Source: Sulfoacidibacillus thermotolerans (GTDB lineage: Bacteria; Bacillota; Bacilli; Alicyclobacillales; SLC66). From it: 64,000 nt of DNA. The position numbers and the translations under genes were made by a program. Positions 1 to 64,000 of the stretch are shown piece by piece. The DNA is taken from contig NZ_MPDK01000002.1 in NCBI RefSeq assembly GCF_003144315.1, positions 310,001 through 374,000 of the forward strand, read 5' to 3'. The notes beneath the pieces were generated by a model that did no database searches, was not told the DNA's origin, and saw only the letters and a list, made by a program, of their open reading frames with translations. Position 1 is the stretch's first letter. The number at the start of each line of letters is the position of its first letter.

Positions 1-239
1 TTCAAAAAGATCGTGTAGGCAGTCACATAATTCGCAGGACCCCCAAATTCTGTATCGCCCACAACAAGGGTACCCACTGCATAACTTACAAAAAATAAAG
101 CGCCTAACCACGTTCCCGCTAACATAAAGCGACGGTGAATGCGAACTTTATTTCTCCGAATCATCACCCATCCCAAAGCAATGCATAAGGCACTTACAAT
201 CATGGTGCCTTCATTAAAAAGCGCCCAACCAGCCGCCAC
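1..239 (-). CDS. DUF420-like small membrane protein (partial, 3' end outside window)
   Basis: The reverse strand opens with GTG at 237-239, preceded by an AAGGGGG ribosome binding site, and stays open to base 1 (79 codons visible). The translation has two hydrophobic segments: one begins near residue 2 and includes NEGTMIVSALCIALGWVMI, and the other is AGTWLGALFFVSYAVGTLVV. Between them lies a basic loop with RRNKVRIHRRFM. This layout, with the R-x-H-R-R motif before the second helix, resembles DUF420 (CtaM/YozB-like) proteins, which are linked to cytochrome oxidase in Bacilli. The family assignment is by eye; the C-terminus is missing. Confidence 0.6.
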   Translation of the reverse strand, partial: MAAGWALFNEGTMIVSALCIALGWVMIRRNKVRIHRRFMLAGTWLGALFFVSYAVGTLVVGDTEFGGPANYVTAYTIFL

Positions 240-428
240 AAAAATCCCCCTTATTGCACACTCTGCTACCTATGTGCTTTCCTATGACTTGTTCATCCTG
301 TTCGTTCGTTTGACTTACTTGTGACGAGATCAGATAGTATATTATCGCAAATTTTTAAGACAAGCAGAAGTTTGTTCACGTTTTTGTGCGAAATCCTCCA
401 ACAAGTGCAACTTCCTCTAGAAAATCAG

Positions 429-947
429 TTATTTAGCAGATTGATCAAGAAGATTTTCGGCAGAGATGACAACTCCATCTTCATCTGCAAAGACATAGTT
501 GCCGGGTTCCCAAGAAAGATCCCCAAAACTCACCGTTACATCGCGCGATCCCGTTCCTTCTTTTCTACTTTTGACTGGACAAGCGCCTAACGCCAAAATC
601 CCTAACTGACAGTTCTGCAGTTCATGCACATCCCGTACACAGCCATACACGATCATGCCAGACAACCCGCGCTTCTCAGCTAATGCAGCTAAATTTCCGC
701 CAACTAACGCACACTCCCTTGATCCTCCGCCGTCAATAACTAATACAGCACCGGTAGGAATACTTGAAATTGCATCTTTTACAAGCACATTATCCTCATA
801 TACGCGAACTGTATGAATCGGACCGGAAAAGACCTTATTCTTTCCGTAGGAAATAAACTTCAACTTACATAAGCGGACTTTCGAACCATAGAGATCACAT
901 AAATCAGCAGTGTGCAATTTTGCTTCCTCCTTGTCCATTACACTCAC
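429..947 (-). CDS. RraA-family protein (possible HMG/CHA aldolase or RNase E regulator-like)
   Basis: 172 residues, about the usual length of RraA/MenG-like proteins. The core of the fold is visible: VIDGGGSRECALVGGNLA followed by a AEKRGLSGMIVYGCVRD stretch, which holds the glycine-rich loop and the R-D pair that bind substrate and metal in the aldolase members. Bacilli have no canonical RNase E, so a function as a 4-hydroxy-4-methyl-2-oxoglutarate aldolase or oxaloacetate decarboxylase is more likely than RNase inhibition. That is inference from the family. The start is a GTG at 947; an in-frame ATG at 938 is the alternative. The ribosome binding site is weak for both. It appears to be a single gene between the two-component pair and a DUF420-like gene. 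Confidence 0.75.
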   Translation of the reverse strand: MSVMDKEEAKLHTADLCDLYGSKVRLCKLKFISYGKNKVFSGPIHTVRVYEDNVLVKDAISSIPTGAVLVIDGGGSRECALVGGNLAALAEKRGLSGMIVYGCVRDVHELQNCQLGILALGACPVKSRKEGTGSRDVTVSFGDLSWEPGNYVFADEDGVVISAENLLDQSAK

Positions 948-986
948 ATTTTCCGATTGCCCAGGGAGTACTTCGATATCAGTATA

Positions 987-2321
987 TCACGTGGAAAGAG
1001 AGTTCTGGTGCCCTGGTAAAATAACGCGAAAGCGCGTCCCTTTCCCGATGGAACTCTCTACCTCAATTTTGCCCCGATGAGATTGTACGATCCACTTGGC
1101 AATCGCCAAACCTAGTCCTGTCCCTTCCGTCGTTCGCGCTCGCTCTCCACGAAAGAAGCGGTCAAAGATATGCTGTTGCTGCTGCGGCGAAATCCCCATT
1201 CCTGTGTCTGTAATCTCTAAGACAATCTGATGCCCCTTGATATGTCGTAATGCAACGACAATCTCTCCAGTCTGTGTATATTTAATCGCGTTATCTAAGA
1301 GAATAAAAGTAAGTTGATATAAGCGATCGACGTCGCCCAAAACTGTAAATTCCCACTCCGCAGTTTTGGGCCAGCTATGTGTTTGCATGGATAATAAATG
1401 TTCGGGAATTGGAAAGTGCATCTTTAATCCTTTCGCTTCACCAAACGGAGCGAGCGATTCAAACACTTGTTGATTCAGTGCCAACCAATTTACAGCTTTG
1501 CGTTGTATCAGTTGTTCGTTCGAATCTGCACGCGCGAGTGTCAACAGATCCGCGATAAGTCGCGAAAGCCTCCTCACTTCCGCCTTGACATTGTTAAGCC
1601 ACTCAAAATTTTGCTCTACTGTTTGCTTGGGATGTCCCATTACAAGATCTAAATTTGATTGAATAACGGCCATAGGGGTACGCAGTTCATGAGACGCATC
1701 TGCAACAAATTGCTGCTGACGTTGCCAAGACCGCAAGATTGGGCGCAATGCCAAACCAGAAACAAAAAAACCTGCCACCACAGCTCCTAAAAGTCCAATC
1801 AAGCCGACTTCGATAAGAATTTTTTGCAAGCGCCAAAGCGCCGATAAGACTCCATTCATTCTCTCTGCTAACTGCAACTCTCCTATTTTATGCAGAGTAT
1901 AGGGATTATAGAGAGGCAGATTTACAACCCGCAAATGCAGATTGAACTTTTTAATGTTTAGCGTTTCCCACTTGGGTCTCGTGAGCTGCGACAGTGGAAC
2001 TTCATGGATATACTGGGCGAGCTGCAGATCATTGGTTACCACTAATTGTCCACCTGTATCTTGTAAAGTGAAATAAAAAGGTTGCTGTATCTGCTGTTGT
2101 TCAATTTTCCGCAAGAGATTAGGAGTACCTGCATTTGGATTCATCAGCGTTTGTACAGACAAGCTTGTAAAGAAATCTGCGCGCACAAGCATTTCAGCGT
2201 CCAATTCATGAATTGTTTCGCTTCGCATCAAAGTATATACACTTGTTGTGGTAGCAGCGTATAAGACAACAAAAATCGCGACAAGAACAGCCGTTAACGT
2301 AAGACGCACACGCGCAAACAT
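987..2321 (-). CDS. Two-component sensor histidine kinase
   Basis: 444 residues. A transmembrane segment lies near residues 8-30, then an extracytoplasmic domain of about 135 residues, and a second transmembrane segment near 168-192. The cytoplasmic part shows the HisKA phosphoacceptor motif SHELRTP (His near 211), the N box LLDNAIKYT, the G1 box DTGMGI, the F box FDRFFRGE and the G2 box GTGLGLAIAKW. It should therefore autophosphorylate and pass phosphate to the response regulator encoded 3 bp upstream, with which it forms an operon. I see no clear HAMP domain. The extracytoplasmic domain gives no clue to the signal. Confidence 0.93.
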   Translation of the reverse strand: MFARVRLTLTAVLVAIFVVLYAATTTSVYTLMRSETIHELDAEMLVRADFFTSLSVQTLMNPNAGTPNLLRKIEQQQIQQPFYFTLQDTGGQLVVTNDLQLAQYIHEVPLSQLTRPKWETLNIKKFNLHLRVVNLPLYNPYTLHKIGELQLAERMNGVLSALWRLQKILIEVGLIGLLGAVVAGFFVSGLALRPILRSWQRQQQFVADASHELRTPMAVIQSNLDLVMGHPKQTVEQNFEWLNNVKAEVRRLSRLIADLLTLARADSNEQLIQRKAVNWLALNQQVFESLAPFGEAKGLKMHFPIPEHLLSMQTHSWPKTAEWEFTVLGDVDRLYQLTFILLDNAIKYTQTGEIVVALRHIKGHQIVLEITDTGMGISPQQQQHIFDRFFRGERARTTEGTGLGLAIAKWIVQSHRGKIEVESSIGKGTRFRVILPGHQNSLST

Positions 2322-2324
2322 GAC

Positions 2325-3029
2325 TTATAAAGCCTTTAGCACATAGCCTACGCCACGCACCGTCTCAATCATTGGAATGTGCAAAGTCGCCTTTTCAGTC
2401 GCTACATTTGCTTTTGCTGCCAACAATTTTTTACGCAAGAAGTGTACATAGATCTCAACGGCATTCGTATCAAGCAACGCTTCATACCCCCATACACGAT
2501 CAAGAAGTACCTCTTTAGGTAAAACTTGTCCTTCATGACGAAGAAACAGTTCTAACAAGAGAAACTCCTTAGCAGTTAACTGCATCACCGTCTGTCCACA
2601 CGTTACTTGACGAGTCACCAGATCAAGCTGTAAATCGCCAACTCCAATTTTCTCTGTTCCCACAACATTCCCCTTGCGCCGTGTCAATGCACGTACACGC
2701 GCTAAAAGTTCACTCGTTGCAAACGGTTTGACGAGATAATCATCAGCCCCATGATCAAGCCCATATACACGATCATCCACTCCATCTTTTGCCGTCAATA
2801 AAAGAATGGGGACCGAAGAACCTTCTTTGCGCAAAATTTCGACGAGCTCATATCCCGACAAATGAGGCAACATCACGTCGACGATCAAAACGTCATACAC
2901 GTCATTGCGCGCCAATTCTAATCCCTCTACTCCGTCATGCGCTAGATCCACGGCAAAGTGATTCTCCACAAATAATTGTTTAAGTGCTTCCACTAATTTT
3001 TTTTCATCGTCAATAAGCAAAATGCGCAT
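2325..3029 (-). CDS. OmpR/PhoB-family response regulator
   Basis: 234 residues from an ATG at 3029, preceded by GGGAGGGAG. The open frame extends 22 codons further upstream, but the receiver domain begins at this ATG (MRILLIDDE). Receiver residues are D7/D8, the phosphoacceptor D51 in VDVMLP, T in LLLTAKD and K in VKPF. The C-terminal half is a winged-helix DNA-binding domain ending in ETVRGVGYVL, typical of OmpR/PhoB regulators. It is followed after 3 bp by the cognate kinase. The target genes cannot be read from the sequence. Confidence 0.94.
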   Translation of the reverse strand: MRILLIDDEKKLVEALKQLFVENHFAVDLAHDGVEGLELARNDVYDVLIVDVMLPHLSGYELVEILRKEGSSVPILLLTAKDGVDDRVYGLDHGADDYLVKPFATSELLARVRALTRRKGNVVGTEKIGVGDLQLDLVTRQVTCGQTVMQLTAKEFLLLELFLRHEGQVLPKEVLLDRVWGYEALLDTNAVEIYVHFLRKKLLAAKANVATEKATLHIPMIETVRGVGYVLKAL

Positions 3030-3179
3030 AAGACTCCCTCCCCTAAAACAGAGCATAAAAATCGATTGGAGCAACATACACTTTGCACTTTCCATGATGA
3101 CTTATTTTATTGAACCAGGGAAGCACATTTCAATCCCACCCCCTTTGCTCATATACAAGTCAACCTACAAAAAAAAAAA

Positions 3180-3202
3180 CCTATCGCATATGAGGCGATA
3201 GG
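3180..3202 (-). terminator. Rho-independent terminator of gerE (now also ends the bio operon)
   Basis: Inverted repeat CCTATCGC / GCGATAGG. On the minus strand it is followed by a run of about ten T (3169-3179 read as A on the plus strand). It lies just downstream of the gerE 3' fragment. In the integrated state, transcripts coming from bioA-bioF-bioD would run into it. Confidence 0.9.
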
Positions 3203-3213
3203 TAGGCGACACA

Positions 3214-3300
3214 TTAAATTTGCAGTTCGCCCAATCGAACCAGCTCTACTACGGCTTGAGAGCGGCCCTTCACATTGAGCTTTTTCATGACATTAGAGAT
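3214..3300 (-). CDS. gerE: gerE, 3' (C-terminal) part of an interrupted gene
   Basis: The minus strand encodes ISNVMKKLNVKGRSQAVVEL followed by VRLGELQI and a TAA stop at 3214-3216. From memory this matches the last 28 residues of B. subtilis GerE, the recognition-helix end and dimerisation helix of the LuxR-type HTH. It has no start codon of its own. Its first five codons (ATCTCTAATGTCATG) are identical, in frame, to the last five sense codons of the gerE 5' fragment at 13999-14157. Upstream of this junction the sequence changes to the end of bioD. The fragment keeps an intact frame, stop and terminator, which argues that it is still used after DNA rearrangement and is not a decayed remnant. 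Confidence 0.93.
   Translation of the reverse strand: MSNVMKKLNVKGRSQAVVELVRLGELQI
3286..3300. repeat. Left attachment-site core of the gerE intervening element
   Basis: CATGACATTAGAGAT on the plus strand, identical and in direct orientation to 14002-14016. It falls inside gerE codons I-S-N-V-M. The match is 15 bp; flanking bases differ (T/A on one side, C/A on the other). It lies 4 bp from the bioD stop codon. An AATGGTGT arm sits on its element side at 3307-3314. Confidence 0.92.
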
Positions 3301-3304
3301 CACG

Positions 3305-4015
3305 TCAATGGTGTAAAACACTAACCATCTGGAATATATGATCAATTGCAACATGCTTTTCAACTGCTTCTCGTACGATTTGCGGGGGTGGATCATCCCC
3401 TAGCCAAGGCAACACGCCCAGAATCGGGACTTTCCCAAGATTGGCAATCATCTCTGCGTTCGTCTCTTGCGAAAGATCATCTGTTTCTTTCTGAAACCCA
3501 GAAATCACTACACCAAGTACTGATAAGCCATGTGACCTCGCGTATTCTATCGTAAGTACACTGTGATTCACAGTGCCTAAATTCGGTCGCGCAACAATAA
3601 GTAAAGGTAATCTTAACTCCTTCGCGAAGTCAACAACGAGTCCATCAGAAGCATAAGGGACGGCGAGTCCACCCGCTCCTTCTACAATGAGATATGTGTG
3701 TCGATTTGCGAGTTTCTGCGCATGTGCCACGAGGTCCGCTGTAGCAATCGCTTGCCCTTGACGAGCGATTGCAAGAGCAGGAGCCAAGGGTTCGCTAAAC
3801 GAATACGGGCAGATATCTGCAATGCCATCCTCGATTTCTGACAACCGCTTCAAACGCGCCGCATCGCCTTTTTCATCATTCGCTAAATGGCCACTCTGTA
3901 ACGGCTTATAAACTCCTATATCGATTCCGCGATTCCGAAAAGCAGAAGCAATCCCTCCTGCAACGAGTGTCTTGCCGACATCTGTATCTGTTGCTGTAAT
4001 AAAAAATCCGTTCAA
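3305..4015 (-). CDS. bioD: ATP-dependent dethiobiotin synthetase
   Basis: 236 residues. It makes dethiobiotin from 7,8-diaminopelargonate, CO2 and ATP. The N-terminal P-loop [16 protein letters not shown] carries the characteristic T-D-x-G-K-T. The middle has YKPLQSG, and VEGAGGLAVP is the BioD signature. Its ATG overlaps the end of bioF by 4 bp, so it is the last gene of a bioA-bioF-bioD operon. The stop codon (3305-3307) is only 4 bp from the attachment core, so the gene runs to the very edge of the element. No bioB is nearby, so the pathway must be completed elsewhere. Confidence 0.95.
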   Translation of the reverse strand: MNGFFITATDTDVGKTLVAGGIASAFRNRGIDIGVYKPLQSGHLANDEKGDAARLKRLSEIEDGIADICPYSFSEPLAPALAIARQGQAIATADLVAHAQKLANRHTYLIVEGAGGLAVPYASDGLVVDFAKELRLPLLIVARPNLGTVNHSVLTIEYARSHGLSVLGVVISGFQKETDDLSQETNAEMIANLGKVPILGVLPWLGDDPPPQIVREAVEKHVAIDHIFQMVSVLHH

Positions 4016-5199
4016 GAGATCACCCCTACTTCTTTTCCTGCTGTTTCAAATGCATGTAAAATCAGTTCCAAATCTCGATCTGAATGGGTTGCCATCAGGG
4101 TTAAACGAATTCTTGATGATCCCACAGGCACACTTGGTGGCCGAATCGCTGGTGCAAATACACCAAGTGTCTCTAACCGTTTGGCAAACGCAAGCGCACG
4201 TCGCTCCTCTCCAATCACCACAGGGATAATCGGCGTTTCTCCCTGCTGTACCTGAAAACCACGAGCTGCTAATGCACTGCGCAACTGAATAGATAATCTG
4301 TGCAAACGATTGCGACGATCAGCCTCTGCACCGATGAGTTCAATCGCTGTTAATGCCGCTGCAACTACCCCAGGAGACAAAGCAGTAGAGAATATGAAAG
4401 GCCGAGCCTTATTGCGCAAATAATCAATAAGTACTTGGTCGCCAGCAATAAAGCCTCCCTCAGAACTTATCGCCTTAGACAGTGTACCGACTTGGATTTG
4501 CACGTATCTTGCATCTAATTGGAAGTAATCAACTGTACCTCCGCCATGTGCTCCCAAAACCCCTGTCGCATGTGCATCATCCACCATTACAAAAGCCTGT
4601 TCACGTTGGGCCAATTCCACAATTTGCGGCAACGGAGCAATATCTCCGTCCATGGAAAAAACCCCATCGGTGACAATCAGTTTTTTCTTTGCATGATGGA
4701 ATTCCTCCATCTTTCCTTGTAAGTCAGCCATGTCACTATGGCGATAGATGACCACTTGCGCTTTTGACATCCGACAGCCGTCAATAATACTCGCGTGATT
4801 GAGTTCATCAGAAAAAATTACGTCACCATCGCCAAAAAGTGTTGTCAAAGCAGCCACATTAGCCATATACCCTGTATTAAATAAAATCGCCGACTCCGTC
4901 TGTTTAAAACGCGCGATGGTCGCTTCCAATTGTTCGTGAAGAGTTGAATTCCCCGTAATGAGACGCGAACCAGATGCCCCTGTGCCATAGGTTTGTAACG
5001 CTGCACAAGCTGCCTGAATCACACGTTCGTCATTGGCAAAACCTAAGTAATTATTCGACGCACACATCACAAGTTCACGCGACTCGACCTGAACGCGCGG
5101 CGCAGAAGCACTCTCCATACGTCGCAATTGACGATAACGTCCTGCTTCGCGCAAAGTAAGCAGAGCTTCTTCAAACTCCTGCAGATTGCCGCTCATCAT
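4012..5199 (-). CDS. bioF: 8-amino-7-oxononanoate synthase (PLP-dependent)
   Basis: 395 residues, the usual length. It condenses pimeloyl-ACP or pimeloyl-CoA with alanine. Alpha-oxoamine synthase features are visible in order: [15 protein letters not shown] near residue 46, [52 protein letters not shown] with the PLP aspartate, and [12 protein letters not shown] with the PLP lysine. The ATG at 5199 follows GGAGG. The start lies inside the 3' end of bioA (29 bp overlap), and the stop overlaps bioD, so the three genes are probably translationally coupled. Confidence 0.95.
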
Positions 5200-6562
5200 C
5201 CAGCGTTACCTCCGCGATCGCTTGATATAAAATTTTAACCATACTGTCCAATTCTTCAATTGTCGAGGCAAGGGGCGGCATAAACACGACGACGTCCCCC
5301 AAGGGGCGTAACAGCATCCCAAGTTCGCGACAACGTCGCGCAACTTTTACTCCCATGCGCTTAGCAAATGGATACGCCTGCTTCGTGGTACGATCGGCGA
5401 CAAGTTCAATTCCAATCATGAAACCTTTTTGTCTGATGTCCCCCACATGTTTAAGTTCTCGCAAGGAATTTAACTGATCTGCCAGATGATCAGCGCTTTT
5501 TGTGACATGCTCAACCAAGTGGCGAGATTCAAATAGCTCCAAATTCGCCAACGCAACTGCGCAACCTAGCTGATTTCCAGTATAGGAATGTCCGTGGTAC
5601 AGCGTTTTAAATTCCTCATAATCGGCATAAAACGCATCATAGATACGATCTGTTGCAAGTGTGGCTGCAATAGGTAAATATCCACCCGTGATCCCTTTAG
5701 CCACACTCATTACATCAGGTGTTACCCCGTCATGTTCACAGGCAAACATTTTCCCTGTTCGCCCAAAACCGGTAGCCACTTCATCTACGATGAGTAAAAT
5801 GTCATATTGATTGCACAGTTCCCGAAGTGCTTTTAAATAACCTTTTGGCATCGGAATCATTCCGCCCGCCCCTTGGACAGGCTCAACAATCAGCGCGGCA
5901 ATGCGATGTGCTTGTGCAGCCATGACAGCTTCCATTTCTGCTAAATAGCGTTGCACCACTTGTTTCTCGTCCGCCAACTCATAAGGATGTCTATAGAGCG
6001 TTGGAAAAGGTACTTTTATCGATGGAAAGAGCAAGGGAGCATACATTTTGTGAAACATGTCGATCGCCCCCACAGACACAGCTCCTACTGTATCCCCATG
6101 ATAAGCTTCCTTCATAGTTAAAAAGGAATCCTTTTCAGGTCGACCAAGATTGCGCCAATATTGAAATGCAATCTTTAATGCAATCTCTACTGCCTCTGCA
6201 CCGGAATCCGAAAAAAACACTTTAGATAAACCCGGCGGAGCAATTTGGACAAGCTTTTCAGCCAGTAAGACCGCAGGGACATTGGCCATTCCGAGCAATG
6301 TAGAATGTGCGATTTTATCCAATTGTTCGCGAATGGCTTCATCTAGCTCAGGGACGCGATGTCCATGAACATTAAGCCATACGGATGACACGCCATCCCA
6401 ATATTCTCTGCCTTGTACGTCAATTAATTTCCTCCCTTCCCCACGTTCGATAATCACAGGTTGATCAGCTAAATATTCCTTCATTTGTGTAAATGGATTC
6501 CATAAATATTTTGCATTCTTTTCATACAATTCTTCATAAGAATATGTCTGTTGCTTTTTCAT
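5171..6562 (-). CDS. bioA: Adenosylmethionine-8-amino-7-oxononanoate transaminase
   Basis: 463 residues, class III aminotransferase. It converts 8-amino-7-oxononanoate to 7,8-diaminopelargonate. Seen in order: [10 protein letters not shown] near residue 16 (typical BioA N-terminus), [60 protein letters not shown] with the PLP aspartate, and [11 protein letters not shown] with the PLP lysine. The ATG is preceded by GAGGTGAG. It is the first gene of the bio operon. I found no convincing biotin operator of the GTTAACC type upstream (6563-6760), so its control is unclear. Confidence 0.95.
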
Positions 6563-6744
6563 CTGCTCACCTCAAATAGGCTAAGATTCTTTCTAAGACT
6601 CTTTTGATCCTATCATATACTAAACAGCAAAAGAAAGCGGTTGCTCCTCATGGCTAACGATATGTCTAAATGGTGCAATGCTGGCTCATCACTTGTTTTT
6701 TACGCATAGTTGCTAGGACACAGCAAGTAGGCAAGCTCTATACT

Positions 6745-6752
6745 CATACACT
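6745..6752 (+). promoter_or_regulatory. Candidate mother-cell (sigma-E/sigma-K type) -10 element for the recombinase
   Basis: CATACACT matches the sigma-E -10 consensus CATACAnT and the first part of the sigma-K consensus CATAnnnTA. It lies 34 bp before the ATG of the small ORF that precedes the recombinase, a fitting distance. I see no good -35 element for either factor, so the call is tentative. Confidence 0.4.
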
Positions 6753-6785
6753 CCCTACAAGATGAGCACAAACGGGAGTGATCAG

Positions 6786-6953
6786 ATGAAAACCCCAGAA
6801 GGTCTAAGAAAGATCGCTGTCATTAACCTAAGCAAAGGACAAACGATCGCTTTTTATCATCTTACAGATGGACCGAACCGCGAAGAAGTATTTCGTCGTG
6901 TTTATGCCCTTTGTATGGAAGCGATGCAGCGAAAATTGGATCTGTCGAGGTGA
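6786..6953 (+). CDS. Small protein translationally coupled to the recombinase (candidate excision co-factor)
   Basis: 55 residues starting MKTPEGLRKIAVINLSKG, preceded by GGGAGTG; an in-frame ATG at 6762 would add eight residues. The sequence is hydrophilic and basic at both ends, with no domain I recognise. Its stop is 4 bp before the recombinase ATG, and the recombinase ribosome binding site (GAGGTGAG) lies over its last codons, so the two are translated together. In SPbeta the directionality factor SprB is also a small protein of about this size. Size and position make this ORF a candidate directionality factor, but there is no visible sequence evidence for that. Confidence 0.6.
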   Translation: MKTPEGLRKIAVINLSKGQTIAFYHLTDGPNREEVFRRVYALCMEAMQRKLDLSR

Positions 6954-6957
6954 GATC

Positions 6958-8577
6958 ATGCAGCGAGCAGCAATCTATGTGCGTGTGAGTACAGAGCATG
7001 AAGCGCAAAAAGACAGTCCCGAACACCAAGTTGCAGCTTGTCTAGAATACGCAACGATAGTTGGACTCACAACCACCCCTGAGTTTATCTACAATGATGC
7101 CGGACTAAGCGGAACGGAGATGGAAAACCGCACAGAAGTCAAACGCCTAATCCGTGATGCAAGGCAAGGTAAATTTGAAGCGGTTTTATTCACAGCAATC
7201 AGTCGCTTTAGTCGAGACATGGCTGATGCGTTTCACATGAAAAAGAAACTAGAGTCTATCTATGGCATTCGCCTGATCTCACTTGAAGAGGGATATGATA
7301 GTGCAATTGATGGTCGCAACAATGAAATGGTGTTTACTGTGCACGCCATGCTTGCCGCGCACAAGTCAAAAGAAATGTCAGCCGCAATCAAGCGCGGCTT
7401 GCGCCAGTCAGCGAAAAAAGGGCGCCATATTGGCAATATCCCCCCATTTGGATATCAAAAAACGCACGATCGACGTTTGCAGCCAGAGCCAGAGGAAGCA
7501 GAAGTGGTGCGTGAAATTTTTCGTTTATACTTAGCGGGCTTTGGCGCCAAAGCCATAGCACAAACACTGAATGCTCGAGGAATCCCAACAACCCTAAAAC
7601 GCCGCTATGAGAAACCCGTCTTATGGCAAGCCTCAACAATTACTGCAATCCTTCACAACCCAGTCTATCTTGGTACGTTGATCGCACACAAATGGACCAC
7701 CGCTCGCCATATTGAAGATTCGAGACGACGCGATATCCCTGTAAAGCATCCTGTAGTGCGCGCACCTTCCGAGTGGATTTTCATCGAGCACGCTCATGAA
7801 CCCATTATCGATGCACAAACGTTCCAACGAGTACAGGAATTGCTTGCAAAAAAAGCTAAAAATCGCGGAATCAAACGTTCGACAAACTTACTTGCAGGGC
7901 TTATGTACTGCAAAAATTGCGGTGGAAAGATGCTTGTTTCCACATCGAATTCATCACACAACAAAAAGAAAACACCGTATAAGTACATCGTTTGTTCTAA
8001 GATTCGCAGAATCGGCAAATCAGCTTGCAGCAATCACCTCCTCACAAAATATGACGAATTTTTAGATGCACTTATTGCACATCTAAAGCAATACAGCTCA
8101 TCAGAATTCCAAGACTCGTTGCAATTAACCGATCTGCTTAGTAAAATCGGACAAGTTGAACCGACACTACCCGCAAAAATTGCACAATTACAAAACGAGT
8201 TGGCCAATAATCACAAAGAACAATTAGCAAATTTACGAGCGTTTAGACAAGGTTTATTTCCAAGTGAAGTCATTGCTCGTGGACAAAGTGAACTTATGGA
8301 ACAAGCCAAACGTCTACAGACAGAAATAAATCATCTGCAAGCCGAACATACAGAGCGCGCATGCTTGCAAAATCAACTACGCGACAGCGCTGTCTCCATA
8401 AATCCCTTTGCACAAATGGAGCTGTTTGATGCGATGACCCAGCGTCTCCTACTCATACAGACGATTTCAAAAATAGAATTTTCCTCAGACGGAAGTATCG
8501 CTGTTGTTTTTACATGGGGTGAAAAAAACCGCGGGTCATCCCCCAGCGGTCATCAACTCGCACACTTCGAACAGTAA
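6958..8577 (+). CDS. Large serine recombinase (SpoIVCA/SprA type)
   Basis: 539 residues, close to SpoIVCA (about 500) and SprA (about 545). The resolvase catalytic domain spans about 4-150: AAIYVRVSTEHE carries the nucleophile Ser11, followed by DAGLSGTEMENR and the arginine-containing ISRFSRDMAD. A recombinase domain spans about 160-270 (GNIPPFGYQ, ILHNPVYLG). A zinc ribbon has Cys318, Cys321, Cys346 and Cys357 (YCKNCGGKM ... CSKIRR). A predicted coiled coil at about 400-470 would control direction. The ATG at 6958 has a GAGGTGAG site; the open frame starts earlier but without one. It is the only recombinase in the element, so it should act on the cores at 3286 and 14002. Confidence 0.95.
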   Translation: MQRAAIYVRVSTEHEAQKDSPEHQVAACLEYATIVGLTTTPEFIYNDAGLSGTEMENRTEVKRLIRDARQGKFEAVLFTAISRFSRDMADAFHMKKKLESIYGIRLISLEEGYDSAIDGRNNEMVFTVHAMLAAHKSKEMSAAIKRGLRQSAKKGRHIGNIPPFGYQKTHDRRLQPEPEEAEVVREIFRLYLAGFGAKAIAQTLNARGIPTTLKRRYEKPVLWQASTITAILHNPVYLGTLIAHKWTTARHIEDSRRRDIPVKHPVVRAPSEWIFIEHAHEPIIDAQTFQRVQELLAKKAKNRGIKRSTNLLAGLMYCKNCGGKMLVSTSNSSHNKKKTPYKYIVCSKIRRIGKSACSNHLLTKYDEFLDALIAHLKQYSSSEFQDSLQLTDLLSKIGQVEPTLPAKIAQLQNELANNHKEQLANLRAFRQGLFPSEVIARGQSELMEQAKRLQTEINHLQAEHTERACLQNQLRDSAVSINPFAQMELFDAMTQRLLLIQTISKIEFSSDGSIAVVFTWGEKNRGSSPSGHQLAHFEQ

Positions 8578-8587
8578 GTTGGTCAAA

Positions 8588-8977
8588 CTACGAGGCTGTA
8601 TTCACGTCACCCGTTGCAAACTCTGCATTGAGCTCAGCCTTTTGACGAAAACTTGTAAAGATCAAGGCGACCGCGACAAACACAAAATAAATGACCAAGC
8701 CAAACCCTATAACAAGCGGCCAAGCCCATCCGGCCATCGCACCAATCCCCGTGGCTGCCACAGTGAGTACAGATCCGATCATTCCCCAAAAAGCGGTGCT
8801 CGCATATGAAATGACCGCTTTTTGGCGAGCAGAGAGATAAATAAAGATCAGACTGACAAAAAAGACGGCCGGAAATCCAGAGAGCATTCCGGAAAGGTAG
8901 GGCGCGTAGCGACTTAAGACACTCGCAATTGCAACAACTGATCCTCCGATCATAAAGCGCACGAACAATTGCAACAT
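8588..8977 (-). CDS. Small integral membrane protein, first of a related pair
   Basis: 129 residues with about four hydrophobic segments. Near residue 30 it has GMLSGFPAVFFVSLIFIYLS, which parallels GGFLAGFPAVFTAALIVIAL in the neighbour at 9009-9347, so the two are diverged paralogues. AAAGGAGAT precedes the ATG. They resemble DUF3147-like small membrane proteins, but I cannot assign a substrate. Paired small membrane proteins often work as hetero-oligomeric transporters; that is inference. The gene is 3' to 3' with the recombinase, with only 10 bp between the stops. Confidence 0.65.
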   Translation of the reverse strand: MLQLFVRFMIGGSVVAIASVLSRYAPYLSGMLSGFPAVFFVSLIFIYLSARQKAVISYASTAFWGMIGSVLTVAATGIGAMAGWAWPLVIGFGLVIYFVFVAVALIFTSFRQKAELNAEFATGDVNTAS

Positions 8978-9008
8978 ACTCCGATCTCCTTTATTGTTTA
9001 GAGTAAAT

Positions 9009-9347
9009 TTACATGTGGATCAACATACTGGCTGACACGGCAACAACCGCCCAAAAACTTAACAATACAAGCCAACCTCCGAGAAACTTCATTCGATGAA
9101 ACACCTTCGGGGCAATCCCTGCAACAGCTAAAGCCCCTATCAATGAAGTCACTGTGCCAAGAATTGTTTGAGAGAGAACCGCATCCGTTTTACCCGGAGG
9201 ACTAGAAAGTGCAATAACGATCAATGCGGCTGTAAACACAGCGGGGAAGCCTGCTAAAAAACCGCCTGCCTTGCCCCCAAGACGTTGACTGACCCAAGTA
9301 GCCGCCAGTACTGCCATACCACCCATTATGAATTTCAATATCAGCAT
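9009..9347 (-). CDS. Small integral membrane protein, second of the pair
   Basis: 112 residues, three to four transmembrane segments, and the shared motif LGGKAGGFLAGFPAVF. The ATG has a strong GAGGAGGTG site. It is first in a two-gene operon with 8588-8977 (31 bp gap) and is transcribed away from the LysR gene at 9457. That suggests LysR control of the pair. The function is unknown; a DUF3147-like family is my best guess. Confidence 0.65.
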   Translation of the reverse strand: MLILKFIMGGMAVLAATWVSQRLGGKAGGFLAGFPAVFTAALIVIALSSPPGKTDAVLSQTILGTVTSLIGALAVAGIAPKVFHRMKFLGGWLVLLSFWAVVAVSASMLIHM

Positions 9348-9405
9348 CTGGCACCTCCTCGCTTCATTTTACATGTTATGTGAAATTAGCTTGTTTGAAA
9401 AAGAC

Positions 9406-9443
9406 ATTATCTCTATAGTGAGACATAGGAATTATCTATATAG
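9406..9443 (+). promoter_or_regulatory. Direct repeats in the lysR / membrane-pair intergenic region (candidate LysR sites)
   Basis: ATTATCTCTATAG at 9406-9418 and ATTATCTATATAG at 9431-9443 differ at one base and are spaced 25 bp apart. They end just before the lysR ribosome binding site. This position is suitable for autoregulation and for control of the divergent membrane-protein genes. Binding is inference. Confidence 0.4.
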
Positions 9444-9456
9444 GATGGGGTAAGTC

Positions 9457-10350
9457 ATGGACCTTCGACAACTCGAATACTTTGTTGCGGTTGCAGACCA
9501 CAAAAGTATCACAAAAGGTGCTGCAGCCTTATATGTCAGCCAACCCACCGTAAGTCAACAAATTACGGCACTCGAACGAGAACTTGGAAAACCTTTGTTT
9601 GAAAGACACACAAATGGCGTCACACTTACAGACGCAGGGCAAACTTTACTGACTTACGCGCTGCGCATCTTACAAAATGTAGCCGATGCGCGAGAAGAGA
9701 TTCTCGGTAGCCAAGGACGAGACGCGACGGTACGGATTGGCGTTTTACCTACATTAACGCGATCTATTCTCCCGAGTTTGATCAAACACTATCAAACGAG
9801 CAGACCTGATTTTCACATTGATGTTACAGAAGCGAGTACACAAACTCTCGTCAAACAAGTAATTTCTGGAGATCTGCAAATGGCATTGCTTGATTTGCCG
9901 CTCAGCGATCCGCTGTTGCACGTTGAAAAATTATGGTCAGAAGAATTGATTTTAATTGCTTCTCCTGACTTTCATCTCCCTGATCAATCACTTCAATTGA
10001 CAGAGTTAAAAAATCAACCCTTTATTACAATGGAGGCAGGATATGGCCTGCGCGATGCATTATTTCGCTTAACACAACCATTTGGATATAATCCAAACAT
10101 CACGCTTGAACTGACCAGTTTAGGTGCAATTATTGGATTTGTGCGCCAAGGGTTTGGCATTAGCCTCGTCGCACGACGGACCGTACAATTAGAAATTGCC
10201 ACCGGAGAAATTCGCGCTCTAACCCTTCATACACCCATATATCGCGACATCGGAGTCATTTGGCGCAATCAACGACAGCTCTCAGCAGCCGCCCTAGCCT
10301 TTGCAAAATATCTGAGAAACCAGTTCCAAAACAATGAAAATGAATGGTGA
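9457..10350 (+). CDS. LysR-family transcriptional regulator
   Basis: 297 residues. The N-terminal winged HTH is clear: MDLRQLEYFVAVADHKSITK, then AAALYVSQPTVSQQITALER and ELGKPLFERH. A periplasmic-binding-like effector domain follows from about residue 90, with an RIGVLPTLTRSILP strand. A ribosome binding site (GGATGGGG) precedes the ATG. The gene is divergent from the two small membrane proteins, the usual layout of a LysR regulator and its target operon. The effector is unknown. Confidence 0.9.
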   Translation: MDLRQLEYFVAVADHKSITKGAAALYVSQPTVSQQITALERELGKPLFERHTNGVTLTDAGQTLLTYALRILQNVADAREEILGSQGRDATVRIGVLPTLTRSILPSLIKHYQTSRPDFHIDVTEASTQTLVKQVISGDLQMALLDLPLSDPLLHVEKLWSEELILIASPDFHLPDQSLQLTELKNQPFITMEAGYGLRDALFRLTQPFGYNPNITLELTSLGAIIGFVRQGFGISLVARRTVQLEIATGEIRALTLHTPIYRDIGVIWRNQRQLSAAALAFAKYLRNQFQNNENEW

Positions 10351-10379
10351 AAAACCCAAGAAATGCGTCTTGATGCGTA

Positions 10380-10417
10380 CAAGCGACGCGCGAGTAAGTA
10401 CCCCCGCGCATCGCTTG
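10380..10417. terminator. Candidate terminator hairpin between convergent lysR and permease genes
   Basis: The arms AAGCGACGCGCG and CGCGCATCGCTT pair apart from one bulged base on each side. There is no good T run on either strand. A second hairpin (GCTTGCAC / GTGCGAGC) overlaps its right arm, so the two could be alternatives. Confidence 0.45.
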
Positions 10418-10439
10418 CACTTCGTGCGAGCAAAGACCC

Positions 10440-12053
10440 TTACGAGATCATTGCCGTTGCCGCGGCTTCTCGCGTTTGTGCAACATTTTCAAGAGCTTCC
10501 GAAACATCGGCTGTTTTATATCCACTGCGGACTCCCCAGTAGTAAAACACGAGAGAGACCCCTGCAACTGTAATCATGTCCCATGGATAGGGGATCCAAT
10601 TTTTCAATTCCCCCAATTTTGTCGATCCTACATACGTGAGCCCAAGCATAACGATCAAATACACAATCAGCCATATCCCACTTTGCAGCGACTGTGCATG
10701 AGGACGTTGAATTTGCTGTGGCAACGCAAGCGCCAAAAGCGCATAGAGTACGACGCCAATCAATAATGCAAGCAACAATTTAGAGTCGGTGGTCCAGCCT
10801 GTCCAATAGATAATGAGCGAACCAATAACAAATGCCAGGGGAGCGATCACAGACGCACCTGCTAAGCGAAAAGGACGATCTGCCTCACGCACAGTTCTGC
10901 GCAAGACCGACAAAGAAACAGGCCCAATAATATACGTAAATACTGTCGCTGATGAAACCAGACCAACGAGTGATTGCCATGAGGGAAAAGGAAGAAGAAA
11001 GATTAATCCTAATATAAAAGCGGCAAACAAAGAGAGTACAGGAATTCCGGTACGTGGATCGATCTTAGCAAACGCTTTAGGAAAGTATCCATTATTTGCT
11101 AATGCATAAAGGACACGTGTTGTCGATGCAATATATACATTTCCTGTACCAGCAGGAGAAATCACCGCATCTGCATAGAGTAACACGGCAAGCCATCCTA
11201 CGTTTAAACTGACTGCTAACTGAGCAAATGGAGCATTAAAGGAAAGATTCAACCAACCATGTGCAAGTGCCCCTTTACTTATACCGGCAACAAACACAAC
11301 TTGCAACAAGACATAAAGCGCGATGCCGACAAAGATTGAAATGAGCAGCGCCAACGGAACATCCCTTTGTGGATTGCGCGCCTCCCCCGATAAATCCACT
11401 GCCTGACGAAATCCTAGATAGGCAAAAATAACCCCTGAAGTCGCAACTGCAACTAAAATCCCGGAAGTGCCTTGGGGAGCAAATCCTCCTGCATCCGTAA
11501 AGTTCCCCCAGTGCAGTCCAGAAAATAAAAACACTAAGATCGTAAGAGCAGGCATAATAAATTTCACGAAAGTAATTGAAGTATTCACTTTTGCAAAATA
11601 GCGGACACCAAAATAATTAACTAAAAAGAAGCCAAACATCAACAAAGCAGCTAAAAACAACCCTCCACCAGTCAACAAATTTGTCTGAGCATTCCATAGC
11701 CCAGGAAACCAATGCGATGCATACTGCATAACGCCTTCTGCCTCCACAGCAGGTACAGAAGCATAGGCGATCCAGGCAGCCCATCCCATGATAAAACTTG
11801 TCACATGACCATGACTGTAATGCGGATAACGAGCAATCGATCCCGATTCAGGTAACATTCCCCCAAGTTCCGCATAAACAAGTCCAATAAGCAAAACGGC
11901 AACTCCACCGATCATCCACGACACAATCGACGCAGGACCCGCATCTTGCGCCGCATATAAGGCACCAAACAGCCAGCCCGACCCAATAATTCCTCCTACA
12001 GAAGCCATGATTAGATCGAGCAAAGAAAGATCTCGTTTAAACCCCTCACTCAT
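10440..12053 (-). CDS. APC-family amino acid permease
   Basis: 537 residues from the ATG at 12053; the open frame extends 16 codons further, but GAGGGGG sits about 9 bp before this ATG. About 12 to 13 hydrophobic segments are seen. The first has the APC signature LIMASVGGIIGSGWLFG (unwound helix 1 that binds the substrate amine and carboxylate). The region FAYLGFRQAVDLSGEARNPQ after helix 6 is typical of the AAT/GABA-permease group (E-x-x-NP). The substrate cannot be determined. It lies beside tlp and the PLP enzyme, so a sulfur-containing amino acid is possible, but that is only inference. Confidence 0.88.
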   Translation of the reverse strand: MSEGFKRDLSLLDLIMASVGGIIGSGWLFGALYAAQDAGPASIVSWMIGGVAVLLIGLVYAELGGMLPESGSIARYPHYSHGHVTSFIMGWAAWIAYASVPAVEAEGVMQYASHWFPGLWNAQTNLLTGGGLFLAALLMFGFFLVNYFGVRYFAKVNTSITFVKFIMPALTILVFLFSGLHWGNFTDAGGFAPQGTSGILVAVATSGVIFAYLGFRQAVDLSGEARNPQRDVPLALLISIFVGIALYVLLQVVFVAGISKGALAHGWLNLSFNAPFAQLAVSLNVGWLAVLLYADAVISPAGTGNVYIASTTRVLYALANNGYFPKAFAKIDPRTGIPVLSLFAAFILGLIFLLPFPSWQSLVGLVSSATVFTYIIGPVSLSVLRRTVREADRPFRLAGASVIAPLAFVIGSLIIYWTGWTTDSKLLLALLIGVVLYALLALALPQQIQRPHAQSLQSGIWLIVYLIVMLGLTYVGSTKLGELKNWIPYPWDMITVAGVSLVFYYWGVRSGYKTADVSEALENVAQTREAAATAMIS

Positions 12054-12290
12054 TCTCCCATTCCCCCTCGTACAAATGATACTCCTGATTACTAACCTCA
12101 CGACGAGATTAGTGTAAGGTTAATTCCCGCACCACCTTCTTAATTCAAAATAAATCTCACTTAATACGTTATATATAATAACATAACGGTTTCTATCTTC
12201 GCAAATTCCGTTTTCATTGCCTGATTGTAGCATTAATAGTGTTATAAAAGATTACACACATTTTTATTGCGCTGGAAATAGAACCTATTT
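12054..12290. other. Intergenic region between permease and tlp with inverted repeats
   Basis: AT-rich, no gene. It contains two inverted repeats: TAACCT (12093-12098) with AGGTTA (12117-12122), and CGTTAT (12167-12172) with ATAACG (12183-12188). Either could be an operator for the permease promoter, which must lie here. Nothing else is seen. Confidence 0.4.
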
Positions 12291-12321
12291 TGCATAAACT
12301 GTCCTGTAATTTCACACGCTA
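12291..12321 (+). promoter_or_regulatory. Candidate sigma-G promoter of tlp
   Basis: TGCATA (12291-12296) fits the -35 pattern GnATR. CACGCTA (12315-12321) fits CATnnTA with one mismatch. The spacer is 18 bp. It ends 40 bp before the tlp ATG. tlp of B. subtilis is forespore-specific, so the match is plausible. Confidence 0.5.
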
Positions 12322-12360
12322 TAAAGGTCAAAGAGGAAGACAAAAGGGGTGTGTAATGAA

Positions 12361-12591
12361 ATGGCAAAACCGGACGATCGCAGTGACAACGTAGAACATT
12401 TACAAGAGGCAATAGCAAACACGATGGAAAACATGCGCGAAGCAGACGATTTTCTTAAGGCGCACAGGGAAGAAATGCACCCCGAAGATGCACACGCAAT
12501 TGAGCAAAAAAATGAACGCCGTGAGGCCGCAATCGCTGGATTTCGCGAAGAGATCAAAGATGAAGTCAACGATGCACGCACACAGTCCTAA
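12361..12591 (+). CDS. tlp: Small acid-soluble spore protein Tlp
   Basis: 76 residues. MAKPDDRSDNVEHLQEAI, then NTMENMREADDF and a C-terminal EQKNERREAAIAGFREEI KDE segment match the Tlp family in order and length. It is very hydrophilic, as expected of a protein packed into the spore core. The ATG at 12361 is chosen because the conserved sequence begins there and AAAAGGGG lies 12 bp upstream; a GTG at 12349 is too close to that site. It is followed by a strong terminator. It is a single-gene unit inside the gerE-intervening element, so a spore gene is part of the cargo. Confidence 0.9.
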   Translation: MAKPDDRSDNVEHLQEAIANTMENMREADDFLKAHREEMHPEDAHAIEQKNERREAAIAGFREEIKDEVNDARTQS

Positions 12592-12610
12592 TTTGAAATG
12601 AAATACACAA

Positions 12611-12646
12611 CGAAAAGAGACTCTCAGCATGGAGAGCCTCTTTTCG
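12611..12646 (+). terminator. Terminator after tlp
   Basis: CGAAAAGAG and CTCTTTTCG pair around an inner CTCTC/GGAGAG stem; TGTTTTG follows. It separates tlp from the next gene. Confidence 0.8.
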
Positions 12647-12737
12647 TGTTTTGAAGAGAGGATTCAACACTCTTCCTTGTTATTTTTGCGCACTTAATTT
12701 AACATCCTACTGAGAAGCGAGAAGGAGGTTAAGATTT

Positions 12738-13952
12738 TTGAACAATCAACAGCAAAAACGCACACTCGCAGTGGAAACCCTGCTCGTACATGCAGGCAAT
12801 GTACGTCACAATGTCGATTCGACAGCGCTAGCAATTTATCCCAGTACCAGCTATATGGCAGATTCACCTGAACAACTTGATGAAATCATGGCAGGAACAA
12901 CCGAAGGGTTTTCTTACTCACGGCATGCCAATCCCACAGTTGAAGGTCTTACACAAGCAATGGCACAACTGGAAGGCGCAGGTACTGTCATCGCAACCGC
13001 GTCCGGAATGGCCGCGATTGATGCTGCGCTATTTGCCGCTAGTCTCGCACCTGGGGACACCATCTTATTAAGTCGCGATCTGTATGGCGCATCTTTAAAC
13101 TTGGCCGGAAAGGTATGGGGGCAGTTCGGAGTAAAGTCTTTTATGGAGGATTTCACTAACCTGGAACAACTTCAAGCTACACTTGAAAAATTACGACCCA
13201 AAGTGCTCTTATTTGAAGTCCTCTCCAACCCCTTGCTAAAAGTAGTAGATGTGAGTGCTGTGATTGCAATGGCACACCAAGTAAACTGTCAAGTGATCGT
13301 CGATAGCACATTTACTACACCTCTCATGATTCGCCCACTCGCTCTTGGCGCTGACATGGTCATTCACAGTGCGACAAAATACTTAGGTGGGCATGGCGAT
13401 GCAATGGGAGGCATTGTCGCTGCTCACGAACGTTATAAGGAAGCACTGCAACAATACATCAAGTTGCGTGGAGGGATTTTAGGACCCTTTGAAGCATGGC
13501 TCATTCACCGCGGTTTGCAAACATTAGCGGTACGATTTGAGCGACAATGTGAAAATGCTTGGCAATTAGCAAGCAAATTAGACAAAAGTGGTCTACTCAA
13601 GACAGTCTATCATCCCTTTTTACCTAACCACCCAACTTTTGCAACAGCGAAACGATATTTGCCTTCACACCTAGGTGGAGCTGTCGTGACACTCGAACTT
13701 TTTGGAGGTCGCAAAGCGGCGTATACATTCTTAAAATCATTGCGTGTTGTTCGTTCAGCAACAACCATTGGCGATGTCTATACACTGTGCCTCTATCCTG
13801 TACTCGCCTCACACCGCAACCAAAGCGAGGCTGAACGTTTAGAGATGGGAATTACAGAGGGCACTCTGCGCATAGCTGTTGGGCTAGAGCACCCAGATGA
13901 CCTATTTGTCGACCTTATCCAAGCGATTGAGAAAGCCGCACAAGCAAACTGA
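12738..13952 (+). CDS. Cys/Met-metabolism PLP enzyme (cystathionine synthase/lyase or methionine gamma-lyase group)
   Basis: 404 residues. Motifs in order: AIYPSTSYMADSPEQ, FSYSRHANPTVEGL, TASGMAAIDAALF, DLYGASLNLAG, EVLSNPLLKVVD, VIVDSTFTTPLMIRPLALGA with the PLP aspartate, and HSATKYLGGHGDAMGG with the PLP lysine. These identify the trans-sulfuration family, but sequence alone does not separate cystathionine gamma-synthase, gamma-lyase, O-acetylhomoserine sulfhydrylase and methionine gamma-lyase. The start is a TTG at 12738 behind GAAGGAGG. No S-box or T-box is visible upstream, unlike the metX operon at 20 kb. It is the last complete gene before the right attachment core. Confidence 0.9.
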   Translation: MNNQQQKRTLAVETLLVHAGNVRHNVDSTALAIYPSTSYMADSPEQLDEIMAGTTEGFSYSRHANPTVEGLTQAMAQLEGAGTVIATASGMAAIDAALFAASLAPGDTILLSRDLYGASLNLAGKVWGQFGVKSFMEDFTNLEQLQATLEKLRPKVLLFEVLSNPLLKVVDVSAVIAMAHQVNCQVIVDSTFTTPLMIRPLALGADMVIHSATKYLGGHGDAMGGIVAAHERYKEALQQYIKLRGGILGPFEAWLIHRGLQTLAVRFERQCENAWQLASKLDKSGLLKTVYHPFLPNHPTFATAKRYLPSHLGGAVVTLELFGGRKAAYTFLKSLRVVRSATTIGDVYTLCLYPVLASHRNQSEAERLEMGITEGTLRIAVGLEHPDDLFVDLIQAIEKAAQAN

Positions 13953-13998
13953 CTGCCGTTTGAAATCGCAGATTCTCACGCACGTTGCACACCATTAT

Positions 13999-14157
13999 CT
14001 ACATGACATTAGAGATATGGTTGCGCACTGTCTTTTCGCTAATGAAAAGCGTTTCGGCGATCTCCTTCGTGGTCTTATCCTGAACCAGGAGTTCAAACAC
14101 TTCTCGTTCGCGAATCGTGAGAAGTGACTTCGCACGGACATCTCTTACCGCGGACAC
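13999..14157 (-). CDS. gerE: gerE, 5' (N-terminal) part of an interrupted gene
   Basis: A GTG at 14157 behind AAGGAGGG opens a 52-codon frame with [20 protein letters not shown], then [20 protein letters not shown] and a final M, closed by TAG at 13999-14001. From memory this is nearly identical to B. subtilis GerE (74 residues), but it stops in the recognition helix region. The last five codons are the 15-bp attachment core. Joined at this core to the fragment at 3214-3300 it gives a 75-residue GerE. GerE is the last mother-cell regulator of sporulation and acts with sigma-K on coat genes. As it stands this short product lacks the dimerisation helix and should not work. Confidence 0.93.
14002..14016. 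repeat. Right attachment-site core of the gerE intervening element
   Basis: CATGACATTAGAGAT, identical to 3286-3300 in the same orientation. It lies within the gerE frame. The element-side arm ACACCATT is at 13989-13996 and is the inverse of AATGGTGT at 3307-3314. Confidence 0.92.
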
Positions 14158-14216
14158 TTTTTCTTATCCCTCCTTGCTCCAGTTCACATTCACAAGGTTC
14201 AGGGATACAGTTAACG

Positions 14217-14245
14217 TATTGTATGAGTAGGGAAAAACGGTTGTG
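14217..14245 (-). promoter_or_regulatory. Sigma-K-type promoter of gerE
   Basis: On the minus strand CACA (14242-14245) and CATACAATA (14217-14225) are separated by 16 bp. This is a full match to the sigma-K pattern mACm-N16/17-CATAnnnTA. It lies about 60 bp before the gerE GTG. gerE of B. subtilis is transcribed by sigma-K, so the site is consistent with a working promoter. Confidence 0.75.
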
Positions 14246-14352
14246 CAACAAGAACACCAGAATGGGCGCGCAGGAATCCCCTTCATAGAGATAGGAAATG
14301 CAGGAAGTCGACTGAACGTTCTAGACAATATACTCAATTCTCCATCTGCAAA

Positions 14353-14379
14353 AAGACCCTAGACAATGTCTAGGGTCTT
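14353..14379 (-). terminator. Terminator of the sdhCAB operon
   Basis: AAGACCCTAGACA and TGTCTAGGGTCTT are perfect 13-base arms. On the minus strand T residues follow. It lies 20 bp beyond the sdhB stop. Confidence 0.92.
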
Positions 14380-14398
14380 AATGAATCCAAATAAATTT

Positions 14399-15175
14399 CT
14401 ATTTACCAAGCCAACTAGAAAATGCATATCCGTCTACTGCACGATTCATCGCAGCGATTGAAGTAATTAAAGGGATTCCTTTTGGACAAACCTGAACACA
14501 GTTTTGAGAATTCCCACATTCATGAATTCCCCCTTCGCCCATCAAAGCTTCAAAGCGGTCTTTCTTGTGCATGGCTCCAGTAGGATGTGTGTTAAATAAG
14601 CGCGCTTGCGAAATTGCAAAAGGCCCAATAAACGATGTCTTTTCATTGACATTCGGACATGCTTCCACACAAGCACCACACGTAAAACACTTCGCTAACT
14701 CATATGCCCACTGCCGATCGGCTTCTGGCATACGCGGCCCTGGCCCTAAGTCATACGTTCCATCAATTGGAATCCATGCTTTCACCCGCTTCAAGGCATC
14801 AAACATCCTCGAACGATTAACCACAAGATCACGGATAACTGGAAACGTGCGGATCGGTTTAATCGTAATCGGCTGTGAAAGTTGGTCAAGTAATGCAGAG
14901 CAAGCTTGCCGAGGCTTCCCATTAATAACCATCGTACAAGCGCCACAAACTTCTTCCAAGCAGTTGGATTCCCACGCGACGGGGCGAACTTTCTCCCCAC
15001 TCGCATTGACAGGATTGCGTTGAATCTCCATCAGCGCCGCGATGATGTTCATTCCTGGACGCCATGGGATATCAAACGTCTCCGTATATGGTGAACTGTT
15101 TGGATCATCTTGTCGCTCAATGAGCAGGCGCACTACCTTTTTCTTACTATTCATATCTTGTTCTGCCACGCTCAT
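14399..15175 (-). CDS. sdhB: Succinate dehydrogenase iron-sulfur subunit
   Basis: 258 residues. The N-terminal 2Fe-2S domain has ESNCLEEVCGACTMVINGKP (C-x4-C-x2-C, then a further Cys in RQACSAL). The C-terminal half has the CFTCGACVEACPN motif and a second cysteine cluster NCVQVCPKG for the 4Fe-4S and 3Fe-4S centres. It passes electrons from SdhA to the cytochrome b subunit. Its ATG overlaps the sdhA stop (TAATG), behind AAGGAGG. It is last in sdhC-sdhA-sdhB and is followed by a terminator. Confidence 0.96.
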   Translation of the reverse strand: MSVAEQDMNSKKKVVRLLIERQDDPNSSPYTETFDIPWRPGMNIIAALMEIQRNPVNASGEKVRPVAWESNCLEEVCGACTMVINGKPRQACSALLDQLSQPITIKPIRTFPVIRDLVVNRSRMFDALKRVKAWIPIDGTYDLGPGPRMPEADRQWAYELAKCFTCGACVEACPNVNEKTSFIGPFAISQARLFNTHPTGAMHKKDRFEALMGEGGIHECGNSQNCVQVCPKGIPLITSIAAMNRAVDGYAFSSWLGK

Positions 15176-16932
15176 TAGACAGTCGCCTCCTTACTGACGT
15201 CATATCTGCGCTCACGCGGCCGAATCAGCGACACGTCAACATCTTCATAGGTAATTTTCGGACCATCTGGAGTCCAGTTGGCAAGCGTCGTTTTTAAGAA
15301 ACGCTCATCGTCACGCTTTGGAAAATCGGGCTTATAGTGAGCGCCTCGACTTTCATCCCGTAACAGCGCCCCAAGAGTAATGACACGCGCTAATTCAAGC
15401 ATGTTCCATAACTGGCGAGTATATGGCGCCATCTGATTTTGCCACTTCGTTTTATCTGCCATGCCGATACGCTTATAGCGCTCCATCAATTCCAGAATCT
15501 TCTCATCCGTTTTCTTTAAACGATCATTGTAACGAACAACGGTAACATTATCTGTCATCCATTGACCAAGTTCTCGCCCGATGACATACGGATTCTCAGT
15601 TCCATCCATCTTCAAGATTGCATCGTACTTATCCTGCTCTTGCTGTCTATACTGTTCAAAGAGCGACGAACCAACCGCATCGACAGACTTGTTAAGACCA
15701 TGGATATAGCGAACAGCCGCAGGCCCAGCGACCATTCCGCCAAAAATAGAAGATAACAAAGAATTCGCCCCTAGGCGATTGGCTCCATGATATTGATAAT
15801 CCGCTTCACCACAAGCAAAAAGACCTTTGACTTTGGTCATTTGGTCATAATCAACCCATAGTCCACCCATAGAATAGTGCACTGCAGGGAAAATACGCAT
15901 CGGTACCTTACGTGGGTCATCTCCAACAAACTTCTCATAAATTTCAAGAATTCCACCAAGTTTTACATTCAGCGTTGCTGCTGGAATATGGGAGACGTCA
16001 AGATATACCATATTCTCCCCATTGACACCCAGTTTCTGATCCACACATACGTGAAAGATTTCTCGTGTAGCAATATCCCGCGGGACAAGATTTCCATACT
16101 CAGGATATTTTTCCTCCAGAAAATACCAAGGTTTGCCGTCTTTATAGGTCCAGATCCGGCCACCTTCACCGCGTGCGGATTCTGACATCAAACGAAGTTT
16201 ATCGTCACCTGGAATTGCTGTCGGATGAATCTGTATAAACTCGCCGTTTGCATAAGTCAAACCTTGTTGATACACAGTGGAACCCGCAGTTCCCGTATTG
16301 ATAATCGAGTTCGTACTCTTTCCAAATATAATTCCATTGCCGCCCGTAGCAAGAATCACCGCGTCAGCAGCAAACGCCTTAATCTCCATCGTGCGCAAAT
16401 CTTGTGCGACAATGCCGCGGCAAACTTGTTCCTCGTCAATGACTGCCTTTGTAAATTCCCAACCTTCGTATTTCTGAACAAGCCCTGCTGCCTCGAACCG
16501 GCGCACTTGTTCGTCAAGTGCATACAGCATCTGCTGACCCGTTGTCGCTCCAGCAAATGCGGTACGGTGATGCTTTGTCCCACCAAAGCGCCGAAAATCA
16601 AGGAGTCCTTCGGGCGTTCGGTTAAACATGACACCCATGCGATCGAGTAAGTGTATGATCCCTGGAGCTGCCTCACACATTTTAAGGACCGGAGGCTGAT
16701 TGGCGAGAAAGTCACCGCCATAAATCGTATCATCAAAGTGAATCCAGGGAGAGTCTCCTTCCCCCTTTGTGTTCACTGCCCCGTTAATTCCACCCTGAGC
16801 GCACACAGAATGAGAGCGCTTCACAGGAACCAGTGAAAAAAGGTCAACCGGAACTCCTGATTCTGCAATTTTAATTGTGGCCATGAGACCCGCAAGTCCG
16901 CCACCCACAACGATAATTCGTTGCGAAGCCAT
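15175..16932 (-). CDS. sdhA: Succinate dehydrogenase flavoprotein subunit
   Basis: 585 residues. An N-terminal FAD-binding Rossmann motif VVGGGLAGLMATIKIAE is followed by KRSHSVCAQGGINGAV, in which the family attaches FAD covalently to histidine. QIHPTAIPG and the active-site stretch SARGEGGRIW follow, then AVHYSMGGLWVDYDQMT and GANRLGANSLLS. It oxidises succinate to fumarate at the cytoplasmic side of the membrane. It sits between sdhC and sdhB in the Bacillus order. Confidence 0.96.
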   Translation of the reverse strand: MASQRIIVVGGGLAGLMATIKIAESGVPVDLFSLVPVKRSHSVCAQGGINGAVNTKGEGDSPWIHFDDTIYGGDFLANQPPVLKMCEAAPGIIHLLDRMGVMFNRTPEGLLDFRRFGGTKHHRTAFAGATTGQQMLYALDEQVRRFEAAGLVQKYEGWEFTKAVIDEEQVCRGIVAQDLRTMEIKAFAADAVILATGGNGIIFGKSTNSIINTGTAGSTVYQQGLTYANGEFIQIHPTAIPGDDKLRLMSESARGEGGRIWTYKDGKPWYFLEEKYPEYGNLVPRDIATREIFHVCVDQKLGVNGENMVYLDVSHIPAATLNVKLGGILEIYEKFVGDDPRKVPMRIFPAVHYSMGGLWVDYDQMTKVKGLFACGEADYQYHGANRLGANSLLSSIFGGMVAGPAAVRYIHGLNKSVDAVGSSLFEQYRQQEQDKYDAILKMDGTENPYVIGRELGQWMTDNVTVVRYNDRLKKTDEKILELMERYKRIGMADKTKWQNQMAPYTRQLWNMLELARVITLGALLRDESRGAHYKPDFPKRDDERFLKTTLANWTPDGPKITYEDVDVSLIRPRERRYDVSKEATV

Positions 16933-16974
16933 CTTAAATTCCCCCTTGGCAGGTTACGCCATTCCAGCACTTCA

Positions 16975-17595
16975 TTACGCGGTATGCACAAACGCAAGCA
17001 ACGCATCAATTCCAACAAATGCAAGGATCACAAAAAACACCATCATCACGACAGCAGAAATACGCTGCGCTCGCGGACCAACAGTAATACCCCAATGCAC
17101 CATGAATGACCACAATCCGTTTGAAAAGTGAAAAGTTGCTGCAACCACGCCGATGAGCATAATCCAAAAATTAATCGGATTTGAGACGAGATTATGTACA
17201 AAGTTAAAATTGGGCTCTTGCCCACTAAATCTCGTCGTCCATAAATGATAGATTATAAAAATAAACGTGATAACCCCTGTAATGCGTTGCAAAGCAAACA
17301 TGCGATTCCTAAGCCAAGTGTACTGCTGTGCATTGTAGCCCGATGTATACGCTACATACAGCCCATACACCCCATGATAAATGAGCGGAAGAAAAATGAA
17401 GACAAATTCCACCACATGCAAATATGGGATATGCTGAATCGTATTGACTGCATTGTTAAAAGCAGTCGGCCCTTCTGTTGCTGTCGCATTGGTGAAAAAA
17501 TGCTCAAGCAAGAACAACCCAACCGGTACAACGCCAGCGAGTGTATGAAGTCGACGAAATAAAAAATCGCGGTGATTGGCTGTTGCAATAGCCAC
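16975..17595 (-). CDS. sdhC: Succinate dehydrogenase cytochrome b558 subunit
   Basis: 206 residues from a GTG at 17595, chosen because GGAAGGGGG lies 8 bp upstream; a TTG at 17601 is in frame but too close. Five hydrophobic segments are present, with histidines in FLLEHFFTN, IPYLHVVEF, FIIYHLWTTRF and VAATFHFSNGLW that fit a di-haem cytochrome b of the B. subtilis type (about 200 residues). It anchors SdhAB and reduces menaquinone. First gene of the operon. Confidence 0.93.
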   Translation of the reverse strand: MAIATANHRDFLFRRLHTLAGVVPVGLFLLEHFFTNATATEGPTAFNNAVNTIQHIPYLHVVEFVFIFLPLIYHGVYGLYVAYTSGYNAQQYTWLRNRMFALQRITGVITFIFIIYHLWTTRFSGQEPNFNFVHNLVSNPINFWIMLIGVVAATFHFSNGLWSFMVHWGITVGPRAQRISAVVMMVFFVILAFVGIDALLAFVHTA

Positions 17596-17709
17596 CGACA
17601 AGCCCCCTTCCTAACAGTTGCACGAATCTTGTCGCACACAACTTAAATTGTAGCGATTTTTTAACGAACATGTCAAGGACAACGCCTTGCTCATGATCGC
17701 TTGCGCTTC

Positions 17710-19029
17710 TTATCCTGTAGACAACTCTGTCAACGGTTCAGAACAATGGACAACAAAATCTCCCCCATAAGGCATGACAATCCACGAAAGAACACCTGTC
17801 ATTTGGATGAATTTATCAATTCTTTTCCGATCGTCTGTCGCAATCAGATAGGCACGTGTATATTCATCCTTCGTACGTCCCACTTCCAATATGCGATCCT
17901 CTGAACAAAATGCAGCCGTCTCCCACGCGCTTACATGAATTGCATCTTCTTTTTTTGCAAAATGAATCCGGACATAGTAATTTTGCACTTCTCGTAAATG
18001 AAATACTCCAACACCTGCACATGTCCCCTTTTGCTTTGGTGCAGTCGCTGGAATTGTCGGAGTGCGTAACACTTCGACAATATCTTCAATTACAGCGCTT
18101 GCCGTCGGCATTTCTCCTGCCCCCCGGCCAATGAAGGTAAGTTCACCTACCACATCTGCCTCTACCGTCACTGCATTAAATACATCACTAATGGTCGCAA
18201 GGGAATCAGATTGTGAAAGTAACTTTGGACTGACGGAAAGTCGCACTTGTCCTCCTTTATAGGATGCCTCAGCAATCAATTTAATGACACAGCCAAGCTG
18301 CTTTGCAAACGCAATGTCAACCGGCTCTATCTCCGTGATCCCCATGCGATCGACACACGCGATCTCAGTCTGAACCGGAAAGGCCATATTCGCCAAAATC
18401 GACAACTTGTATGCTGCATCATACCCTTCCACATCACTTTGCGGCGCCGCTTCTGCATATCCGAGTTGCTGTGCTTCTGCGAGCGCTTGTGCAAAAGTCA
18501 CTTCCGCTCCCTGCATGCGCGTCAAAATGTAATTTGACGTTCCATTTAGAATCCCACGAATGGAAGTAACGCGGTTTGCTGTAAGGTAAGCTTGTAGCAT
18601 TCGAACAATCGGAATCCCGCCAGCTACACTCGCTTCATAGAGAAGACGTACACCCGCGTTCTTTGCTATGAGCGCCAATTCATCTCCATGTTTGGCAAGT
18701 AATTCTTTATTGGCAGTAATCACATGCTTTCCAGCTTGCAGTGCACTGCGGATATACCCGAGCGCTGGTTCGATGCCCCCCATGACTTCGACCACGATCG
18801 AAATTTCGGGATCTACCAAAACAGATATGGCATCTGTCGTCAAAAAGTCTTGGTCGATCCGAACACTGCGTTGTTTTTGTAAATTTTGCACGAGCGCTCG
18901 TTTGACGCGCACCTGAAACCCCGTTTGTGCAATAATGTGGTCTTCATTGGCTAACAGCGATTTTACAACGCCCGAACCCACCGTACCGAGCCCCAACAGC
19001 CCAATGTAAATCTGTTTTACGTTGGCCAT
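17710..19029 (-). CDS. hom: Homoserine dehydrogenase
   Basis: 439 residues from the ATG at 19029, which has GGAGGAATAAT; the longer open frame overlaps metX and lacks a site. The Rossmann motif is IGLLGLGTVGSGVV. The substrate region has NGTSNYILTRM and a QLGYAEAAPQSDVEGYDAAYK stretch (catalytic Lys). A C-terminal ACT-like domain from about residue 350 suggests feedback control. It reduces aspartate semialdehyde to homoserine. The gene follows metX by about 10 bp, so it shares the SAM riboswitch upstream of metX. Confidence 0.94.
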   Translation of the reverse strand: MANVKQIYIGLLGLGTVGSGVVKSLLANEDHIIAQTGFQVRVKRALVQNLQKQRSVRIDQDFLTTDAISVLVDPEISIVVEVMGGIEPALGYIRSALQAGKHVITANKELLAKHGDELALIAKNAGVRLLYEASVAGGIPIVRMLQAYLTANRVTSIRGILNGTSNYILTRMQGAEVTFAQALAEAQQLGYAEAAPQSDVEGYDAAYKLSILANMAFPVQTEIACVDRMGITEIEPVDIAFAKQLGCVIKLIAEASYKGGQVRLSVSPKLLSQSDSLATISDVFNAVTVEADVVGELTFIGRGAGEMPTASAVIEDIVEVLRTPTIPATAPKQKGTCAGVGVFHLREVQNYYVRIHFAKKEDAIHVSAWETAAFCSEDRILEVGRTKDEYTRAYLIATDDRKRIDKFIQMTGVLSWIVMPYGGDFVVHCSEPLTELSTG

Positions 19030-19039
19030 ATTATTCCTC

Positions 19040-20155
19040 CTATAATGCCTGTTCATCCAAATTTGTAACTGCCAAAAACGGGGCAATTAACTCGGACAGT
19101 TGTTCGAATTCCAGCAAAAACGCATCATGGCCATATACACTGTCGATTTCTGCATAGGTAGCCGACACCCGACAAGTTCTAGCGAGTTCAACCGCTTGGC
19201 GAATCTCCGTTGGAGGATACAGCAAATCATCGCGAATACCGATCCACAATAAGTCAGCTTTGATTTGCTGCAATGCAGCTCTCATTCCTCCTCGCCCCTC
19301 CCCAATATCGTGCAAATCCATCGCGCGCAATAGCGTCAAATAGGATTCGGCGTCAAACCGTGCGACAAATTTATCTCCCTGATACCTGAGGTAGCGTGCT
19401 ACTTCCGCATCGAGCGGTTGCTCACTGCTAAACTGTCGTCCAAAACGTTGCTCAAATAGTTGGGCTGTACGATACGTAATCATCCCGATCATGCGAGCGA
19501 TCCGCATGCCATCCTCAGGGAATCGACTGACTGCCGCATATTCACCCGAAAGATAGTTTGAGTCACTTTGAATCGCGCAGCGCATGACCTCATTATATGC
19601 GAGTCCCATCGCGGAAAAAGCTGGATTTGCCGCAATGACAACAGCCCTGGCGACATCATTTGGATACAAAAGAGGCCATTCCAACGCTTGCATGCCACCC
19701 ATAGAACCACCTAAAACGGCGTGTAACTTCCTTACACCTAGTTGACGAAGTAAATAATATTGAACATGAACCATGTCACGAATCGTAATCAATGGAAATT
19801 TCGAGCCGTATACGCGATCTGTCCCAGGAATCAGACTGGCTGGCCCAGTCGTTCCTGCACACCCGCCGAGCACATTGCTAGACACAACAAAATAACGGTT
19901 GGTATCAATGGCTCGACCAGGTCCAATCAATGGCCCCCACCACCCTTGGCGGCTTTTGCTATCTGCAGCGTGCGCATCTCCTGTAAGCGCGTGGCAGATC
20001 AGCACAACATTCGTTCCATTCGCATTCATCGTCCCGCATGTCTCATAGGCGATCTCTACTTGATCTAAGCGCTCTCCGCGCTCTGTTTCATAATGCTCAA
20101 GTCTCATTACATGTGAAGTTGTTGGCGTCCATTTTGTTTGTCCCTTTAGCCCCAT
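19040..20155 (-). CDS. metX: Homoserine O-acetyltransferase (or O-succinyltransferase of the MetX fold)
   Basis: 371 residues from the ATG at 20155, behind GTGGGGGA; the upstream in-frame TTG lies in the terminator U tract and is rejected. Alpha/beta-hydrolase fold: CHALTGDAHAADS, GWWGPLIGPGRAIDT, VVSSNVLGGCAGTTGP, and the nucleophile elbow AVLGGSMGGMQALEW with the catalytic Ser. The catalytic Asp is in IGIRDDLLYPP and the His in YGHDAFLLE. It activates homoserine for methionine synthesis. Regulated by the S-box upstream. Confidence 0.94.
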   Translation of the reverse strand: MGLKGQTKWTPTTSHVMRLEHYETERGERLDQVEIAYETCGTMNANGTNVVLICHALTGDAHAADSKSRQGWWGPLIGPGRAIDTNRYFVVSSNVLGGCAGTTGPASLIPGTDRVYGSKFPLITIRDMVHVQYYLLRQLGVRKLHAVLGGSMGGMQALEWPLLYPNDVARAVVIAANPAFSAMGLAYNEVMRCAIQSDSNYLSGEYAAVSRFPEDGMRIARMIGMITYRTAQLFEQRFGRQFSSEQPLDAEVARYLRYQGDKFVARFDAESYLTLLRAMDLHDIGEGRGGMRAALQQIKADLLWIGIRDDLLYPPTEIRQAVELARTCRVSATYAEIDSVYGHDAFLLEFEQLSELIAPFLAVTNLDEQAL

Positions 20156-20176
20156 CGTCGAATCCCCCACAAACAA

Positions 20177-20206
20177 ACACCCCCTCTTTTTGTCAAGAGG
20201 GGGTGT
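20177..20206 (-). terminator. Intrinsic terminator of the SAM riboswitch
   Basis: ACACCCCCTCTT / AAGAGGGGGTGT, 12-base perfect stem, followed on the minus strand by TTGTTTGTG. It is the expression platform between the aptamer and metX. Confidence 0.9.
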
Positions 20207-20223
20207 CTATCACTCACGTCTCC

Positions 20224-20335
20224 CTCTTATCTGCCAGAGCCTAAGCTCTGCTGGAATTGGCACCTTTCCTTTGCTAACGCAAAAGACGGTTGCCGGGCTT
20301 CATCGGGCCAGTCCCTCCGCCACTCTCGATAAGAG
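20224..20335 (-). ncRNA. SAM-I (S-box) riboswitch
   Basis: Minus strand: CTCTTATC (P1 5'), then GAGAGTGGCGGAGGGACTGG, CCCGATGAAGCCCGGCAACC, AAGGTGCCAATTCCAGCAGA and the closing GATAAGAG (P1 3'). All conserved S-box blocks are in order. With SAM bound the terminator at 20177-20206 should form and shut off metX-hom. Confidence 0.97.
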
Positions 20336-20362
20336 ATTTCTTTTCGGTTGTTATTTCTTGTT

Positions 20363-20391
20363 ATGCTATCATATGACCGCAACATGGTCAA
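20363..20391 (-). promoter_or_regulatory. Candidate sigma-A promoter of the metX-hom leader
   Basis: Minus strand TTGACC (20386-20391), 17 bp, TAGCAT (20363-20368). It would start transcription about 20 bp before the S-box. Confidence 0.5.
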
Positions 20392-20408
20392 CAACGAGAT
20401 TAGGTGAT

Positions 20409-21224
20409 TTATTTGCGAATCAAAAGCTCATCTGCGCCCAGCAATAATTGTCTCATCCGCGTATGACAGGCATGCATCACTTGGGCAACACGCCACGCAC
20501 TGCGACCCAGTATCCGAACAACGAGTCCATTTTTACTTAACGCACTACATCCGCCATATACATCATCTTCCGAAAATTGATTAAGCAAAGCCTGTAAAGT
20601 AGCTACATGTGTATTCGCAACACGCTCAGAAAGTGCGTAAAACGTTCCAACATGTGTAAAGGAGCCAAACGAGGACGAAACAAATAGAGACTCACGCCTT
20701 GGTTCCAACAAAATTGCATCCCATACGACACACTGCTGCTCCCAATAAACGATAAAACGACTTTCGTAACGCTCAAAACAAAACACTTCTCCCTTACCTA
20801 CACGTCCTGGTGTAAGAATTTCCCCAACCATAGCCGTTGCACCAGACGTCATATAAACTTGCGTCTCTCCCTCAAAAAGACTTCCAGCAAAAGGGACGAC
20901 AGGTTCCGGCATATACTCAAAGACTGCATCTTGCGCCACATAAAACGATTGCATCTGACGACTCGGTTGCAAAGAGGGAGATGGATGTAACTTAGCAGAA
21001 GCTTGATTTGTCAAGTAAAGCTTTGCTCCACTTTTTACTGAACAAACAATCCGTTGTGTATCTCCTCCAAAAAGTCCGGGTGAAGCGTCCATCAAATACA
21101 AAATAAGGCCGCCATCTGCCCGTTCAAAAGGCTTAGCCACTTTTAACGGTGCCTGCTGTTTTGAGACAATTAACCGCGTGCGTCCTTCACGATTCACCAC
21201 AGCCCCTTCCCAACGACCATTCAC
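20409..21224 (-). CDS. ureD: Urease accessory protein UreD/UreH
   Basis: 271 residues. The order [37 protein letters not shown], and [20 protein letters not shown] follows the UreD family (scaffold that binds apo-urease and takes nickel from UreG). [13 protein letters not shown] and a C-terminal arginine-rich region are also typical. Its start overlaps the end of ureG by 4 bp. It is the last gene of the urease operon and ends 70 bp before the divergent-free metX promoter region. Confidence 0.9.
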
Positions 21225-21892
21225 GAGAGCAATGCCGCCCGTTGCGATAAACGCTCTGTCAACCAGGCAACAAGTGATGCAACGCCAACATCAGAAAAAA
21301 GATCAGTCATCACAAAGGGCCGCTCCCCGCGCATTTTTTTCGTGTCATTTTCCATTACGTGCAAATTCACTCGCACATATTTTGCTAAATCAATTTTATT
21401 GATAACCAAGAGATCAGATCGCAAAATTCCCGGTCCACCTTTGCGAGGAATCTTTTCTCCTTGCGCTACATCGATGACATAAATAAAGACATCTACTAAT
21501 TCTGGACTAAATGCAGCAGCTAGATTGTCTCCCCCACTCTCCAAAAAAATGAGGTCTAAATCAGGAAAGCGCTGCTCCAGTTCCGCGATCGCTTCAAGAT
21601 TCATCGAAACGTCCTCACGAATCGCCGTATGTGGACACCCGCCTGTTTCTACACCAAGAATTCTACTTTCTGGGAGCACTCCCGAATTTACTAGAATTAA
21701 CGCATCTTCTTTCGTATAGATGTCGTTTGTAATGACGGCAACACTATACTTCTCTTTTAACTTGGCGCAAAGCTTCTCTACAAGCGCTGTCTTCCCTGAT
21801 CCAACAGGCCCCCCAACGCCAATACGCAGTGGTCGCACATCAGAAATTACAGGTGCCTCCCACTCGTCATGATGATGACCCCCTTCACACAT
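21221..21892 (-). CDS. ureG: Urease accessory GTPase UreG
   Basis: 223 residues. P-loop [27 protein letters not shown], the metal-binding [15 protein letters not shown] (C-P-H), [13 protein letters not shown] and [11 protein letters not shown] (NKxD). It hydrolyses GTP to drive nickel insertion. The N-terminus has [10 protein letters not shown], a short His-rich stretch that may hold nickel, of interest because no ureE is present. It overlaps ureD. Confidence 0.96.
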
Positions 21893-21933
21893 GTCACCTT
21901 ACCCCTTTCTCTTTCTGACTAATTTCACCGCGA

Positions 21934-22662
21934 CTACGACATAAACAACCGTGAATAGAGCGTTTCATGTCTCATCCCCTGTATTTCGTGAAAGATTGCT
22001 GCATTCGCTAAATGAAAAAAAGCTGGCGGCTGCTTAACTAAATCTAAAGCTATGTCTTCTAACGCAGGAAATAGTGAGGCAAGCGTTTTTTGCCCTTCGG
22101 TTTGACCAATCACCGTAGCGCGTACAGCATTTTGCACGAGTGCATTTACTGCTGAATAGAGATAGGTAGCAATCGCAAGCTTTTGATCGATACCTAGATA
22201 CGCGCATACAAAGCCATGCACGATCGCTCCATTGCCATAACATATGCCTTTACGAATCATGGCATCATACAATTGCAAATGCGAATGTGGATACAATTCT
22301 AATGTCATACGCAGATATTGCCGCCCAATCTTTGTACTGCCCTCGCGTGATTCACGAGCAAGTTTTGAAAGAGTGAGCCGATAATCGAGCAATGCAATGG
22401 ACTGCTCAAATTCAGTGCGCGCCGGTAGATCAGAAAAACGTTCCATGTACTCAGTGACCAAATAATAAGAAAAATACACTCCCGGTGCTTCCATTGTTGC
22501 AAAACTCCCGCGGAGGAGATCCTCTAACCAACGCTGTAAACTATAAACATCGCTCACTGTTTTTTCTGCAAGAGCCGTCTCTAAGCCAAAAGAATGCGAA
22601 AAAGCACCTGTCGGGAAACCCGAATCCGCTAATTGTAAGAGCGGGAGTATACACCCTTTCAC
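21934..22662 (-). CDS. ureF: Urease accessory protein UreF
   Basis: 242 residues, all helical in character. The N-terminal LLQLADSGFPTGAFSHSFGLE is the UreF signature. YGNGAIVHGFVCAYLGID and LVQNAVRATVIGQTEGQ also fit. UreF joins UreD and UreG in the nickel-loading complex. It lies between the fused ureBC and ureG. Confidence 0.92.
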   Translation of the reverse strand: MKGCILPLLQLADSGFPTGAFSHSFGLETALAEKTVSDVYSLQRWLEDLLRGSFATMEAPGVYFSYYLVTEYMERFSDLPARTEFEQSIALLDYRLTLSKLARESREGSTKIGRQYLRMTLELYPHSHLQLYDAMIRKGICYGNGAIVHGFVCAYLGIDQKLAIATYLYSAVNALVQNAVRATVIGQTEGQKTLASLFPALEDIALDLVKQPPAFFHLANAAIFHEIQGMRHETLYSRLFMS

Positions 22663-22715
22663 CAGAGTCCATCTCCTTGTCGTGAACCACTCAGATCCGC
22701 TTTACATAGCCAGTA

Positions 22716-24773
22716 TTAAAATAAAAAATAACGTTGTGTCAGAGGCAATTGCACTGCTGGCTCACAAGTAACGAGTTCCTGATTAACCCGCACCTCATAC
22801 GTTTCCGGATTCACCTCAATCTCTGGCAATGCGTGATTATGGATCATGTCGCGCTTCCCTATCGTTCGGCAGTTTTTTACTGGGAATACCGTCTTCTCTA
22901 GCCCTAATTGCAAATGTACCCCTTGTTCAATCGCTGCTTGCGACAAAAAAGTGAGCGAAGAACGTGGAACAGCTTTACCAAACGCACCGAACATTGGACG
23001 GTATCGCTGTGGTTGCGGCGTAGGAATTGACGCATTTGGATCACCCATGACAGCGTGCGCAATCATCCCACCTTTTAACACCATCTCTGGCTTTACACCA
23101 AAAAAATCTGGTTTCCACAAAACAAGATCCGCCCATTTACCCGGTTCAATCGACCCCACATAATCAGCAATGCCATGAGCGAGTGCTGGATTAATCGTGT
23201 ATTTCGCTAGATATCGCTTGACGCGATAATTGTCATTTGAAGCAGTATCTTCTGGTAACCGCCCGCGTTGCACTTTCATTTTATGAGCCGTTTGCCAGGT
23301 GCGTAGGATCACCTCGCCTACTCGTCCCATGGCTTGTGAATCGGAACTGATCATGCTAATCACGCCTAAATCATGCAAAACATCTTCAGCGGCAATCGTT
23401 TCGGGCCGAATGCGCGAATCTGCAAAGGCCACATCCTCAGGAATGCGACTATCCAAGTGATGACAGACCATCAACATGTCAAGATGCTCTTCGATCGTAT
23501 TGACTGTAAAAGGCCGTGTAGGATTCGTCGAAGAGGGTAGAATATTTGGTTCTCCAGCCAAGCGAATAATATCTGGTGCATGCCCCCCACCAGCGCCCTC
23601 AGTATGGTAGGTATGAATAACCCGTCCACCGATCGCTTCGCGTGTATCCTCAACAAATCCAGCTTCATTTAACGTGTCTGTATGAATAGCGACTTGTACA
23701 TCATAAGCGTCAGCCACTTTCAGACAAGCATCGATTGCAGCAGGCGTCGTCCCCCAATCTTCATGCAACTTTAGGCCAATGGCACCAGCTTGAATCTGTT
23801 CAACCAACACTTCTTGTTCAGATGCATTCCCTTTTCCAAGAAAACCGAGATTTACAGGAAAGGCCTCTGCAGATTCTAACATGCGCCAAATATAAAAAGC
23901 GCCTGGCGTACAAGTCGTCGCATTTGTCCCCGTAGCTGGCCCCGTTCCGCCCCCGATCATTGTCGTAATCCCTGAGCTGATCGCCGCTTCGATCTGTTGT
24001 GGACTAATAAAATGAATGTGCGCATCAATCCCGCCCGCAGTCACAAGCAGACCTTCGCCTGCGATGATTTCCGTCCCAGCTCCGATCACAAGTTGCGGAT
24101 CTACTCGATCCATCGTATCGGGATTGCCTGCTTTGCCAATGGCGACAATTCTCCCATCTCGCACACCAATATCTGCCTTTACAATCCCCCAATGATCGAT
24201 GATCAGTGCATTTGTAATGATCAGGTCGGGTGTCCCTTGAGCACGCGTAGCATGAGAGGACTGTCCCATGCCATCGCGCACCACTTTGCCACCACCGAAC
24301 TTACACTCATCTCCATATACCGTAAAATCCTGCTCTACCTCAATCCACAAATCTGTATCTGCTAATCGCACACGATCTCCCACTGTAGGGCCGTACATAG
24401 CTACATACGATGCCCGCGGCAACTCTACGCCCGCTTGAATCGAAGCCTCAAGGTGAGCTACTTCATCCCCGATTGCGCCATTTGTCATGCCACGGTGCCC
24501 TTTTATCACCTGCCGCCCGCCAAATGCAACAAGTGTCACGGGTTTCTCTTCGCCGGGCTCAAATCGAACTGCAGTTCCGGATGGAATATTCAAACGCATT
24601 CCGCGCGCTTTTGCTCGATCAAATTTAAGTTGGGGATTCACTTCATAAAAATGGTAATGAGATCCAACTTGAACTGGGCGGTCTCCCGTATTCACCACAT
24701 GTACTGTCACGATTTTTCGCCCTTGATTGATTAACACTGGCTCTGCTCGCAATTCATAAGCCCCTGGCTTCAT
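22716..24773 (-). CDS. ureC: Urease beta-alpha fusion (UreB-UreC in one polypeptide)
   Basis: 685 residues in one uninterrupted frame. Residues 1-95 are UreB ([36 protein letters not shown]). A linker at about 96-120 ([19 protein letters not shown]) leads into UreC from about 121 ([20 protein letters not shown]). All nickel-site residues are present: His252 and His254 ([10 protein letters not shown]), carbamylated Lys335 (GLKLHEDW), His337, His364, His390 and Asp478 ([10 protein letters not shown]); the mobile-flap His is in [12 protein letters not shown]. Separate ureB and ureC genes are the bacterial rule, and known fusions (Helicobacter) join gamma to beta. There is no stop or ATG-RBS pair at the junction, so a single product is likely. 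Confidence 0.93.
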
Positions 24774-24802
24774 TATTCTGCCCGCCTCCGATCTGCTTTG
24801 TG

Positions 24803-25114
24803 CTAGAGCCTAGGCCGAATAGGCTGGTGTACTGTTACAAGTTTTGTCCCATCTGGAAATGTCGCTTCTACTTGCACCTCTTCAATCATTTCAGCCACTC
24901 CGTCAAGTACATCTTGCTCGTCTAAAATGGTTGCCCCATACTCCATCAACTCCGCGACTGTTTTCCCATCGCGCGCTCCTTCTAAAATTTCATAAGAAAT
25001 AAGCGCAACCGCCTCAGGGTAATTTAACTTCAGTCCACGCTGTTGGCGGCGTCGACTCAAATCTGCTGCCACAACTAACAGGAGCTTTTCTTGTTCACGA
25101 TCCGTTAAGTGCAT
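24803..25114 (-). CDS. ureA: Urease gamma subunit
   Basis: 103 residues (family about 100). [59 protein letters not shown] and [20 protein letters not shown] match UreA in order. It is the first gene of the operon ureA-ureBC-ureF-ureG-ureD on the minus strand; I see no ureE and no nickel permease of the UreH/NixA type next to it. Confidence 0.95.
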
Positions 25115-25178
25115 CTGACGTTAGACTCCTTTACCAAATGACTATGTCATCATCTATTACAAGAATTACAGGAATCTT

Positions 25179-25223
25179 GTGATAACTATACGCAATCCCT
25201 CTTTTTGCGTCAAGTTATATCAC
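25179..25223. promoter_or_regulatory. Long imperfect palindrome upstream of ureA
   Basis: GTGATAACT (25179-25187) and AGTTATATCAC (25213-25223) enclose ACGCAA (25190-25195) and TTGCGT (25205-25210). It lies 65-110 bp before the ureA start. It could be the operator of the urease promoter or a hairpin in the leader. It does not match the NikR pattern GTATGA-N16-TCATAC. Confidence 0.45.
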
Positions 25224-25233
25224 ATTTGAAACG

Positions 25234-25390
25234 GCTTCTGATCATGCACAGGCTTAGGATCCAGAAGCGCTACCAGGCGCATTGACCGGGTTCAGTTGTT
25301 AACCTATACTAACAACTAGACTTAGTTCCTGCCACCTACTGTCATGAAGAGATCATCACTTCATCTTTCCTATGTAGTTTGCAAACTAAG
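25234..25390. other. Structured intergenic region between ureA and the Nramp-like gene (possible metal-responsive leader RNA)
   Basis: Several nested inverted repeats occur in 160 bp: CTTCTG with CAGAAG (about 25236-25241 and 25262-25267), CAGG with CCTG (25274 and 25328), AGTTGTTA with TAACAACT (about 25294-25318), ATGAAG with CTTCAT (25344-25364) and CTTAGTT with AACTAAG (25321 and 25384). The last ends 45 bp before the transporter ATG. The arrangement looks like a junction RNA with an expression platform on the plus strand. I do not recognise the yybP-ykoY, NiCo or M-box consensus in it. Confidence 0.4.
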
Positions 25391-25433
25391 AATCTAGGAA
25401 CGAGGAAAAGCTGCACATTAGAGGGGTACACGC

Positions 25434-26696
25434 ATGTCAAATTACGAAAATTCTTTTCCAGAAACAAAAAGGCGTCTACACGCCTTGCGCCAATGGCTGC
25501 TGTGGGTTGGCGCATTGGGTCCAGGCATTATGGTTATGTTAGCCGACACAGATGCTGGCAGCGTCATCACTGCTGCCCAATCTGGCGCACAGTGGGGATT
25601 TCGGATGATCCTCCCGCAGATCATTCTGATACCCATGCTTTATGTCATTCAGGAAATCACAGTCCGTCTGGGGATTTTAACGAAAAAAGGCCATGGAGAA
25701 TTAATCCGCGAACACTTCGGAATGAAGTGGGCTTTGCTCTCTGTAAGTACACTTTTTATATCATCTGTCGGTGCATTAATTACCGAGTTTAGTGGAATTG
25801 CTGGCGTAGGTCAACTATTTGGCGTTCCTCCTTTTGCGAGTGTTGGTTTAGTGACCGTGTTACTCATTGTCTTGGGCCTGTCTGGGAGCTATCGCCGCAT
25901 TGAACGCATCGGAATCGCAGTAGGACTGTTTGAGTTGTTTTTTATTGTAGCGGCTTTTTTGGCACATCCAAACCCGCATCAAATTTTCACTGGACTTGCA
26001 TCACTGCCCCTGCAAAACCACAATTATCTCTATTTGTTAGCCGCCAATGTGGGAGCTGTGATTATGCCATGGATGATCTTTTATCAACAAGGCGCTGTCA
26101 TCGATAAGAAGATACAGGATCATCAACTAAAACTTGCCCGTTGGGATACGTTTGGCGGATCCGTTTTGACCCAGTTCCTTATGATCGCAGTTGTCATCAC
26201 GACAGCAGCTACCATTGGGCAGAACCACCCCAATCAACCTTTAAACGATGTTCCGCAAATCGCCCAAGCACTTACACCAGCGCTTGGCGCACAAGCCGCT
26301 AAAATTGTTTTTGGACTTGGGATGGTCGGTGCAAGTTTTATTGCTGCACTTGTTGTATCCATCGCTGGCGCTTGGGGGATTGGAGAAGCTTTTCGACTCA
26401 ATCACAGCCTAAATCACAAAGCATCGGAAGCCAAAGGGTTTTATCTCATCTTTTCGCTTGCGCATATTTTGGGTGCTATCTTCGTTCTCTTTAGTTCAAA
26501 TCTTGTTGTTTTAGCTGTCGACGTCGAAATCATGAATGCGATGCTCTTGCCTATTGTACTCGGATTTTTACTCGTTCTTGAAGCAAAGACGCTCCCTAAA
26601 GAATGGAGAATGCGCGGACCCTATAAATGGACAGTATGGGGTGTTTCTTCTCTCGTGATCTTATTTGGACTCTACATGACCTTTATCTCTCTATAA
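25434..26696 (+). CDS. Nramp-related divalent metal transporter (divergent clade)
   Basis: 420 residues, about 11 transmembrane segments. Helix 1 reads GALGPGIMVMLADTDAGSV in place of the canonical GPGF...DPGN, and helix 6 reads AVIMPWMIFYQQ in place of the usual MPH. The fold and the helix 1/6 positions mark it as Nramp superfamily, but the metal-site residues differ, as in other divergent members whose substrate is uncertain. GAGGGG precedes the ATG by 8 bp. It is divergent from the urease operon, so nickel or manganese uptake is possible by context only. The 3' end overlaps uvrC by 6 bp, tail to tail. Confidence 0.85.
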   Translation: MSNYENSFPETKRRLHALRQWLLWVGALGPGIMVMLADTDAGSVITAAQSGAQWGFRMILPQIILIPMLYVIQEITVRLGILTKKGHGELIREHFGMKWALLSVSTLFISSVGALITEFSGIAGVGQLFGVPPFASVGLVTVLLIVLGLSGSYRRIERIGIAVGLFELFFIVAAFLAHPNPHQIFTGLASLPLQNHNYLYLLAANVGAVIMPWMIFYQQGAVIDKKIQDHQLKLARWDTFGGSVLTQFLMIAVVITTAATIGQNHPNQPLNDVPQIAQALTPALGAQAAKIVFGLGMVGASFIAALVVSIAGAWGIGEAFRLNHSLNHKASEAKGFYLIFSLAHILGAIFVLFSSNLVVLAVDVEIMNAMLLPIVLGFLLVLEAKTLPKEWRMRGPYKWTVWGVSSLVILFGLYMTFISL

Positions 26697-28466
26697 AGAC
26701 TGAAGGTGTGCCATGATTTGACGCGCCAGACGATCTCCGATCCCAGCCTTGCGAAATTCTTCGAGCGAGGCGTTTTTCATTTCTGCAAGCGATCCGAAGT
26801 GTCGTAACAGTTGTTTGCGACGCGCTTCACCAATTCCCGGTATTTCATCAAGTAAGCTATGCAAGGCATTTTTTTGTCGAGTTCCCCGATGGAAAGTAAT
26901 CGCAAAGCGATGAACTTCATCTTGAATGCGTTGCAACAAATGAAAAGCTGGTGACGCATGATCTAAAGAAAGAGGCTCTACTTCTTCCCCCAAAAACACC
27001 TGATGACTGCGATGTCGATCGTCTTTTGCCAATCCACAAACTGGTATATCGAGCGCGAGTTCGTTCTCGAGAACATCAATTGCAGCAGCGATTTGTCCTT
27101 TCCCACCATCTACCATAATCAGATCAGGAAGAGACAAATGTTCCTTTAAAACACGTGTATACCGCCTGCGGATCACCTCACGCATCGATGAATAATCATC
27201 GGGCCCCACCACTGTTTTAATCTTAAATTTGCGATATTCACTACGAGCTGGCTGACCATCGATAAAAACGACCATTGCGGCAACTGGGTCAGTCCCTTGT
27301 GTGTTCGAGTTGTCAAACGCCTCGATGCGCCGAAGTTGCGCAAGTCCAAATGCATCTGCCAATTCCTGCATGGCGCTGACTGTACGACGCTCGTCACGCT
27401 CCATCAATCGCAGTTTTTCCTCAAGTGCAATGCGAGCATTGCGTGCAGCGAGTTCGACAAGTTCATATTTTTTCCCCCGCTTTGGCTGTAAGATCCTTGC
27501 TCCTAGAAACTCCTGCAATCCCTCGACATCAACATCCTGAGGTAGCCAAATCTCTTTTGGAACATCCGGATTATCAAAATAAAACTGTGCGATATAAGAT
27601 GCGATATCTTCGGCCTCCGTACCGTGATGACGAAATACCGCCGCACTGCGCTCGATCATCTTACCTTGACGCATAATAAATACCTGGATACTGAGATATC
27701 CTTTCTCTGCATAAGCACCAAACACGTCTCGATCCATGTGATCTGAGAGGGTAACTTTTTGCGATTCCATCACCCGCTCTATCTGCGCAATTAAATCCCG
27801 CAATTCTGCAGCGCGCTCAAAGTGTAACGCCTCGGCCTCAACCTGCATTTTCTGTTGTAATTCAGCCGCAATTTTTTCATAGCCACCACTTAAAAAATCC
27901 GTGATTTCTTTCACGATAGATTGATACGTCTTTTCTGACACTGCAAATTCACACGGAGCTAAGCATTGTCCAATGTGATAATAAAGACACACTTTGGGTT
28001 TCAGTTTTTTACACTTGCGCAATGGGTATAGGCGGTCCAGTAGTTTTTTCGTTTCAGCTGCTGCACCCCCGCTTGGATACGGACCGAAATATGCGGCTTT
28101 GTCCTTCTGTACTTTTCTCACGATTTCTAAGCGCGGATGTTCTTCTTTGGTAATTTTAATGTACGGGTAGGTCTTATCATCCCGCAGCATAATATTATAA
28201 TGGGGGTTATAGTGTTTTATCAGATTGCATTCTAAAACGAGTGCTTCTGCTACTGTATCTGTAACAATATACTCGAAATCAGCGATGTGACTGACAAGCA
28301 ACTGGGTTTTCCCGTCGTGACTCCCAGTAAAATAAGACCGGACACGATTTTTTAAGACTTTCGCTTTCCCAACATAAATCACAGAACCGCGCTCATCCTT
28401 CATCAGATAGCATCCTGGTTTCTCTGGTAACAACGTTAATTTAGCTCGTAAATCTTCCCATGTCAT
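26691..28466 (-). CDS. uvrC: Excinuclease ABC subunit C
   Basis: 591 residues from the ATG at 28466; the open frame starts at a TTG at 28508 and an in-frame TTG at 28472 is also possible, so the start is uncertain. The N-terminal GIY-YIG nuclease domain has KPGCYLMKDERGSVIYVGKA and LVLECNLIKHYNPHYN. A UVR motif lies near the middle (EALHFERAAELRDLIAQIE). The C-terminal RNase H-like nuclease has EAFDNSNTQGTDPVAAMVVF and VDGGKGQ. Tandem HhH motifs end the protein (IPGIGEARRKQLLRHFGS). It makes both incisions in nucleotide excision repair with UvrAB. Confidence 0.96.
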   Translation of the reverse strand: MTWEDLRAKLTLLPEKPGCYLMKDERGSVIYVGKAKVLKNRVRSYFTGSHDGKTQLLVSHIADFEYIVTDTVAEALVLECNLIKHYNPHYNIMLRDDKTYPYIKITKEEHPRLEIVRKVQKDKAAYFGPYPSGGAAAETKKLLDRLYPLRKCKKLKPKVCLYYHIGQCLAPCEFAVSEKTYQSIVKEITDFLSGGYEKIAAELQQKMQVEAEALHFERAAELRDLIAQIERVMESQKVTLSDHMDRDVFGAYAEKGYLSIQVFIMRQGKMIERSAAVFRHHGTEAEDIASYIAQFYFDNPDVPKEIWLPQDVDVEGLQEFLGARILQPKRGKKYELVELAARNARIALEEKLRLMERDERRTVSAMQELADAFGLAQLRRIEAFDNSNTQGTDPVAAMVVFIDGQPARSEYRKFKIKTVVGPDDYSSMREVIRRRYTRVLKEHLSLPDLIMVDGGKGQIAAAIDVLENELALDIPVCGLAKDDRHRSHQVFLGEEVEPLSLDHASPAFHLLQRIQDEVHRFAITFHRGTRQKNALHSLLDEIPGIGEARRKQLLRHFGSLAEMKNASLEEFRKAGIGDRLARQIMAHLQSL

Positions 28467-28524
28467 CCTCAAAACATCATCATTCCTTATATCAAACGCT
28501 CCGCGCAAAGCGTTGTGTGACCGA

Positions 28525-28833
28525 TCAATCGGACACTTTAGTCACAATCATTTTGCCATCCTCTACTCGATTTACGCGAATCCACTGTCCTACTTCAATT
28601 GTATCGCTACCCCCTAAGGTCACAGGCCAGATTTCACTACCAACGCGGACATACCCAGTTCGATAGGAAATCAGCGGCGTGATAGCGATCCCCTTTGCTC
28701 CGACTACTTGCGCAAAAAGAACGTTTGCCGAACGTCGGTTCAACTTGCGTCGCCACAGTTCATAAAAGAAACCGACCACTGCAATCCCTGCGAGCACGAT
28801 CATCCCCAAAAGTGAAAAGCGGTCTTCTGTCAT
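28525..28833 (-). CDS. NfeD-like protein (one membrane segment plus OB domain)
   Basis: 102 residues from the ATG at 28833, with AAGGAGG 10 bp upstream. A transmembrane helix (LLGMIVLAGIAVVGFFYELW) is followed by a small beta-rich domain with GAKGIAITPLI, GYVRVGSEIWPV, and VGQWIRVNRVEDGKMIVT, the layout of the NfeD C-terminal OB fold. NfeD proteins usually pair with SPFH/flotillin-like partners; none is visible next to it. It lies 58 bp upstream of uvrC on the same strand. Confidence 0.7.
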   Translation of the reverse strand: MTEDRFSLLGMIVLAGIAVVGFFYELWRRKLNRRSANVLFAQVVGAKGIAITPLISYRTGYVRVGSEIWPVTLGGSDTIEVGQWIRVNRVEDGKMIVTKVSD

Positions 28834-28946
28834 CACTTCCGAACCTCCTTCAATCCCCACTCTTGTCTATTGTTTTTGCTATATCTGGGCATCCTATACC
28901 TAAAGCGGGTTGCAAAGTGACTGATAAGGATGAGGAGGTAGAAACG

Positions 28947-29216
28947 ATGGCTCGTCTAAAACGCGAAGACCAACATGCGGATCTTACAAACGAATTACAT
29001 TACATCCGAAATACATGGCAAACAATCCAAAACGAAGAGTTTCCTGAAGGACCTTACGGTGCTTCCCTCTTTCCCTTTGACAAACCAGGAAAGGTCACCC
29101 CTTGGGAATCAAATCAACAAGTAACTTCCGCTTTTAAAGATGAAAACCCCGTGTTTTCTGATGGCCAAGTCCCCCCACCAGGAGATGAACCCAGAGGAAA
29201 TCAATTGGAAGAATAA
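28947..29216 (+). CDS. Small hydrophilic protein of unknown function
   Basis: 89 residues behind a strong GAGGAGG site, ATG at 28947. Highly charged N-terminus (MARLKREDQHADLTNELHYI), then a GPYGASLFPFDKPGK segment and an acidic, proline-rich end. No transmembrane part and no cysteine. I do not recognise the family. It has its own terminator-like hairpin downstream. Small charged proteins of this kind are common among spore proteins, but nothing here proves it. Confidence 0.65.
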   Translation: MARLKREDQHADLTNELHYIRNTWQTIQNEEFPEGPYGASLFPFDKPGKVTPWESNQQVTSAFKDENPVFSDGQVPPPGDEPRGNQLEE

Positions 29217-29229
29217 GCGCCAGATCTTA

Positions 29230-29264
29230 CTCTTGCCGGGAGCAGACGAAACTCCTGGCAAGAG
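29230..29264 (+). terminator. Hairpin after the 28947-29216 gene
   Basis: CTCTTGCCGGGAG and CTCCTGGCAAGAG pair with one G-T mismatch; the T run is weak on both strands. It lies between two convergent genes. Confidence 0.6.
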
Positions 29265-29299
29265 AGCGGACTAGGCATCGGCAATCTTTCATTCACAGC

Positions 29300-29974
29300 T
29301 TACGCGTCAGCCTTTTGAGCTAATTTTGCCTTTAATGCAGCGAGTTCGTCTTCAACATCGCGATCTCCAAGCTGCTTTAACTCATCGTCAAGTGATGGTT
29401 TACCGCGTCGCAATTCTTCACTCGCTTGCGCTTGCGCCTCCATTTGATTTACCCGCTCCTCCATCCGCGAAAAACCCCGTGCAGCACTATCTGATGAAAA
29501 ACTCCCCAAAGCGTCGTTTACTTGTTTTTGTACTTTCGCCGCATCCGCCCTAGCAACAAGTAGTTCTCGCTTACTTTTCATCTTTTGATACTCCGTCTTC
29601 ATCTCGTCAAGCTTTGCTTTTAAGTTCTCAGACAGAGCCTTTGCTTTCTCATACTCTGCAGACAATTGATCAGCCTTTTCCTGTTGCTCCTTTTTGTCGA
29701 GAAGGGCCTTGCGCGCTAAATCCTCATGGCCTAGTTCAAGCGCCTTCACCGCTTGTTCTTGTCGTTTATTGACTAGATCAAGTGCTTCATCGCGCTGTTC
29801 TAAAAAGCGCTTTTCTACGGCAATTTGTTTGGCTACAGCCGTTTGCGCATCACGAATGTCATCTTCCATATCCCGCAAAAATTGATTAACCATCTTCACG
29901 GGATCCTCTGCTTTATCCAACAGATCATTCACCGTCGCAGCTGTAATGTCACGAATCCGCTTAAATAATGCCAT
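29300..29974 (-). CDS. pspA: PspA/IM30-family membrane-stress protein
   Basis: 224 residues, nearly all alpha-helical coiled coil from about 25 to 190. The N-terminal MALFKRIRDITAATVNDLLD with KAEDPVKMVNQFLRDMEDDI is the family signature, in which helix 0 binds membranes. Members polymerise on damaged membranes (PspA, LiaH, Vipp1). AAGGAGG precedes the ATG. A degenerate ORF lies just upstream on the same strand. The regulator is not apparent. Confidence 0.92.
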   Translation of the reverse strand: MALFKRIRDITAATVNDLLDKAEDPVKMVNQFLRDMEDDIRDAQTAVAKQIAVEKRFLEQRDEALDLVNKRQEQAVKALELGHEDLARKALLDKKEQQEKADQLSAEYEKAKALSENLKAKLDEMKTEYQKMKSKRELLVARADAAKVQKQVNDALGSFSSDSAARGFSRMEERVNQMEAQAQASEELRRGKPSLDDELKQLGDRDVEDELAALKAKLAQKADA

Positions 29975-30056
29975 ATCTCTTCAAACCTCCTTAAATGTCG
30001 TCCCCGCAAGGGGGGACCGTGTAGTTCTGTAAAGTTGCAACAAATGTTCACTTTCT

Positions 30057-30338
30057 TTATACTCTGCCTACAGTACCGAGATACACAGACTCCTCACCGT
30101 TTGACAAAAGTAGTTTCGCTGCTTCTTTATGGAGCCTCAGATGCTCCCCGTATAAGGCGCGAATAGACGGCGAAACAGAGATCAAAAGTCCTTCCTCTTT
30201 CCAGTATACATCACCCTCACTACTCTTTGCGCAAGCGATCCTCGCTTGTTCTGACTGACCTCATCCCGCCTCAAGAGGTACAGTAAACAGGCGCAATTCA
30301 TGAAATGACAATAGATACCTCCTTGTTTCTCGGTCCAT
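30057..30338 (-). pseudogene. Degenerate ORF with an in-frame TGA upstream of pspA
   Basis: The minus strand reads MDRETRRYLLSFHELRLFTV PLEAG, then TGA (30261-30263), then about 67 further codons in the same frame (RIACAKSSEGDVYWKEEGLL, RALYGEHLRLHKEAAKLLLS) to TAA at 30057. Both parts look like protein, and the second part has no start codon of its own. The frame is also open upstream of the ATG to about 30385, near an AGGAG. It may be a broken gene or a sequencing error at one base. I do not recognise the family. Confidence 0.4.
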
Positions 30339-30441
30339 CGCAATCTCTACGATCGTCTCTTCACTCCTAAAACCACTCAGGATATGTTAAACTGTCCTTT
30401 AGGTATTGCCATCCTTTACACAGACTTCATGGAGGTCCTAC

Positions 30442-30864
30442 ATGTTATTTTATCCTATACTCGCTGTTCATCTAGTCGCCGTGATCGCAAAGATCAGCGT
30501 CTTTTTTACCATCCCAAAACTTCGCGATGTACAAAGTGTTCAAAAATTTGTTCAACGCTATCAGACCATTGATCGCATTTCTAATTATACCATGTGGATT
30601 ACGGGTGGTCTGCTCCTGTTTGTCACATCGTGGCGGCTACTTCTGCAAATGTGGCTACTCGTCTCCATGTTGCTCTATATTCTTGTGTTCCTACTGATTC
30701 GCGGCATTGTCTTTCGACGTTTGCGCATCATTGCTGACAGCAAAAAACTCTACGCGCGCGATGAACTAAAGTTACTGCGCACTGAAAGCTATTGCGTCAT
30801 GGCTGCGGCTCTCGCTTTACTTGGTGGGATCGGCTATCTCATGGTAAACAAACCGTGGGCGTAG
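30442..30864 (+). CDS. Small integral membrane protein (DUF2269-like)
   Basis: 140 residues from the ATG at 30442, 6 bp after GGAGG; the longer open frame has no site. Four hydrophobic segments: MLFYPILAVHLVAVIAKISVFF, the TMWITGGLLLFVTSW region, LLVSMLLYILVFLLI and a C-terminal VMAAALALLGGIGYLM. The charged loop RGIVFRRLRIIADSKKLYAR separates the last two. The pattern resembles DUF2269-type proteins of unknown function. Confidence in the family is low. Confidence 0.6.
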   Translation: MLFYPILAVHLVAVIAKISVFFTIPKLRDVQSVQKFVQRYQTIDRISNYTMWITGGLLLFVTSWRLLLQMWLLVSMLLYILVFLLIRGIVFRRLRIIADSKKLYARDELKLLRTESYCVMAAALALLGGIGYLMVNKPWA

Positions 30865-30928
30865 CCTGCTTCGTTGCATCAATTCTTTCTATATATTAGA
30901 TTGAAACTTTCACGATGGACGTTAAAAA

Positions 30929-30951
30929 GGGCAGTCATCACGTGACTGCCC
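30929..30951 (-). terminator. Terminator of the DAHP synthase operon
   Basis: GGGCAGTCA / TGACTGCCC; the minus strand continues with TTTTT. Confidence 0.88.
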
Positions 30952-31006
30952 TGACTATTTCTGCTCTAGCGCCCTAACAAAACTGCTTCTCTCTGCATTT
31001 TTTTCG

Positions 31007-32095
31007 TTAGTTGGTAACCGTTTCTGGCTCGGGAATCATGCGCCCTTCGCGCAATGCAGCCATGAATGCTTCAAATTCCGCAAAATTCATCTGCTGCTTA
31101 GCGTCAGATAATGCCACGGTAGGCTCAGGGTGCACTTCCACCATGACGCCATCTGCTCCAACAGCAAGTGCTGCTTTGGCGACAGGCGTCATAATATCCT
31201 TACGACCTGTCGAATGTGTCACATCCACTAAAACAGGCAAATGCGTCTCTTGTTTGAGAATTGGAACAGCTGAGATGTCCAACGTATTGCGAGTCGCTTT
31301 TTCATACGTGCGAATTCCACGCTCACAAAGAACAATCTTCTCGTTACCACGCGAAGCAATATACTCCGCAGCATAGATTAACTCTTCGATCGTGGCCGAC
31401 AGTCCACGCTTTAACAACACGGGTACCCTTGTGCTTCCCACTGCTTTTAACAGCTCAAAATTTTGCATGTTACGTGCGCCCACTTGAATCATGTCGACAT
31501 ACTGAATCGCCATCTCCACATCACTTGGGCTTACAATTTCAGAAACAACTGCCATTCCATACTTTTGTCCAATTTGTTTTAACATCCGTAGCCCAGGTTC
31601 GCCCAATCCCTGAAAATCATAAGGAGACGTCCGCGGTTTAAAAGCACCTCCGCGCATGATCACAATTCCCTGCGATTGTAATTCTGCCCCGACTTTCTCC
31701 ATTTGTTCCGGAGTTTCAACAGAACAGGGACCAGCCACCACAACCGGTTTGCCACCGCCAATTTCCACGCCTTTTACAGTTACCACTGTATCAACTTGCG
31801 TTCGCATACGGCTGACTAGAAGTTTTCTCTGCTCTTCTTGCAAACCTAAAGAAACTTGGAAGATTTGCTTAAACAGATGGCGAATCGCTCCATCTGAGAA
31901 CGGACCTGGATTTTGTGCAACCAAGCGATCCAGCTGCTCTTTTTCCCGTTCTGGATCAAAGGTCAACATGCCGCGTGCGTGTTTAATCTGTCCAATACGT
32001 TGCACAATATCTGCCCTGCGACTTAAAAGCGCCAAGAGTTCATCATTAATCTCATCAAGTTCATTGCGTAATTCTTTCAGTCTATCCTCAGCCAT
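31007..32095 (-). CDS. aroA: Bifunctional chorismate mutase / DAHP synthase
   Basis: 362 residues from the ATG at 32095 (a TTG two codons earlier is possible). Residues 1-90 form an AroQ-type chorismate mutase ([30 protein letters not shown]). From about 110 it is a type I-beta DAHP synthase: [67 protein letters not shown] and [11 protein letters not shown]. subtilis AroA has the same fusion and length; there the mutase part serves as the feedback sensor for prephenate and chorismate. It is downstream of hisC on the same strand. Confidence 0.95.
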
Positions 32096-32140
32096 CTCCA
32101 ACTCTCCCTCTCTATCTTTCGATCCATCTCTTTTTATTTT

Positions 32141-33277
32141 TTATGCGCGTAATACTTGAGCCAACGCAGCCAAACAACGCTCATTTTCAGCTTCCGTACC
32201 AATGCTGATGCGCACGTACTCCTGCAATCCAGGAAAACCAGCACGCACAATCACGCCATAGCGTTCTAACGCCTCAAAGACACGCATTCCGTCACCGACT
32301 TGCGCCAACAAGAAATTTCCTTGAGTTGTAATATATGGAATTCCAAGTTCTTTAAGCCCCTTGTAAAATTGCAAACGCCCCGATTGATTTGCTGCTCGAC
32401 ACGCCTCTACATGTTCGTGATCTTGCAATGCTGCAGCTGCACCGACTTGAGCCACAGCGTTTACATTAAACGGCTCACGAACTTGGTGTAAAAAACGAAT
32501 CAACCCAGGATCGCCAAGTGCATAACCTAATCGCAATCCAGCCAATCCATACATTTTCGAAAATGTCCGCAATGACAACACTGGTTTCCCCTCAGAAATA
32601 AATTCTAAAGAGTGCAACGGATCAGGGCTATCCACGTACTCAAGGTACGCCTCATCGAGAATGACCACCAAATCTTCTGGAATTTCCTCCAAAAAACTCT
32701 TTACTTGCGTGTGCGTTGTCCAGGTCCCAGTTGGATTGTTTGGGGAACAGACATAAATCAACTTCGTGCGCTTTGTGATACGCGCTTTCATCGCCTCAAA
32801 GTCATACTGAAAATCTGCTGTGAGCGGTACAGAAACGACTTTTGCCCCCATAACCTGCGCACCAAAATTATACTGAGCAAATGACGGAAAGGGAACGATT
32901 ACTTCATCGTCAGGCTGCAAAAATGTTTCAGCTATCATTTTAATAATCTCGTCAGAGCCATTTCCCACAAAGACGTGCTCAGGCGTTAGTTGCACGTGCT
33001 TTGCAATCGCTTCACGGACGTCAACAGCTGCTCCATCTGGATAGCGATTGAGCTCAGACAAGAGTTGTTGAATCGCTGCGATCGCTTTTTTAGAGGGACC
33101 AAGCGGATTTTCATTTGAAGCGAGTTTCACAACGTCATGTAGTCCAAATTCTTTTTGCACTTCTGCAATTGTTCTTCCCGGCACATACGGTTTAATCTCG
33201 TGAAGATTCGGTCGTACAAGAGGGCGAACACGTTCAGCAAGCGGCACTGCTTCAGAGAGTTTTTGCTGATCTCCCAT
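32141..33277 (-). CDS. hisC: Histidinol-phosphate / aromatic aminotransferase
   Basis: 378 residues from the ATG at 33277 (GGGAGG 11 bp upstream); a GTG at 33301 is in frame. Class I/II aminotransferase: KLASNENPLGPSKKAIAAI, VFVGNGSDEIIKMIAETFL, VCSPNNPTGTW, VILDEAYLEYVD and LRTFSKMYGLAGLRLGYALG with the PLP lysine. In Bacilli HisC also transaminates prephenate and so serves aromatic amino acid synthesis. Its place upstream of the DAHP synthase supports that role. The gap to aroA is 45 bp, so they are likely one operon. Confidence 0.93.
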   Translation of the reverse strand: MGDQQKLSEAVPLAERVRPLVRPNLHEIKPYVPGRTIAEVQKEFGLHDVVKLASNENPLGPSKKAIAAIQQLLSELNRYPDGAAVDVREAIAKHVQLTPEHVFVGNGSDEIIKMIAETFLQPDDEVIVPFPSFAQYNFGAQVMGAKVVSVPLTADFQYDFEAMKARITKRTKLIYVCSPNNPTGTWTTHTQVKSFLEEIPEDLVVILDEAYLEYVDSPDPLHSLEFISEGKPVLSLRTFSKMYGLAGLRLGYALGDPGLIRFLHQVREPFNVNAVAQVGAAAALQDHEHVEACRAANQSGRLQFYKGLKELGIPYITTQGNFLLAQVGDGMRVFEALERYGVIVRAGFPGLQEYVRISIGTEAENERCLAALAQVLRA

Positions 33278-33404
33278 CGAAGCGCAAACCTCCCTTCTCA
33301 CACAGGTTTTTGATACAATGTATCACAGTCTAGAACTCCCGCAAAGACCAAAATCACAAGAGAACCTTGTGAATTGAGCAAATTTTATTTTAGGAGGCCA
33401 AATT

Positions 33405-34613
33405 ATGCGCGTGCACTATTCCGACATCGAAGCTGCAGCCACCCGCCTCGCGGCCGTCATTGACAATACTCCGCTCGACCGTTCGCAAACTTATAGCCTA
33501 CTGAGCCACAACAAAATTTATCTCAAACTAGAAAACATGCAGCGAACTGGATCTTTTAAAATTAGAGGAGCCTATAATAAACTTGCTCTTCTCAGTGAGC
33601 AAGAACGCAGTCGCGGGGTCATCGCGGCCTCGGCTGGGAATCACGCCCAAGGTGTCGCTTATGCTGCGCGCGAGCTTGGCATTCCATGCACGATTGTCAT
33701 GCCAAAAACTGCTTCCCTGTCAAAAGTTGAGGCAACGCGGCGATATGGGGCTGCTATTGTTTTACACGGACAAAATTATGATGATGCCTATGCGAAAGCA
33801 AAGCAACTTCAAGAAGCCACAGGCCTCACCTTTGTTCATGCCTTTGATGACCCAGACGTCATCGCTGGACAAGGTACAATTGGTCTTGAGTTGTTGCGAC
33901 AGAATCCCAATCTCGATGCGATTGTAGTTCCAGTTGGCGGCGGTGGGCTCATATCAGGCATAGCCATTGCAGCAAAAACGATAAAGCCTCAGATTAAGAT
34001 ATACGGCGTTGAGGCTTCCGGTGCAGCGTGTTTTCGTCGTTCACTTGATACAGGTGACATCACAACGCTAGAAGCCGTTTCAACAATTGCTGATGGCATT
34101 GCCGTAAAGCGGCCTGGGAATTTAACATGGGACGCAGTAAAGAACTTAGTCGACGATGTGTTTGTCGTCGATGATGAGGGAATCGCGCGTACGATGGTCA
34201 TGCTCATGGAACGCTCAAAAGTCGTTTCTGAAGGCGCCAGCGCGTCTGCCCTTGCTGCTGTTCTCACAGGACACCTACCTTTCACTGAGAAAGAAGTCGC
34301 CGTTGTGATTTCAGGTGGCAATGTCGACATGATGTTGCTCTCGCGAATCATCGAGCACGGTCTCGTCGCAGCTGGCAGGCATGCGCGTTTTGTCACGACA
34401 CTTCCCGATCGCCCAGGCTCACTTGCGAATCTCGTTGCGGCCGTCGCCGACGTTGGTGCAAACATTGTATCGATCGAGCATCATCGTTTAAGTCAATCCC
34501 TCGTTCTTGGACAAGTGGAAGTCGATCTCGCCGTAGAAACCCGCAATGAAGAACATATTGAAGAATTGCGACAACGCTTTTTAAGTTTAGGCTACAGTTT
34601 TCAAATGAAATGA
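33405..34613 (+). CDS. ilvA: Threonine ammonia-lyase (with C-terminal ACT domain)
   Basis: 402 residues. Fold type II PLP enzyme: RTGSFKIRGAYNKLALL with the PLP lysine near residue 50, AASAGNHAQGVAYAARELGI, and VPVGGGGLISGIAIAAK for phosphate binding. A C-terminal ACT domain at about 325-400 (FVTTLPDRPGSLANLVAAVA) suggests effector control. It is shorter than classical biosynthetic IlvA (about 510) and resembles the tdcB/ilvA type of about 400. It deaminates threonine to 2-oxobutanoate. AGGAGG precedes the ATG. No T-box is visible in the 100 bp upstream. Confidence 0.93.
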   Translation: MRVHYSDIEAAATRLAAVIDNTPLDRSQTYSLLSHNKIYLKLENMQRTGSFKIRGAYNKLALLSEQERSRGVIAASAGNHAQGVAYAARELGIPCTIVMPKTASLSKVEATRRYGAAIVLHGQNYDDAYAKAKQLQEATGLTFVHAFDDPDVIAGQGTIGLELLRQNPNLDAIVVPVGGGGLISGIAIAAKTIKPQIKIYGVEASGAACFRRSLDTGDITTLEAVSTIADGIAVKRPGNLTWDAVKNLVDDVFVVDDEGIARTMVMLMERSKVVSEGASASALAAVLTGHLPFTEKEVAVVISGGNVDMMLLSRIIEHGLVAAGRHARFVTTLPDRPGSLANLVAAVADVGANIVSIEHHRLSQSLVLGQVEVDLAVETRNEEHIEELRQRFLSLGYSFQMK

Positions 34614-34655
34614 TCCAAAAGCAATCCAATTGCCAAAAAGGAAGAAGGAAAAGGA

Positions 34656-35291
34656 ATGAAACGCCGCGATAAAGAACAAACACGCCAGCGAATTTTAGAA
34701 GCGGCCGTCGAATTGTTTTCTGAAAAAGGTTACAACGATACCCAAGTTGACGACATTGCGCGCGAATCAGAAACCTCAAAAGGAGCTTTTTATTTTCATT
34801 TTCCCAGCAAAAAAGCAATTTTTGAAGCAATGCTGCAAACATTAGTCCATCGCATTGTGCGCGATGTTGACGAAGCGATTGACGTTCGCCAAGGCGCTGT
34901 AGGCAAAATTGAAGGCGCCTTGCAAACGGTGCTAAAAACTTTTTCACGCCATGAAAAAGCTACACGCCTGCTGTTTGTCGAAGCCACGGGTCTTGGGCGA
35001 ACGTTTGACCGCCAAGTCTTAGCAGCACATCGCGCATTTGCTGGACTTATTGCAAAACATTTACAACAAGCCGTTGATGACGGCTCCATCCAGCCGATCG
35101 ATGTTCATCTAACTGCCTACGCATGGCTTGGCGCCATTCACGAAGTTTTGATGATGACACTGCTTGAACCCGAATCACAACCACTAGACAGTTTGGTCGA
35201 TCCACTCGTGCAGTTACTTGTGCGTTCACTCTCGCAAAACCAGACAGTCAAAGATCGCCAACTCCCAGAAGAACCCCCGCAACGATCATAG
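34656..35291 (+). CDS. TetR-family transcriptional regulator
   Basis: 211 residues. The N-terminal HTH is clear: RQRILEAAVELFSEKGYNDT, QVDDIARESETSKGAFYFHF and PSKKAIFEAML. The ligand domain (about 70-190) resembles FadR/YsiA-like or AcrR-like members, which sense acyl-CoA or hydrophobic compounds. AGGAAAAGGA precedes the ATG. It lies 42 bp after ilvA on the same strand. A perfect 16-bp palindrome at 42437-42452 before the enoyl-CoA hydratase gene could be its operator, but no direct link is visible. Confidence 0.9.
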   Translation: MKRRDKEQTRQRILEAAVELFSEKGYNDTQVDDIARESETSKGAFYFHFPSKKAIFEAMLQTLVHRIVRDVDEAIDVRQGAVGKIEGALQTVLKTFSRHEKATRLLFVEATGLGRTFDRQVLAAHRAFAGLIAKHLQQAVDDGSIQPIDVHLTAYAWLGAIHEVLMMTLLEPESQPLDSLVDPLVQLLVRSLSQNQTVKDRQLPEEPPQRS

Positions 35292-35307
35292 GAACATGAA
35301 ACTCATA

Positions 35308-35970
35308 CTAAATGAGCGGAGGTGATTTTTTATCACTAAACAAATGAAATAGAGTCCGTGCTACGCCTTCAGGTTGTGCTTCTTCAGAACGAGAAAGACC
35401 TCCAGAAAATACAAATTTCACTCCTTCCTCGACGGGAATGTCCAATATTTTCAAACGACTTTTGGGCACAAGCAGTGTCATCCCCGCCATTTGAAAACTG
35501 AGTGGAACAAATACTGCCACCTTCTCCTCTGCGGGTTGCCCGTCATCTCCTAACGCGAACGCTTCAAGCCCTTCTGAACGCGAAAGAAACCCGATCACTT
35601 CCACGTCAGACCCTGGAAGATGCAATAAGACGACTTTCTGAAACGCCTGTCTTTGCCCGACAAACGATTCCACTGTATCTTTGACAATTCCATATAAACT
35701 TTTTACAAATGGAACTCTTTTTAGCAGCATATCAACTGCTGTAAACAGAGTGCGACTAAACCAGTGCGTGGTAAGAGCACCTGCAATGGTGATCAGAATC
35801 ACTGTCAACAGCAGCCCAAGCCCCGGGATATAGTGGTGATCGATCGTCGTAATTTGACTGCCTAATATATTATCAAAAAAATTGAATAATTGCACCACGA
35901 CCCAAATGACAATGCCAATCGGAACGATAGTAATTACACCGTTTACAAAGTACTTCCTTAGCAACCGCAT
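35308..35970 (-). CDS. DUF502 integral membrane protein
   Basis: 220 residues. Two transmembrane segments lie at about 8-30 (YFVNGVITIVPIGIVIWVVV) and 50-70 (LLLTVILITIAGALTTHWF). Then comes KRVPFVKSLYGIVKDTVESF, the DUF502 hallmark, and a beta-rich cytoplasmic part ending in VFSGGLSR. AGGAG precedes the ATG. The function of DUF502 in bacteria is unsettled. It converges with the TetR gene. Confidence 0.88.
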   Translation of the reverse strand: MRLLRKYFVNGVITIVPIGIVIWVVVQLFNFFDNILGSQITTIDHHYIPGLGLLLTVILITIAGALTTHWFSRTLFTAVDMLLKRVPFVKSLYGIVKDTVESFVGQRQAFQKVVLLHLPGSDVEVIGFLSRSEGLEAFALGDDGQPAEEKVAVFVPLSFQMAGMTLLVPKSRLKILDIPVEEGVKFVFSGGLSRSEEAQPEGVARTLFHLFSDKKSPPLI

Positions 35971-36110
35971 AGATACTCCTATCTGTGGTTTACGCCACGC
36001 GATTCATTTGGTAAACTAGTTCTATACTTATTATAAACATGTAGCTAGAATCAGGAAAGTATATACGGCAATTCCTATGAAAATCTGTGAAAAGATGAGC
36101 AGGTGAAATT

Positions 36111-36992
36111 TTGAAGATTGAACAAACGACAATTTCCACACGGTCGCGCCAGGATATACACCGTCAACCTATCGCAAACGATCATCAAAACTTCAATACA
36201 TATTTGAAAAATCTAGAAAACAAGAAGAATCAGCCCCAAAATTACACAAATCCGACTTCATTTCCACAAGTAACGATCTCAAACAGGATGTCAATGAACC
36301 CGATTGCCGCACAGGAAGCAGCCATGTTGACAGAAGAACTATTGAATGCCCAGCTAGAAGCTGATTTTTCAGCCGCGCTCACTGGTCGCTCGCCTTCGCC
36401 TGCAAGTCTCGGGATGGCGCCACTTGCCGCTTCTCCTTCTCTACCACTCACTTCACTATCTCCCCAATCACTTTTGCTCTCAGCTGATTCCAGTCTGTCT
36501 GGGATCGCGTCGTCTAGTCCTTTCGATCCGATAAATGCTCAAGCGAGTTTCGAGACCCCTGTCGCAATCAGTAACAGTTTCCCTGTTGAATCAGCGACAG
36601 CAAATCAATCGCTCATTTTGCCGCTTATTAACACATTAGCACCTCGCTATGGTCTAGATCCAAAACTCGTTGCTGCAGTCGTACAGCAGGAATCCGGGTT
36701 TTCACCAACAGCAACCTCTCCGGCTGGGGCTATGGGGCTCATGCAACTCATGCCTAGCACTGCAAAGATGTTAAATGTCACCGCACCTTATGACCCGGTT
36801 GCTAACCTCGAGGGAGGCATGAAGTATTTAAGTGAGTTGCTCACCCGCTACCATGGTGACATCTCCCTCGCACTTGCAGCATATAATGCAGGCCCCGAAG
36901 CAGTGGATACCTATCAAGGAATTCCTCCTTATCCGCAAACTCAAGCGTATGTCTCAGATATTCTCGCAACCTTACATCGTGAGTTTGCCTAA
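36111..36992 (+). CDS. Lytic transglycosylase (SLT domain)
   Basis: 293 residues from a TTG at 36111 with AGGTGA upstream. Residues 1-165 are low-complexity and Ser/Pro/Ala-rich with no signal peptide that I can see. The catalytic domain is C-terminal: LAPRYGLDPKLVAAVVQQES with the catalytic Glu near residue 196, GAMGLMQLMPSTAKML, and ALAAYNAGPEAVD. It cleaves peptidoglycan glycan strands. B. subtilis YjbJ has a similar layout. The lack of a signal peptide is unusual, and export by another route is inferred. The stop overlaps the GIY-YIG gene by 4 bp, tail to tail. Confidence 0.85.
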   Translation: MKIEQTTISTRSRQDIHRQPIANDHQNFNTYLKNLENKKNQPQNYTNPTSFPQVTISNRMSMNPIAAQEAAMLTEELLNAQLEADFSAALTGRSPSPASLGMAPLAASPSLPLTSLSPQSLLLSADSSLSGIASSSPFDPINAQASFETPVAISNSFPVESATANQSLILPLINTLAPRYGLDPKLVAAVVQQESGFSPTATSPAGAMGLMQLMPSTAKMLNVTAPYDPVANLEGGMKYLSELLTRYHGDISLALAAYNAGPEAVDTYQGIPPYPQTQAYVSDILATLHREFA

Positions 36993-37255
36993 AGTACGCT
37001 CTGCCCATCGCTCAAACTCAATTGAACAAGTTGTTCCTTTTTTGTATGTGACATCTGTTTAATGGCATTCTCTCGACGTAATGCCGTACTGCGATCAGGC
37101 ACCTCTTCGACATAACACAGTTCTACAGGAAGGCGTGCGCGTGTATAGCGCGCACCTTTACCCGCTTGATGCATCAATACACGCCGCTGTACGTGAGTCG
37201 TCCAACCTGTATAGAAGCTGCCATCGGAACACCGCAACATGTAGACGAATGCCAT
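36989..37255 (-). CDS. GIY-YIG domain protein (YhbQ/YazA-type)
   Basis: 88 residues from the ATG at 37255 (GAGGAGGG 7 bp upstream); the longer frame would run through a terminator and is rejected. FVYMLRCSDGSFYTGWTTHV carries the GIY-YIG core, followed by RRVLMHQAGKGARYTR and the Glu-containing RRENAIKQMSHTKK. Stand-alone GIY-YIG proteins of this size (YazA, YhbQ) are probable nucleases of unclear role. Confidence 0.9.
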   Translation of the reverse strand: MAFVYMLRCSDGSFYTGWTTHVQRRVLMHQAGKGARYTRARLPVELCYVEEVPDRSTALRRENAIKQMSHTKKEQLVQLSLSDGQSVL

Positions 37256-37278
37256 CCCATCGCCCTCCTCATACAAAA

Positions 37279-37317
37279 AACAGGCGGTTTGGCACATCTT
37301 GCGCCAAACCGCCTGTT
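37279..37317 (-). terminator. Terminator after the ferredoxin gene
   Basis: AACAGGCGGTTTGGC / GCCAAACCGCCTGTT, 15-base perfect stem, followed by TTTTTT on the minus strand. Confidence 0.93.
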
Positions 37318-37335
37318 TTACCCGATTCTGCAAAC

Positions 37336-37734
37336 CTATTCAGCGTCTGCCGCTTCCAAACATCCGTCCTCAAACTGAGAGTCTGTATCACCGCGCTCTT
37401 GCCTCTGTGCTTCAAGCAACTCTCTCACCACTCGGCGCAGAGGATCCTCAGGAACAAGCACTGTCGCAGGCCCAGTAATCTTACACTGACAAGCTAAGCG
37501 AAATCCTGCTGCAAGCCTATGTTCAGAGAGATGACGCAGTTCTACTTTCGTCGGTGTCTCTAACTCTGTTTTACTATCTACCTGCACCTTACAAGTCCCG
37601 CAGGTACCATGCCCGCCACACTTGTGCGTGAGTCCAACTTTCCCAATTCGCGCCGCCTCAAGAACTGTTTGACCGCGTTCTACCGCAATCTCTGCTCGTT
37701 GCGGTTGAAACCGAATCGCCACCTTATCACTCAT
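37336..37734 (-). CDS. 2Fe-2S ferredoxin
   Basis: 132 residues. The cluster ligands are Cys39, Cys45 and Cys48 in KCGGHGTCGTCKV, plus Cys82 or Cys84 in RLACQCKI. The spacing C-x5-C-x2-C and a distant Cys is that of the adrenodoxin/isc-type or RACo-like N-terminal 2Fe-2S fold. The last 40 residues are an acidic tail (RQERGDTDSQFEDGCLEAAD) not needed for the fold. An ATG with AGAGGGATG precedes. No reductase is adjacent, so the partner is unknown. Confidence 0.88.
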   Translation of the reverse strand: MSDKVAIRFQPQRAEIAVERGQTVLEAARIGKVGLTHKCGGHGTCGTCKVQVDSKTELETPTKVELRHLSEHRLAAGFRLACQCKITGPATVLVPEDPLRRVVRELLEAQRQERGDTDSQFEDGCLEAADAE

Positions 37735-37822
37735 CGATCATCCCTCTTTAAAGCAACCACTGCTTCATTGTATCATACAATGCCAAAGAGTGGACGGGGA
37801 TGATCTTACAAAAGCGACTGCA

Positions 37823-39178
37823 TTATTCTTCCTGTCCCTTTTTCTCATCCTCCGCCTCGCTCTCTTCATCTGCTACCTCTGGAGGATACACGTGAAGACG
37901 TGTAATGCGCAAATTATCGATCTCGGCGACAACAAATCGCGCACCTTCATACTCAACTTCTAATCCCACTTTAAGCGGACCCACTAATTGTGCGTAAACC
38001 CAGCCGCCGACTGTATCTACTTCCTCATCCGATAGCGAAAAGCCAAACAGCTCATTGACCTCTTCGATCAACATGCGTGCATCAACAGATAAATATCCAT
38101 CCCGCTCTTCAATCGGCGGACGCTCTTCATCAAACTCATCCTGAATTTCACCAACCAGCTCTTCAATCACGTCCTCTAGACTGACCATTCCAGCCGTTCC
38201 ACCATACTCATCGATGACAATGGCAAGACTAGAGCGCTCCTTTTGAAGAACTTTTAATACATCATCAATTCCCATCGCCTCTGGAACTGTTACCACTTTA
38301 CGCGCTAGTGAGCGAATAGATCCTTCCCGATCAGGATGTTGCAATGCAAAACTAAATAGATCTTTACTGTGAATAATCCCGACGACATGATCTTTATCAT
38401 CTTCACACAGTGGAAAGCGTGTATGACGCTCACGTTGAATTTCTTCCAAACACTCCTCAATCGTCTGATCCGTAAACAAAGTTACCATATCCGTGCGCGG
38501 TACCATAATTTCCCTTGCCACGCGATCAGCAAATGCAAATACATTGTTAAACAATTCCCGCTCCGTCTCATCAATCACGCCACTCTCGTGACTTTGTGTA
38601 ACGAGCATGCGCAACTCTTCTTCAGAGTGAGCAAGTTCACTGGTGGTAGAAGTAATATGCGCCATACGTAAAACGTTTCGTGCAGTGGCGTTGAGCAGCC
38701 AAATTGCCGGGTACATCAGTTTATAAAATGCCTTGAGTGGAAGTGCCGATGCCATCAACCATGTTTCTGCACGTGAGATCGCCAAAGATTTTGGCGCGAG
38801 TTCGCCAAAAACAATCTGCAAAAACGTCACTAACAAAAATGCGATGACAGCAGCGACAAATCCGAGCACGCGAGGCGAAACCCCATGAATCTGCCCAAAA
38901 ACCGCAATCAACAACGGAGTAATCGAGCGTTGTGCTGTCCAGCCTAAGCCAAGGGACGCCAAAGTGATCCCAAGTTGCGTCGCCGATAAATAGGCGTCAA
39001 TCTTAGAGATTACATCCATGGCATGCTTCGCAATCTTGCTGCCTTGTTGCACATATTGTTCAATGCGTGTGCGGCGTGATCGGACAATTGCAAACTCTGC
39101 CGCAACAAAATAGCCATTTATGGCAATTAAAACAAAAGCCCAAAGTAAATCAACGAATTCATTCGTGGTTATTCCCAC
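37823..39178 (-). CDS. HlyC/CorC-family membrane protein with CBS pair
   Basis: About 451 residues from a GTG at 39178, where the family alignment begins (EFVDLLWAFVLIAINGYFVA AEFAIV); a GTG at 39256 gives 26 more residues, and the start is uncertain. An N-terminal DUF21/CNNM domain with four hydrophobic segments (1-200) is followed by two CBS motifs (IMVPRTDMVTLF ... FPLCEDDKDHVVGIIHSKDL, and a second with SSLAIVIDEYGGTAGMVSLE) and a CorC_HlyC domain (VDTVGGWVYAQLV). Related proteins export magnesium or sodium. The C-terminus is acidic. Confidence 0.9.
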   Translation of the reverse strand: MGITTNEFVDLLWAFVLIAINGYFVAAEFAIVRSRRTRIEQYVQQGSKIAKHAMDVISKIDAYLSATQLGITLASLGLGWTAQRSITPLLIAVFGQIHGVSPRVLGFVAAVIAFLLVTFLQIVFGELAPKSLAISRAETWLMASALPLKAFYKLMYPAIWLLNATARNVLRMAHITSTTSELAHSEEELRMLVTQSHESGVIDETERELFNNVFAFADRVAREIMVPRTDMVTLFTDQTIEECLEEIQRERHTRFPLCEDDKDHVVGIIHSKDLFSFALQHPDREGSIRSLARKVVTVPEAMGIDDVLKVLQKERSSLAIVIDEYGGTAGMVSLEDVIEELVGEIQDEFDEERPPIEERDGYLSVDARMLIEEVNELFGFSLSDEEVDTVGGWVYAQLVGPLKVGLEVEYEGARFVVAEIDNLRITRLHVYPPEVADEESEAEDEKKGQEE

Positions 39179-39420
39179 ACACTCCCCGTTCTTGCTCCCT
39201 TTTTCACTCCCATAGCCCCTGGGCCATAAGATGCAAGGATCACGACGGGAATTCACCTCCGACTAGATCGCCACATTAATAATGAGGACACAATTGCAAC
39301 TTAGTATAACACATGGCCCGCAAATGAGTCATTTTTCCATGAACGAAATTGGATATGCTATAATAATACGCGACTTTCATGTACAAATTCTAATTTTCCA
39401 CGCGATAAGGAGGCCATCTT

Positions 39421-39912
39421 TTGTCTAACTCACCACTAGTTGTCGAGGCATTTATTGAAATCCCCACAGGCAGTCAAAACAAATATGAATATGATAAAGA
39501 AGCCGGCGTCTTTCGGTTAGATCGCGTTTTATATTCGCCCTTCCACTACCCTACGGAGTACGGTTATATCGCTAACACCTTAGCAGAAGATGGGGATCCA
39601 CTGGACATCTTAGTATTGACTAGTTTCCCAACTTTCCCGGGCTGTGTGATTGAAAGTCGCGTCATCGGCGTGTTGATCATGGCGGACGATAAAGGACAAG
39701 ACGAAAAATTACTAGGAGTCCCAACACAAGACCCGCGCTTTGCACACGTTCAATCGCTCGCTGATGTACCTCCCCACACCTTAAAAGAAATCTCTCACTT
39801 CTTCCAGGTATATAAAGATCTGGAGAATAAAAAAGTGACAATCAAGGGCTGGGAAGACATCGAATCCGCCACTCGTATACTCAATGAAAGCAAGGCACGT
39901 TTTCAGAAATAG
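39421..39912 (+). CDS. ppa: Inorganic pyrophosphatase (type I)
   Basis: 163 residues. A TTG start at 39421 behind AAGGAGG. Motifs: EIPTGSQNKYEYDKEAGVFR, LYSPFHYPTEYGYIANTLAE, DGDPLDILVL (catalytic D-x-D-P-x-D) and MADDKGQDEKLLGVP. It hydrolyses pyrophosphate. Many Bacilli use the type II (PpaC) enzyme, so a type I enzyme here is a useful taxonomic hint. Followed by a hairpin terminator. Confidence 0.95.
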   Translation: MSNSPLVVEAFIEIPTGSQNKYEYDKEAGVFRLDRVLYSPFHYPTEYGYIANTLAEDGDPLDILVLTSFPTFPGCVIESRVIGVLIMADDKGQDEKLLGVPTQDPRFAHVQSLADVPPHTLKEISHFFQVYKDLENKKVTIKGWEDIESATRILNESKARFQK

Positions 39913-39937
39913 CCTTTCAAGCCCTAAGTCACAAAAA

Positions 39938-39969
39938 GCGTCCATCGGGCAAGACTCGACGATGGACGC
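39938..39969. terminator. Bidirectional terminator between ppa and the acyl-CoA ligase
   Basis: GCGTCCATCG / CGATGGACGC; on the minus strand TTTTTGTG follows, so it best serves the ligase gene. Confidence 0.85.
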
Positions 39970-39990
39970 GCAACTTTCAGACAAGCAATT

Positions 39991-41553
39991 TTATGAGTTC
40001 TTCTTTAACTGATCTGCTAGTTGTTCACGTAATTCACGTCGCACGATTTTTCCTGTCATATTTTTCGGGAGTTCATCCATAAATAAGATTTTCGTCGGTT
40101 GCTTGTATTTCGCCAGTCGAGTTTCGCAAAAATGCCGAATCTTCTCCTCTGTCACGGATTCGTTTTTACGAACAATGCAAGCGACTACTTCTTCCCCGTA
40201 ATCGGGATTCGGCATTCCTACAACAGCAACCTCAAGAACACCCTCATAGGTGAATAACACTTCTTCCACTTCACGCGGATAGACATTGAATCCACCGACG
40301 AGGATCATATCCTTCTTGCGATCTACGATGTAAAAGTACCCATCTTCATCCATCCGCGCCATATCACCTGTGTGCAGCCAGCCATTGCGCAAGGCAGTTT
40401 CCGTTTCTTTGGGAAGCCCGAGATATCCCTTCATTACGTTCGGCCCACGGACTACAAGTTCGCCCACTTCTCCTACAGGAACTTCTTCATCAAATTCATT
40501 TACGACTTTTTGATCAACCATAGGTAGTGAGACGCCAATCGATCCCACTTTACGCGGGCGTCCGTCAACGGGTGCAAAAGCAGTAATCGGTGACGCTTCT
40601 GACAGCCCATACCCTTCCAGAACTGTGACAGAAAAGCGCTTTTCAAACGCTTCAAGCACAGCAACTGGCATTGCTGCCCCTCCGGAAATACAGTAACGCA
40701 GTGAATGGAAGTCAACCACTCGATCTCCTGCCGCTTGTAAAATAAAATTATACATTGTAGGCACACCTGCAAAAATAGTAGCTTTGGTTTCTTCAATCAC
40801 GGTGATCACTTCTTTGGGGCTAAAGCGTGGGAGGATGATCAATTCTGCCGCGCGGAAAATTCCCGCGTTAACACAGACGGTTAAGCTAAATACATGGAAC
40901 ATGGGAAGGACAGTGACGATTCGATCGGAACCAGAGAAGCCCAGGTAAACACCTGCCATCATGGCGTTTGAACTTAAATTCCGATGTGTCAACATCGCTC
41001 CTTTAGGTTTCCCTGTTGTGCCTGACGTATAAAGCACAACCGCCAGATCTTCTACTGTCAGATCTTCCGCTACCTTTGTAAGCGGGTTATGTTCCAGAAC
41101 AGATTCATAAGAAATAAGCGAATCTGGCAAAGTTTCCTCTGAATCCCCCGCGACAATCAAGCGGACACCTGGTAATGCCTGCAGGACCATCGGTGCAATC
41201 GGAGCCATCTGTACCGGTGCGACAATCATCTTCACTGCGCTGTCTTTTAACATATAAAGCAATTCATTTGGAGTATAGAGAGGATTTAGCGGCACAACAA
41301 ACATGCCTATGGCTAGTGCGGCATGATACATTTCTAAGAAAGCATCACTGTTAGGCAAAATGATGGCCATCCCATCACCCTTGCGAAATCCTGATTCGTA
41401 CAAAAAGCCACTGATCCGAAGAACACGCGCATACAATTCTTTGTACGTGACGCGCTTGCCAAGATAAGAGTAAGCATAATCATCCCCGTGATCGCGTGCA
41501 CTCATTCGCAAATGCTCATCTAACCGAACAAACTCATCCACTACCGATCCCAC
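39991..41553 (-). CDS. Long-chain fatty-acid--CoA ligase
   Basis: 520 residues. AMP-forming adenylate enzyme: LAVVLYTSGTTGKPKGAMLT (P-loop motif A3), LEGYGLSEASPIT (A5), LHTGDMARMDEDGYFYIVDR KKDMILVGG (A7-A8) and NMTGKIVRRELRE with the C-terminal catalytic lysine (A10). It activates fatty acids or similar carboxylates to CoA thioesters. It is downstream of the enoyl-CoA hydratase (88 bp gap) and likely shares its palindromic operator. Confidence 0.93.
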   Translation of the reverse strand: MGSVVDEFVRLDEHLRMSARDHGDDYAYSYLGKRVTYKELYARVLRISGFLYESGFRKGDGMAIILPNSDAFLEMYHAALAIGMFVVPLNPLYTPNELLYMLKDSAVKMIVAPVQMAPIAPMVLQALPGVRLIVAGDSEETLPDSLISYESVLEHNPLTKVAEDLTVEDLAVVLYTSGTTGKPKGAMLTHRNLSSNAMMAGVYLGFSGSDRIVTVLPMFHVFSLTVCVNAGIFRAAELIILPRFSPKEVITVIEETKATIFAGVPTMYNFILQAAGDRVVDFHSLRYCISGGAAMPVAVLEAFEKRFSVTVLEGYGLSEASPITAFAPVDGRPRKVGSIGVSLPMVDQKVVNEFDEEVPVGEVGELVVRGPNVMKGYLGLPKETETALRNGWLHTGDMARMDEDGYFYIVDRKKDMILVGGFNVYPREVEEVLFTYEGVLEVAVVGMPNPDYGEEVVACIVRKNESVTEEKIRHFCETRLAKYKQPTKILFMDELPKNMTGKIVRRELREQLADQLKKNS

Positions 41554-41640
41554 CTCTCACATGAACTGGCAGGAGCGCGCAGATTTACACGGCGCTCATG
41601 TACGACCCGTCTACTGCCTCTCAATGAAATATACACAAAC

Positions 41641-42423
41641 CTATCGATGGGAAAAATTAGGTTTTCGCTTTTCAATGAATGCCTGGATTCCCTCTGCAGC
41701 ATCATTCGTTTGAAATGCAGCGTCAAATCGCTTAGCTTCCACTTCCACAGCTTGAGTGAGAGGCAACACTGCACCATCATCAATCGTTTGCTTTAACAAG
41801 GACAACGTCGCGAGACTGCGCGAGGCAATCAGTTGTGCCAATTCTTTGGCGGCCTGTAATGACTCGCCTTTTGGCACAACTCGATTGACAAGACCAATCT
41901 GCGCTGCCGTGTGTGCGTCAATTGGCTCTCCCGTAAACATGATTTCTTTTGCCCGCGCTTCACCAATCAACCGCGGCAAACGCTGTGTTCCTCCAGCTCC
42001 TGGGAAAATGCCGAGCTTAATTTCAGGAAGTCCTAGTATCGAGCCTTCGTCACAAATGCGCATGTCACAGGTGAGAGCTAATTCCAACCCCCCACCAAGT
42101 GTAAACCCGTGCAGCGCAGCAATCGTAGGCTTAGGAAAATAATCGATAAAATTCATCGTCTCATGAAGACGTTCTGCCATCTCAAGTGCCACTCCAGGTT
42201 GTCCAAGCGCCTCAGGAAATTCTTTAATGTCTGCTCCCGCCATGAAAGCGCGTTCACCATCGCCAGTCAAGACCACAACCCGCACATTTGCATCTTCTTT
42301 TAACTCCCGAAATCGATGCAGCAACGCCTCAGTCACCGCTTTGCTTAACACGTTCATCGGGGGGTTTACAATCGTTACAATCGCAATTCCAGCTTCTTTT
42401 TCAACACGTACAAGCTCTGCCAA
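41641..42423 (-). CDS. Enoyl-CoA hydratase/isomerase family protein
   Basis: 260 residues, crotonase fold. AFMAGADIKEF (oxyanion hole), AALHGFTLGGGLELALTCDM, and GLPEIKLGIFPGAGGTQRLP with the catalytic glutamates. Start is TTG at 42423 with AGGAGG 7 bp upstream. It hydrates enoyl-CoA in beta-oxidation. A 16-bp palindrome lies between promoter and ribosome binding site. Confidence 0.92.
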   Translation of the reverse strand: MAELVRVEKEAGIAIVTIVNPPMNVLSKAVTEALLHRFRELKEDANVRVVVLTGDGERAFMAGADIKEFPEALGQPGVALEMAERLHETMNFIDYFPKPTIAALHGFTLGGGLELALTCDMRICDEGSILGLPEIKLGIFPGAGGTQRLPRLIGEARAKEIMFTGEPIDAHTAAQIGLVNRVVPKGESLQAAKELAQLIASRSLATLSLLKQTIDDGAVLPLTQAVEVEAKRFDAAFQTNDAAEGIQAFIEKRKPNFSHR

Positions 42424-42436
42424 CGGACATCCTCCT

Positions 42437-42452
42437 TTGACTGATCAGTCAA
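42437..42452. promoter_or_regulatory. Perfect palindrome before the enoyl-CoA hydratase gene (candidate TetR-type operator)
   Basis: TTGACTGATCAGTCAA is a perfect 16-bp palindrome directly upstream of the ribosome binding site. Its size and position suit a TetR/FadR repressor of fatty acid degradation. A second palindrome, GTAACA-CAA-TGTTAC, is at 42464-42478. I did not find the 16-mer elsewhere by reading. Confidence 0.55.
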
Positions 42453-42477
42453 TCATTTTAATTGTAACACAATGTTA

Positions 42478-42660
42478 CTATTTTCGCTTCCATTTCTCAA
42501 TGATAAATCGGATTCCGGCGATCAGAAAAAGCAATCCGGCCACTCCATCAAACCCGACTTCCACACCGTGAGAATGAACTTGACTCCCTATAATACGCCC
42601 AATTTCCAACAATAAAATCGCGATTGAAGCTACCATCCAATTTTTAATTCCCCGCTCCAT
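42478..42660 (-). CDS. Small membrane protein of unknown function
   Basis: 60 residues from the ATG at 42660 (GGGAAGGTG upstream). Two hydrophobic helices, WMVASIAILLLEIGRIIG and GVAGLLFLIAGIRFII, are joined by a HSHGVEVGF loop and end in EKWKRK. No family recognised. The longer frame to 42708 lacks a site. Confidence 0.6.
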   Translation of the reverse strand: MERGIKNWMVASIAILLLEIGRIIGSQVHSHGVEVGFDGVAGLLFLIAGIRFIIEKWKRK

Positions 42661-42708
42661 CGAGGCACCTTCCCTTACTAAAATCGCCGCGCGGGGTAAC
42701 TGAGACAT

Positions 42709-42974
42709 CTTGTTACAATGATCTCAAGACAAACAGACGCTGCATATCAACCGTCATTCTTCGCCAATCTTTATGTGAACCCCCACATCTGGTCATGTGT
42801 TAGTATACCATTCCCTTTGGCCAAATGAACATGTAGGTTTGCGTTCTCGCCCGTCCAAAAGCGTATTTTTCCCCGTTTTCCGCTGCAGCTAAGAAGAAAC
42901 ATATCCAAAACAGTGGTATACTTAGCGTGGATTTTCAAGCCGAGTGATCAATAGAACAAGGAGGTCGTCATCAC
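42709..42974. other. Intergenic region without a recognised gene
   Basis: 266 bp with stops in all frames. TATACT near 42914 could be a -10 element for the zinc-ribbon gene, but no good -35 is present. Nothing else is seen. Confidence 0.4.
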
Positions 42975-43190
42975 ATGGCAGCACCAGCACCACATTCCAT
43001 TGTTTGCCCACAATGCGGAGGAAAACTATTTCGCGAAGAAAAAATCGTAGAACTTAACGCAAGCGTGATGGTTACACGTGGAATGTCCATTCCTGCACAA
43101 GTAAACGCTGTCTCCTACCAGTATGCCTGTATAGGTTGTAATCACATCTTGGATGAACAGTTTACCCATGGTCATGTCGACGTAAAGTAA
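42975..43190 (+). CDS. Small zinc-ribbon protein
   Basis: 71 residues behind AAGGAGG. Cys11-Cys14 (CPQCGG) and Cys52-Cys55 (CIGCNH) form a likely zinc ribbon. The middle is a hydrophobic beta-like segment (VELNASVMVTRGMSIPAQVN). Function unknown; similar small ribbons occur widely in Bacilli. A long hairpin follows. Confidence 0.72.
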   Translation: MAAPAPHSIVCPQCGGKLFREEKIVELNASVMVTRGMSIPAQVNAVSYQYACIGCNHILDEQFTHGHVDVK

Positions 43191-43203
43191 CTTATGGGAA
43201 ATT

Positions 43204-43274
43204 GCTAAGAGGAGAAACCCATAAAGATATGGCACAGGGATAAAGCCGGAATGTTATGGATCTCCCCTCTTAGC
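43204..43274. other. Long intergenic hairpin
   Basis: Outer arms GCTAAGAGG (43204-43212) and CCTCTTAGC (43266-43274); inner arms CCATAA (43219-43224) and TTATGG (43254-43259). The loop is about 29 nt. It lies between convergent genes but has no T run, so a simple terminator is not certain; a small RNA or protein-binding site is possible. Confidence 0.45.
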
Positions 43275-43304
43275 TACTGCTCCTAATCTTTTGCAGACGA
43301 ATCT

Positions 43305-44264
43305 TTAAAAAAGTGTCTGTGCTCGTGCCAAATGCTCTTTTGTTTGCGTTACTAGTTCCTCTATTAAATCAGCCGCAGTGGGTAACTCTTCAATCATCCC
43401 AACACCTTGGCCGCAATTTACCCAACCTTCATCCATCTGACCCAAAATAGCAGCCGTTTTGTTTTTCGTTCCTGAAACATAAGGTGCAAGGGTCTCCCAT
43501 GTAGGGTGAGTCGCTTCAATTTCGAGAATTTGTTCGACAAAGGGACTTTTTAACACGCGCGTCACACGCCCCATGCTGCGTTCTATAATGGTCGTATCTG
43601 CACTCTTTCGCAACAGCAACTCTCGCTTGTAATTTTCATGCGCTTCACACTCTTGTGTCGCGACAAAGCGTGTACCTAACTGCACACCTTTTGCGCCAAG
43701 TAATAAAGCCGCCGCAATCCCTGTGCCATTAACGATGCCCCCAGCCGCTACTACAGGAATGGAAACTGCTCGCACCACCTGTGGAATCAGCGTAAAAGTT
43801 GTCAGTTCCGCTGGTCCATTATGTCCACCCGCCTCATATCCTTCTGCCACAAGCAGGTCTGCACCAGCTTGTTCTGCCTTCACAGCCTGTTCAGGCGTTG
43901 AAACGACGACCATTACTTTTAACCCAAGTTGTTGAAAATGTGGAATTAACGGTCGCGGATTTCCTGCAGATAAACTGATCGCACGCAAAACTGGCGCATA
44001 TTCTGTGATCAAATGAACATACTCACTCATGTCGCGATGTTCACTAAGGGGCAGATTAATCCCAAATGGGCGTCCATCGGCACGCTTTTTAGCCTCTTCA
44101 ATTTGCTCCCGAACTTGCGCAATGCTTCGTCCTGCCGTCCCTACCTGGCCAAACGCTCCCGCAGCGGAGATCGCTCCTGCAAGCATCCCATTCCCTACAT
44201 AAGCAAGTCCACCTTCAATAATCGGAACCTGACATCCAAGAATTCTACACACTTCATTCTCCAT
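43305..44264 (-). CDS. Nitronate monooxygenase / FabK-like flavoprotein
   Basis: 319 residues, TIM-barrel 2-nitropropane dioxygenase family. CQVPIIEGGLAYVGNGMLAG at the N-terminus, AEQAGADLLVAEGYEAGGHN (FMN phosphate loop and the His of the family), and SIPVVAAGGIVNGTGIAAAL followed by GAKGVQLGTRFVATQECEAH. It could oxidise nitronates or act as an enoyl-ACP reductase of the FabK type; sequence reading does not separate them, and no fab genes are near. It lies 15 bp after the nuclease gene on the same strand. Confidence 0.88.
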   Translation of the reverse strand: MENEVCRILGCQVPIIEGGLAYVGNGMLAGAISAAGAFGQVGTAGRSIAQVREQIEEAKKRADGRPFGINLPLSEHRDMSEYVHLITEYAPVLRAISLSAGNPRPLIPHFQQLGLKVMVVVSTPEQAVKAEQAGADLLVAEGYEAGGHNGPAELTTFTLIPQVVRAVSIPVVAAGGIVNGTGIAAALLLGAKGVQLGTRFVATQECEAHENYKRELLLRKSADTTIIERSMGRVTRVLKSPFVEQILEIEATHPTWETLAPYVSGTKNKTAAILGQMDEGWVNCGQGVGMIEELPTAADLIEELVTQTKEHLARAQTLF

Positions 44265-44279
44265 AAAAAACTCACCCCT

Positions 44280-45074
44280 CTAAACAAAAGAACGTTGTTT
44301 TGTCTGTCCCTGCACGTTTAATTTCTGCTGTGCTTGATAAACCTCACAGCGTGAACGAAAAGGACAAAAGCGCGTGCAAAAACCAGGAGAATAGTTAGCC
44401 GCAAACTGCTCCTCTTCAATTTTTCGCCAAATATCTTCAACCCAACGACGAGCTTGTTTGCGATCTTCATCCGTAATATCGATCCATTCTCGCTTACCGT
44501 GAACGATAAAGTCAAAATAGCCGCTGCTTGCCGGTTCGCCATAAAGTAACTCACAAGCTGCCGAATAAATCACCAACTGGTACATCTTCTTTGGGTTTCT
44601 TGCGGAAAACACCTTCCCCGTTTTTAAATCTGCAACCATATACCCGTGTTCATGTGTATAGAGTACACGGTCAATAAAACCTTTGATTGGGGGGGTAAAC
44701 GGACTCATGGGAAGTAAAAATTCATTCTCAGAAGCGATCACATCCCCTACTTGATAGCGACTAAAACGATAAATTGCCTGGACGCCATTTTTATAAAATT
44801 CAACTGCTGTCTGACGATCTGGAAATTCTGCTACAAGTGCAGGAAACTGCTCGTCATAGTGCGCTTTTAACTCTTCAAACGATTTATCACCACGCGAATT
44901 TGCGTGATCTTCATAGAGAGTATGTAGCAACTTACCAAACGAGGTGTAATGTGTAGGAACTTCATCTGTCGGCGTCGCTTCTACCACATATTCATAATAA
45001 AAACGTAGTCCGCAAGTCTCATAGAGTGACAAGCGACTATAAGATAGATAATCCACTTTTATCCAACGCTCCAC
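44280..45074 (-). CDS. PD-(D/E)XK nuclease of the RecB/Cas4 type with Fe-S cysteines
   Basis: 264 residues. The nuclease core has IKGFIDRVLY and GYMVADLKTGKV (D ... D-x-K) with a preceding SENEFLL. Cys21 and a C-terminal CTRFCPFRSRC (Cys233, Cys237, Cys243) match the four cysteines that hold a 4Fe-4S cluster in AddB and Cas4. SYSRLSLYETCGLRFYYEYV at the N-terminus is the usual RecB-like start. No CRISPR array, cas gene or AddAB is in the window, so it is a stand-alone member, probably in DNA repair. Confidence 0.85.
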   Translation of the reverse strand: MERWIKVDYLSYSRLSLYETCGLRFYYEYVVEATPTDEVPTHYTSFGKLLHTLYEDHANSRGDKSFEELKAHYDEQFPALVAEFPDRQTAVEFYKNGVQAIYRFSRYQVGDVIASENEFLLPMSPFTPPIKGFIDRVLYTHEHGYMVADLKTGKVFSARNPKKMYQLVIYSAACELLYGEPASSGYFDFIVHGKREWIDITDEDRKQARRWVEDIWRKIEEEQFAANYSPGFCTRFCPFRSRCEVYQAQQKLNVQGQTKQRSFV

Positions 45075-45292
45075 TCTATCTTCTAACTCTCCCTCTCATG
45101 ATCATACCATGTTTCTTTCTACTGTGTCAGAGTCATAGAGCAGCTCTTTCTATGCTCATGCCTAAAGAACGCGCTCATTTCATTTCTAATGGATAAACGT
45201 CCAATCAAGTATGAACGATTGCGCATTTAGTAACAGGGAGCCAGACAATAAGGCTGCGATTTTAAAGAAAGTATCTACTAGGAGGGGTTTTT
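45075..45292. other. Intergenic region
   Basis: 218 bp upstream of the YjcZ-like gene; no gene or clear promoter is seen. Confidence 0.4.
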
Positions 45293-45400
45293 ATGTACGG
45301 AATTTTCGGTGGGTATACACGTTGGGCAGTCGTTTTCCTCATCATTTTTGTTCTCTTCTTCCTACTTGTCCCAGGTTATGGTGGAATGGCTGGCAACTAG
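45293..45400 (+). CDS. YjcZ-like small sporulation membrane protein
   Basis: 35 residues, MYGIFGGYTRWAVVFLIIFV then LFFLLVPGYGG. A short Gly/Tyr start followed by one hydrophobic helix is the YjcZ/YmaG-type pattern of Bacillus spore proteins. A strong AGGAGGGG site precedes the ATG, and a perfect terminator follows. It lies next to the germination genes, which supports the call. Confidence 0.75.
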   Translation: MYGIFGGYTRWAVVFLIIFVLFFLLVPGYGGMAGN

Positions 45401-45416
45401 TTGTAGGGATGATGGA

Positions 45417-45447
45417 AAACAGGGGGATCTTTTAGATCCCCCTGTTT
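45417..45447. terminator. Bidirectional terminator
   Basis: AAACAGGGGGATCT / AGATCCCCCTGTTT, perfect 14-base stem with a TTT loop. It serves the YjcZ-like gene and touches the stop of the convergent cysteine-rich gene. Confidence 0.9.
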
Positions 45448-45610
45448 ATGCGAGATCATGCCAAGGTTTGTTTTTAGCAATTTCGTGATAACACTCGTCG
45501 CATAATTGACCGGAATTTTCAATATAATGCTTGCGTAAAAACCACGGAGTGTTTACCTCAACCCCGGTCTCCGCTTCACACAAAACACATTTTTCCGTTT
45601 TGTTCTCCAT
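45446..45610 (-). CDS. Small cysteine-rich (zinc-finger-like) protein
   Basis: 54 residues from the ATG at 45610, with AAAAGGAG upstream. Cys8-Cys11 and Cys37-Cys40 suggest one zinc site. The sequence between has a WFLRKHYIEN helix. No family name recognised. The stop overlaps the terminator stem. Confidence 0.65.
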   Translation of the reverse strand: MENKTEKCVLCEAETGVEVNTPWFLRKHYIENSGQLCDECYHEIAKNKPWHDLA

Positions 45611-45764
45611 TCTCCTTTTCCCCTCTCTAATTTGTCTAAACTTTCTCTCTATGAAGCCAGTATACATTGAATAGAGCAAATTGAAAAGGGATTCACAAAA
45701 GTGAGCAAGTGATCCACCGCTTGCCATGGATAATTTCATTTAAAATGCACATCATGAACATGAC

Positions 45765-45772
45765 CATACAAT
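45765..45772 (+). promoter_or_regulatory. Candidate sporulation -10 element of the gerABC operon
   Basis: CATACAAT lies 21 bp before the gerA GTG and fits a sigma-E-type -10. The -35 region is unclear. GerA operons of Bacillus normally depend on sigma-G, whose -10 (CATnnTA) fits less well, so this is uncertain. Confidence 0.35.
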
Positions 45773-45793
45773 GGAAATCTAAGGAGTACGACA

Positions 45794-47239
45794 GTGGAGA
45801 CCACACAAAAATTAATTGATCAAATCATACTCACTTCAGATGTTGTTGTGCGCACGATTCCTTATTTACAGCTAGAAATTGTTTTTATTACAACCATTGT
45901 CGACCTGCAAAGGATCGAAGAACATATTTTGAAGCCACTCACAGAACGGGCCAGAATTCCTCATGAACAACAAACTGAACCACTAGAAGAATGGATAGCC
46001 AATAATTTGCATGTCGCTAAAATAAAAACGCTAACCTCCCCCAAGGAAGCTGCTCAGTCCTTATTAGACAGTGCCGCTGTTATCTGTTCGTCAAAGGGCT
46101 ATCTCGCGATTGACATGCATGGACAAACCAGGCGAACACCTGAGGAGCCAAAAGCTGATACCTCAATCCGCGGTCCGCGCGATGGATTTACAGAAATCAT
46201 TGACGTCAATGTATCGCTCATTCGAACACGAGTTAAAGACGAAAAGTTGCAAATGAAAGAGAGGATCATCGGTGAGCGGACAAAAACCAAAGTGCTCGTC
46301 GTTTTCATCGAAGATTTAGCGAACCCACGGATCGTCAAGGAAGTATTCGACCGTTTAGACACTGTGAAAATTGACGGGGTACTTGACAGTGGAACGCTCG
46401 AACAGTGGATTGAAGATAACCACTGGAGTCCTTACCCGCAAATGCAAGCCACAGAGCGACCCGATAAAACAGTCGCCGCTTTATTGGAAGGCAGGATTGC
46501 CATTATGGTTGATGGATCCCCCTTTGTTTTATTAGCGCCTACAGTCATGCTGTCCTTTTTTCAAACAACCGATGACTACAGCCAGCGTTGGGTCTCTGGT
46601 ACTGCACTGCGGTTAATTCGCATCATTGCGCTGTTGGTATCTATTTTTATTCCATCTTTATATATCGCACTCACGATGTTCAACCCAGAACTCATCCCTC
46701 TAAAAATGGTCCTTCAACTCGCTGCGACACGTGAAGGAATCCCACTTCCGATCGTCGCAGAAGCGACGTTCATGGAAATCATGGTCGAGCTTGTTCGCGA
46801 AGCAGGCAATCGCATGCCACAGCAAATGGGACAATCTTATACTATCGTTGGGGGACTTGTCATTGGCGACATGGCTGTACAAGCTGGCATTGTCAGTCCG
46901 ATCATGGTCGTCGCAGTGGGTTTAACCGCTCTTGGCGCTTATGCGATTCCAAATTATGAAGCGGCATTTGTGACCCGCATGATTCGCTTTCCAATGTTGC
47001 TCACAACGTCCATTTTTGGCATTGTTGGCACCATTGCATTTACCCTTATGCTATTTGCTCATCTCTGTACCCTGCGCTCATTTGGGGTTCCCTATTTGAC
47101 ACCCTTTGTACAAATGGCCGGCCCAGATTTACATGACAGTCTGATTCGAGCGCCATTGCAATTCTCCGAAAAACGGCCAGGGACGTATTGGAGTCCAAGA
47201 AAATGGTTGCGTAGAGCAAACCAGCAAAAAGGGACGTAG
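45794..47239 (+). CDS. Spore germinant receptor subunit A (GerA family)
   Basis: 481 residues from GTG at 45794. A large N-terminal cytoplasmic domain (1-265) has the family signature GPRDGFTEIIDVNVSLIRTR. About five transmembrane segments follow, with TREGIPLPIVAEATFMEIMV ELVREAGNRMP, another GerA hallmark. It forms part of the nutrient sensor and ion channel in the spore inner membrane. It is first in the operon with a B and a C subunit gene; the GerA/GerB/GerK type cannot be told apart by eye. Confidence 0.95.
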   Translation: METTQKLIDQIILTSDVVVRTIPYLQLEIVFITTIVDLQRIEEHILKPLTERARIPHEQQTEPLEEWIANNLHVAKIKTLTSPKEAAQSLLDSAAVICSSKGYLAIDMHGQTRRTPEEPKADTSIRGPRDGFTEIIDVNVSLIRTRVKDEKLQMKERIIGERTKTKVLVVFIEDLANPRIVKEVFDRLDTVKIDGVLDSGTLEQWIEDNHWSPYPQMQATERPDKTVAALLEGRIAIMVDGSPFVLLAPTVMLSFFQTTDDYSQRWVSGTALRLIRIIALLVSIFIPSLYIALTMFNPELIPLKMVLQLAATREGIPLPIVAEATFMEIMVELVREAGNRMPQQMGQSYTIVGGLVIGDMAVQAGIVSPIMVVAVGLTALGAYAIPNYEAAFVTRMIRFPMLLTTSIFGIVGTIAFTLMLFAHLCTLRSFGVPYLTPFVQMAGPDLHDSLIRAPLQFSEKRPGTYWSPRKWLRRANQQKGT

Positions 47240-47243
47240 ACAG

Positions 47244-48341
47244 ATGAAACAGATGAATTCACATGTCGTCGCAATTTTAACATTTGAATTGTTGTTGAGC
47301 ACAGGAACCATGGAATGGATTCCAAAGTGGTCAGAGGCATTTAAATCGGAAGTTTGGCTCCCTTTTACCCTCTATTTCACCCTGCTTGTAGGGATTATCA
47401 CGCTTTTTTACTATATGACCGCATACATACCTTTTACAGAAAACAATCTTACACTGTTTGACACACTTTTAGGTAAATATTTAGGAGCTGGACTAAACCT
47501 TTTACTCGTCTTCTTTCTCATCACCTATGCCTCACAAACCTGCATTAATGGAATTAAAATTATTCAGTACGCTGCACTTCCCTATACACCCATTGCAGCT
47601 TTGCTTTTAGTTGGCCTCCTCATCCCTATACAGCTCATTCCCGCCGGCTTTGAACCCTTGATCCGGTACCAAGTTTCCCTTTTTTATCCTGCTCTAAGCT
47701 TGGCGATCTTCCTCCTGATCATGTCGTTTCGCTTTTCCAATCTCCATAATTTTTTGCCGCTATGGTTGCCTGTACAACCAACCTTCTCTTCGTTTCTGAC
47801 AAATATTTTAGAACTGCTCCCTGGGCTCAATTTATTTGTTGTTTATTTGGTCATCTTTAAGAAACATCAGGCGGCCTTGTCGCTAAAAAGCATGTTGTTG
47901 GGTACAGGCGGCGTTGCGACACTCAATTTCATCAACCTCTACTTAGCACTTGCTGTACTGGGTCCTTTTGAAAGTGCGACACTTCACTGGCCAGTGCTCG
48001 AAGTCGTGCGCGTACAAAAAATGGCTTCTTCATTTATCGAACGCCTAGACTTAATCTTTCTCGTCCCAATTCTCGTAGCAATGTCTTCTGCATTAAACCT
48101 CTATCTCTATGCAGCAAATTATATTCTTACAAGCTACCTTCCATTTGCTAAATGGATTGTACTTACGATCACGGTCTCAGCATTAGGATTTTTAGTCATT
48201 TTGCCGCACTACTTTGTCCATACCACATTAAAAATTCAATCTATGATTAATTTTTTCAATCTCTTTCTCGTAATCGTTTGCCTTCCTGTGTTTTTTATCC
48301 GCTTTCTACTCATAAAGAAAAAGGAAGTTCACAATGACTAA
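47244..48341 (+). CDS. Spore germinant receptor subunit B (permease-like)
   Basis: 365 residues, about ten hydrophobic helices, an APC-superfamily GerAB fold. It begins MKQMNSHVVAILTFELLLST and has YFTLLVGIITLFYYM and ITYASQTCINGIKIIQY segments. The B subunit binds the germinant amino acid or sugar in known receptors. It follows gerA by 4 bp and overlaps the C subunit gene by 8 bp. Confidence 0.93.
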   Translation: MKQMNSHVVAILTFELLLSTGTMEWIPKWSEAFKSEVWLPFTLYFTLLVGIITLFYYMTAYIPFTENNLTLFDTLLGKYLGAGLNLLLVFFLITYASQTCINGIKIIQYAALPYTPIAALLLVGLLIPIQLIPAGFEPLIRYQVSLFYPALSLAIFLLIMSFRFSNLHNFLPLWLPVQPTFSSFLTNILELLPGLNLFVVYLVIFKKHQAALSLKSMLLGTGGVATLNFINLYLALAVLGPFESATLHWPVLEVVRVQKMASSFIERLDLIFLVPILVAMSSALNLYLYAANYILTSYLPFAKWIVLTITVSALGFLVILPHYFVHTTLKIQSMINFFNLFLVIVCLPVFFIRFLLIKKKEVHND

Positions 48342-49497
48342 AATCCTGCTCATCATTTTGCTTTCTGTCTTTTTTTCTTTTACATTAACCGCCTGTTGGG
48401 ATGGAATCGAATTACAAAATCGTGCCATTGTACTGATGGTTGGCATTGACCCAGGGAAAGAAGATGGACAAGAGATTAAAGTAAGTGTACAGATCGCCCG
48501 TCCTCAAATGTTTAAAAACCCGGTGAAAGCAGCCTCTCAATCAGAGAATAAAAAAACGATTGTCATTAGTCAGACAGGCGTCAATGCAGCAGACGCACTG
48601 CGCAAATTGCAATTAAGTATCGATCGAACCCTCTTTTTCGGTCATGTGCGCGCTATCGTTGTAAATGAACAACTTGCGCGCGAAGGACTGCTTAGAATCC
48701 TTGATCCTCTGCTCCAAGCACGCATTGTGTCACGTGAAAGCTGGTTATTTATTTCCACACACTCCGCAAAAGCAATTCTAAAAGATATTCCCATGCTTGA
48801 TCCGATTCCCTCGACGTATCTCTCGAATTTCTTTGAAAACAACATTTTGCTCAATCGCCCTTATGATGCGACAATCGGTGGATTTCACCAACGCTTAGTA
48901 TCTCCCGGAATTCAACCCTACGGCATTTGGTTAGGGGAAAGTAATGAAAGTCTTTCTGCCCCGACGATCAAAGGGATTGCAGCTTTTTTTGGCGATCAAA
49001 TGGTTGGCGGCTTACAAAAAGATCAAGCGATCGGATGGGAATTCGTTGAAAACCAATTCCCCAAGTCCCCTTTGATCTTTCAGTGCCCACACCACAAAAA
49101 CAGACATATCGTTGTCGAAATTAACGATTCCCGTACCACCATTCACTTTACAGACATGCGCCTAGATCAACCTGCGATCAGAGTGCATGTAAGCATTCAC
49201 GGATATATTGAAGGAAATACTTGCACAAAAAATAACATCGAGGACATACGGCAAGAACTCTATATTGAACGCATCGTCTCAAAACAATTGGCCCGAAACA
49301 TTGAAGCGAGTATACAACAAACACAAACCGTACTACATGCAGATCTTTTTGGCTTTGGACGAATGTTCTATTGGTATGCACCACAAAAATGGCAGGGTAA
49401 TAGCAAATGGGATCAAGCATATCCTCATGCCAAAATCCACGTACAAGTCAAAGCGTATCTAGAATTTTTAAGCACTTATCGCCGTGATCTTCTTTAA
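48334..49497 (+). CDS. Spore germinant receptor subunit C (lipoprotein)
   Basis: 387 residues. The signal peptide MTKILLIILLSVFFSFTLTA ends in a lipobox with Cys21, followed by WDGIELQNRAIV, the Ger(x)C family start (W-D-x-x-E-L). The rest is the three-domain GerAC body on the outer face of the inner membrane; Gdt... diacylglycerol transfer to Cys21 is expected by Lgt. Last gene of the operon, followed by a strong terminator. Confidence 0.94.
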   Translation: MTKILLIILLSVFFSFTLTACWDGIELQNRAIVLMVGIDPGKEDGQEIKVSVQIARPQMFKNPVKAASQSENKKTIVISQTGVNAADALRKLQLSIDRTLFFGHVRAIVVNEQLAREGLLRILDPLLQARIVSRESWLFISTHSAKAILKDIPMLDPIPSTYLSNFFENNILLNRPYDATIGGFHQRLVSPGIQPYGIWLGESNESLSAPTIKGIAAFFGDQMVGGLQKDQAIGWEFVENQFPKSPLIFQCPHHKNRHIVVEINDSRTTIHFTDMRLDQPAIRVHVSIHGYIEGNTCTKNNIEDIRQELYIERIVSKQLARNIEASIQQTQTVLHADLFGFGRMFYWYAPQKWQGNSKWDQAYPHAKIHVQVKAYLEFLSTYRRDLL

Positions 49498-49528
49498 CAA
49501 TCGCGGAATAAACCTTCGATTCACTTTT

Positions 49529-49562
49529 GTCCTCATGCGCAAACATTTTCACGCATGAGGAC
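49529..49562. terminator. Bidirectional terminator between gerC-like and sleL
   Basis: GTCCTCATGCG / CGCATGAGGAC; AAAAATT follows on plus and ACAAAAG on minus. Confidence 0.85.
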
Positions 49563-49568
49563 GAAAAA

Positions 49569-50843
49569 TTACACTTTACGAATTTTAAATGTATCGGGAA
49601 TCAATTCATAAAGCTGAGGAAACGGTTGTCCTAAGACCCACAAACTGATTCCACGAAGGTTCATTTCATAGATAAGGTGGAATTTTGCCAGTACAGATTT
49701 TGCATCTTCATACCACACTTCGTGTTCTTGTTCTCCCTCGCGATAGCGAAACATAGGACTTGCTGCCATAGGATCAAAGTGGACGACCACGCCCTTTTCA
49801 ATCGCAAGGTTTTGGGCATCTACTGGAGAAATGCCTGTCGCCAATTTCTTTTCACCGCCAGAAATCTCCCAGTCATATCCGTATGTAGGCATTCCCATAA
49901 GGATTTTTTCACGCGGAATGACAGAAACAGCATAATCTAAAACAGTCTGCACTTGATTAAGCGGAGCCACAGCCATGGGCGGCCCCCCCACCCATCCCCA
50001 CTCATACGTCATGAGCATAATAAAATCCACGAGTGAGCCGAGCGTCTTATAATCAAAGGCACCCATCCAGGCGGCATTCGGTTCATCCTTCGTCTTTGGA
50101 CCTAATGCAAGGGTAGATAGATAGCCATTTGCGTGCATGCGATCTGTCAAATTTTTAATAAATTCATTGTACAAGGATCGATCGCTCGGTTGCATGTGTT
50201 CGAAATCGACGTTCACCCCGCGATACCCTTTTGACTGCAGCACTTTTTCGATATTTGTAATCACTTTTGCTTGTAAATCTGGTGAAGAAAGGATTGTATG
50301 TGCTAACTCTGTATTAAAATTACTGCCATCAAAATTACTCACAGATAGCAGAGGCGCTAAGCCTTGCTCCTGAATTGCTGGCAGTGCCTTTGTGTCTGCA
50401 ACAGGCGTCAACTCACCAGTAGTACTCACGTGATAGCTAAAGATCGTTACGTAAGTGAGATCATTTGGAATCTCTCGATCTGCATCAGTTCCCGAGGGAA
50501 TCAAGTAACCATTTCCCTCAATTTCACGCAAATCATCTAAGGGAGCCGGCACAAACAGAATTTGCCCAATCTGCAACTCTGCACTGTCTGAGAGTCCGTT
50601 TGCATCCGCAACTGCTGTGACGCTTGTATTATATCGCCGGGCAATGGAAAAGAGACTCTCCCCTGCCCCCACTGTATGGCGAATCAAAGTACTCGGTGGA
50701 CCAGGAATTAAAAGATTGATACCTTGGGTTAATTTCGAACCCCGCAGTCCATTAATTTGTCGTAATTCATACTCGCGAATAAAGTGTGACTTCGCGATAC
50801 TTGCTGTCGTATCGCCTTTTTTCACCGTATAGATATACAACAA
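49569..50843 (-). CDS. sleL: Spore cortex-lytic glycosidase (two LysM + GH18)
   Basis: 424 residues, nearly the length of B. subtilis YaaH (427). Two LysM repeats at 1-47 (YTVKKGDTTASIAKSHFI) and 55-97 (HTVGAGESLFSIARRYNTSV). A GH18 barrel from about 115 has GYRGVNVDFEHMQPSDRSLY, in which the D-F-E replaces the D-x-D-x-E of chitinases, as in SleL, and YEWGWVGGPPMAV. It cleaves cortex fragments at N-acetylglucosamine. It stands next to the germinant receptor operon. Confidence 0.93.
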   Translation of the reverse strand: MLYIYTVKKGDTTASIAKSHFIREYELRQINGLRGSKLTQGINLLIPGPPSTLIRHTVGAGESLFSIARRYNTSVTAVADANGLSDSAELQIGQILFVPAPLDDLREIEGNGYLIPSGTDADREIPNDLTYVTIFSYHVSTTGELTPVADTKALPAIQEQGLAPLLSVSNFDGSNFNTELAHTILSSPDLQAKVITNIEKVLQSKGYRGVNVDFEHMQPSDRSLYNEFIKNLTDRMHANGYLSTLALGPKTKDEPNAAWMGAFDYKTLGSLVDFIMLMTYEWGWVGGPPMAVAPLNQVQTVLDYAVSVIPREKILMGMPTYGYDWEISGGEKKLATGISPVDAQNLAIEKGVVVHFDPMAASPMFRYREGEQEHEVWYEDAKSVLAKFHLIYEMNLRGISLWVLGQPFPQLYELIPDTFKIRKV

Positions 50844-50873
50844 CGTCCCTCCTCATCGAGTGTAATCTGATAT

Positions 50874-50881
50874 AACGTATG
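50874..50881 (-). promoter_or_regulatory. Candidate sigma-E -10 element of sleL
   Basis: Minus strand CATACGTT, 30 bp before the sleL ATG, matches CATACAnT at 7 of 8 positions with n free. The -35 is weak. yaaH of B. subtilis is sigma-E dependent. Confidence 0.4.
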
Positions 50882-51031
50882 CAGGGTCCTTTCGAATTAG
50901 TTCCTATTTCTAACCTCTAAGAACACGAAAATCCAGTTCCTGTCCAATTGGAAACCTAAAGAAAAGAGAGGATAATGAACTGTTTTACGGGGATACTATG
51001 TCTGATTACTCTACTTATGGGGGAATAGCGC

Positions 51032-51466
51032 ATGTCATTAGTTCCATATGATCCATTTGGGATTATTCGCAGGGAATTTGGTTCTTTGCCACGTTGGGTA
51101 GATGAGGATTGGTTCGACAATCAAGTCGGTTCTTGGTCGCGCATTCGCGTCGATGTGCGCGAAACGCCAACAGAAGTCATCGTATCTGCCGAGATTCCTG
51201 GACTCAACCGAAAAGAAGATGTCAACATTGTCGTACATGAAAATCACTTGTCACTCAGCGGCAAAATTGAACGGCAAGAAGATCAAACAAATGAAAATAT
51301 CCATCGCACAGAGCGGTTTTACGGACAGTTCACGAGAAACATTGCGCTGCCGACCACGGTAGATGAAACTTCTGCGAAAGCGAGTTATCACAACGGCATT
51401 CTAGAAGTGCGCCTACCCAAAACAAAAAAACAAGTAGGACAACAAATTGATGTAGAATTCCATTAA
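51032..51466 (+). CDS. Small heat-shock protein (Hsp20/alpha-crystallin)
   Basis: 144 residues. The N-terminus MSLVPYDPFGIIRREFGSLP is typical. The alpha-crystallin domain spans 45-135: RVDVRETPTEVIVSAEIPGL, and near the end the motif HNGILEVRLPKTKK (A-x-x-x-G-v-L). It holds unfolded proteins. In Bacilli related genes include spore coat-associated CotM/CotP-like proteins. GGGGGAA precedes the ATG. No CIRCE or HrcA site is visible. Confidence 0.92.
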   Translation: MSLVPYDPFGIIRREFGSLPRWVDEDWFDNQVGSWSRIRVDVRETPTEVIVSAEIPGLNRKEDVNIVVHENHLSLSGKIERQEDQTNENIHRTERFYGQFTRNIALPTTVDETSAKASYHNGILEVRLPKTKKQVGQQIDVEFH

Positions 51467-51475
51467 ACAAACGCT

Positions 51476-51528
51476 TCTACGTGTAGATAAATTCTGTACA
51501 ACTTCTTTGTGCAGTGTCTACACGTAGA
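51476..51528 (+). terminator. Hairpin after hsp20
   Basis: TCTACGTGTAGA / TCTACACGTAGA with an inner CTGTAC / GTGCAG stem; TCTATTTCTTCT follows on the plus strand. Confidence 0.7.
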
Positions 51529-51538
51529 TCTATTTCTT

Positions 51539-51862
51539 CTATAGAGCTTGAATGCTCTCAACTGCCCACACTCCTGTCGGTCCTTGACGGACAGGCTGGA
51601 TTAGCTCTACAAGATAGCGACAAGAATTATGCTGCACGATTACATCGGCATAATGTACGCTTGCACCCGGATCGTAATATGTTTGATAAAGTGTATAGCG
51701 ATCCGTAGGTTCAAGCCCGAAAATTCTCCCGACAATGCGCGCTGTACGAACAGGGTCTAACCTCCATTGATTACGTCCTCGATCAACAAATTTTTGAATG
51801 CGAATAAAATCCTCACCAGGATCCCCTACATATCCTGTTCGAACATCAGAACAGTCAGCCAT
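51539..51862 (-). CDS. Conserved-looking protein of unknown function
   Basis: 107 residues from the ATG at 51862 (AAGGTGGG 7 bp upstream). The sequence is soluble, mixed alpha/beta in look, with EDFIRIQKFVDRGRNQWRLD, GRIFGLEPTDRYTLYQTYYD and DVIVQHNSCRYLVELIQPV. No signal peptide or membrane part. I do not recognise the family. It lies alone between hsp20 and nrdJ. Confidence 0.65.
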   Translation of the reverse strand: MADCSDVRTGYVGDPGEDFIRIQKFVDRGRNQWRLDPVRTARIVGRIFGLEPTDRYTLYQTYYDPGASVHYADVIVQHNSCRYLVELIQPVRQGPTGVWAVESIQAL

Positions 51863-51939
51863 CGCGCATCCCACCTTTCACGAAAGACATGAGATGCTTT
51901 ATGTTTATGCACTCACAAATAAGGCTGTTCTATAAAAAA

Positions 51940-51963
51940 GAGCATATGTTTTCACATATGCTC
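51940..51963 (-). terminator. Terminator of the nrdR-nrdJ operon
   Basis: GAGCATATG / CATATGCTC, then TTTTTTATAG on the minus strand. Confidence 0.92.
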
Positions 51964-51974
51964 AAACCACTCAC

Positions 51975-54900
51975 CTAGCATTTACTGTATCCGCATGCCT
52001 CACATTCATAACAACCCCCATGCCGAATCAGGGTGTGTTGATGACATTCAGGACACCAATCTCGTCCACTTTCTGCCTCACGTAAGGAAAGATGTGTAAA
52101 TGCTCCAATTCCTTCCTTAGACTCATTTGAACTCGTGTATGTCGCACTAATTTCTACCTGTGAGGCTTGACGCAAAGGGAACGTCTCCGCATGCTCAATC
52201 AGTGATTTGGCGATTGCGTCAGGAACGCTCGTAATCCTACGCTCACCAAATCCGACAGCACTCTGACCGCCAATCCCACTAAAGTGTTTCACAAGGACTG
52301 CTTCTTTGTCTGGATTTTGTGAGTCCATCAGATAAAGGGTGATCGCTCGACCTAATGCCTCGTTGGCTGCATAAACATCCGAACCAGCCTTCCCAATGTT
52401 TACAAATATTTCTCGCGCCAGGTGATTCTCATCGTCGTTAATCGTGATAAACGCTGTGCCAAGAGGCGTCTCTTTCTTATAGGTCGCACCGTAAAGAACA
52501 TCCGGACGTTTGCGCTTTTGGTAGCCCCGCTCTTGTACACCTGCATTTTTTGCCCATTCGCTTTCCCCTGTGGCTGCTGCGACTTGGTGTGCGGTGGAAT
52601 ATGCTTCTTGATCTGTATGTCCTTCTTGCGTCGTCGATGGATCGGTCAATGACAAAACTTGTTCAGAACGTGATCCATCCCGATAAATCGTAATTCCTTT
52701 GCAACCAAGTTCATATGCCAAGTCATAGAGTTGCTTTGTATCCTCAACAGTATAGGAATTCGGGGCATTACACGTCTTTGAGATGCTGCTGTCAATCCAA
52801 GTTTGCAAAGCTGCTTGAACGCGTACATGTTCTTCTGGCGACAATTCCATACTTGTCACAAAGTAATCAGGGAGTGGACTTTCCTCCCCATGAGTCGCAC
52901 GATAAGCTTCTACAATCTCTGCGCGCTCTTCAAACATGCCAAGGCGTGAATTCCGATAGTAAGACCAAGCATAGTAGGGTTCACATCCCGTAGAACAACC
53001 AACCATCGTCCCTGTCGTACCAGTAGGCGCAATCGTCATGGTCGTCACGTTACGCACCCCGTGCTTGCGAATCGCTTCTACGACGTGCGGTCGATGTTCT
53101 GCCATCGTTCGCATGTAGCCTGACTGTAAAAATTTCTCCGCATCGTACATAGGAAACGGTCCATTCTCTTTCGCCAATTCTACAGACTCAAGATAACACC
53201 ATTCTGCCATCATCCCGAGCAACACATCAATAAAATGGACGGATTCCTCCGATCCATAGCGAATCCCACAGTAAATGAGTAGGTCATGCAGCCCCATGAT
53301 GCCAAGTCCAACCCGACGCTCACTTAACTGATTGCGGCGATTATCCTCAAAAGGATAATACGTCGCATCGATCACGGCATCTTGAAACCGCAGTCCTGTG
53401 CGCGTGATCTCCTCTAACTCTTCCCATTTCACGTGATGCAAGAGGAATTCAGTGCGCTCACTGTCAAAGTATTTCCTCAACCAACTGCGAATATATTCTT
53501 CTTTGCTTGGATCTTGAAATTCAACTTTAGCGGTAGAGTCTGCATAACCAACAGCAAATTGACTCAATACAACTGCGCCTAAATTACAGATACCAAATGC
53601 CGGCAACCCTTGTTCCCCGCACGGATTCGTTGCAATAATCGGGTTGAAATAATAGGAGTTAGACATCGTGTTATATCGTCCTAAAAAAACGACACCAGGC
53701 TCTGCAGATTGCCAAGCCGAACGAATTAATTCATCCCACAGCTGAGAAGCTTTGATCTCTGCTGTCACAACAAGTGGCTTGCCTTGGTTTTCCCAGTGAA
53801 AAAAATCCCCATCAAACTCTGTACTTCGCTCGATAGGTGGATACGCGAGCGTCCACTCTCTATCTTCAGCCTTTGCTTGCATAAATTCTTCTGAAATACC
53901 GACCGAAATATTCGCCCCTGTAATTACGCCATCGACTTGTTTGCACCGAATAAACTTTAGAATGTCCGCATGGCGGTCATTTAAAATCAGCATAAGCGCA
54001 CCACGCCGCGATCCACCCTGCAAAGTCAATTGGCAACCAACACTCATGATCTCACCAACGCCAACTGGACCAAATCCTTGTCCAAAAACTTGGTTCCCTT
54101 TGTCGTAAAGCTGGCCCCATGAATAAGCACCTGAACTCCTCCCATTTACCCCGCGTACATAACTATAGCGCGGCCGCAATGAGGAGAGAACCATCGTAAC
54201 ACGCTTATGTGCTAACATGGCTTCCCACATATCTGCAAGTGTGGTCGCAATCGTCTCTCGACTATCACCAGGATTCATAACTGTACCTACTAGATCCTGA
54301 AGCATTTGTGCGCCACTCTCTACAATTTTCTCATAGATAACTTGTGCTTTTAAGGTTGCCCCATAACGAATGGGCAAATCCGCTTCCATCCACGCTTCCA
54401 AGTCTCCCTGCCAAACTTCGTCATACTCTGGCGCTGTGGTATCAGGGAATACATAAGTCCACATTTCCCCGTTTTCCACAGCACGTAAAAACGCAGGAGA
54501 TACGCGCACGACTTTTGTGCTGTTGGGATATTCTTGTGCGAGAAACTCCATAAGATCTTCGTGCCAGACATCAAGTACCAGCAACAAATCAGACTTACGC
54601 GAGCGATCCTCAACGGGAGTTAGCCATCCTTCCGGAGGAACTTGACTTAAATTCATCCCGACTCCACCCGAACGAGCCTGAATTTCCAATGTTTGTCCAA
54701 AAGATCGCGCGTAATCGCGTACGGTAGGTCCAACATTAGGAATGACAAAACAATTATAACTAGTTGTCTGTATCCCTGTCCCCATCGAAGCATTAATACG
54801 TCCGCCAGGTACATAGCGCCACTGACTTTGCAATTCGTAAAACTTTTGCTCATACACTTCAGGGGATTTCGTAGCACGTGCAACTGCGCGAGCAATACGT

Positions 54901-55199
54901 CGCCACATTTGACGTGGAGCAACTTCTTCTAACACATCGACATGGTCAAAAGAAAGTTCTTTTTCATACCCATCCCGCAATTGAACAGTCACCGTGCGAT
55001 TGCCTTCATCCAATTCAACTACGCGCGCAAGCTCATGGTATGCGCGCTTTTGATCGAGTACAGCAACGACAAGACTGCCTACTTTGAGTGTTTCTTTTTT
55101 CACATCTTTTAATAAGTATCGATCTGCAACAATACGTTCACCCGTTACACCGAGTCGATCTTCATCAGAAAAAGGCAACATCTGTTTTTCTTCTCGCAT
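51975..55199 (-). CDS. nrdJ: Adenosylcobalamin-dependent (class II) ribonucleotide reductase
   Basis: 1074 residues. An N-terminal region (1-110) is followed by the ten-stranded barrel: SGGVGMNLSQVPPEG, NPCGEQGLPAFGICNLGAVV (active-site N-P-C-G-E), GLGIMGLHDLLIYCGIRYGS and MTIAPTGTTGTMVGCSTGCE. The C-terminal tail has CPECHQHTLIRHGGCYECEA CGYSKC, a zinc ribbon with the redox cysteines. It reduces ribonucleotides using adenosylcobalamin. It follows nrdR by 74 bp. A cobalamin adenosyltransferase 1.4 kb upstream fits the cofactor need. Confidence 0.95.
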   Translation of the reverse strand: MREEKQMLPFSDEDRLGVTGERIVADRYLLKDVKKETLKVGSLVVAVLDQKRAYHELARVVELDEGNRTVTVQLRDGYEKELSFDHVDVLEEVAPRQMWRRIARAVARATKSPEVYEQKFYELQSQWRYVPGGRINASMGTGIQTTSYNCFVIPNVGPTVRDYARSFGQTLEIQARSGGVGMNLSQVPPEGWLTPVEDRSRKSDLLLVLDVWHEDLMEFLAQEYPNSTKVVRVSPAFLRAVENGEMWTYVFPDTTAPEYDEVWQGDLEAWMEADLPIRYGATLKAQVIYEKIVESGAQMLQDLVGTVMNPGDSRETIATTLADMWEAMLAHKRVTMVLSSLRPRYSYVRGVNGRSSGAYSWGQLYDKGNQVFGQGFGPVGVGEIMSVGCQLTLQGGSRRGALMLILNDRHADILKFIRCKQVDGVITGANISVGISEEFMQAKAEDREWTLAYPPIERSTEFDGDFFHWENQGKPLVVTAEIKASQLWDELIRSAWQSAEPGVVFLGRYNTMSNSYYFNPIIATNPCGEQGLPAFGICNLGAVVLSQFAVGYADSTAKVEFQDPSKEEYIRSWLRKYFDSERTEFLLHHVKWEELEEITRTGLRFQDAVIDATYYPFEDNRRNQLSERRVGLGIMGLHDLLIYCGIRYGSEESVHFIDVLLGMMAEWCYLESVELAKENGPFPMYDAEKFLQSGYMRTMAEHRPHVVEAIRKHGVRNVTTMTIAPTGTTGTMVGCSTGCEPYYAWSYYRNSRLGMFEERAEIVEAYRATHGEESPLPDYFVTSMELSPEEHVRVQAALQTWIDSSISKTCNAPNSYTVEDTKQLYDLAYELGCKGITIYRDGSRSEQVLSLTDPSTTQEGHTDQEAYSTAHQVAAATGESEWAKNAGVQERGYQKRKRPDVLYGATYKKETPLGTAFITINDDENHLAREIFVNIGKAGSDVYAANEALGRAITLYLMDSQNPDKEAVLVKHFSGIGGQSAVGFGERRITSVPDAIAKSLIEHAETFPLRQASQVEISATYTSSNESKEGIGAFTHLSLREAESGRDWCPECHQHTLIRHGGCYECEACGYSKC

Positions 55200-55273
55200 C
55201 TAAATAAAATCCTCCTCGTCCATTCACCCTTCATAAGGGCAAAGACAACTACATACACACCTTGCAAAAATTT

Positions 55274-55753
55274 TTATGAAAGCGTGTCCTCTAAGTTCTC
55301 TTTATGATTTAATAACTGTAAAACTTCTTTTGCAAACGTCTCGACATCGCGAAACTCACGATACACACTCGCAAACCGCACGTAAGCGACCCCATCAAAC
55401 GTGCGCAAACGCTGCATGACCTTTACGCCAATGTCTGCAGCAGGCACTTCCCGTTCATACTCAGTACGCAACTGACGTTCAATCTCATCGACCAACTCTT
55501 CGATCTGCGAGGAAGAGATCGGTCGCTTTTCACACGCGCGTGCAATTCCACGACGAATTTTTGCACGATCGAACTCCTCGCGTGTGCGATGTTGTTTAAC
55601 GACGAGCAACGGACTTAACTCCACGCGCTCATACGTTGTAAAGCGACGTTGACATGCGACACACTCTCGCCTTCTGCGCACAGTATACTGGTCATCATTG
55701 GCACGCGATTCAAGCACGCGAGAATCTAATGCTTGACAAAACGGACAGCGCAC
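55274..55753 (-). CDS. nrdR: Transcriptional repressor NrdR
   Basis: 159 residues. N-terminal zinc ribbon: Cys3-Cys6 (MRCPFCQALDSRVLESR) and Cys31-Cys34 (CVACQRRFTTYER). ATP-cone domain from about 48 (VVKQHRTREEFDRAKIRRGI ARACEKRPIS). It senses dATP/ATP and represses ribonucleotide reductase genes. Two NrdR boxes lie directly upstream, so it should control its own operon with nrdJ. The start may be GTG at 55753. Confidence 0.96.
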   Translation of the reverse strand: MRCPFCQALDSRVLESRANDDQYTVRRRRECVACQRRFTTYERVELSPLLVVKQHRTREEFDRAKIRRGIARACEKRPISSSQIEELVDEIERQLRTEYEREVPAADIGVKVMQRLRTFDGVAYVRFASVYREFRDVETFAKEVLQLLNHKENLEDTLS

Positions 55754-55765
55754 GCCCTCACCCCG

Positions 55766-55823
55766 TAACTATATGTAGTGTAGTCATAGAGACAAAGACG
55801 ATTATATGCGCTATATATAGAAA
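55766..55823. promoter_or_regulatory. Pair of NrdR boxes
   Basis: TAACTATATGTAGTGT at 55766-55781 (13 of 16 to ACACTATATATAGTGT) and GCGCTATATATAGAAA at 55808-55823 (core CTATATATAG perfect). Centres are 42 bp apart, four helical turns; three turns is the more usual spacing. They lie directly upstream of nrdR. Confidence 0.85.
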
Positions 55824-55841
55824 GGTCAAGGACGTAAAAAA

Positions 55842-55879
55842 AGATTGCTAGTTTAATAAATCGCGAAGACTAGCAATCT
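55842..55879 (-). terminator. Terminator overlapping the end of the HAD gene
   Basis: AGATTGCTAG / CTAGCAATCT, followed by TTTTTTT on the minus strand. The stem contains the stop codon of the HAD gene (55848-55850). Confidence 0.88.
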
Positions 55880-56615
55880 CCAGATCAGCCTTTACCGCTT
55901 GCTCTGCCCGTACCCCTGTCTTAACCCAAATAGTTCGCGCCCCCGCTAAGGTTGCCGCGCGAAGATCTGTTTCTGGATTATCCCCTATAACAATCACATC
56001 TCGAGGCACGAGTGAGAGTTTTTCACAAGCTGCACGTACAAATTCTGGATTGGGTTTACCGATCACATGTGGTGAGCGTTTTGTCGCACGTTCAAGAAAT
56101 GCCAATAGTGCTCCCGCTCCGGGAATGAATCCAGCTTCTGTAGGCAACGCGTGATCGGGATTCGTACCGACAAACATTGCACCATTTAGCAAATGGGTCA
56201 TTGCATGTGACAATTTTGAAAAGGTTACATGCCGATCAAGTCCTACAACCACAGCATCTACCGCGACTGTGGTTGAATCAATCAACGTTGCGCCCGCGTC
56301 ACTTACAATCTCTCGCAAACCAGCTTCCCCGACAACATAGAGTAAAGGATTCTCTTTCACATGTTCTCGCAACCACAATGAAGTCGCAATACTACTTGTA
56401 AAGACCTGCTGTTCATGAGCAGGAAACCCCATTTCCTGTAGCATGGCAGCCACTACTTTTGGAGTCCGAGTTGAGTTATTCGTCCAATAGAGATAGGGAA
56501 TTTCAGCTTTGACAATCCATCGCACAAATTCAATCGCACCAGGAAGAGGGTTTTGCCCCTGTAGTAAAGTGCCATCTAAATCGATTAAAAATCCTTGCGC
56601 ACGCGTTAAATCCAT
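55848..56615 (-). CDS. HAD-family phosphatase (NagD/AraL type)
   Basis: 255 residues. Motif I FLIDLDGTLLQG with the nucleophile Asp, motif II YWTNNSTRTP, and motif IV VIGDNPETDLRAATLAGART. A C2-type cap lies between (about 85-180). Family members dephosphorylate sugar phosphates or pNPP with low specificity. Its ATG overlaps the stop of the adenosyltransferase gene by one base, so the two form an operon. Confidence 0.9.
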   Translation of the reverse strand: MDLTRAQGFLIDLDGTLLQGQNPLPGAIEFVRWIVKAEIPYLYWTNNSTRTPKVVAAMLQEMGFPAHEQQVFTSSIATSLWLREHVKENPLLYVVGEAGLREIVSDAGATLIDSTTVAVDAVVVGLDRHVTFSKLSHAMTHLLNGAMFVGTNPDHALPTEAGFIPGAGALLAFLERATKRSPHVIGKPNPEFVRAACEKLSLVPRDVIVIGDNPETDLRAATLAGARTIWVKTGVRAEQAVKADLEIASLRDLLN

Positions 56616-57190
56616 TACAAAACATCCTCTGGCAACACAGAAAAGTCTACAGTCGGTTCAGATACTCCAAGACGGGCATTCACTGTGCGCGCCATTACAA
56701 ACAGTAAATCTGACAAGCGATTTAAGTATTTGCGAATTTCCGCATTCACTGCTTGTGTGCGCAAGAGTGCAACACAGAGTCGTTCTGCTCGCCTCACGAC
56801 CGTACGCGCGAGTTGTAGATAGCTCGCTGCCAGATCGCCGCCAGGTAAAATAAATTGATGTAAAGGAGCTAACTCACCTTCTAAGCGATCGATGATCTTT
56901 TCTAGCAAAGCAACATGTGTTGCAGTGATATTTGGGGTATCCTGCTTATCTTCAGGCGTTGCCAAATCTCTTCCGACATCAAATAAATCCCGTTGCACGC
57001 GCAACACAATTTTGCGCAAATCCTCAACCTGTGGACCTAAAATTTGTAGTTGTGAACAGACAATCCCAAGCACGGAGTTTGCTTCATCCACGGTGCCATA
57101 AACTTCAACACGCAGATCATCCTTTGTCGTACGTCGCCCATAAATAAGACTAGTTTGCCCTTCGTCACCTGTTTTCGTGTATATTTTCAT
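56615..57190 (-). CDS. ATP:cob(I)alamin adenosyltransferase (PduO type)
   Basis: 191 residues. The N-terminal ATP-binding motif KIYTKTGDEGQTSLIYGRRT, VYGTVDEANSVLGI, and the C-terminal ARTVVRRAERLCVALLR and YLNRLSDLLFVMAR are those of PduO/YvqK enzymes. It makes adenosylcobalamin, the cofactor of NrdJ nearby. It is first in a two-gene operon with the HAD gene. Confidence 0.95.
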   Translation of the reverse strand: MKIYTKTGDEGQTSLIYGRRTTKDDLRVEVYGTVDEANSVLGIVCSQLQILGPQVEDLRKIVLRVQRDLFDVGRDLATPEDKQDTPNITATHVALLEKIIDRLEGELAPLHQFILPGGDLAASYLQLARTVVRRAERLCVALLRTQAVNAEIRKYLNRLSDLLFVMARTVNARLGVSEPTVDFSVLPEDVL

Positions 57191-57234
57191 TTATAGCTAC
57201 AACCCCTTACTTTACAGAATGAAGGTGATTTGCC

Positions 57235-58104
57235 TTGACTTCTCTTACAGTGGATCAAATGGCTGTAAACACACAAAAACACTCTTTGGAACAAGAAGTA
57301 AACGCTTATTTACTCACAACTGCTAGCGGAAATGCGCTGCTCATCGATGCAGGGTATGAGGATACGACCACTTTCATCTATGAATTCACAAAACATCGCG
57401 AAGCGACTATCCAAGGAATTTATTTGACTCATTACCACCCGGATCACAGTCTTGGTGCTCCAGAATTAGCACAAAAATTCAATTGTCCGATTCACTGTCA
57501 TCCACTGGAGTACCCACGGTTAACTAGCCTATATGAACAACATGGAATTCCGGTTCAAAATCTCGACATCCGTGCAGATTTAATCCCAACATCCAAGATT
57601 ATACTTGAAGATCACACACTCGACATCGTTTTTACACCTGGCCATACGCACGGCCATATTGCCTTATACGATTCACTCACTCAAGTATTATTCACTGGCG
57701 ATACAGTCATTCCAGGAGGTACAGTCTGGATCGGACCTCCTGATGGCCATCTTGCCGATTATTTGCAATCACTAGATGCTCTCTGCGCATTTAGCCCCAA
57801 GCTCGTTTATCCAGGTCACGGCGCAGTGACGCATGATCCCGTACCCCTTATGTTGCGCATGAAAGAACGGCGTTTGTTACGCGAACAGCAAATCCTACAC
57901 TTCATTAAACAAACGCCTCAAAGCATTGAACAAATCACTAAAGAACTCTACAGAGGCAGTATTCGAGAAGATATGCTGTGGGTTGCCAAAAAAACCGTTC
58001 AAGGACATCTGCAAAAACTTATCGACGAACGTCAAGTGACATTGTCTTATGACTCTCTTACTTTCAATGCACTCTATCGCGCAAATGAACGGCCAGAAGT
58101 CTAA
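57235..58104 (+). CDS. Metallo-beta-lactamase-fold hydrolase
   Basis: 289 residues from a TTG at 57235 behind GAAGGTGAT. Metal motifs: THYHPDHSLGAPE (H-x-H-x-D-H), FTPGHTHGHIALYD, FTGDTVIPGG and YPGHGAVTHD. A C-terminal winged-helix-like part (about 215-285) resembles the LACTB2-type extension. Substrate unknown; thioesterase or RNA nuclease activity is known in relatives. Confidence 0.9.
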   Translation: MTSLTVDQMAVNTQKHSLEQEVNAYLLTTASGNALLIDAGYEDTTTFIYEFTKHREATIQGIYLTHYHPDHSLGAPELAQKFNCPIHCHPLEYPRLTSLYEQHGIPVQNLDIRADLIPTSKIILEDHTLDIVFTPGHTHGHIALYDSLTQVLFTGDTVIPGGTVWIGPPDGHLADYLQSLDALCAFSPKLVYPGHGAVTHDPVPLMLRMKERRLLREQQILHFIKQTPQSIEQITKELYRGSIREDMLWVAKKTVQGHLQKLIDERQVTLSYDSLTFNALYRANERPEV

Positions 58105-58143
58105 GTCAACACGATGGGCCCTAAACGCATAACTTTGAATCAC

Positions 58144-58965
58144 TCAGATCCGCGAGATAAAGTCGCGAATGCGCTTTTCATCGTAAACTTGTGGCGGCAT
58201 GAATCCTTGCGTTAACAACTCATCTAAAGAAGCATATTGTGCTAAAGCCATGATAGCGTCTACTGTTGGCGGCGCCATGAGCAATGAATTCGCATGAAAG
58301 CGAATTAAGATTTCTTCTGGAGTCAACCAAGTGGCACTCTCGATCTCGCTTTCCCGAAGTTGCAACGGGACAACTTCGGGTGCGAGACATAAAAAGTAGT
58401 GCGCGTCATAACGGAATTTGACCTCAGGAGGCGTCACGCGACGTCCGAAGTAGCGAGTGTAAGGAAGTGATTGCGTCCGCATCGCAACTTGGTTCCACAA
58501 TTGCTCAGCTGGCAGAAAAACAGCGGTCTCATTTGATGTTTGTTCACTAGGGACAAAATCTATTTGTTCCTGTTTATCAAGCATAAGAATCCCAGTCTCT
58601 TCATACATTTCCCGCAATCCAGTCGCAAATAACGCCCAGTACAGTTCCGTTCGTTCGACATATCTTCCAAACAATTGTGCACCCTCTAGAACAAATTCTA
58701 TCGGGACAGTATCACCTAGAGGACTTTTTTGCATGTTAAGTAAAGGTTTGCGATGTAACCAGGTTTGTGCTACTTGCAAGTCATTTTCTTCAATGACGCC
58801 ACCTGGAAAGACCATAAACCCTGGCAATACCCGTAACGTTTGAGCGCGTTTAACCAGAAGAACTTCAAAGGGTGCATTTTTCTCAGTTTTCCTCAACATA
58901 ATGATTGTTGTTGAAAAACGCGGAGCTGCGGGTTCTTGTGATCTTTTAGAAGATGTAATTTCCAT
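58144..58965 (-). CDS. Nudix hydrolase with a long insertion in the Nudix box (NUDT19-like)
   Basis: 273 residues from the ATG at 58965 (CAGGAGG upstream); the longer frame overlaps the next gene. FMVFPGGVIEEND gives the first half of the Nudix box, but the second half, LREMYEETGILM with the metal-binding glutamates, comes only about 60 residues later. This split is characteristic of NUDT7/NUDT19-like CoA diphosphatases. A CoA-type substrate is inferred; the fatty acid genes are 17 kb away and give weak support. Confidence 0.88.
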   Translation of the reverse strand: MEITSSKRSQEPAAPRFSTTIIMLRKTEKNAPFEVLLVKRAQTLRVLPGFMVFPGGVIEENDLQVAQTWLHRKPLLNMQKSPLGDTVPIEFVLEGAQLFGRYVERTELYWALFATGLREMYEETGILMLDKQEQIDFVPSEQTSNETAVFLPAEQLWNQVAMRTQSLPYTRYFGRRVTPPEVKFRYDAHYFLCLAPEVVPLQLRESEIESATWLTPEEILIRFHANSLLMAPPTVDAIMALAQYASLDELLTQGFMPPQVYDEKRIRDFISRI

Positions 58966-58994
58966 AAAAATAACCTCCTGATTTCGGCAAATCA

Positions 58995-60617
58995 TCAACG
59001 AATGGAACGAGTCTCACTACTTGTTTCAAAAGCCGCATGTCTGGTTGGTTGGAGAGTTCCTGGCAGCGGGAAAAGATCTGAAAGTCGAACAGATCTCCCG
59101 TACTCATTCTTATAAATTACATGTTCACGAGTGAATTTACGAGGACTATCGAGTCCCGCAGCAGCCGCAAGAGCATAAAGACTAGAACGCATCGTCAAAA
59201 TATAATTCATCACACGCCATTTTTTCTCATCTGGCACTAACGCACTTTGGTACTTCAAATCCGTCGTAGTAACACCTGTAGGGCATTTACCCGTGTGACA
59301 TTGCATCGCCATAATACATCCATTTGCCATCATAAACCCTCGAGCAGAATTCACGGCATCAGCACCCATTGCCAGAGCAATTGCCACCTTATCTGGCGCA
59401 ATCAGCCTACCTGATGCGAAAATGCGAAAATGATCGCGGATTCCATAAGCATAAGCTGTATCGACAACAGTAAGCAATGCCGAATAGAGTGGAAGCCCCA
59501 TCGTATCAGCCATAGATTTGAAGGTAGCCCCCGATCCACCGTCGCCACCGTCAACGGTAATAAAATCTGGATAGACGTCAAGAGCAATCATCGCTTCAAA
59601 TAACTCTTCTAATTTGCGTTGTTGCCCTACTACAATTTTGATGCCTACAGGCTTACCACCCACCTGCTGCAACTTAGCAATAAACTCTAAGGCATCTTTT
59701 GCATTCCTTAAAAAAGGAAAGCGATTCGGCGAATTTACAGTCTGCCCAATAGGCACTTTGCGAATTTGAGCAACCTTAGCATTCACTTTACTTCCTTCTA
59801 AATGCCCGCCGCGAATCTTCGCACCCTGGCCAAATTTCAACTCAAACGCTTTAATTTGAGGCTCCTGTGCTTTGCGCGAAAACTCTTCCCACGAAAATTC
59901 ACCCTGATCTGTTCGATAACCAAATAAGCCAGGTCCAATTTGTGCAATAATATCAGCACCAGTTTGCAAATGTTCAGGCGCCACACCGCCCTCACCCGTG
60001 TTCATCCATGAACCACCGGCCATTTTCACGCCCATACCGGTAGATAAAATATAATGTTCTCCCACCGAGCCATATGAAGTAGCTGACGCTCCAAACATTC
60101 CATATAAGCGCCACGGATGAGTCCGCAAAGGACCGACGACAATCGCATCCTTTTCAGTATATAACCACCGACTTGTATGATCCTGAAGTAACTCTTCTCG
60201 CCGTGAAAACAACCCTTCTTTTTTAACAACATATTTCTTTGCAATCGCCTCTTGCGAATTGTCCACCTGCAACTCAGACGTTAAAAGCGGAAACATTGCA
60301 TTGGCTAAATAAAATCCAGCATCCTCATAATTCCGTTTTGATCCAAAACTAATCAAATCTGAACGATATTTTGCAGAAAAAACTAAGCCTAAAAAATCAG
60401 ATCGCGAAAAAGGCCTTCCCTGCTCATCTCCATCAAACCAATACTGACGAAATTCAGGTCCCACTTTCTCTAAAACATACCGTACCCAGCCAAGGTAAGG
60501 ATGCGAACGAATAATCGCATGTTGAGGTTTTCGTGACAAAATCAACGCGCTAATAAAAAACAAAAGAATCGGTCCGATCATCACCAAAAGTAATGCAATG
60601 AATACTGTCAATAACAC
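58995..60617 (-). CDS. FMN-binding glutamate synthase family protein
   Basis: 540 residues from GTG at 60617, with GGGGAG upstream. An N-terminal transmembrane segment (LLTVFIALLLVMIGPILLFF) precedes the GltS-type FMN barrel: GTNPCGEV is not present, but SYGSVGEHYILSTGMGVKMA, GGDGGSGATFKSMADTMGLP, GADAVNSARGFMMANGCI and the Fe-S cysteines in MQCHTGKCPTGVTT are. It lacks the glutaminase domain, so it is not a complete glutamate synthase. Its true reaction is unknown. Confidence 0.9.
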   Translation of the reverse strand: MLLTVFIALLLVMIGPILLFFISALILSRKPQHAIIRSHPYLGWVRYVLEKVGPEFRQYWFDGDEQGRPFSRSDFLGLVFSAKYRSDLISFGSKRNYEDAGFYLANAMFPLLTSELQVDNSQEAIAKKYVVKKEGLFSRREELLQDHTSRWLYTEKDAIVVGPLRTHPWRLYGMFGASATSYGSVGEHYILSTGMGVKMAGGSWMNTGEGGVAPEHLQTGADIIAQIGPGLFGYRTDQGEFSWEEFSRKAQEPQIKAFELKFGQGAKIRGGHLEGSKVNAKVAQIRKVPIGQTVNSPNRFPFLRNAKDALEFIAKLQQVGGKPVGIKIVVGQQRKLEELFEAMIALDVYPDFITVDGGDGGSGATFKSMADTMGLPLYSALLTVVDTAYAYGIRDHFRIFASGRLIAPDKVAIALAMGADAVNSARGFMMANGCIMAMQCHTGKCPTGVTTTDLKYQSALVPDEKKWRVMNYILTMRSSLYALAAAAGLDSPRKFTREHVIYKNEYGRSVRLSDLFPLPGTLQPTRHAAFETSSETRSIR

Positions 60618-60709
60618 GGAAAATCACTCCCCTTGTTAACGTAACATACAAAGCAAAAGAAAAAAAGATACTAGAATGACCCAAAATTATTCACAAAAGA
60701 CGATAAAAA

Positions 60710-60752
60710 AACAGGTTACACTCACCAATTTAAATGGTAAATGAAACCTGTT
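60710..60752 (-). terminator. Terminator of the rRNA operon
   Basis: AACAGGTT / AACCTGTT around an inner ACCAATTTAAATGGT hairpin; TTTTTTTAT follows on the minus strand. Confidence 0.9.
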
Positions 60753-60768
60753 TACAAATTGAATAGAT

Positions 60769-60843
60769 TGGTGCGGCGGATAGGAATCGAACCTATGACC
60801 CCCACCGTGTCAAGGTGGTGCTCTCCCTCTGAGCTACCGCCGC
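60769..60843 (-). tRNA. tRNA-Val (GAC)
   Basis: Minus strand GCGGCGG acceptor, TAGCTCAGAGGGAGAGC D arm, anticodon arm CCACC-TTGACAC-GGTGG with anticodon GAC, TTCGAAT T loop, CCGCCGC acceptor and encoded ACCA. It follows 5S rRNA. Confidence 0.97.
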
Positions 60844-60850
60844 ATACTGT

Positions 60851-60965
60851 CTGGCAACGACCTACTCTCCCAGGACCCTGCGGTCCAAGTACCATCGGCG
60901 CTGGAGGGCTTAACCGTCGTGTTCGGGATGGGTACGGGTGTGTCCCCTCCGCCATCATCACCAGA
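60851..60965 (-). rRNA. rrf: 5S rRNA
   Basis: Minus strand begins CTGGTGATGATGGCGGAGGG and has CACACCCGTACCCATCCCGA, ACACGACGGTTAAGCCCTCC and a final GGGAGAGTAGGTCGTTGCCA. About 115 nt, the normal size. Ends may be off by one or two bases. Confidence 0.97.
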
Positions 60966-61061
60966 CGTCTCAAGGCCCCTGATCTTCTCAGGTGCCCCTG
61001 AGCGAAATCCTTGCGGATTCCTTCACAACTAGAGGTGACTTGCACAGGATAGATTTTCGTG
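60966..61061 (-). other. 23S-5S spacer
   Basis: About 97 bp with short hairpins (for example CTGAGAAG-like repeats and CCTTGCGG). No tRNA is present in the spacer. Confidence 0.7.

Positions 61062-64000
<2,939 letters not shown>

Follow-up and report, generated by a model that had tools for sequence, protein, structure and literature searches.

The urease operon in the window, the whole 64,000-nucleotide stretch of Sulfoacidibacillus thermotolerans DNA that was analysed, joins the beta and alpha subunits in a single open frame and carries no ureE. It quite probably encodes an active nickel urease built from a separate gamma subunit and one beta-alpha chain of 74 kDa with a variable linker, and served by a UreG that doubles as nickel donor. 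This gamma plus beta-alpha architecture lies between the separate-subunit bacterial ureases and the single-chain plant enzymes, beside the known form with fused gamma-beta and separate alpha. The separate-subunit and Helicobacter forms are named in the available parts of PMC6737895 and PMC3816311, and the plant form also in the former; no description of a bacterial UreBC architecture came up in searches of open-licence PMC full texts.

The fused chain and its operon

The operon is compact, with the order ureA-ureBC-ureF-ureG-ureD, and profile matches identify all of the maturation genes for UreD, UreF, and UreG. Its features are as follows:

24803..25114, minus strand: ureA, separate urease gamma subunit of 103 amino acids (PF00547, 8.7e-47; NF009712)
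22716..24773, minus strand: ureBC, fused beta (about residues 1-101), linker, and alpha (about 116-685) (open frame; Pfam/NCBIfam; AlphaFold2, AF2, model)
24423..24491, minus strand: UreB-UreC linker, residues 95-117, with no in-frame stop
21934..22662, minus strand: ureF, accessory protein (PF01730, 1.9e-34)
21221..21892, minus strand: ureG, GTPase with an N-terminal Cys/His motif common to 22 other UreE-less loci (TIGR00101, 3.4e-96)
20409..21224, minus strand: ureD (ureH), accessory protein (PF01774, 9.1e-47)

The ureA gene lies upstream of ureBC, and ureG and ureD overlap by four bases. The ureBC frame starts with an ATG at 24773, ends with a stop at 22716, and encodes 685 amino acids with a computed mass of 74.2 kDa, slightly above the band of about 73 kDa that the sequence-only reading had predicted. 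Matches to PF00547, PF00699, and PF00449/PF01979 all exceed their cut-offs, establishing the presence of the UreA, UreB, and UreC domains. Within the fused chain, the Urease_beta domain covers residues 3-99 or 1-101 and the Urease_alpha and amidohydrolase domains cover residues 116/117-685 (Pfam/NCBIfam); UreB is complete, as that reading had held, and the limit it gave at residue 95 falls slightly short. Its central claim, that complete UreB and UreC domains share one frame, is borne out by the 685-residue frame itself and by the frame being open in 15 other Bacillota genomes. Among the best 25 of 26 NCBIfam matches listed, there is a gamma/beta bifunctional model and no beta/alpha model, so that fused proteins may carry the alpha-subunit name alone.

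The nickel ligands, which had been reported as all present, are H252, H254, K335, H364, H390, and D478, at an offset of 118 from the Klebsiella aerogenes positions, which we take to be H134, H136, K217, H246, H272, and D360. Together with H337 and H438, this set (the nickel ligands, including the Lys to be carbamylated, and the catalytic His) is invariant in the 12 fused proteins and throughout a 103-row alignment. The window urease is one of ordinary predicted chemistry and unusual build: it is not a three-subunit enzyme, as a single frame encodes both UreB and UreC, and it is not of the Helicobacter type, with a gamma-beta fusion and a separate alpha subunit.

A sequencing or assembly error hiding a real stop between ureB and ureC is highly improbable. 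A single base change would be enough to produce it, and many relatives carry a single in-frame stop at the same place, but the 15 other Bacillota genomes are fused too, with linkers that differ in both sequence and length. For the clade, this comparison of sequences excludes error or chance as the source of the fusion. An artefact or pseudogene was rejected on the same grounds, the fusion being found in 16 Bacillota genomes and the active site being invariant.

A second alternative, that two proteins are still made because translation also begins internally near the old ureC start or because a protease cuts the linker, appears improbable. The linker is certainly variable: across six fused genomes of the same order, it is 19-57 amino acids long and has a mean identity of 21%, against 66% for UreB and 78% for UreC, and its cleavage would give back separate subunits. 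Possible starts also persist, with a TTG remaining at the old ureC start position in the window genome and an ATG in G002, where a further TTG, located 21 codons upstream, has a Shine-Dalgarno sequence of fair strength (-8.0). Set against this, a comparison of nine fused genes revealed no conserved start with a good Shine-Dalgarno sequence at the old ureC position, and in G051 the preceding 35 codons include no start codon at all. The starts in or next to the window linker pair at only -4.4 and -4.5, compared with -10.6 for the ureBC start, and the separate ureC genes of the UreE-less relatives L065 and L080 pair at -11.1 and -8.7, respectively. Finally, internal initiation would yield no free UreB.

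The single-chain reading also agrees with structure prediction. The AF2 model made from the 103-row alignment has a pLDDT of 88.7 and a pTM of 0.93, and it superposes on jack bean urease (7kns, matched by Foldseek) over 681 residues at 2.0 Å, including both domains, and on 3la4 over 677 residues at 1.8 Å. Plant ureases were probably in the AF2 training data, so the superposition indicates compatibility and is no proof. A 12-row input gave a poor model (pLDDT 47.6), and an alignment that included UreB-only rows was set aside, those rows standing at 20-32% identity and being taken as misaligned. Like the single-chain ureases of jack bean and pigeon pea, the predicted protein carries beta and alpha in one chain in the plant arrangement; unlike them, it leaves gamma apart, UreA being a separate ORF. 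Its linker (from about residue 101 to 116) is also shorter than that of 3la4, where the beta match ends at 242 and the alpha match begins at 275. Helicobacter ureases, in which UreA is gamma-beta and UreB is alpha, likewise reach a two-polypeptide enzyme through subunit fusion, but the opposite junction is joined there.

The 74 kDa chain would assemble with UreA, presumably as (gamma, beta-alpha)3, and the tether would keep the beta subunit on the catalytic subunit. This bears on a proposal in Marsh 2013 (PMC4009401) that gene fusions tend to conserve assembly order. In the available part of that paper, STRING data have beta fusing with alpha, possibly from single-chain ureases, and beta is the first subunit to dissociate from K. 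aerogenes urease; because beta leaves first, the urease fusions considered there would not conserve assembly order.

Distribution and origin of the fusion

The fusion is not peculiar to the window genome. The search for UreB-UreC fusions that the sequence-only reading had suggested brought the total, the window genome included, to 23 genomes confirmed by translation, comprising 16 Bacillota and seven gammaproteobacteria (G457, G458, G459, G588, G695, G807, and G825); all fusion searches used the window protein as the query, and distant fusions may escape them. Counted with repeats and family searches, the analysis extended to 1,367 genomes. The 16 fused Bacillota genomes span seven family labels, and all of them combine the fusion with the same gene order and a lack of UreE. 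In the window's order, 14 of the 59 genomes searched have a urease: six are UreBC-fused (G000, G001, G002, G016, G010, and G051), four have three separate genes, three have a gamma-beta fusion, and one is decayed. Within the window's family, all five urease-bearing genomes are fused. As a single order contains separate, gamma-beta, and beta-alpha forms of the enzyme, the costs and benefits of each fusion are directly comparable.

Wider sampling extended the picture. For example, 97 of 398 genomes in a sample of the class matched at E 1e-15, with at least 13 fused, ten of them new, and a phylum sample, also of 398 genomes, held 18 urease-positive genomes with fusion apparent only in the window's own (loci L114, L117, and L118 were inspected and the others judged by the match table). 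A scan of named genomes, covering 80 loci among the matches listed and favouring same-frame loci by its selection, gave at least three fused loci, from an Oceanobacter MAG, Neptuniibacter marinus ATR 1.1, and an Arenicella MAG. In Neptuniibacter's order, 202 of 390 genomes matched at E 1e-100, and at least five among the matches listed are fused, Neptuniibacter included. The best 30 of 165 plasmid records, judged by match rows alone, showed no fusion. Long frames proved a poor guide: the 712-residue frame of G1044 has a stop between UreB and UreC, none of 16 further long-frame or early-match rows from Neptuniibacter's order (L197-L211 and L216) was fused, and triple gamma-beta-alpha fusions suspected in G904, G879, and G863 (frames of 813, 827, and 761 amino acids) were rejected, UreA lying in another frame in each.

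The gamma-beta fusion, earlier described as the Helicobacter arrangement, is not restricted to Helicobacter and also occurs in three genomes of the window's order. Helicobacter-like gamma-beta fusions accompanied by UreE were seen in Bacillota at L009 (G046), L010 (G042), L011 (G057), and L259 (G906). In the decayed urease of G034 (L165, 7049-8254), a gamma-beta frame enters UreC after an apparent internal deletion and is followed by a frameshift; with the deletion and frameshift, this joined frame was rejected as a functional fusion.

Many relatives have a single stop as the only barrier between ureB and an in-frame ureC (same-frame loci are over-represented in the first sample), so the loss of one stop suffices for fusion. 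Loss of the ureB stop where the two genes share a frame is the likely origin suggested by these sequences, and in Bacillota it would have taken place in a bacillar ancestor. On the UreC trees, the fused state changes more than once. With 111 rows, five changes are required to account for the 12 fused ones, and well-supported branches force four of them; the test rejects a single clade of all 12 (p-AU 2.6e-43) and also one of the six gammaproteobacterial fused rows (p-AU 1.1e-9). Phylogenetically, the gammaproteobacterial UreBC fusions have an origin separate from those of Bacillota.

The number of origins within Bacillota is less sharply constrained. A tree of 131 rows requires seven changes for its 22 fused rows. 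Its 16 Bacillota fusions share a supported set (98) of 27 rows with two UreE-bearing ureases (L166 and L259) and nine UreE-less ones of the Paenibacillus type. In the free, quickly built 131-row tree, the 16 do not form one clade, with L166 (separate subunits, UreE-bearing) and L259 (gamma-beta) falling among them. Holding the 16 together gave a likelihood 3.9 higher and was not rejected (p-AU 0.556); a single Bacillota origin is allowed by these trees, not shown by them. Similarly, the six fused genomes of the window's order form one clade in the 111-row tree and are split in the 131-row tree, where G016 groups with another family. Operons also differ under one genus label, G940 (L251) being fused and UreE-less and G1009 (L265) having separate genes and UreE, which suggests transfer or replacement. 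A second frame with the UreA motif was noted upstream in G940.

UreE absence and the supply of nickel

The absence of ureE from the operon, noted from the sequence alone, extends to the rest of the genome (2.87 Mb in 135 contigs, 99.86% complete), where neither UreE_N (PF02814) nor UreE_C (PF05194) found a match at limits at which control genomes did. UreE_C was found in none of the 16 fused Bacillota genomes, of which four are less than 90% complete (G010, 73%; G904, 79%; G051, 82%; G892, 86%), compared with all eight non-fused urease-bearing genomes of the order and 10 of the 13 further non-fused Bacilli examined. The three exceptions carry one genus label and group with Paenibacillus where placed; in Paenibacillus-type operons, UreE is absent though UreB and UreC are separate. 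Conversely, the fused gammaproteobacteria keep UreE (three of three tested, out of seven), so fusion does not replace it. The fusion and the loss of UreE, which had been noted side by side, are separable traits: on this comparative evidence, UreE loss is no consequence of fusion, and the two simply meet in Bacillota.

The window locus combines the absence of UreE with a His-tailed UreG. The tail follows the motif [M/V]-C...H...H...W, in which the start residue is followed by Cys, two or more His, and then Trp. Of the loci whose UreG could be read, 23 of 29 without UreE and none of 73 with UreE carry this motif, UreE being scored within the locus by a purpose-built profile that would miss an off-locus copy. 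Among the first 82 loci, at least two His precede the UreG P-loop in 17 of 19 UreE-less and six of 63 UreE-bearing cases. All 23 motif-bearing loci belong to Bacillota and their UreC rows lie in one tree region, so they represent about one event, not 23. Only three independent pairs exist on well-supported branches, and the association between UreG and UreE is not significant: His content differs in the expected direction in two pairs and not at all in the third, and the Cys motif differs as expected in one and not in the other two. Outside Bacillota, the Cys motif is missing from six UreE-less loci, of which L070 and L073 have no His there either. Three of the 23 motif-bearing UreGs read V-C, presumably from GTG starts. 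In Nitrosospira (L100), whose locus has no UreE, UreG begins MHDLNREHKHNYNW, which resembles the His..W part of the motif but has no Cys.

In nature, Met before Cys is usually removed, and an N-terminal Cys would thereby be exposed. The nickel site of Escherichia coli HypB is formed in this position, with the motif CXXCGC and ligation by the N-terminal amine, Cys2, Cys5, and Cys7 (PMC7055735). HypB and the window UreG are both G3E GTPases with Cys at position 2; UreG lacks CXXCGC and has a single Cys followed by His, and the likeness is one of analogy only.

The suggestion that the His-rich UreG N terminus might help in nickel handling draws support from the tail's conservation among UreE-less relatives in Bacillota and its absence from those UreE-bearing relatives that were examined; the idea that such a UreG may compensate for a missing UreE is already in print. 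Haas 2009 (PMC2770081), in its available part, states that UreE-less systems tend to have His-rich UreG stretches, e.g., in Arabidopsis and mycobacteria, and that these may compensate for the missing UreE. The window system shares the absence of UreE and the N-terminal His stretch with those systems, and it differs from them, as they are described in that part of the source, in three respects: UreG has a conserved Cys as its second residue and a Trp following the His cluster, and beta is fused to alpha. Plants, too, lack UreE and have a UreG with His motifs (PMC10100864, which covers eukaryotic UreG, and PMC2770081, both as far as available). The conserved Cys at position 2 may be what the present sequences add, and no description of this Cys form of the tail came up in searches of open-licence PMC full texts.

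Under the favoured model, UreD, UreF, and UreG would mature the apo-urease, with UreG acting as both GTPase and, through its Cys/His tail, nickel donor in place of UreE; the tail is a small feature that can be tested as a candidate means of getting nickel to urease when UreE is missing. That nickel instead arrives through another chaperone (HypA/HypB or an unrecognised UreE), the tail being a nickel store or irrelevant, is rather unlikely. Of the six fused genomes searched for HypA (PF01155), G016 and G051 have it and might obtain their nickel by that route, and two UreE-less loci do without a His-rich UreG. Yet HypA gave no match in the other four (the window genome, G001, G002, and G010), neither UreE domain was matched in the window's genome, and all 16 fused Bacillota genomes encode the UreG tail. 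Going beyond the favoured model, it is conceivable, if on balance doubtful, that Bacillota possess a "plant-like" module, moving between genera as a unit, in which the beta-alpha chain and a HypB-like, high-affinity nickel site of UreG (the N-terminal Cys after Met removal, its amine, and the His cluster) replace the three-subunit-plus-UreE system, and UreG alone acquires, holds, and delivers nickel; this extension draws on the HypB analogy.

Neighbouring genes and RNA matches

Two transporter genes were considered as partners and rejected. An NRAMP-like gene (25434-26696, plus strand) is divergent from ureA and encodes a protein with atypical TM1/TM6 motifs by eye (ADTDAGS and MPWMIF). Its best solved relative is 7qia, which we take to be a magnesium-type NRAMP-related transporter, and no homologue lies near urease in the neighbourhoods of 14 relatives (6-19 kb each); on both counts, it was set aside as a nickel partner of urease. 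The genome also has one NicO-type nickel/cobalt transporter gene elsewhere (C1:49265-50119), which was rejected as part of the urease module, as it went unmatched in four of the order's six fused genomes. In G002 (L154, 2615-8447), what appears by eye to be a peptide/nickel-type ABC transporter lies upstream of ureA.

Two Rfam matches were also recorded. The first, to RF02514 ("5' ureB sRNA"; 98 bits, 23984-24279, plus strand), is antisense to the UreC part and probably reflects conserved UreC coding sequence only, not an sRNA. The second is a SAM riboswitch (RF00162; 96 bits, 20224-20335, minus strand) between ureD and the next minus-strand gene, which is metX-like by eye.
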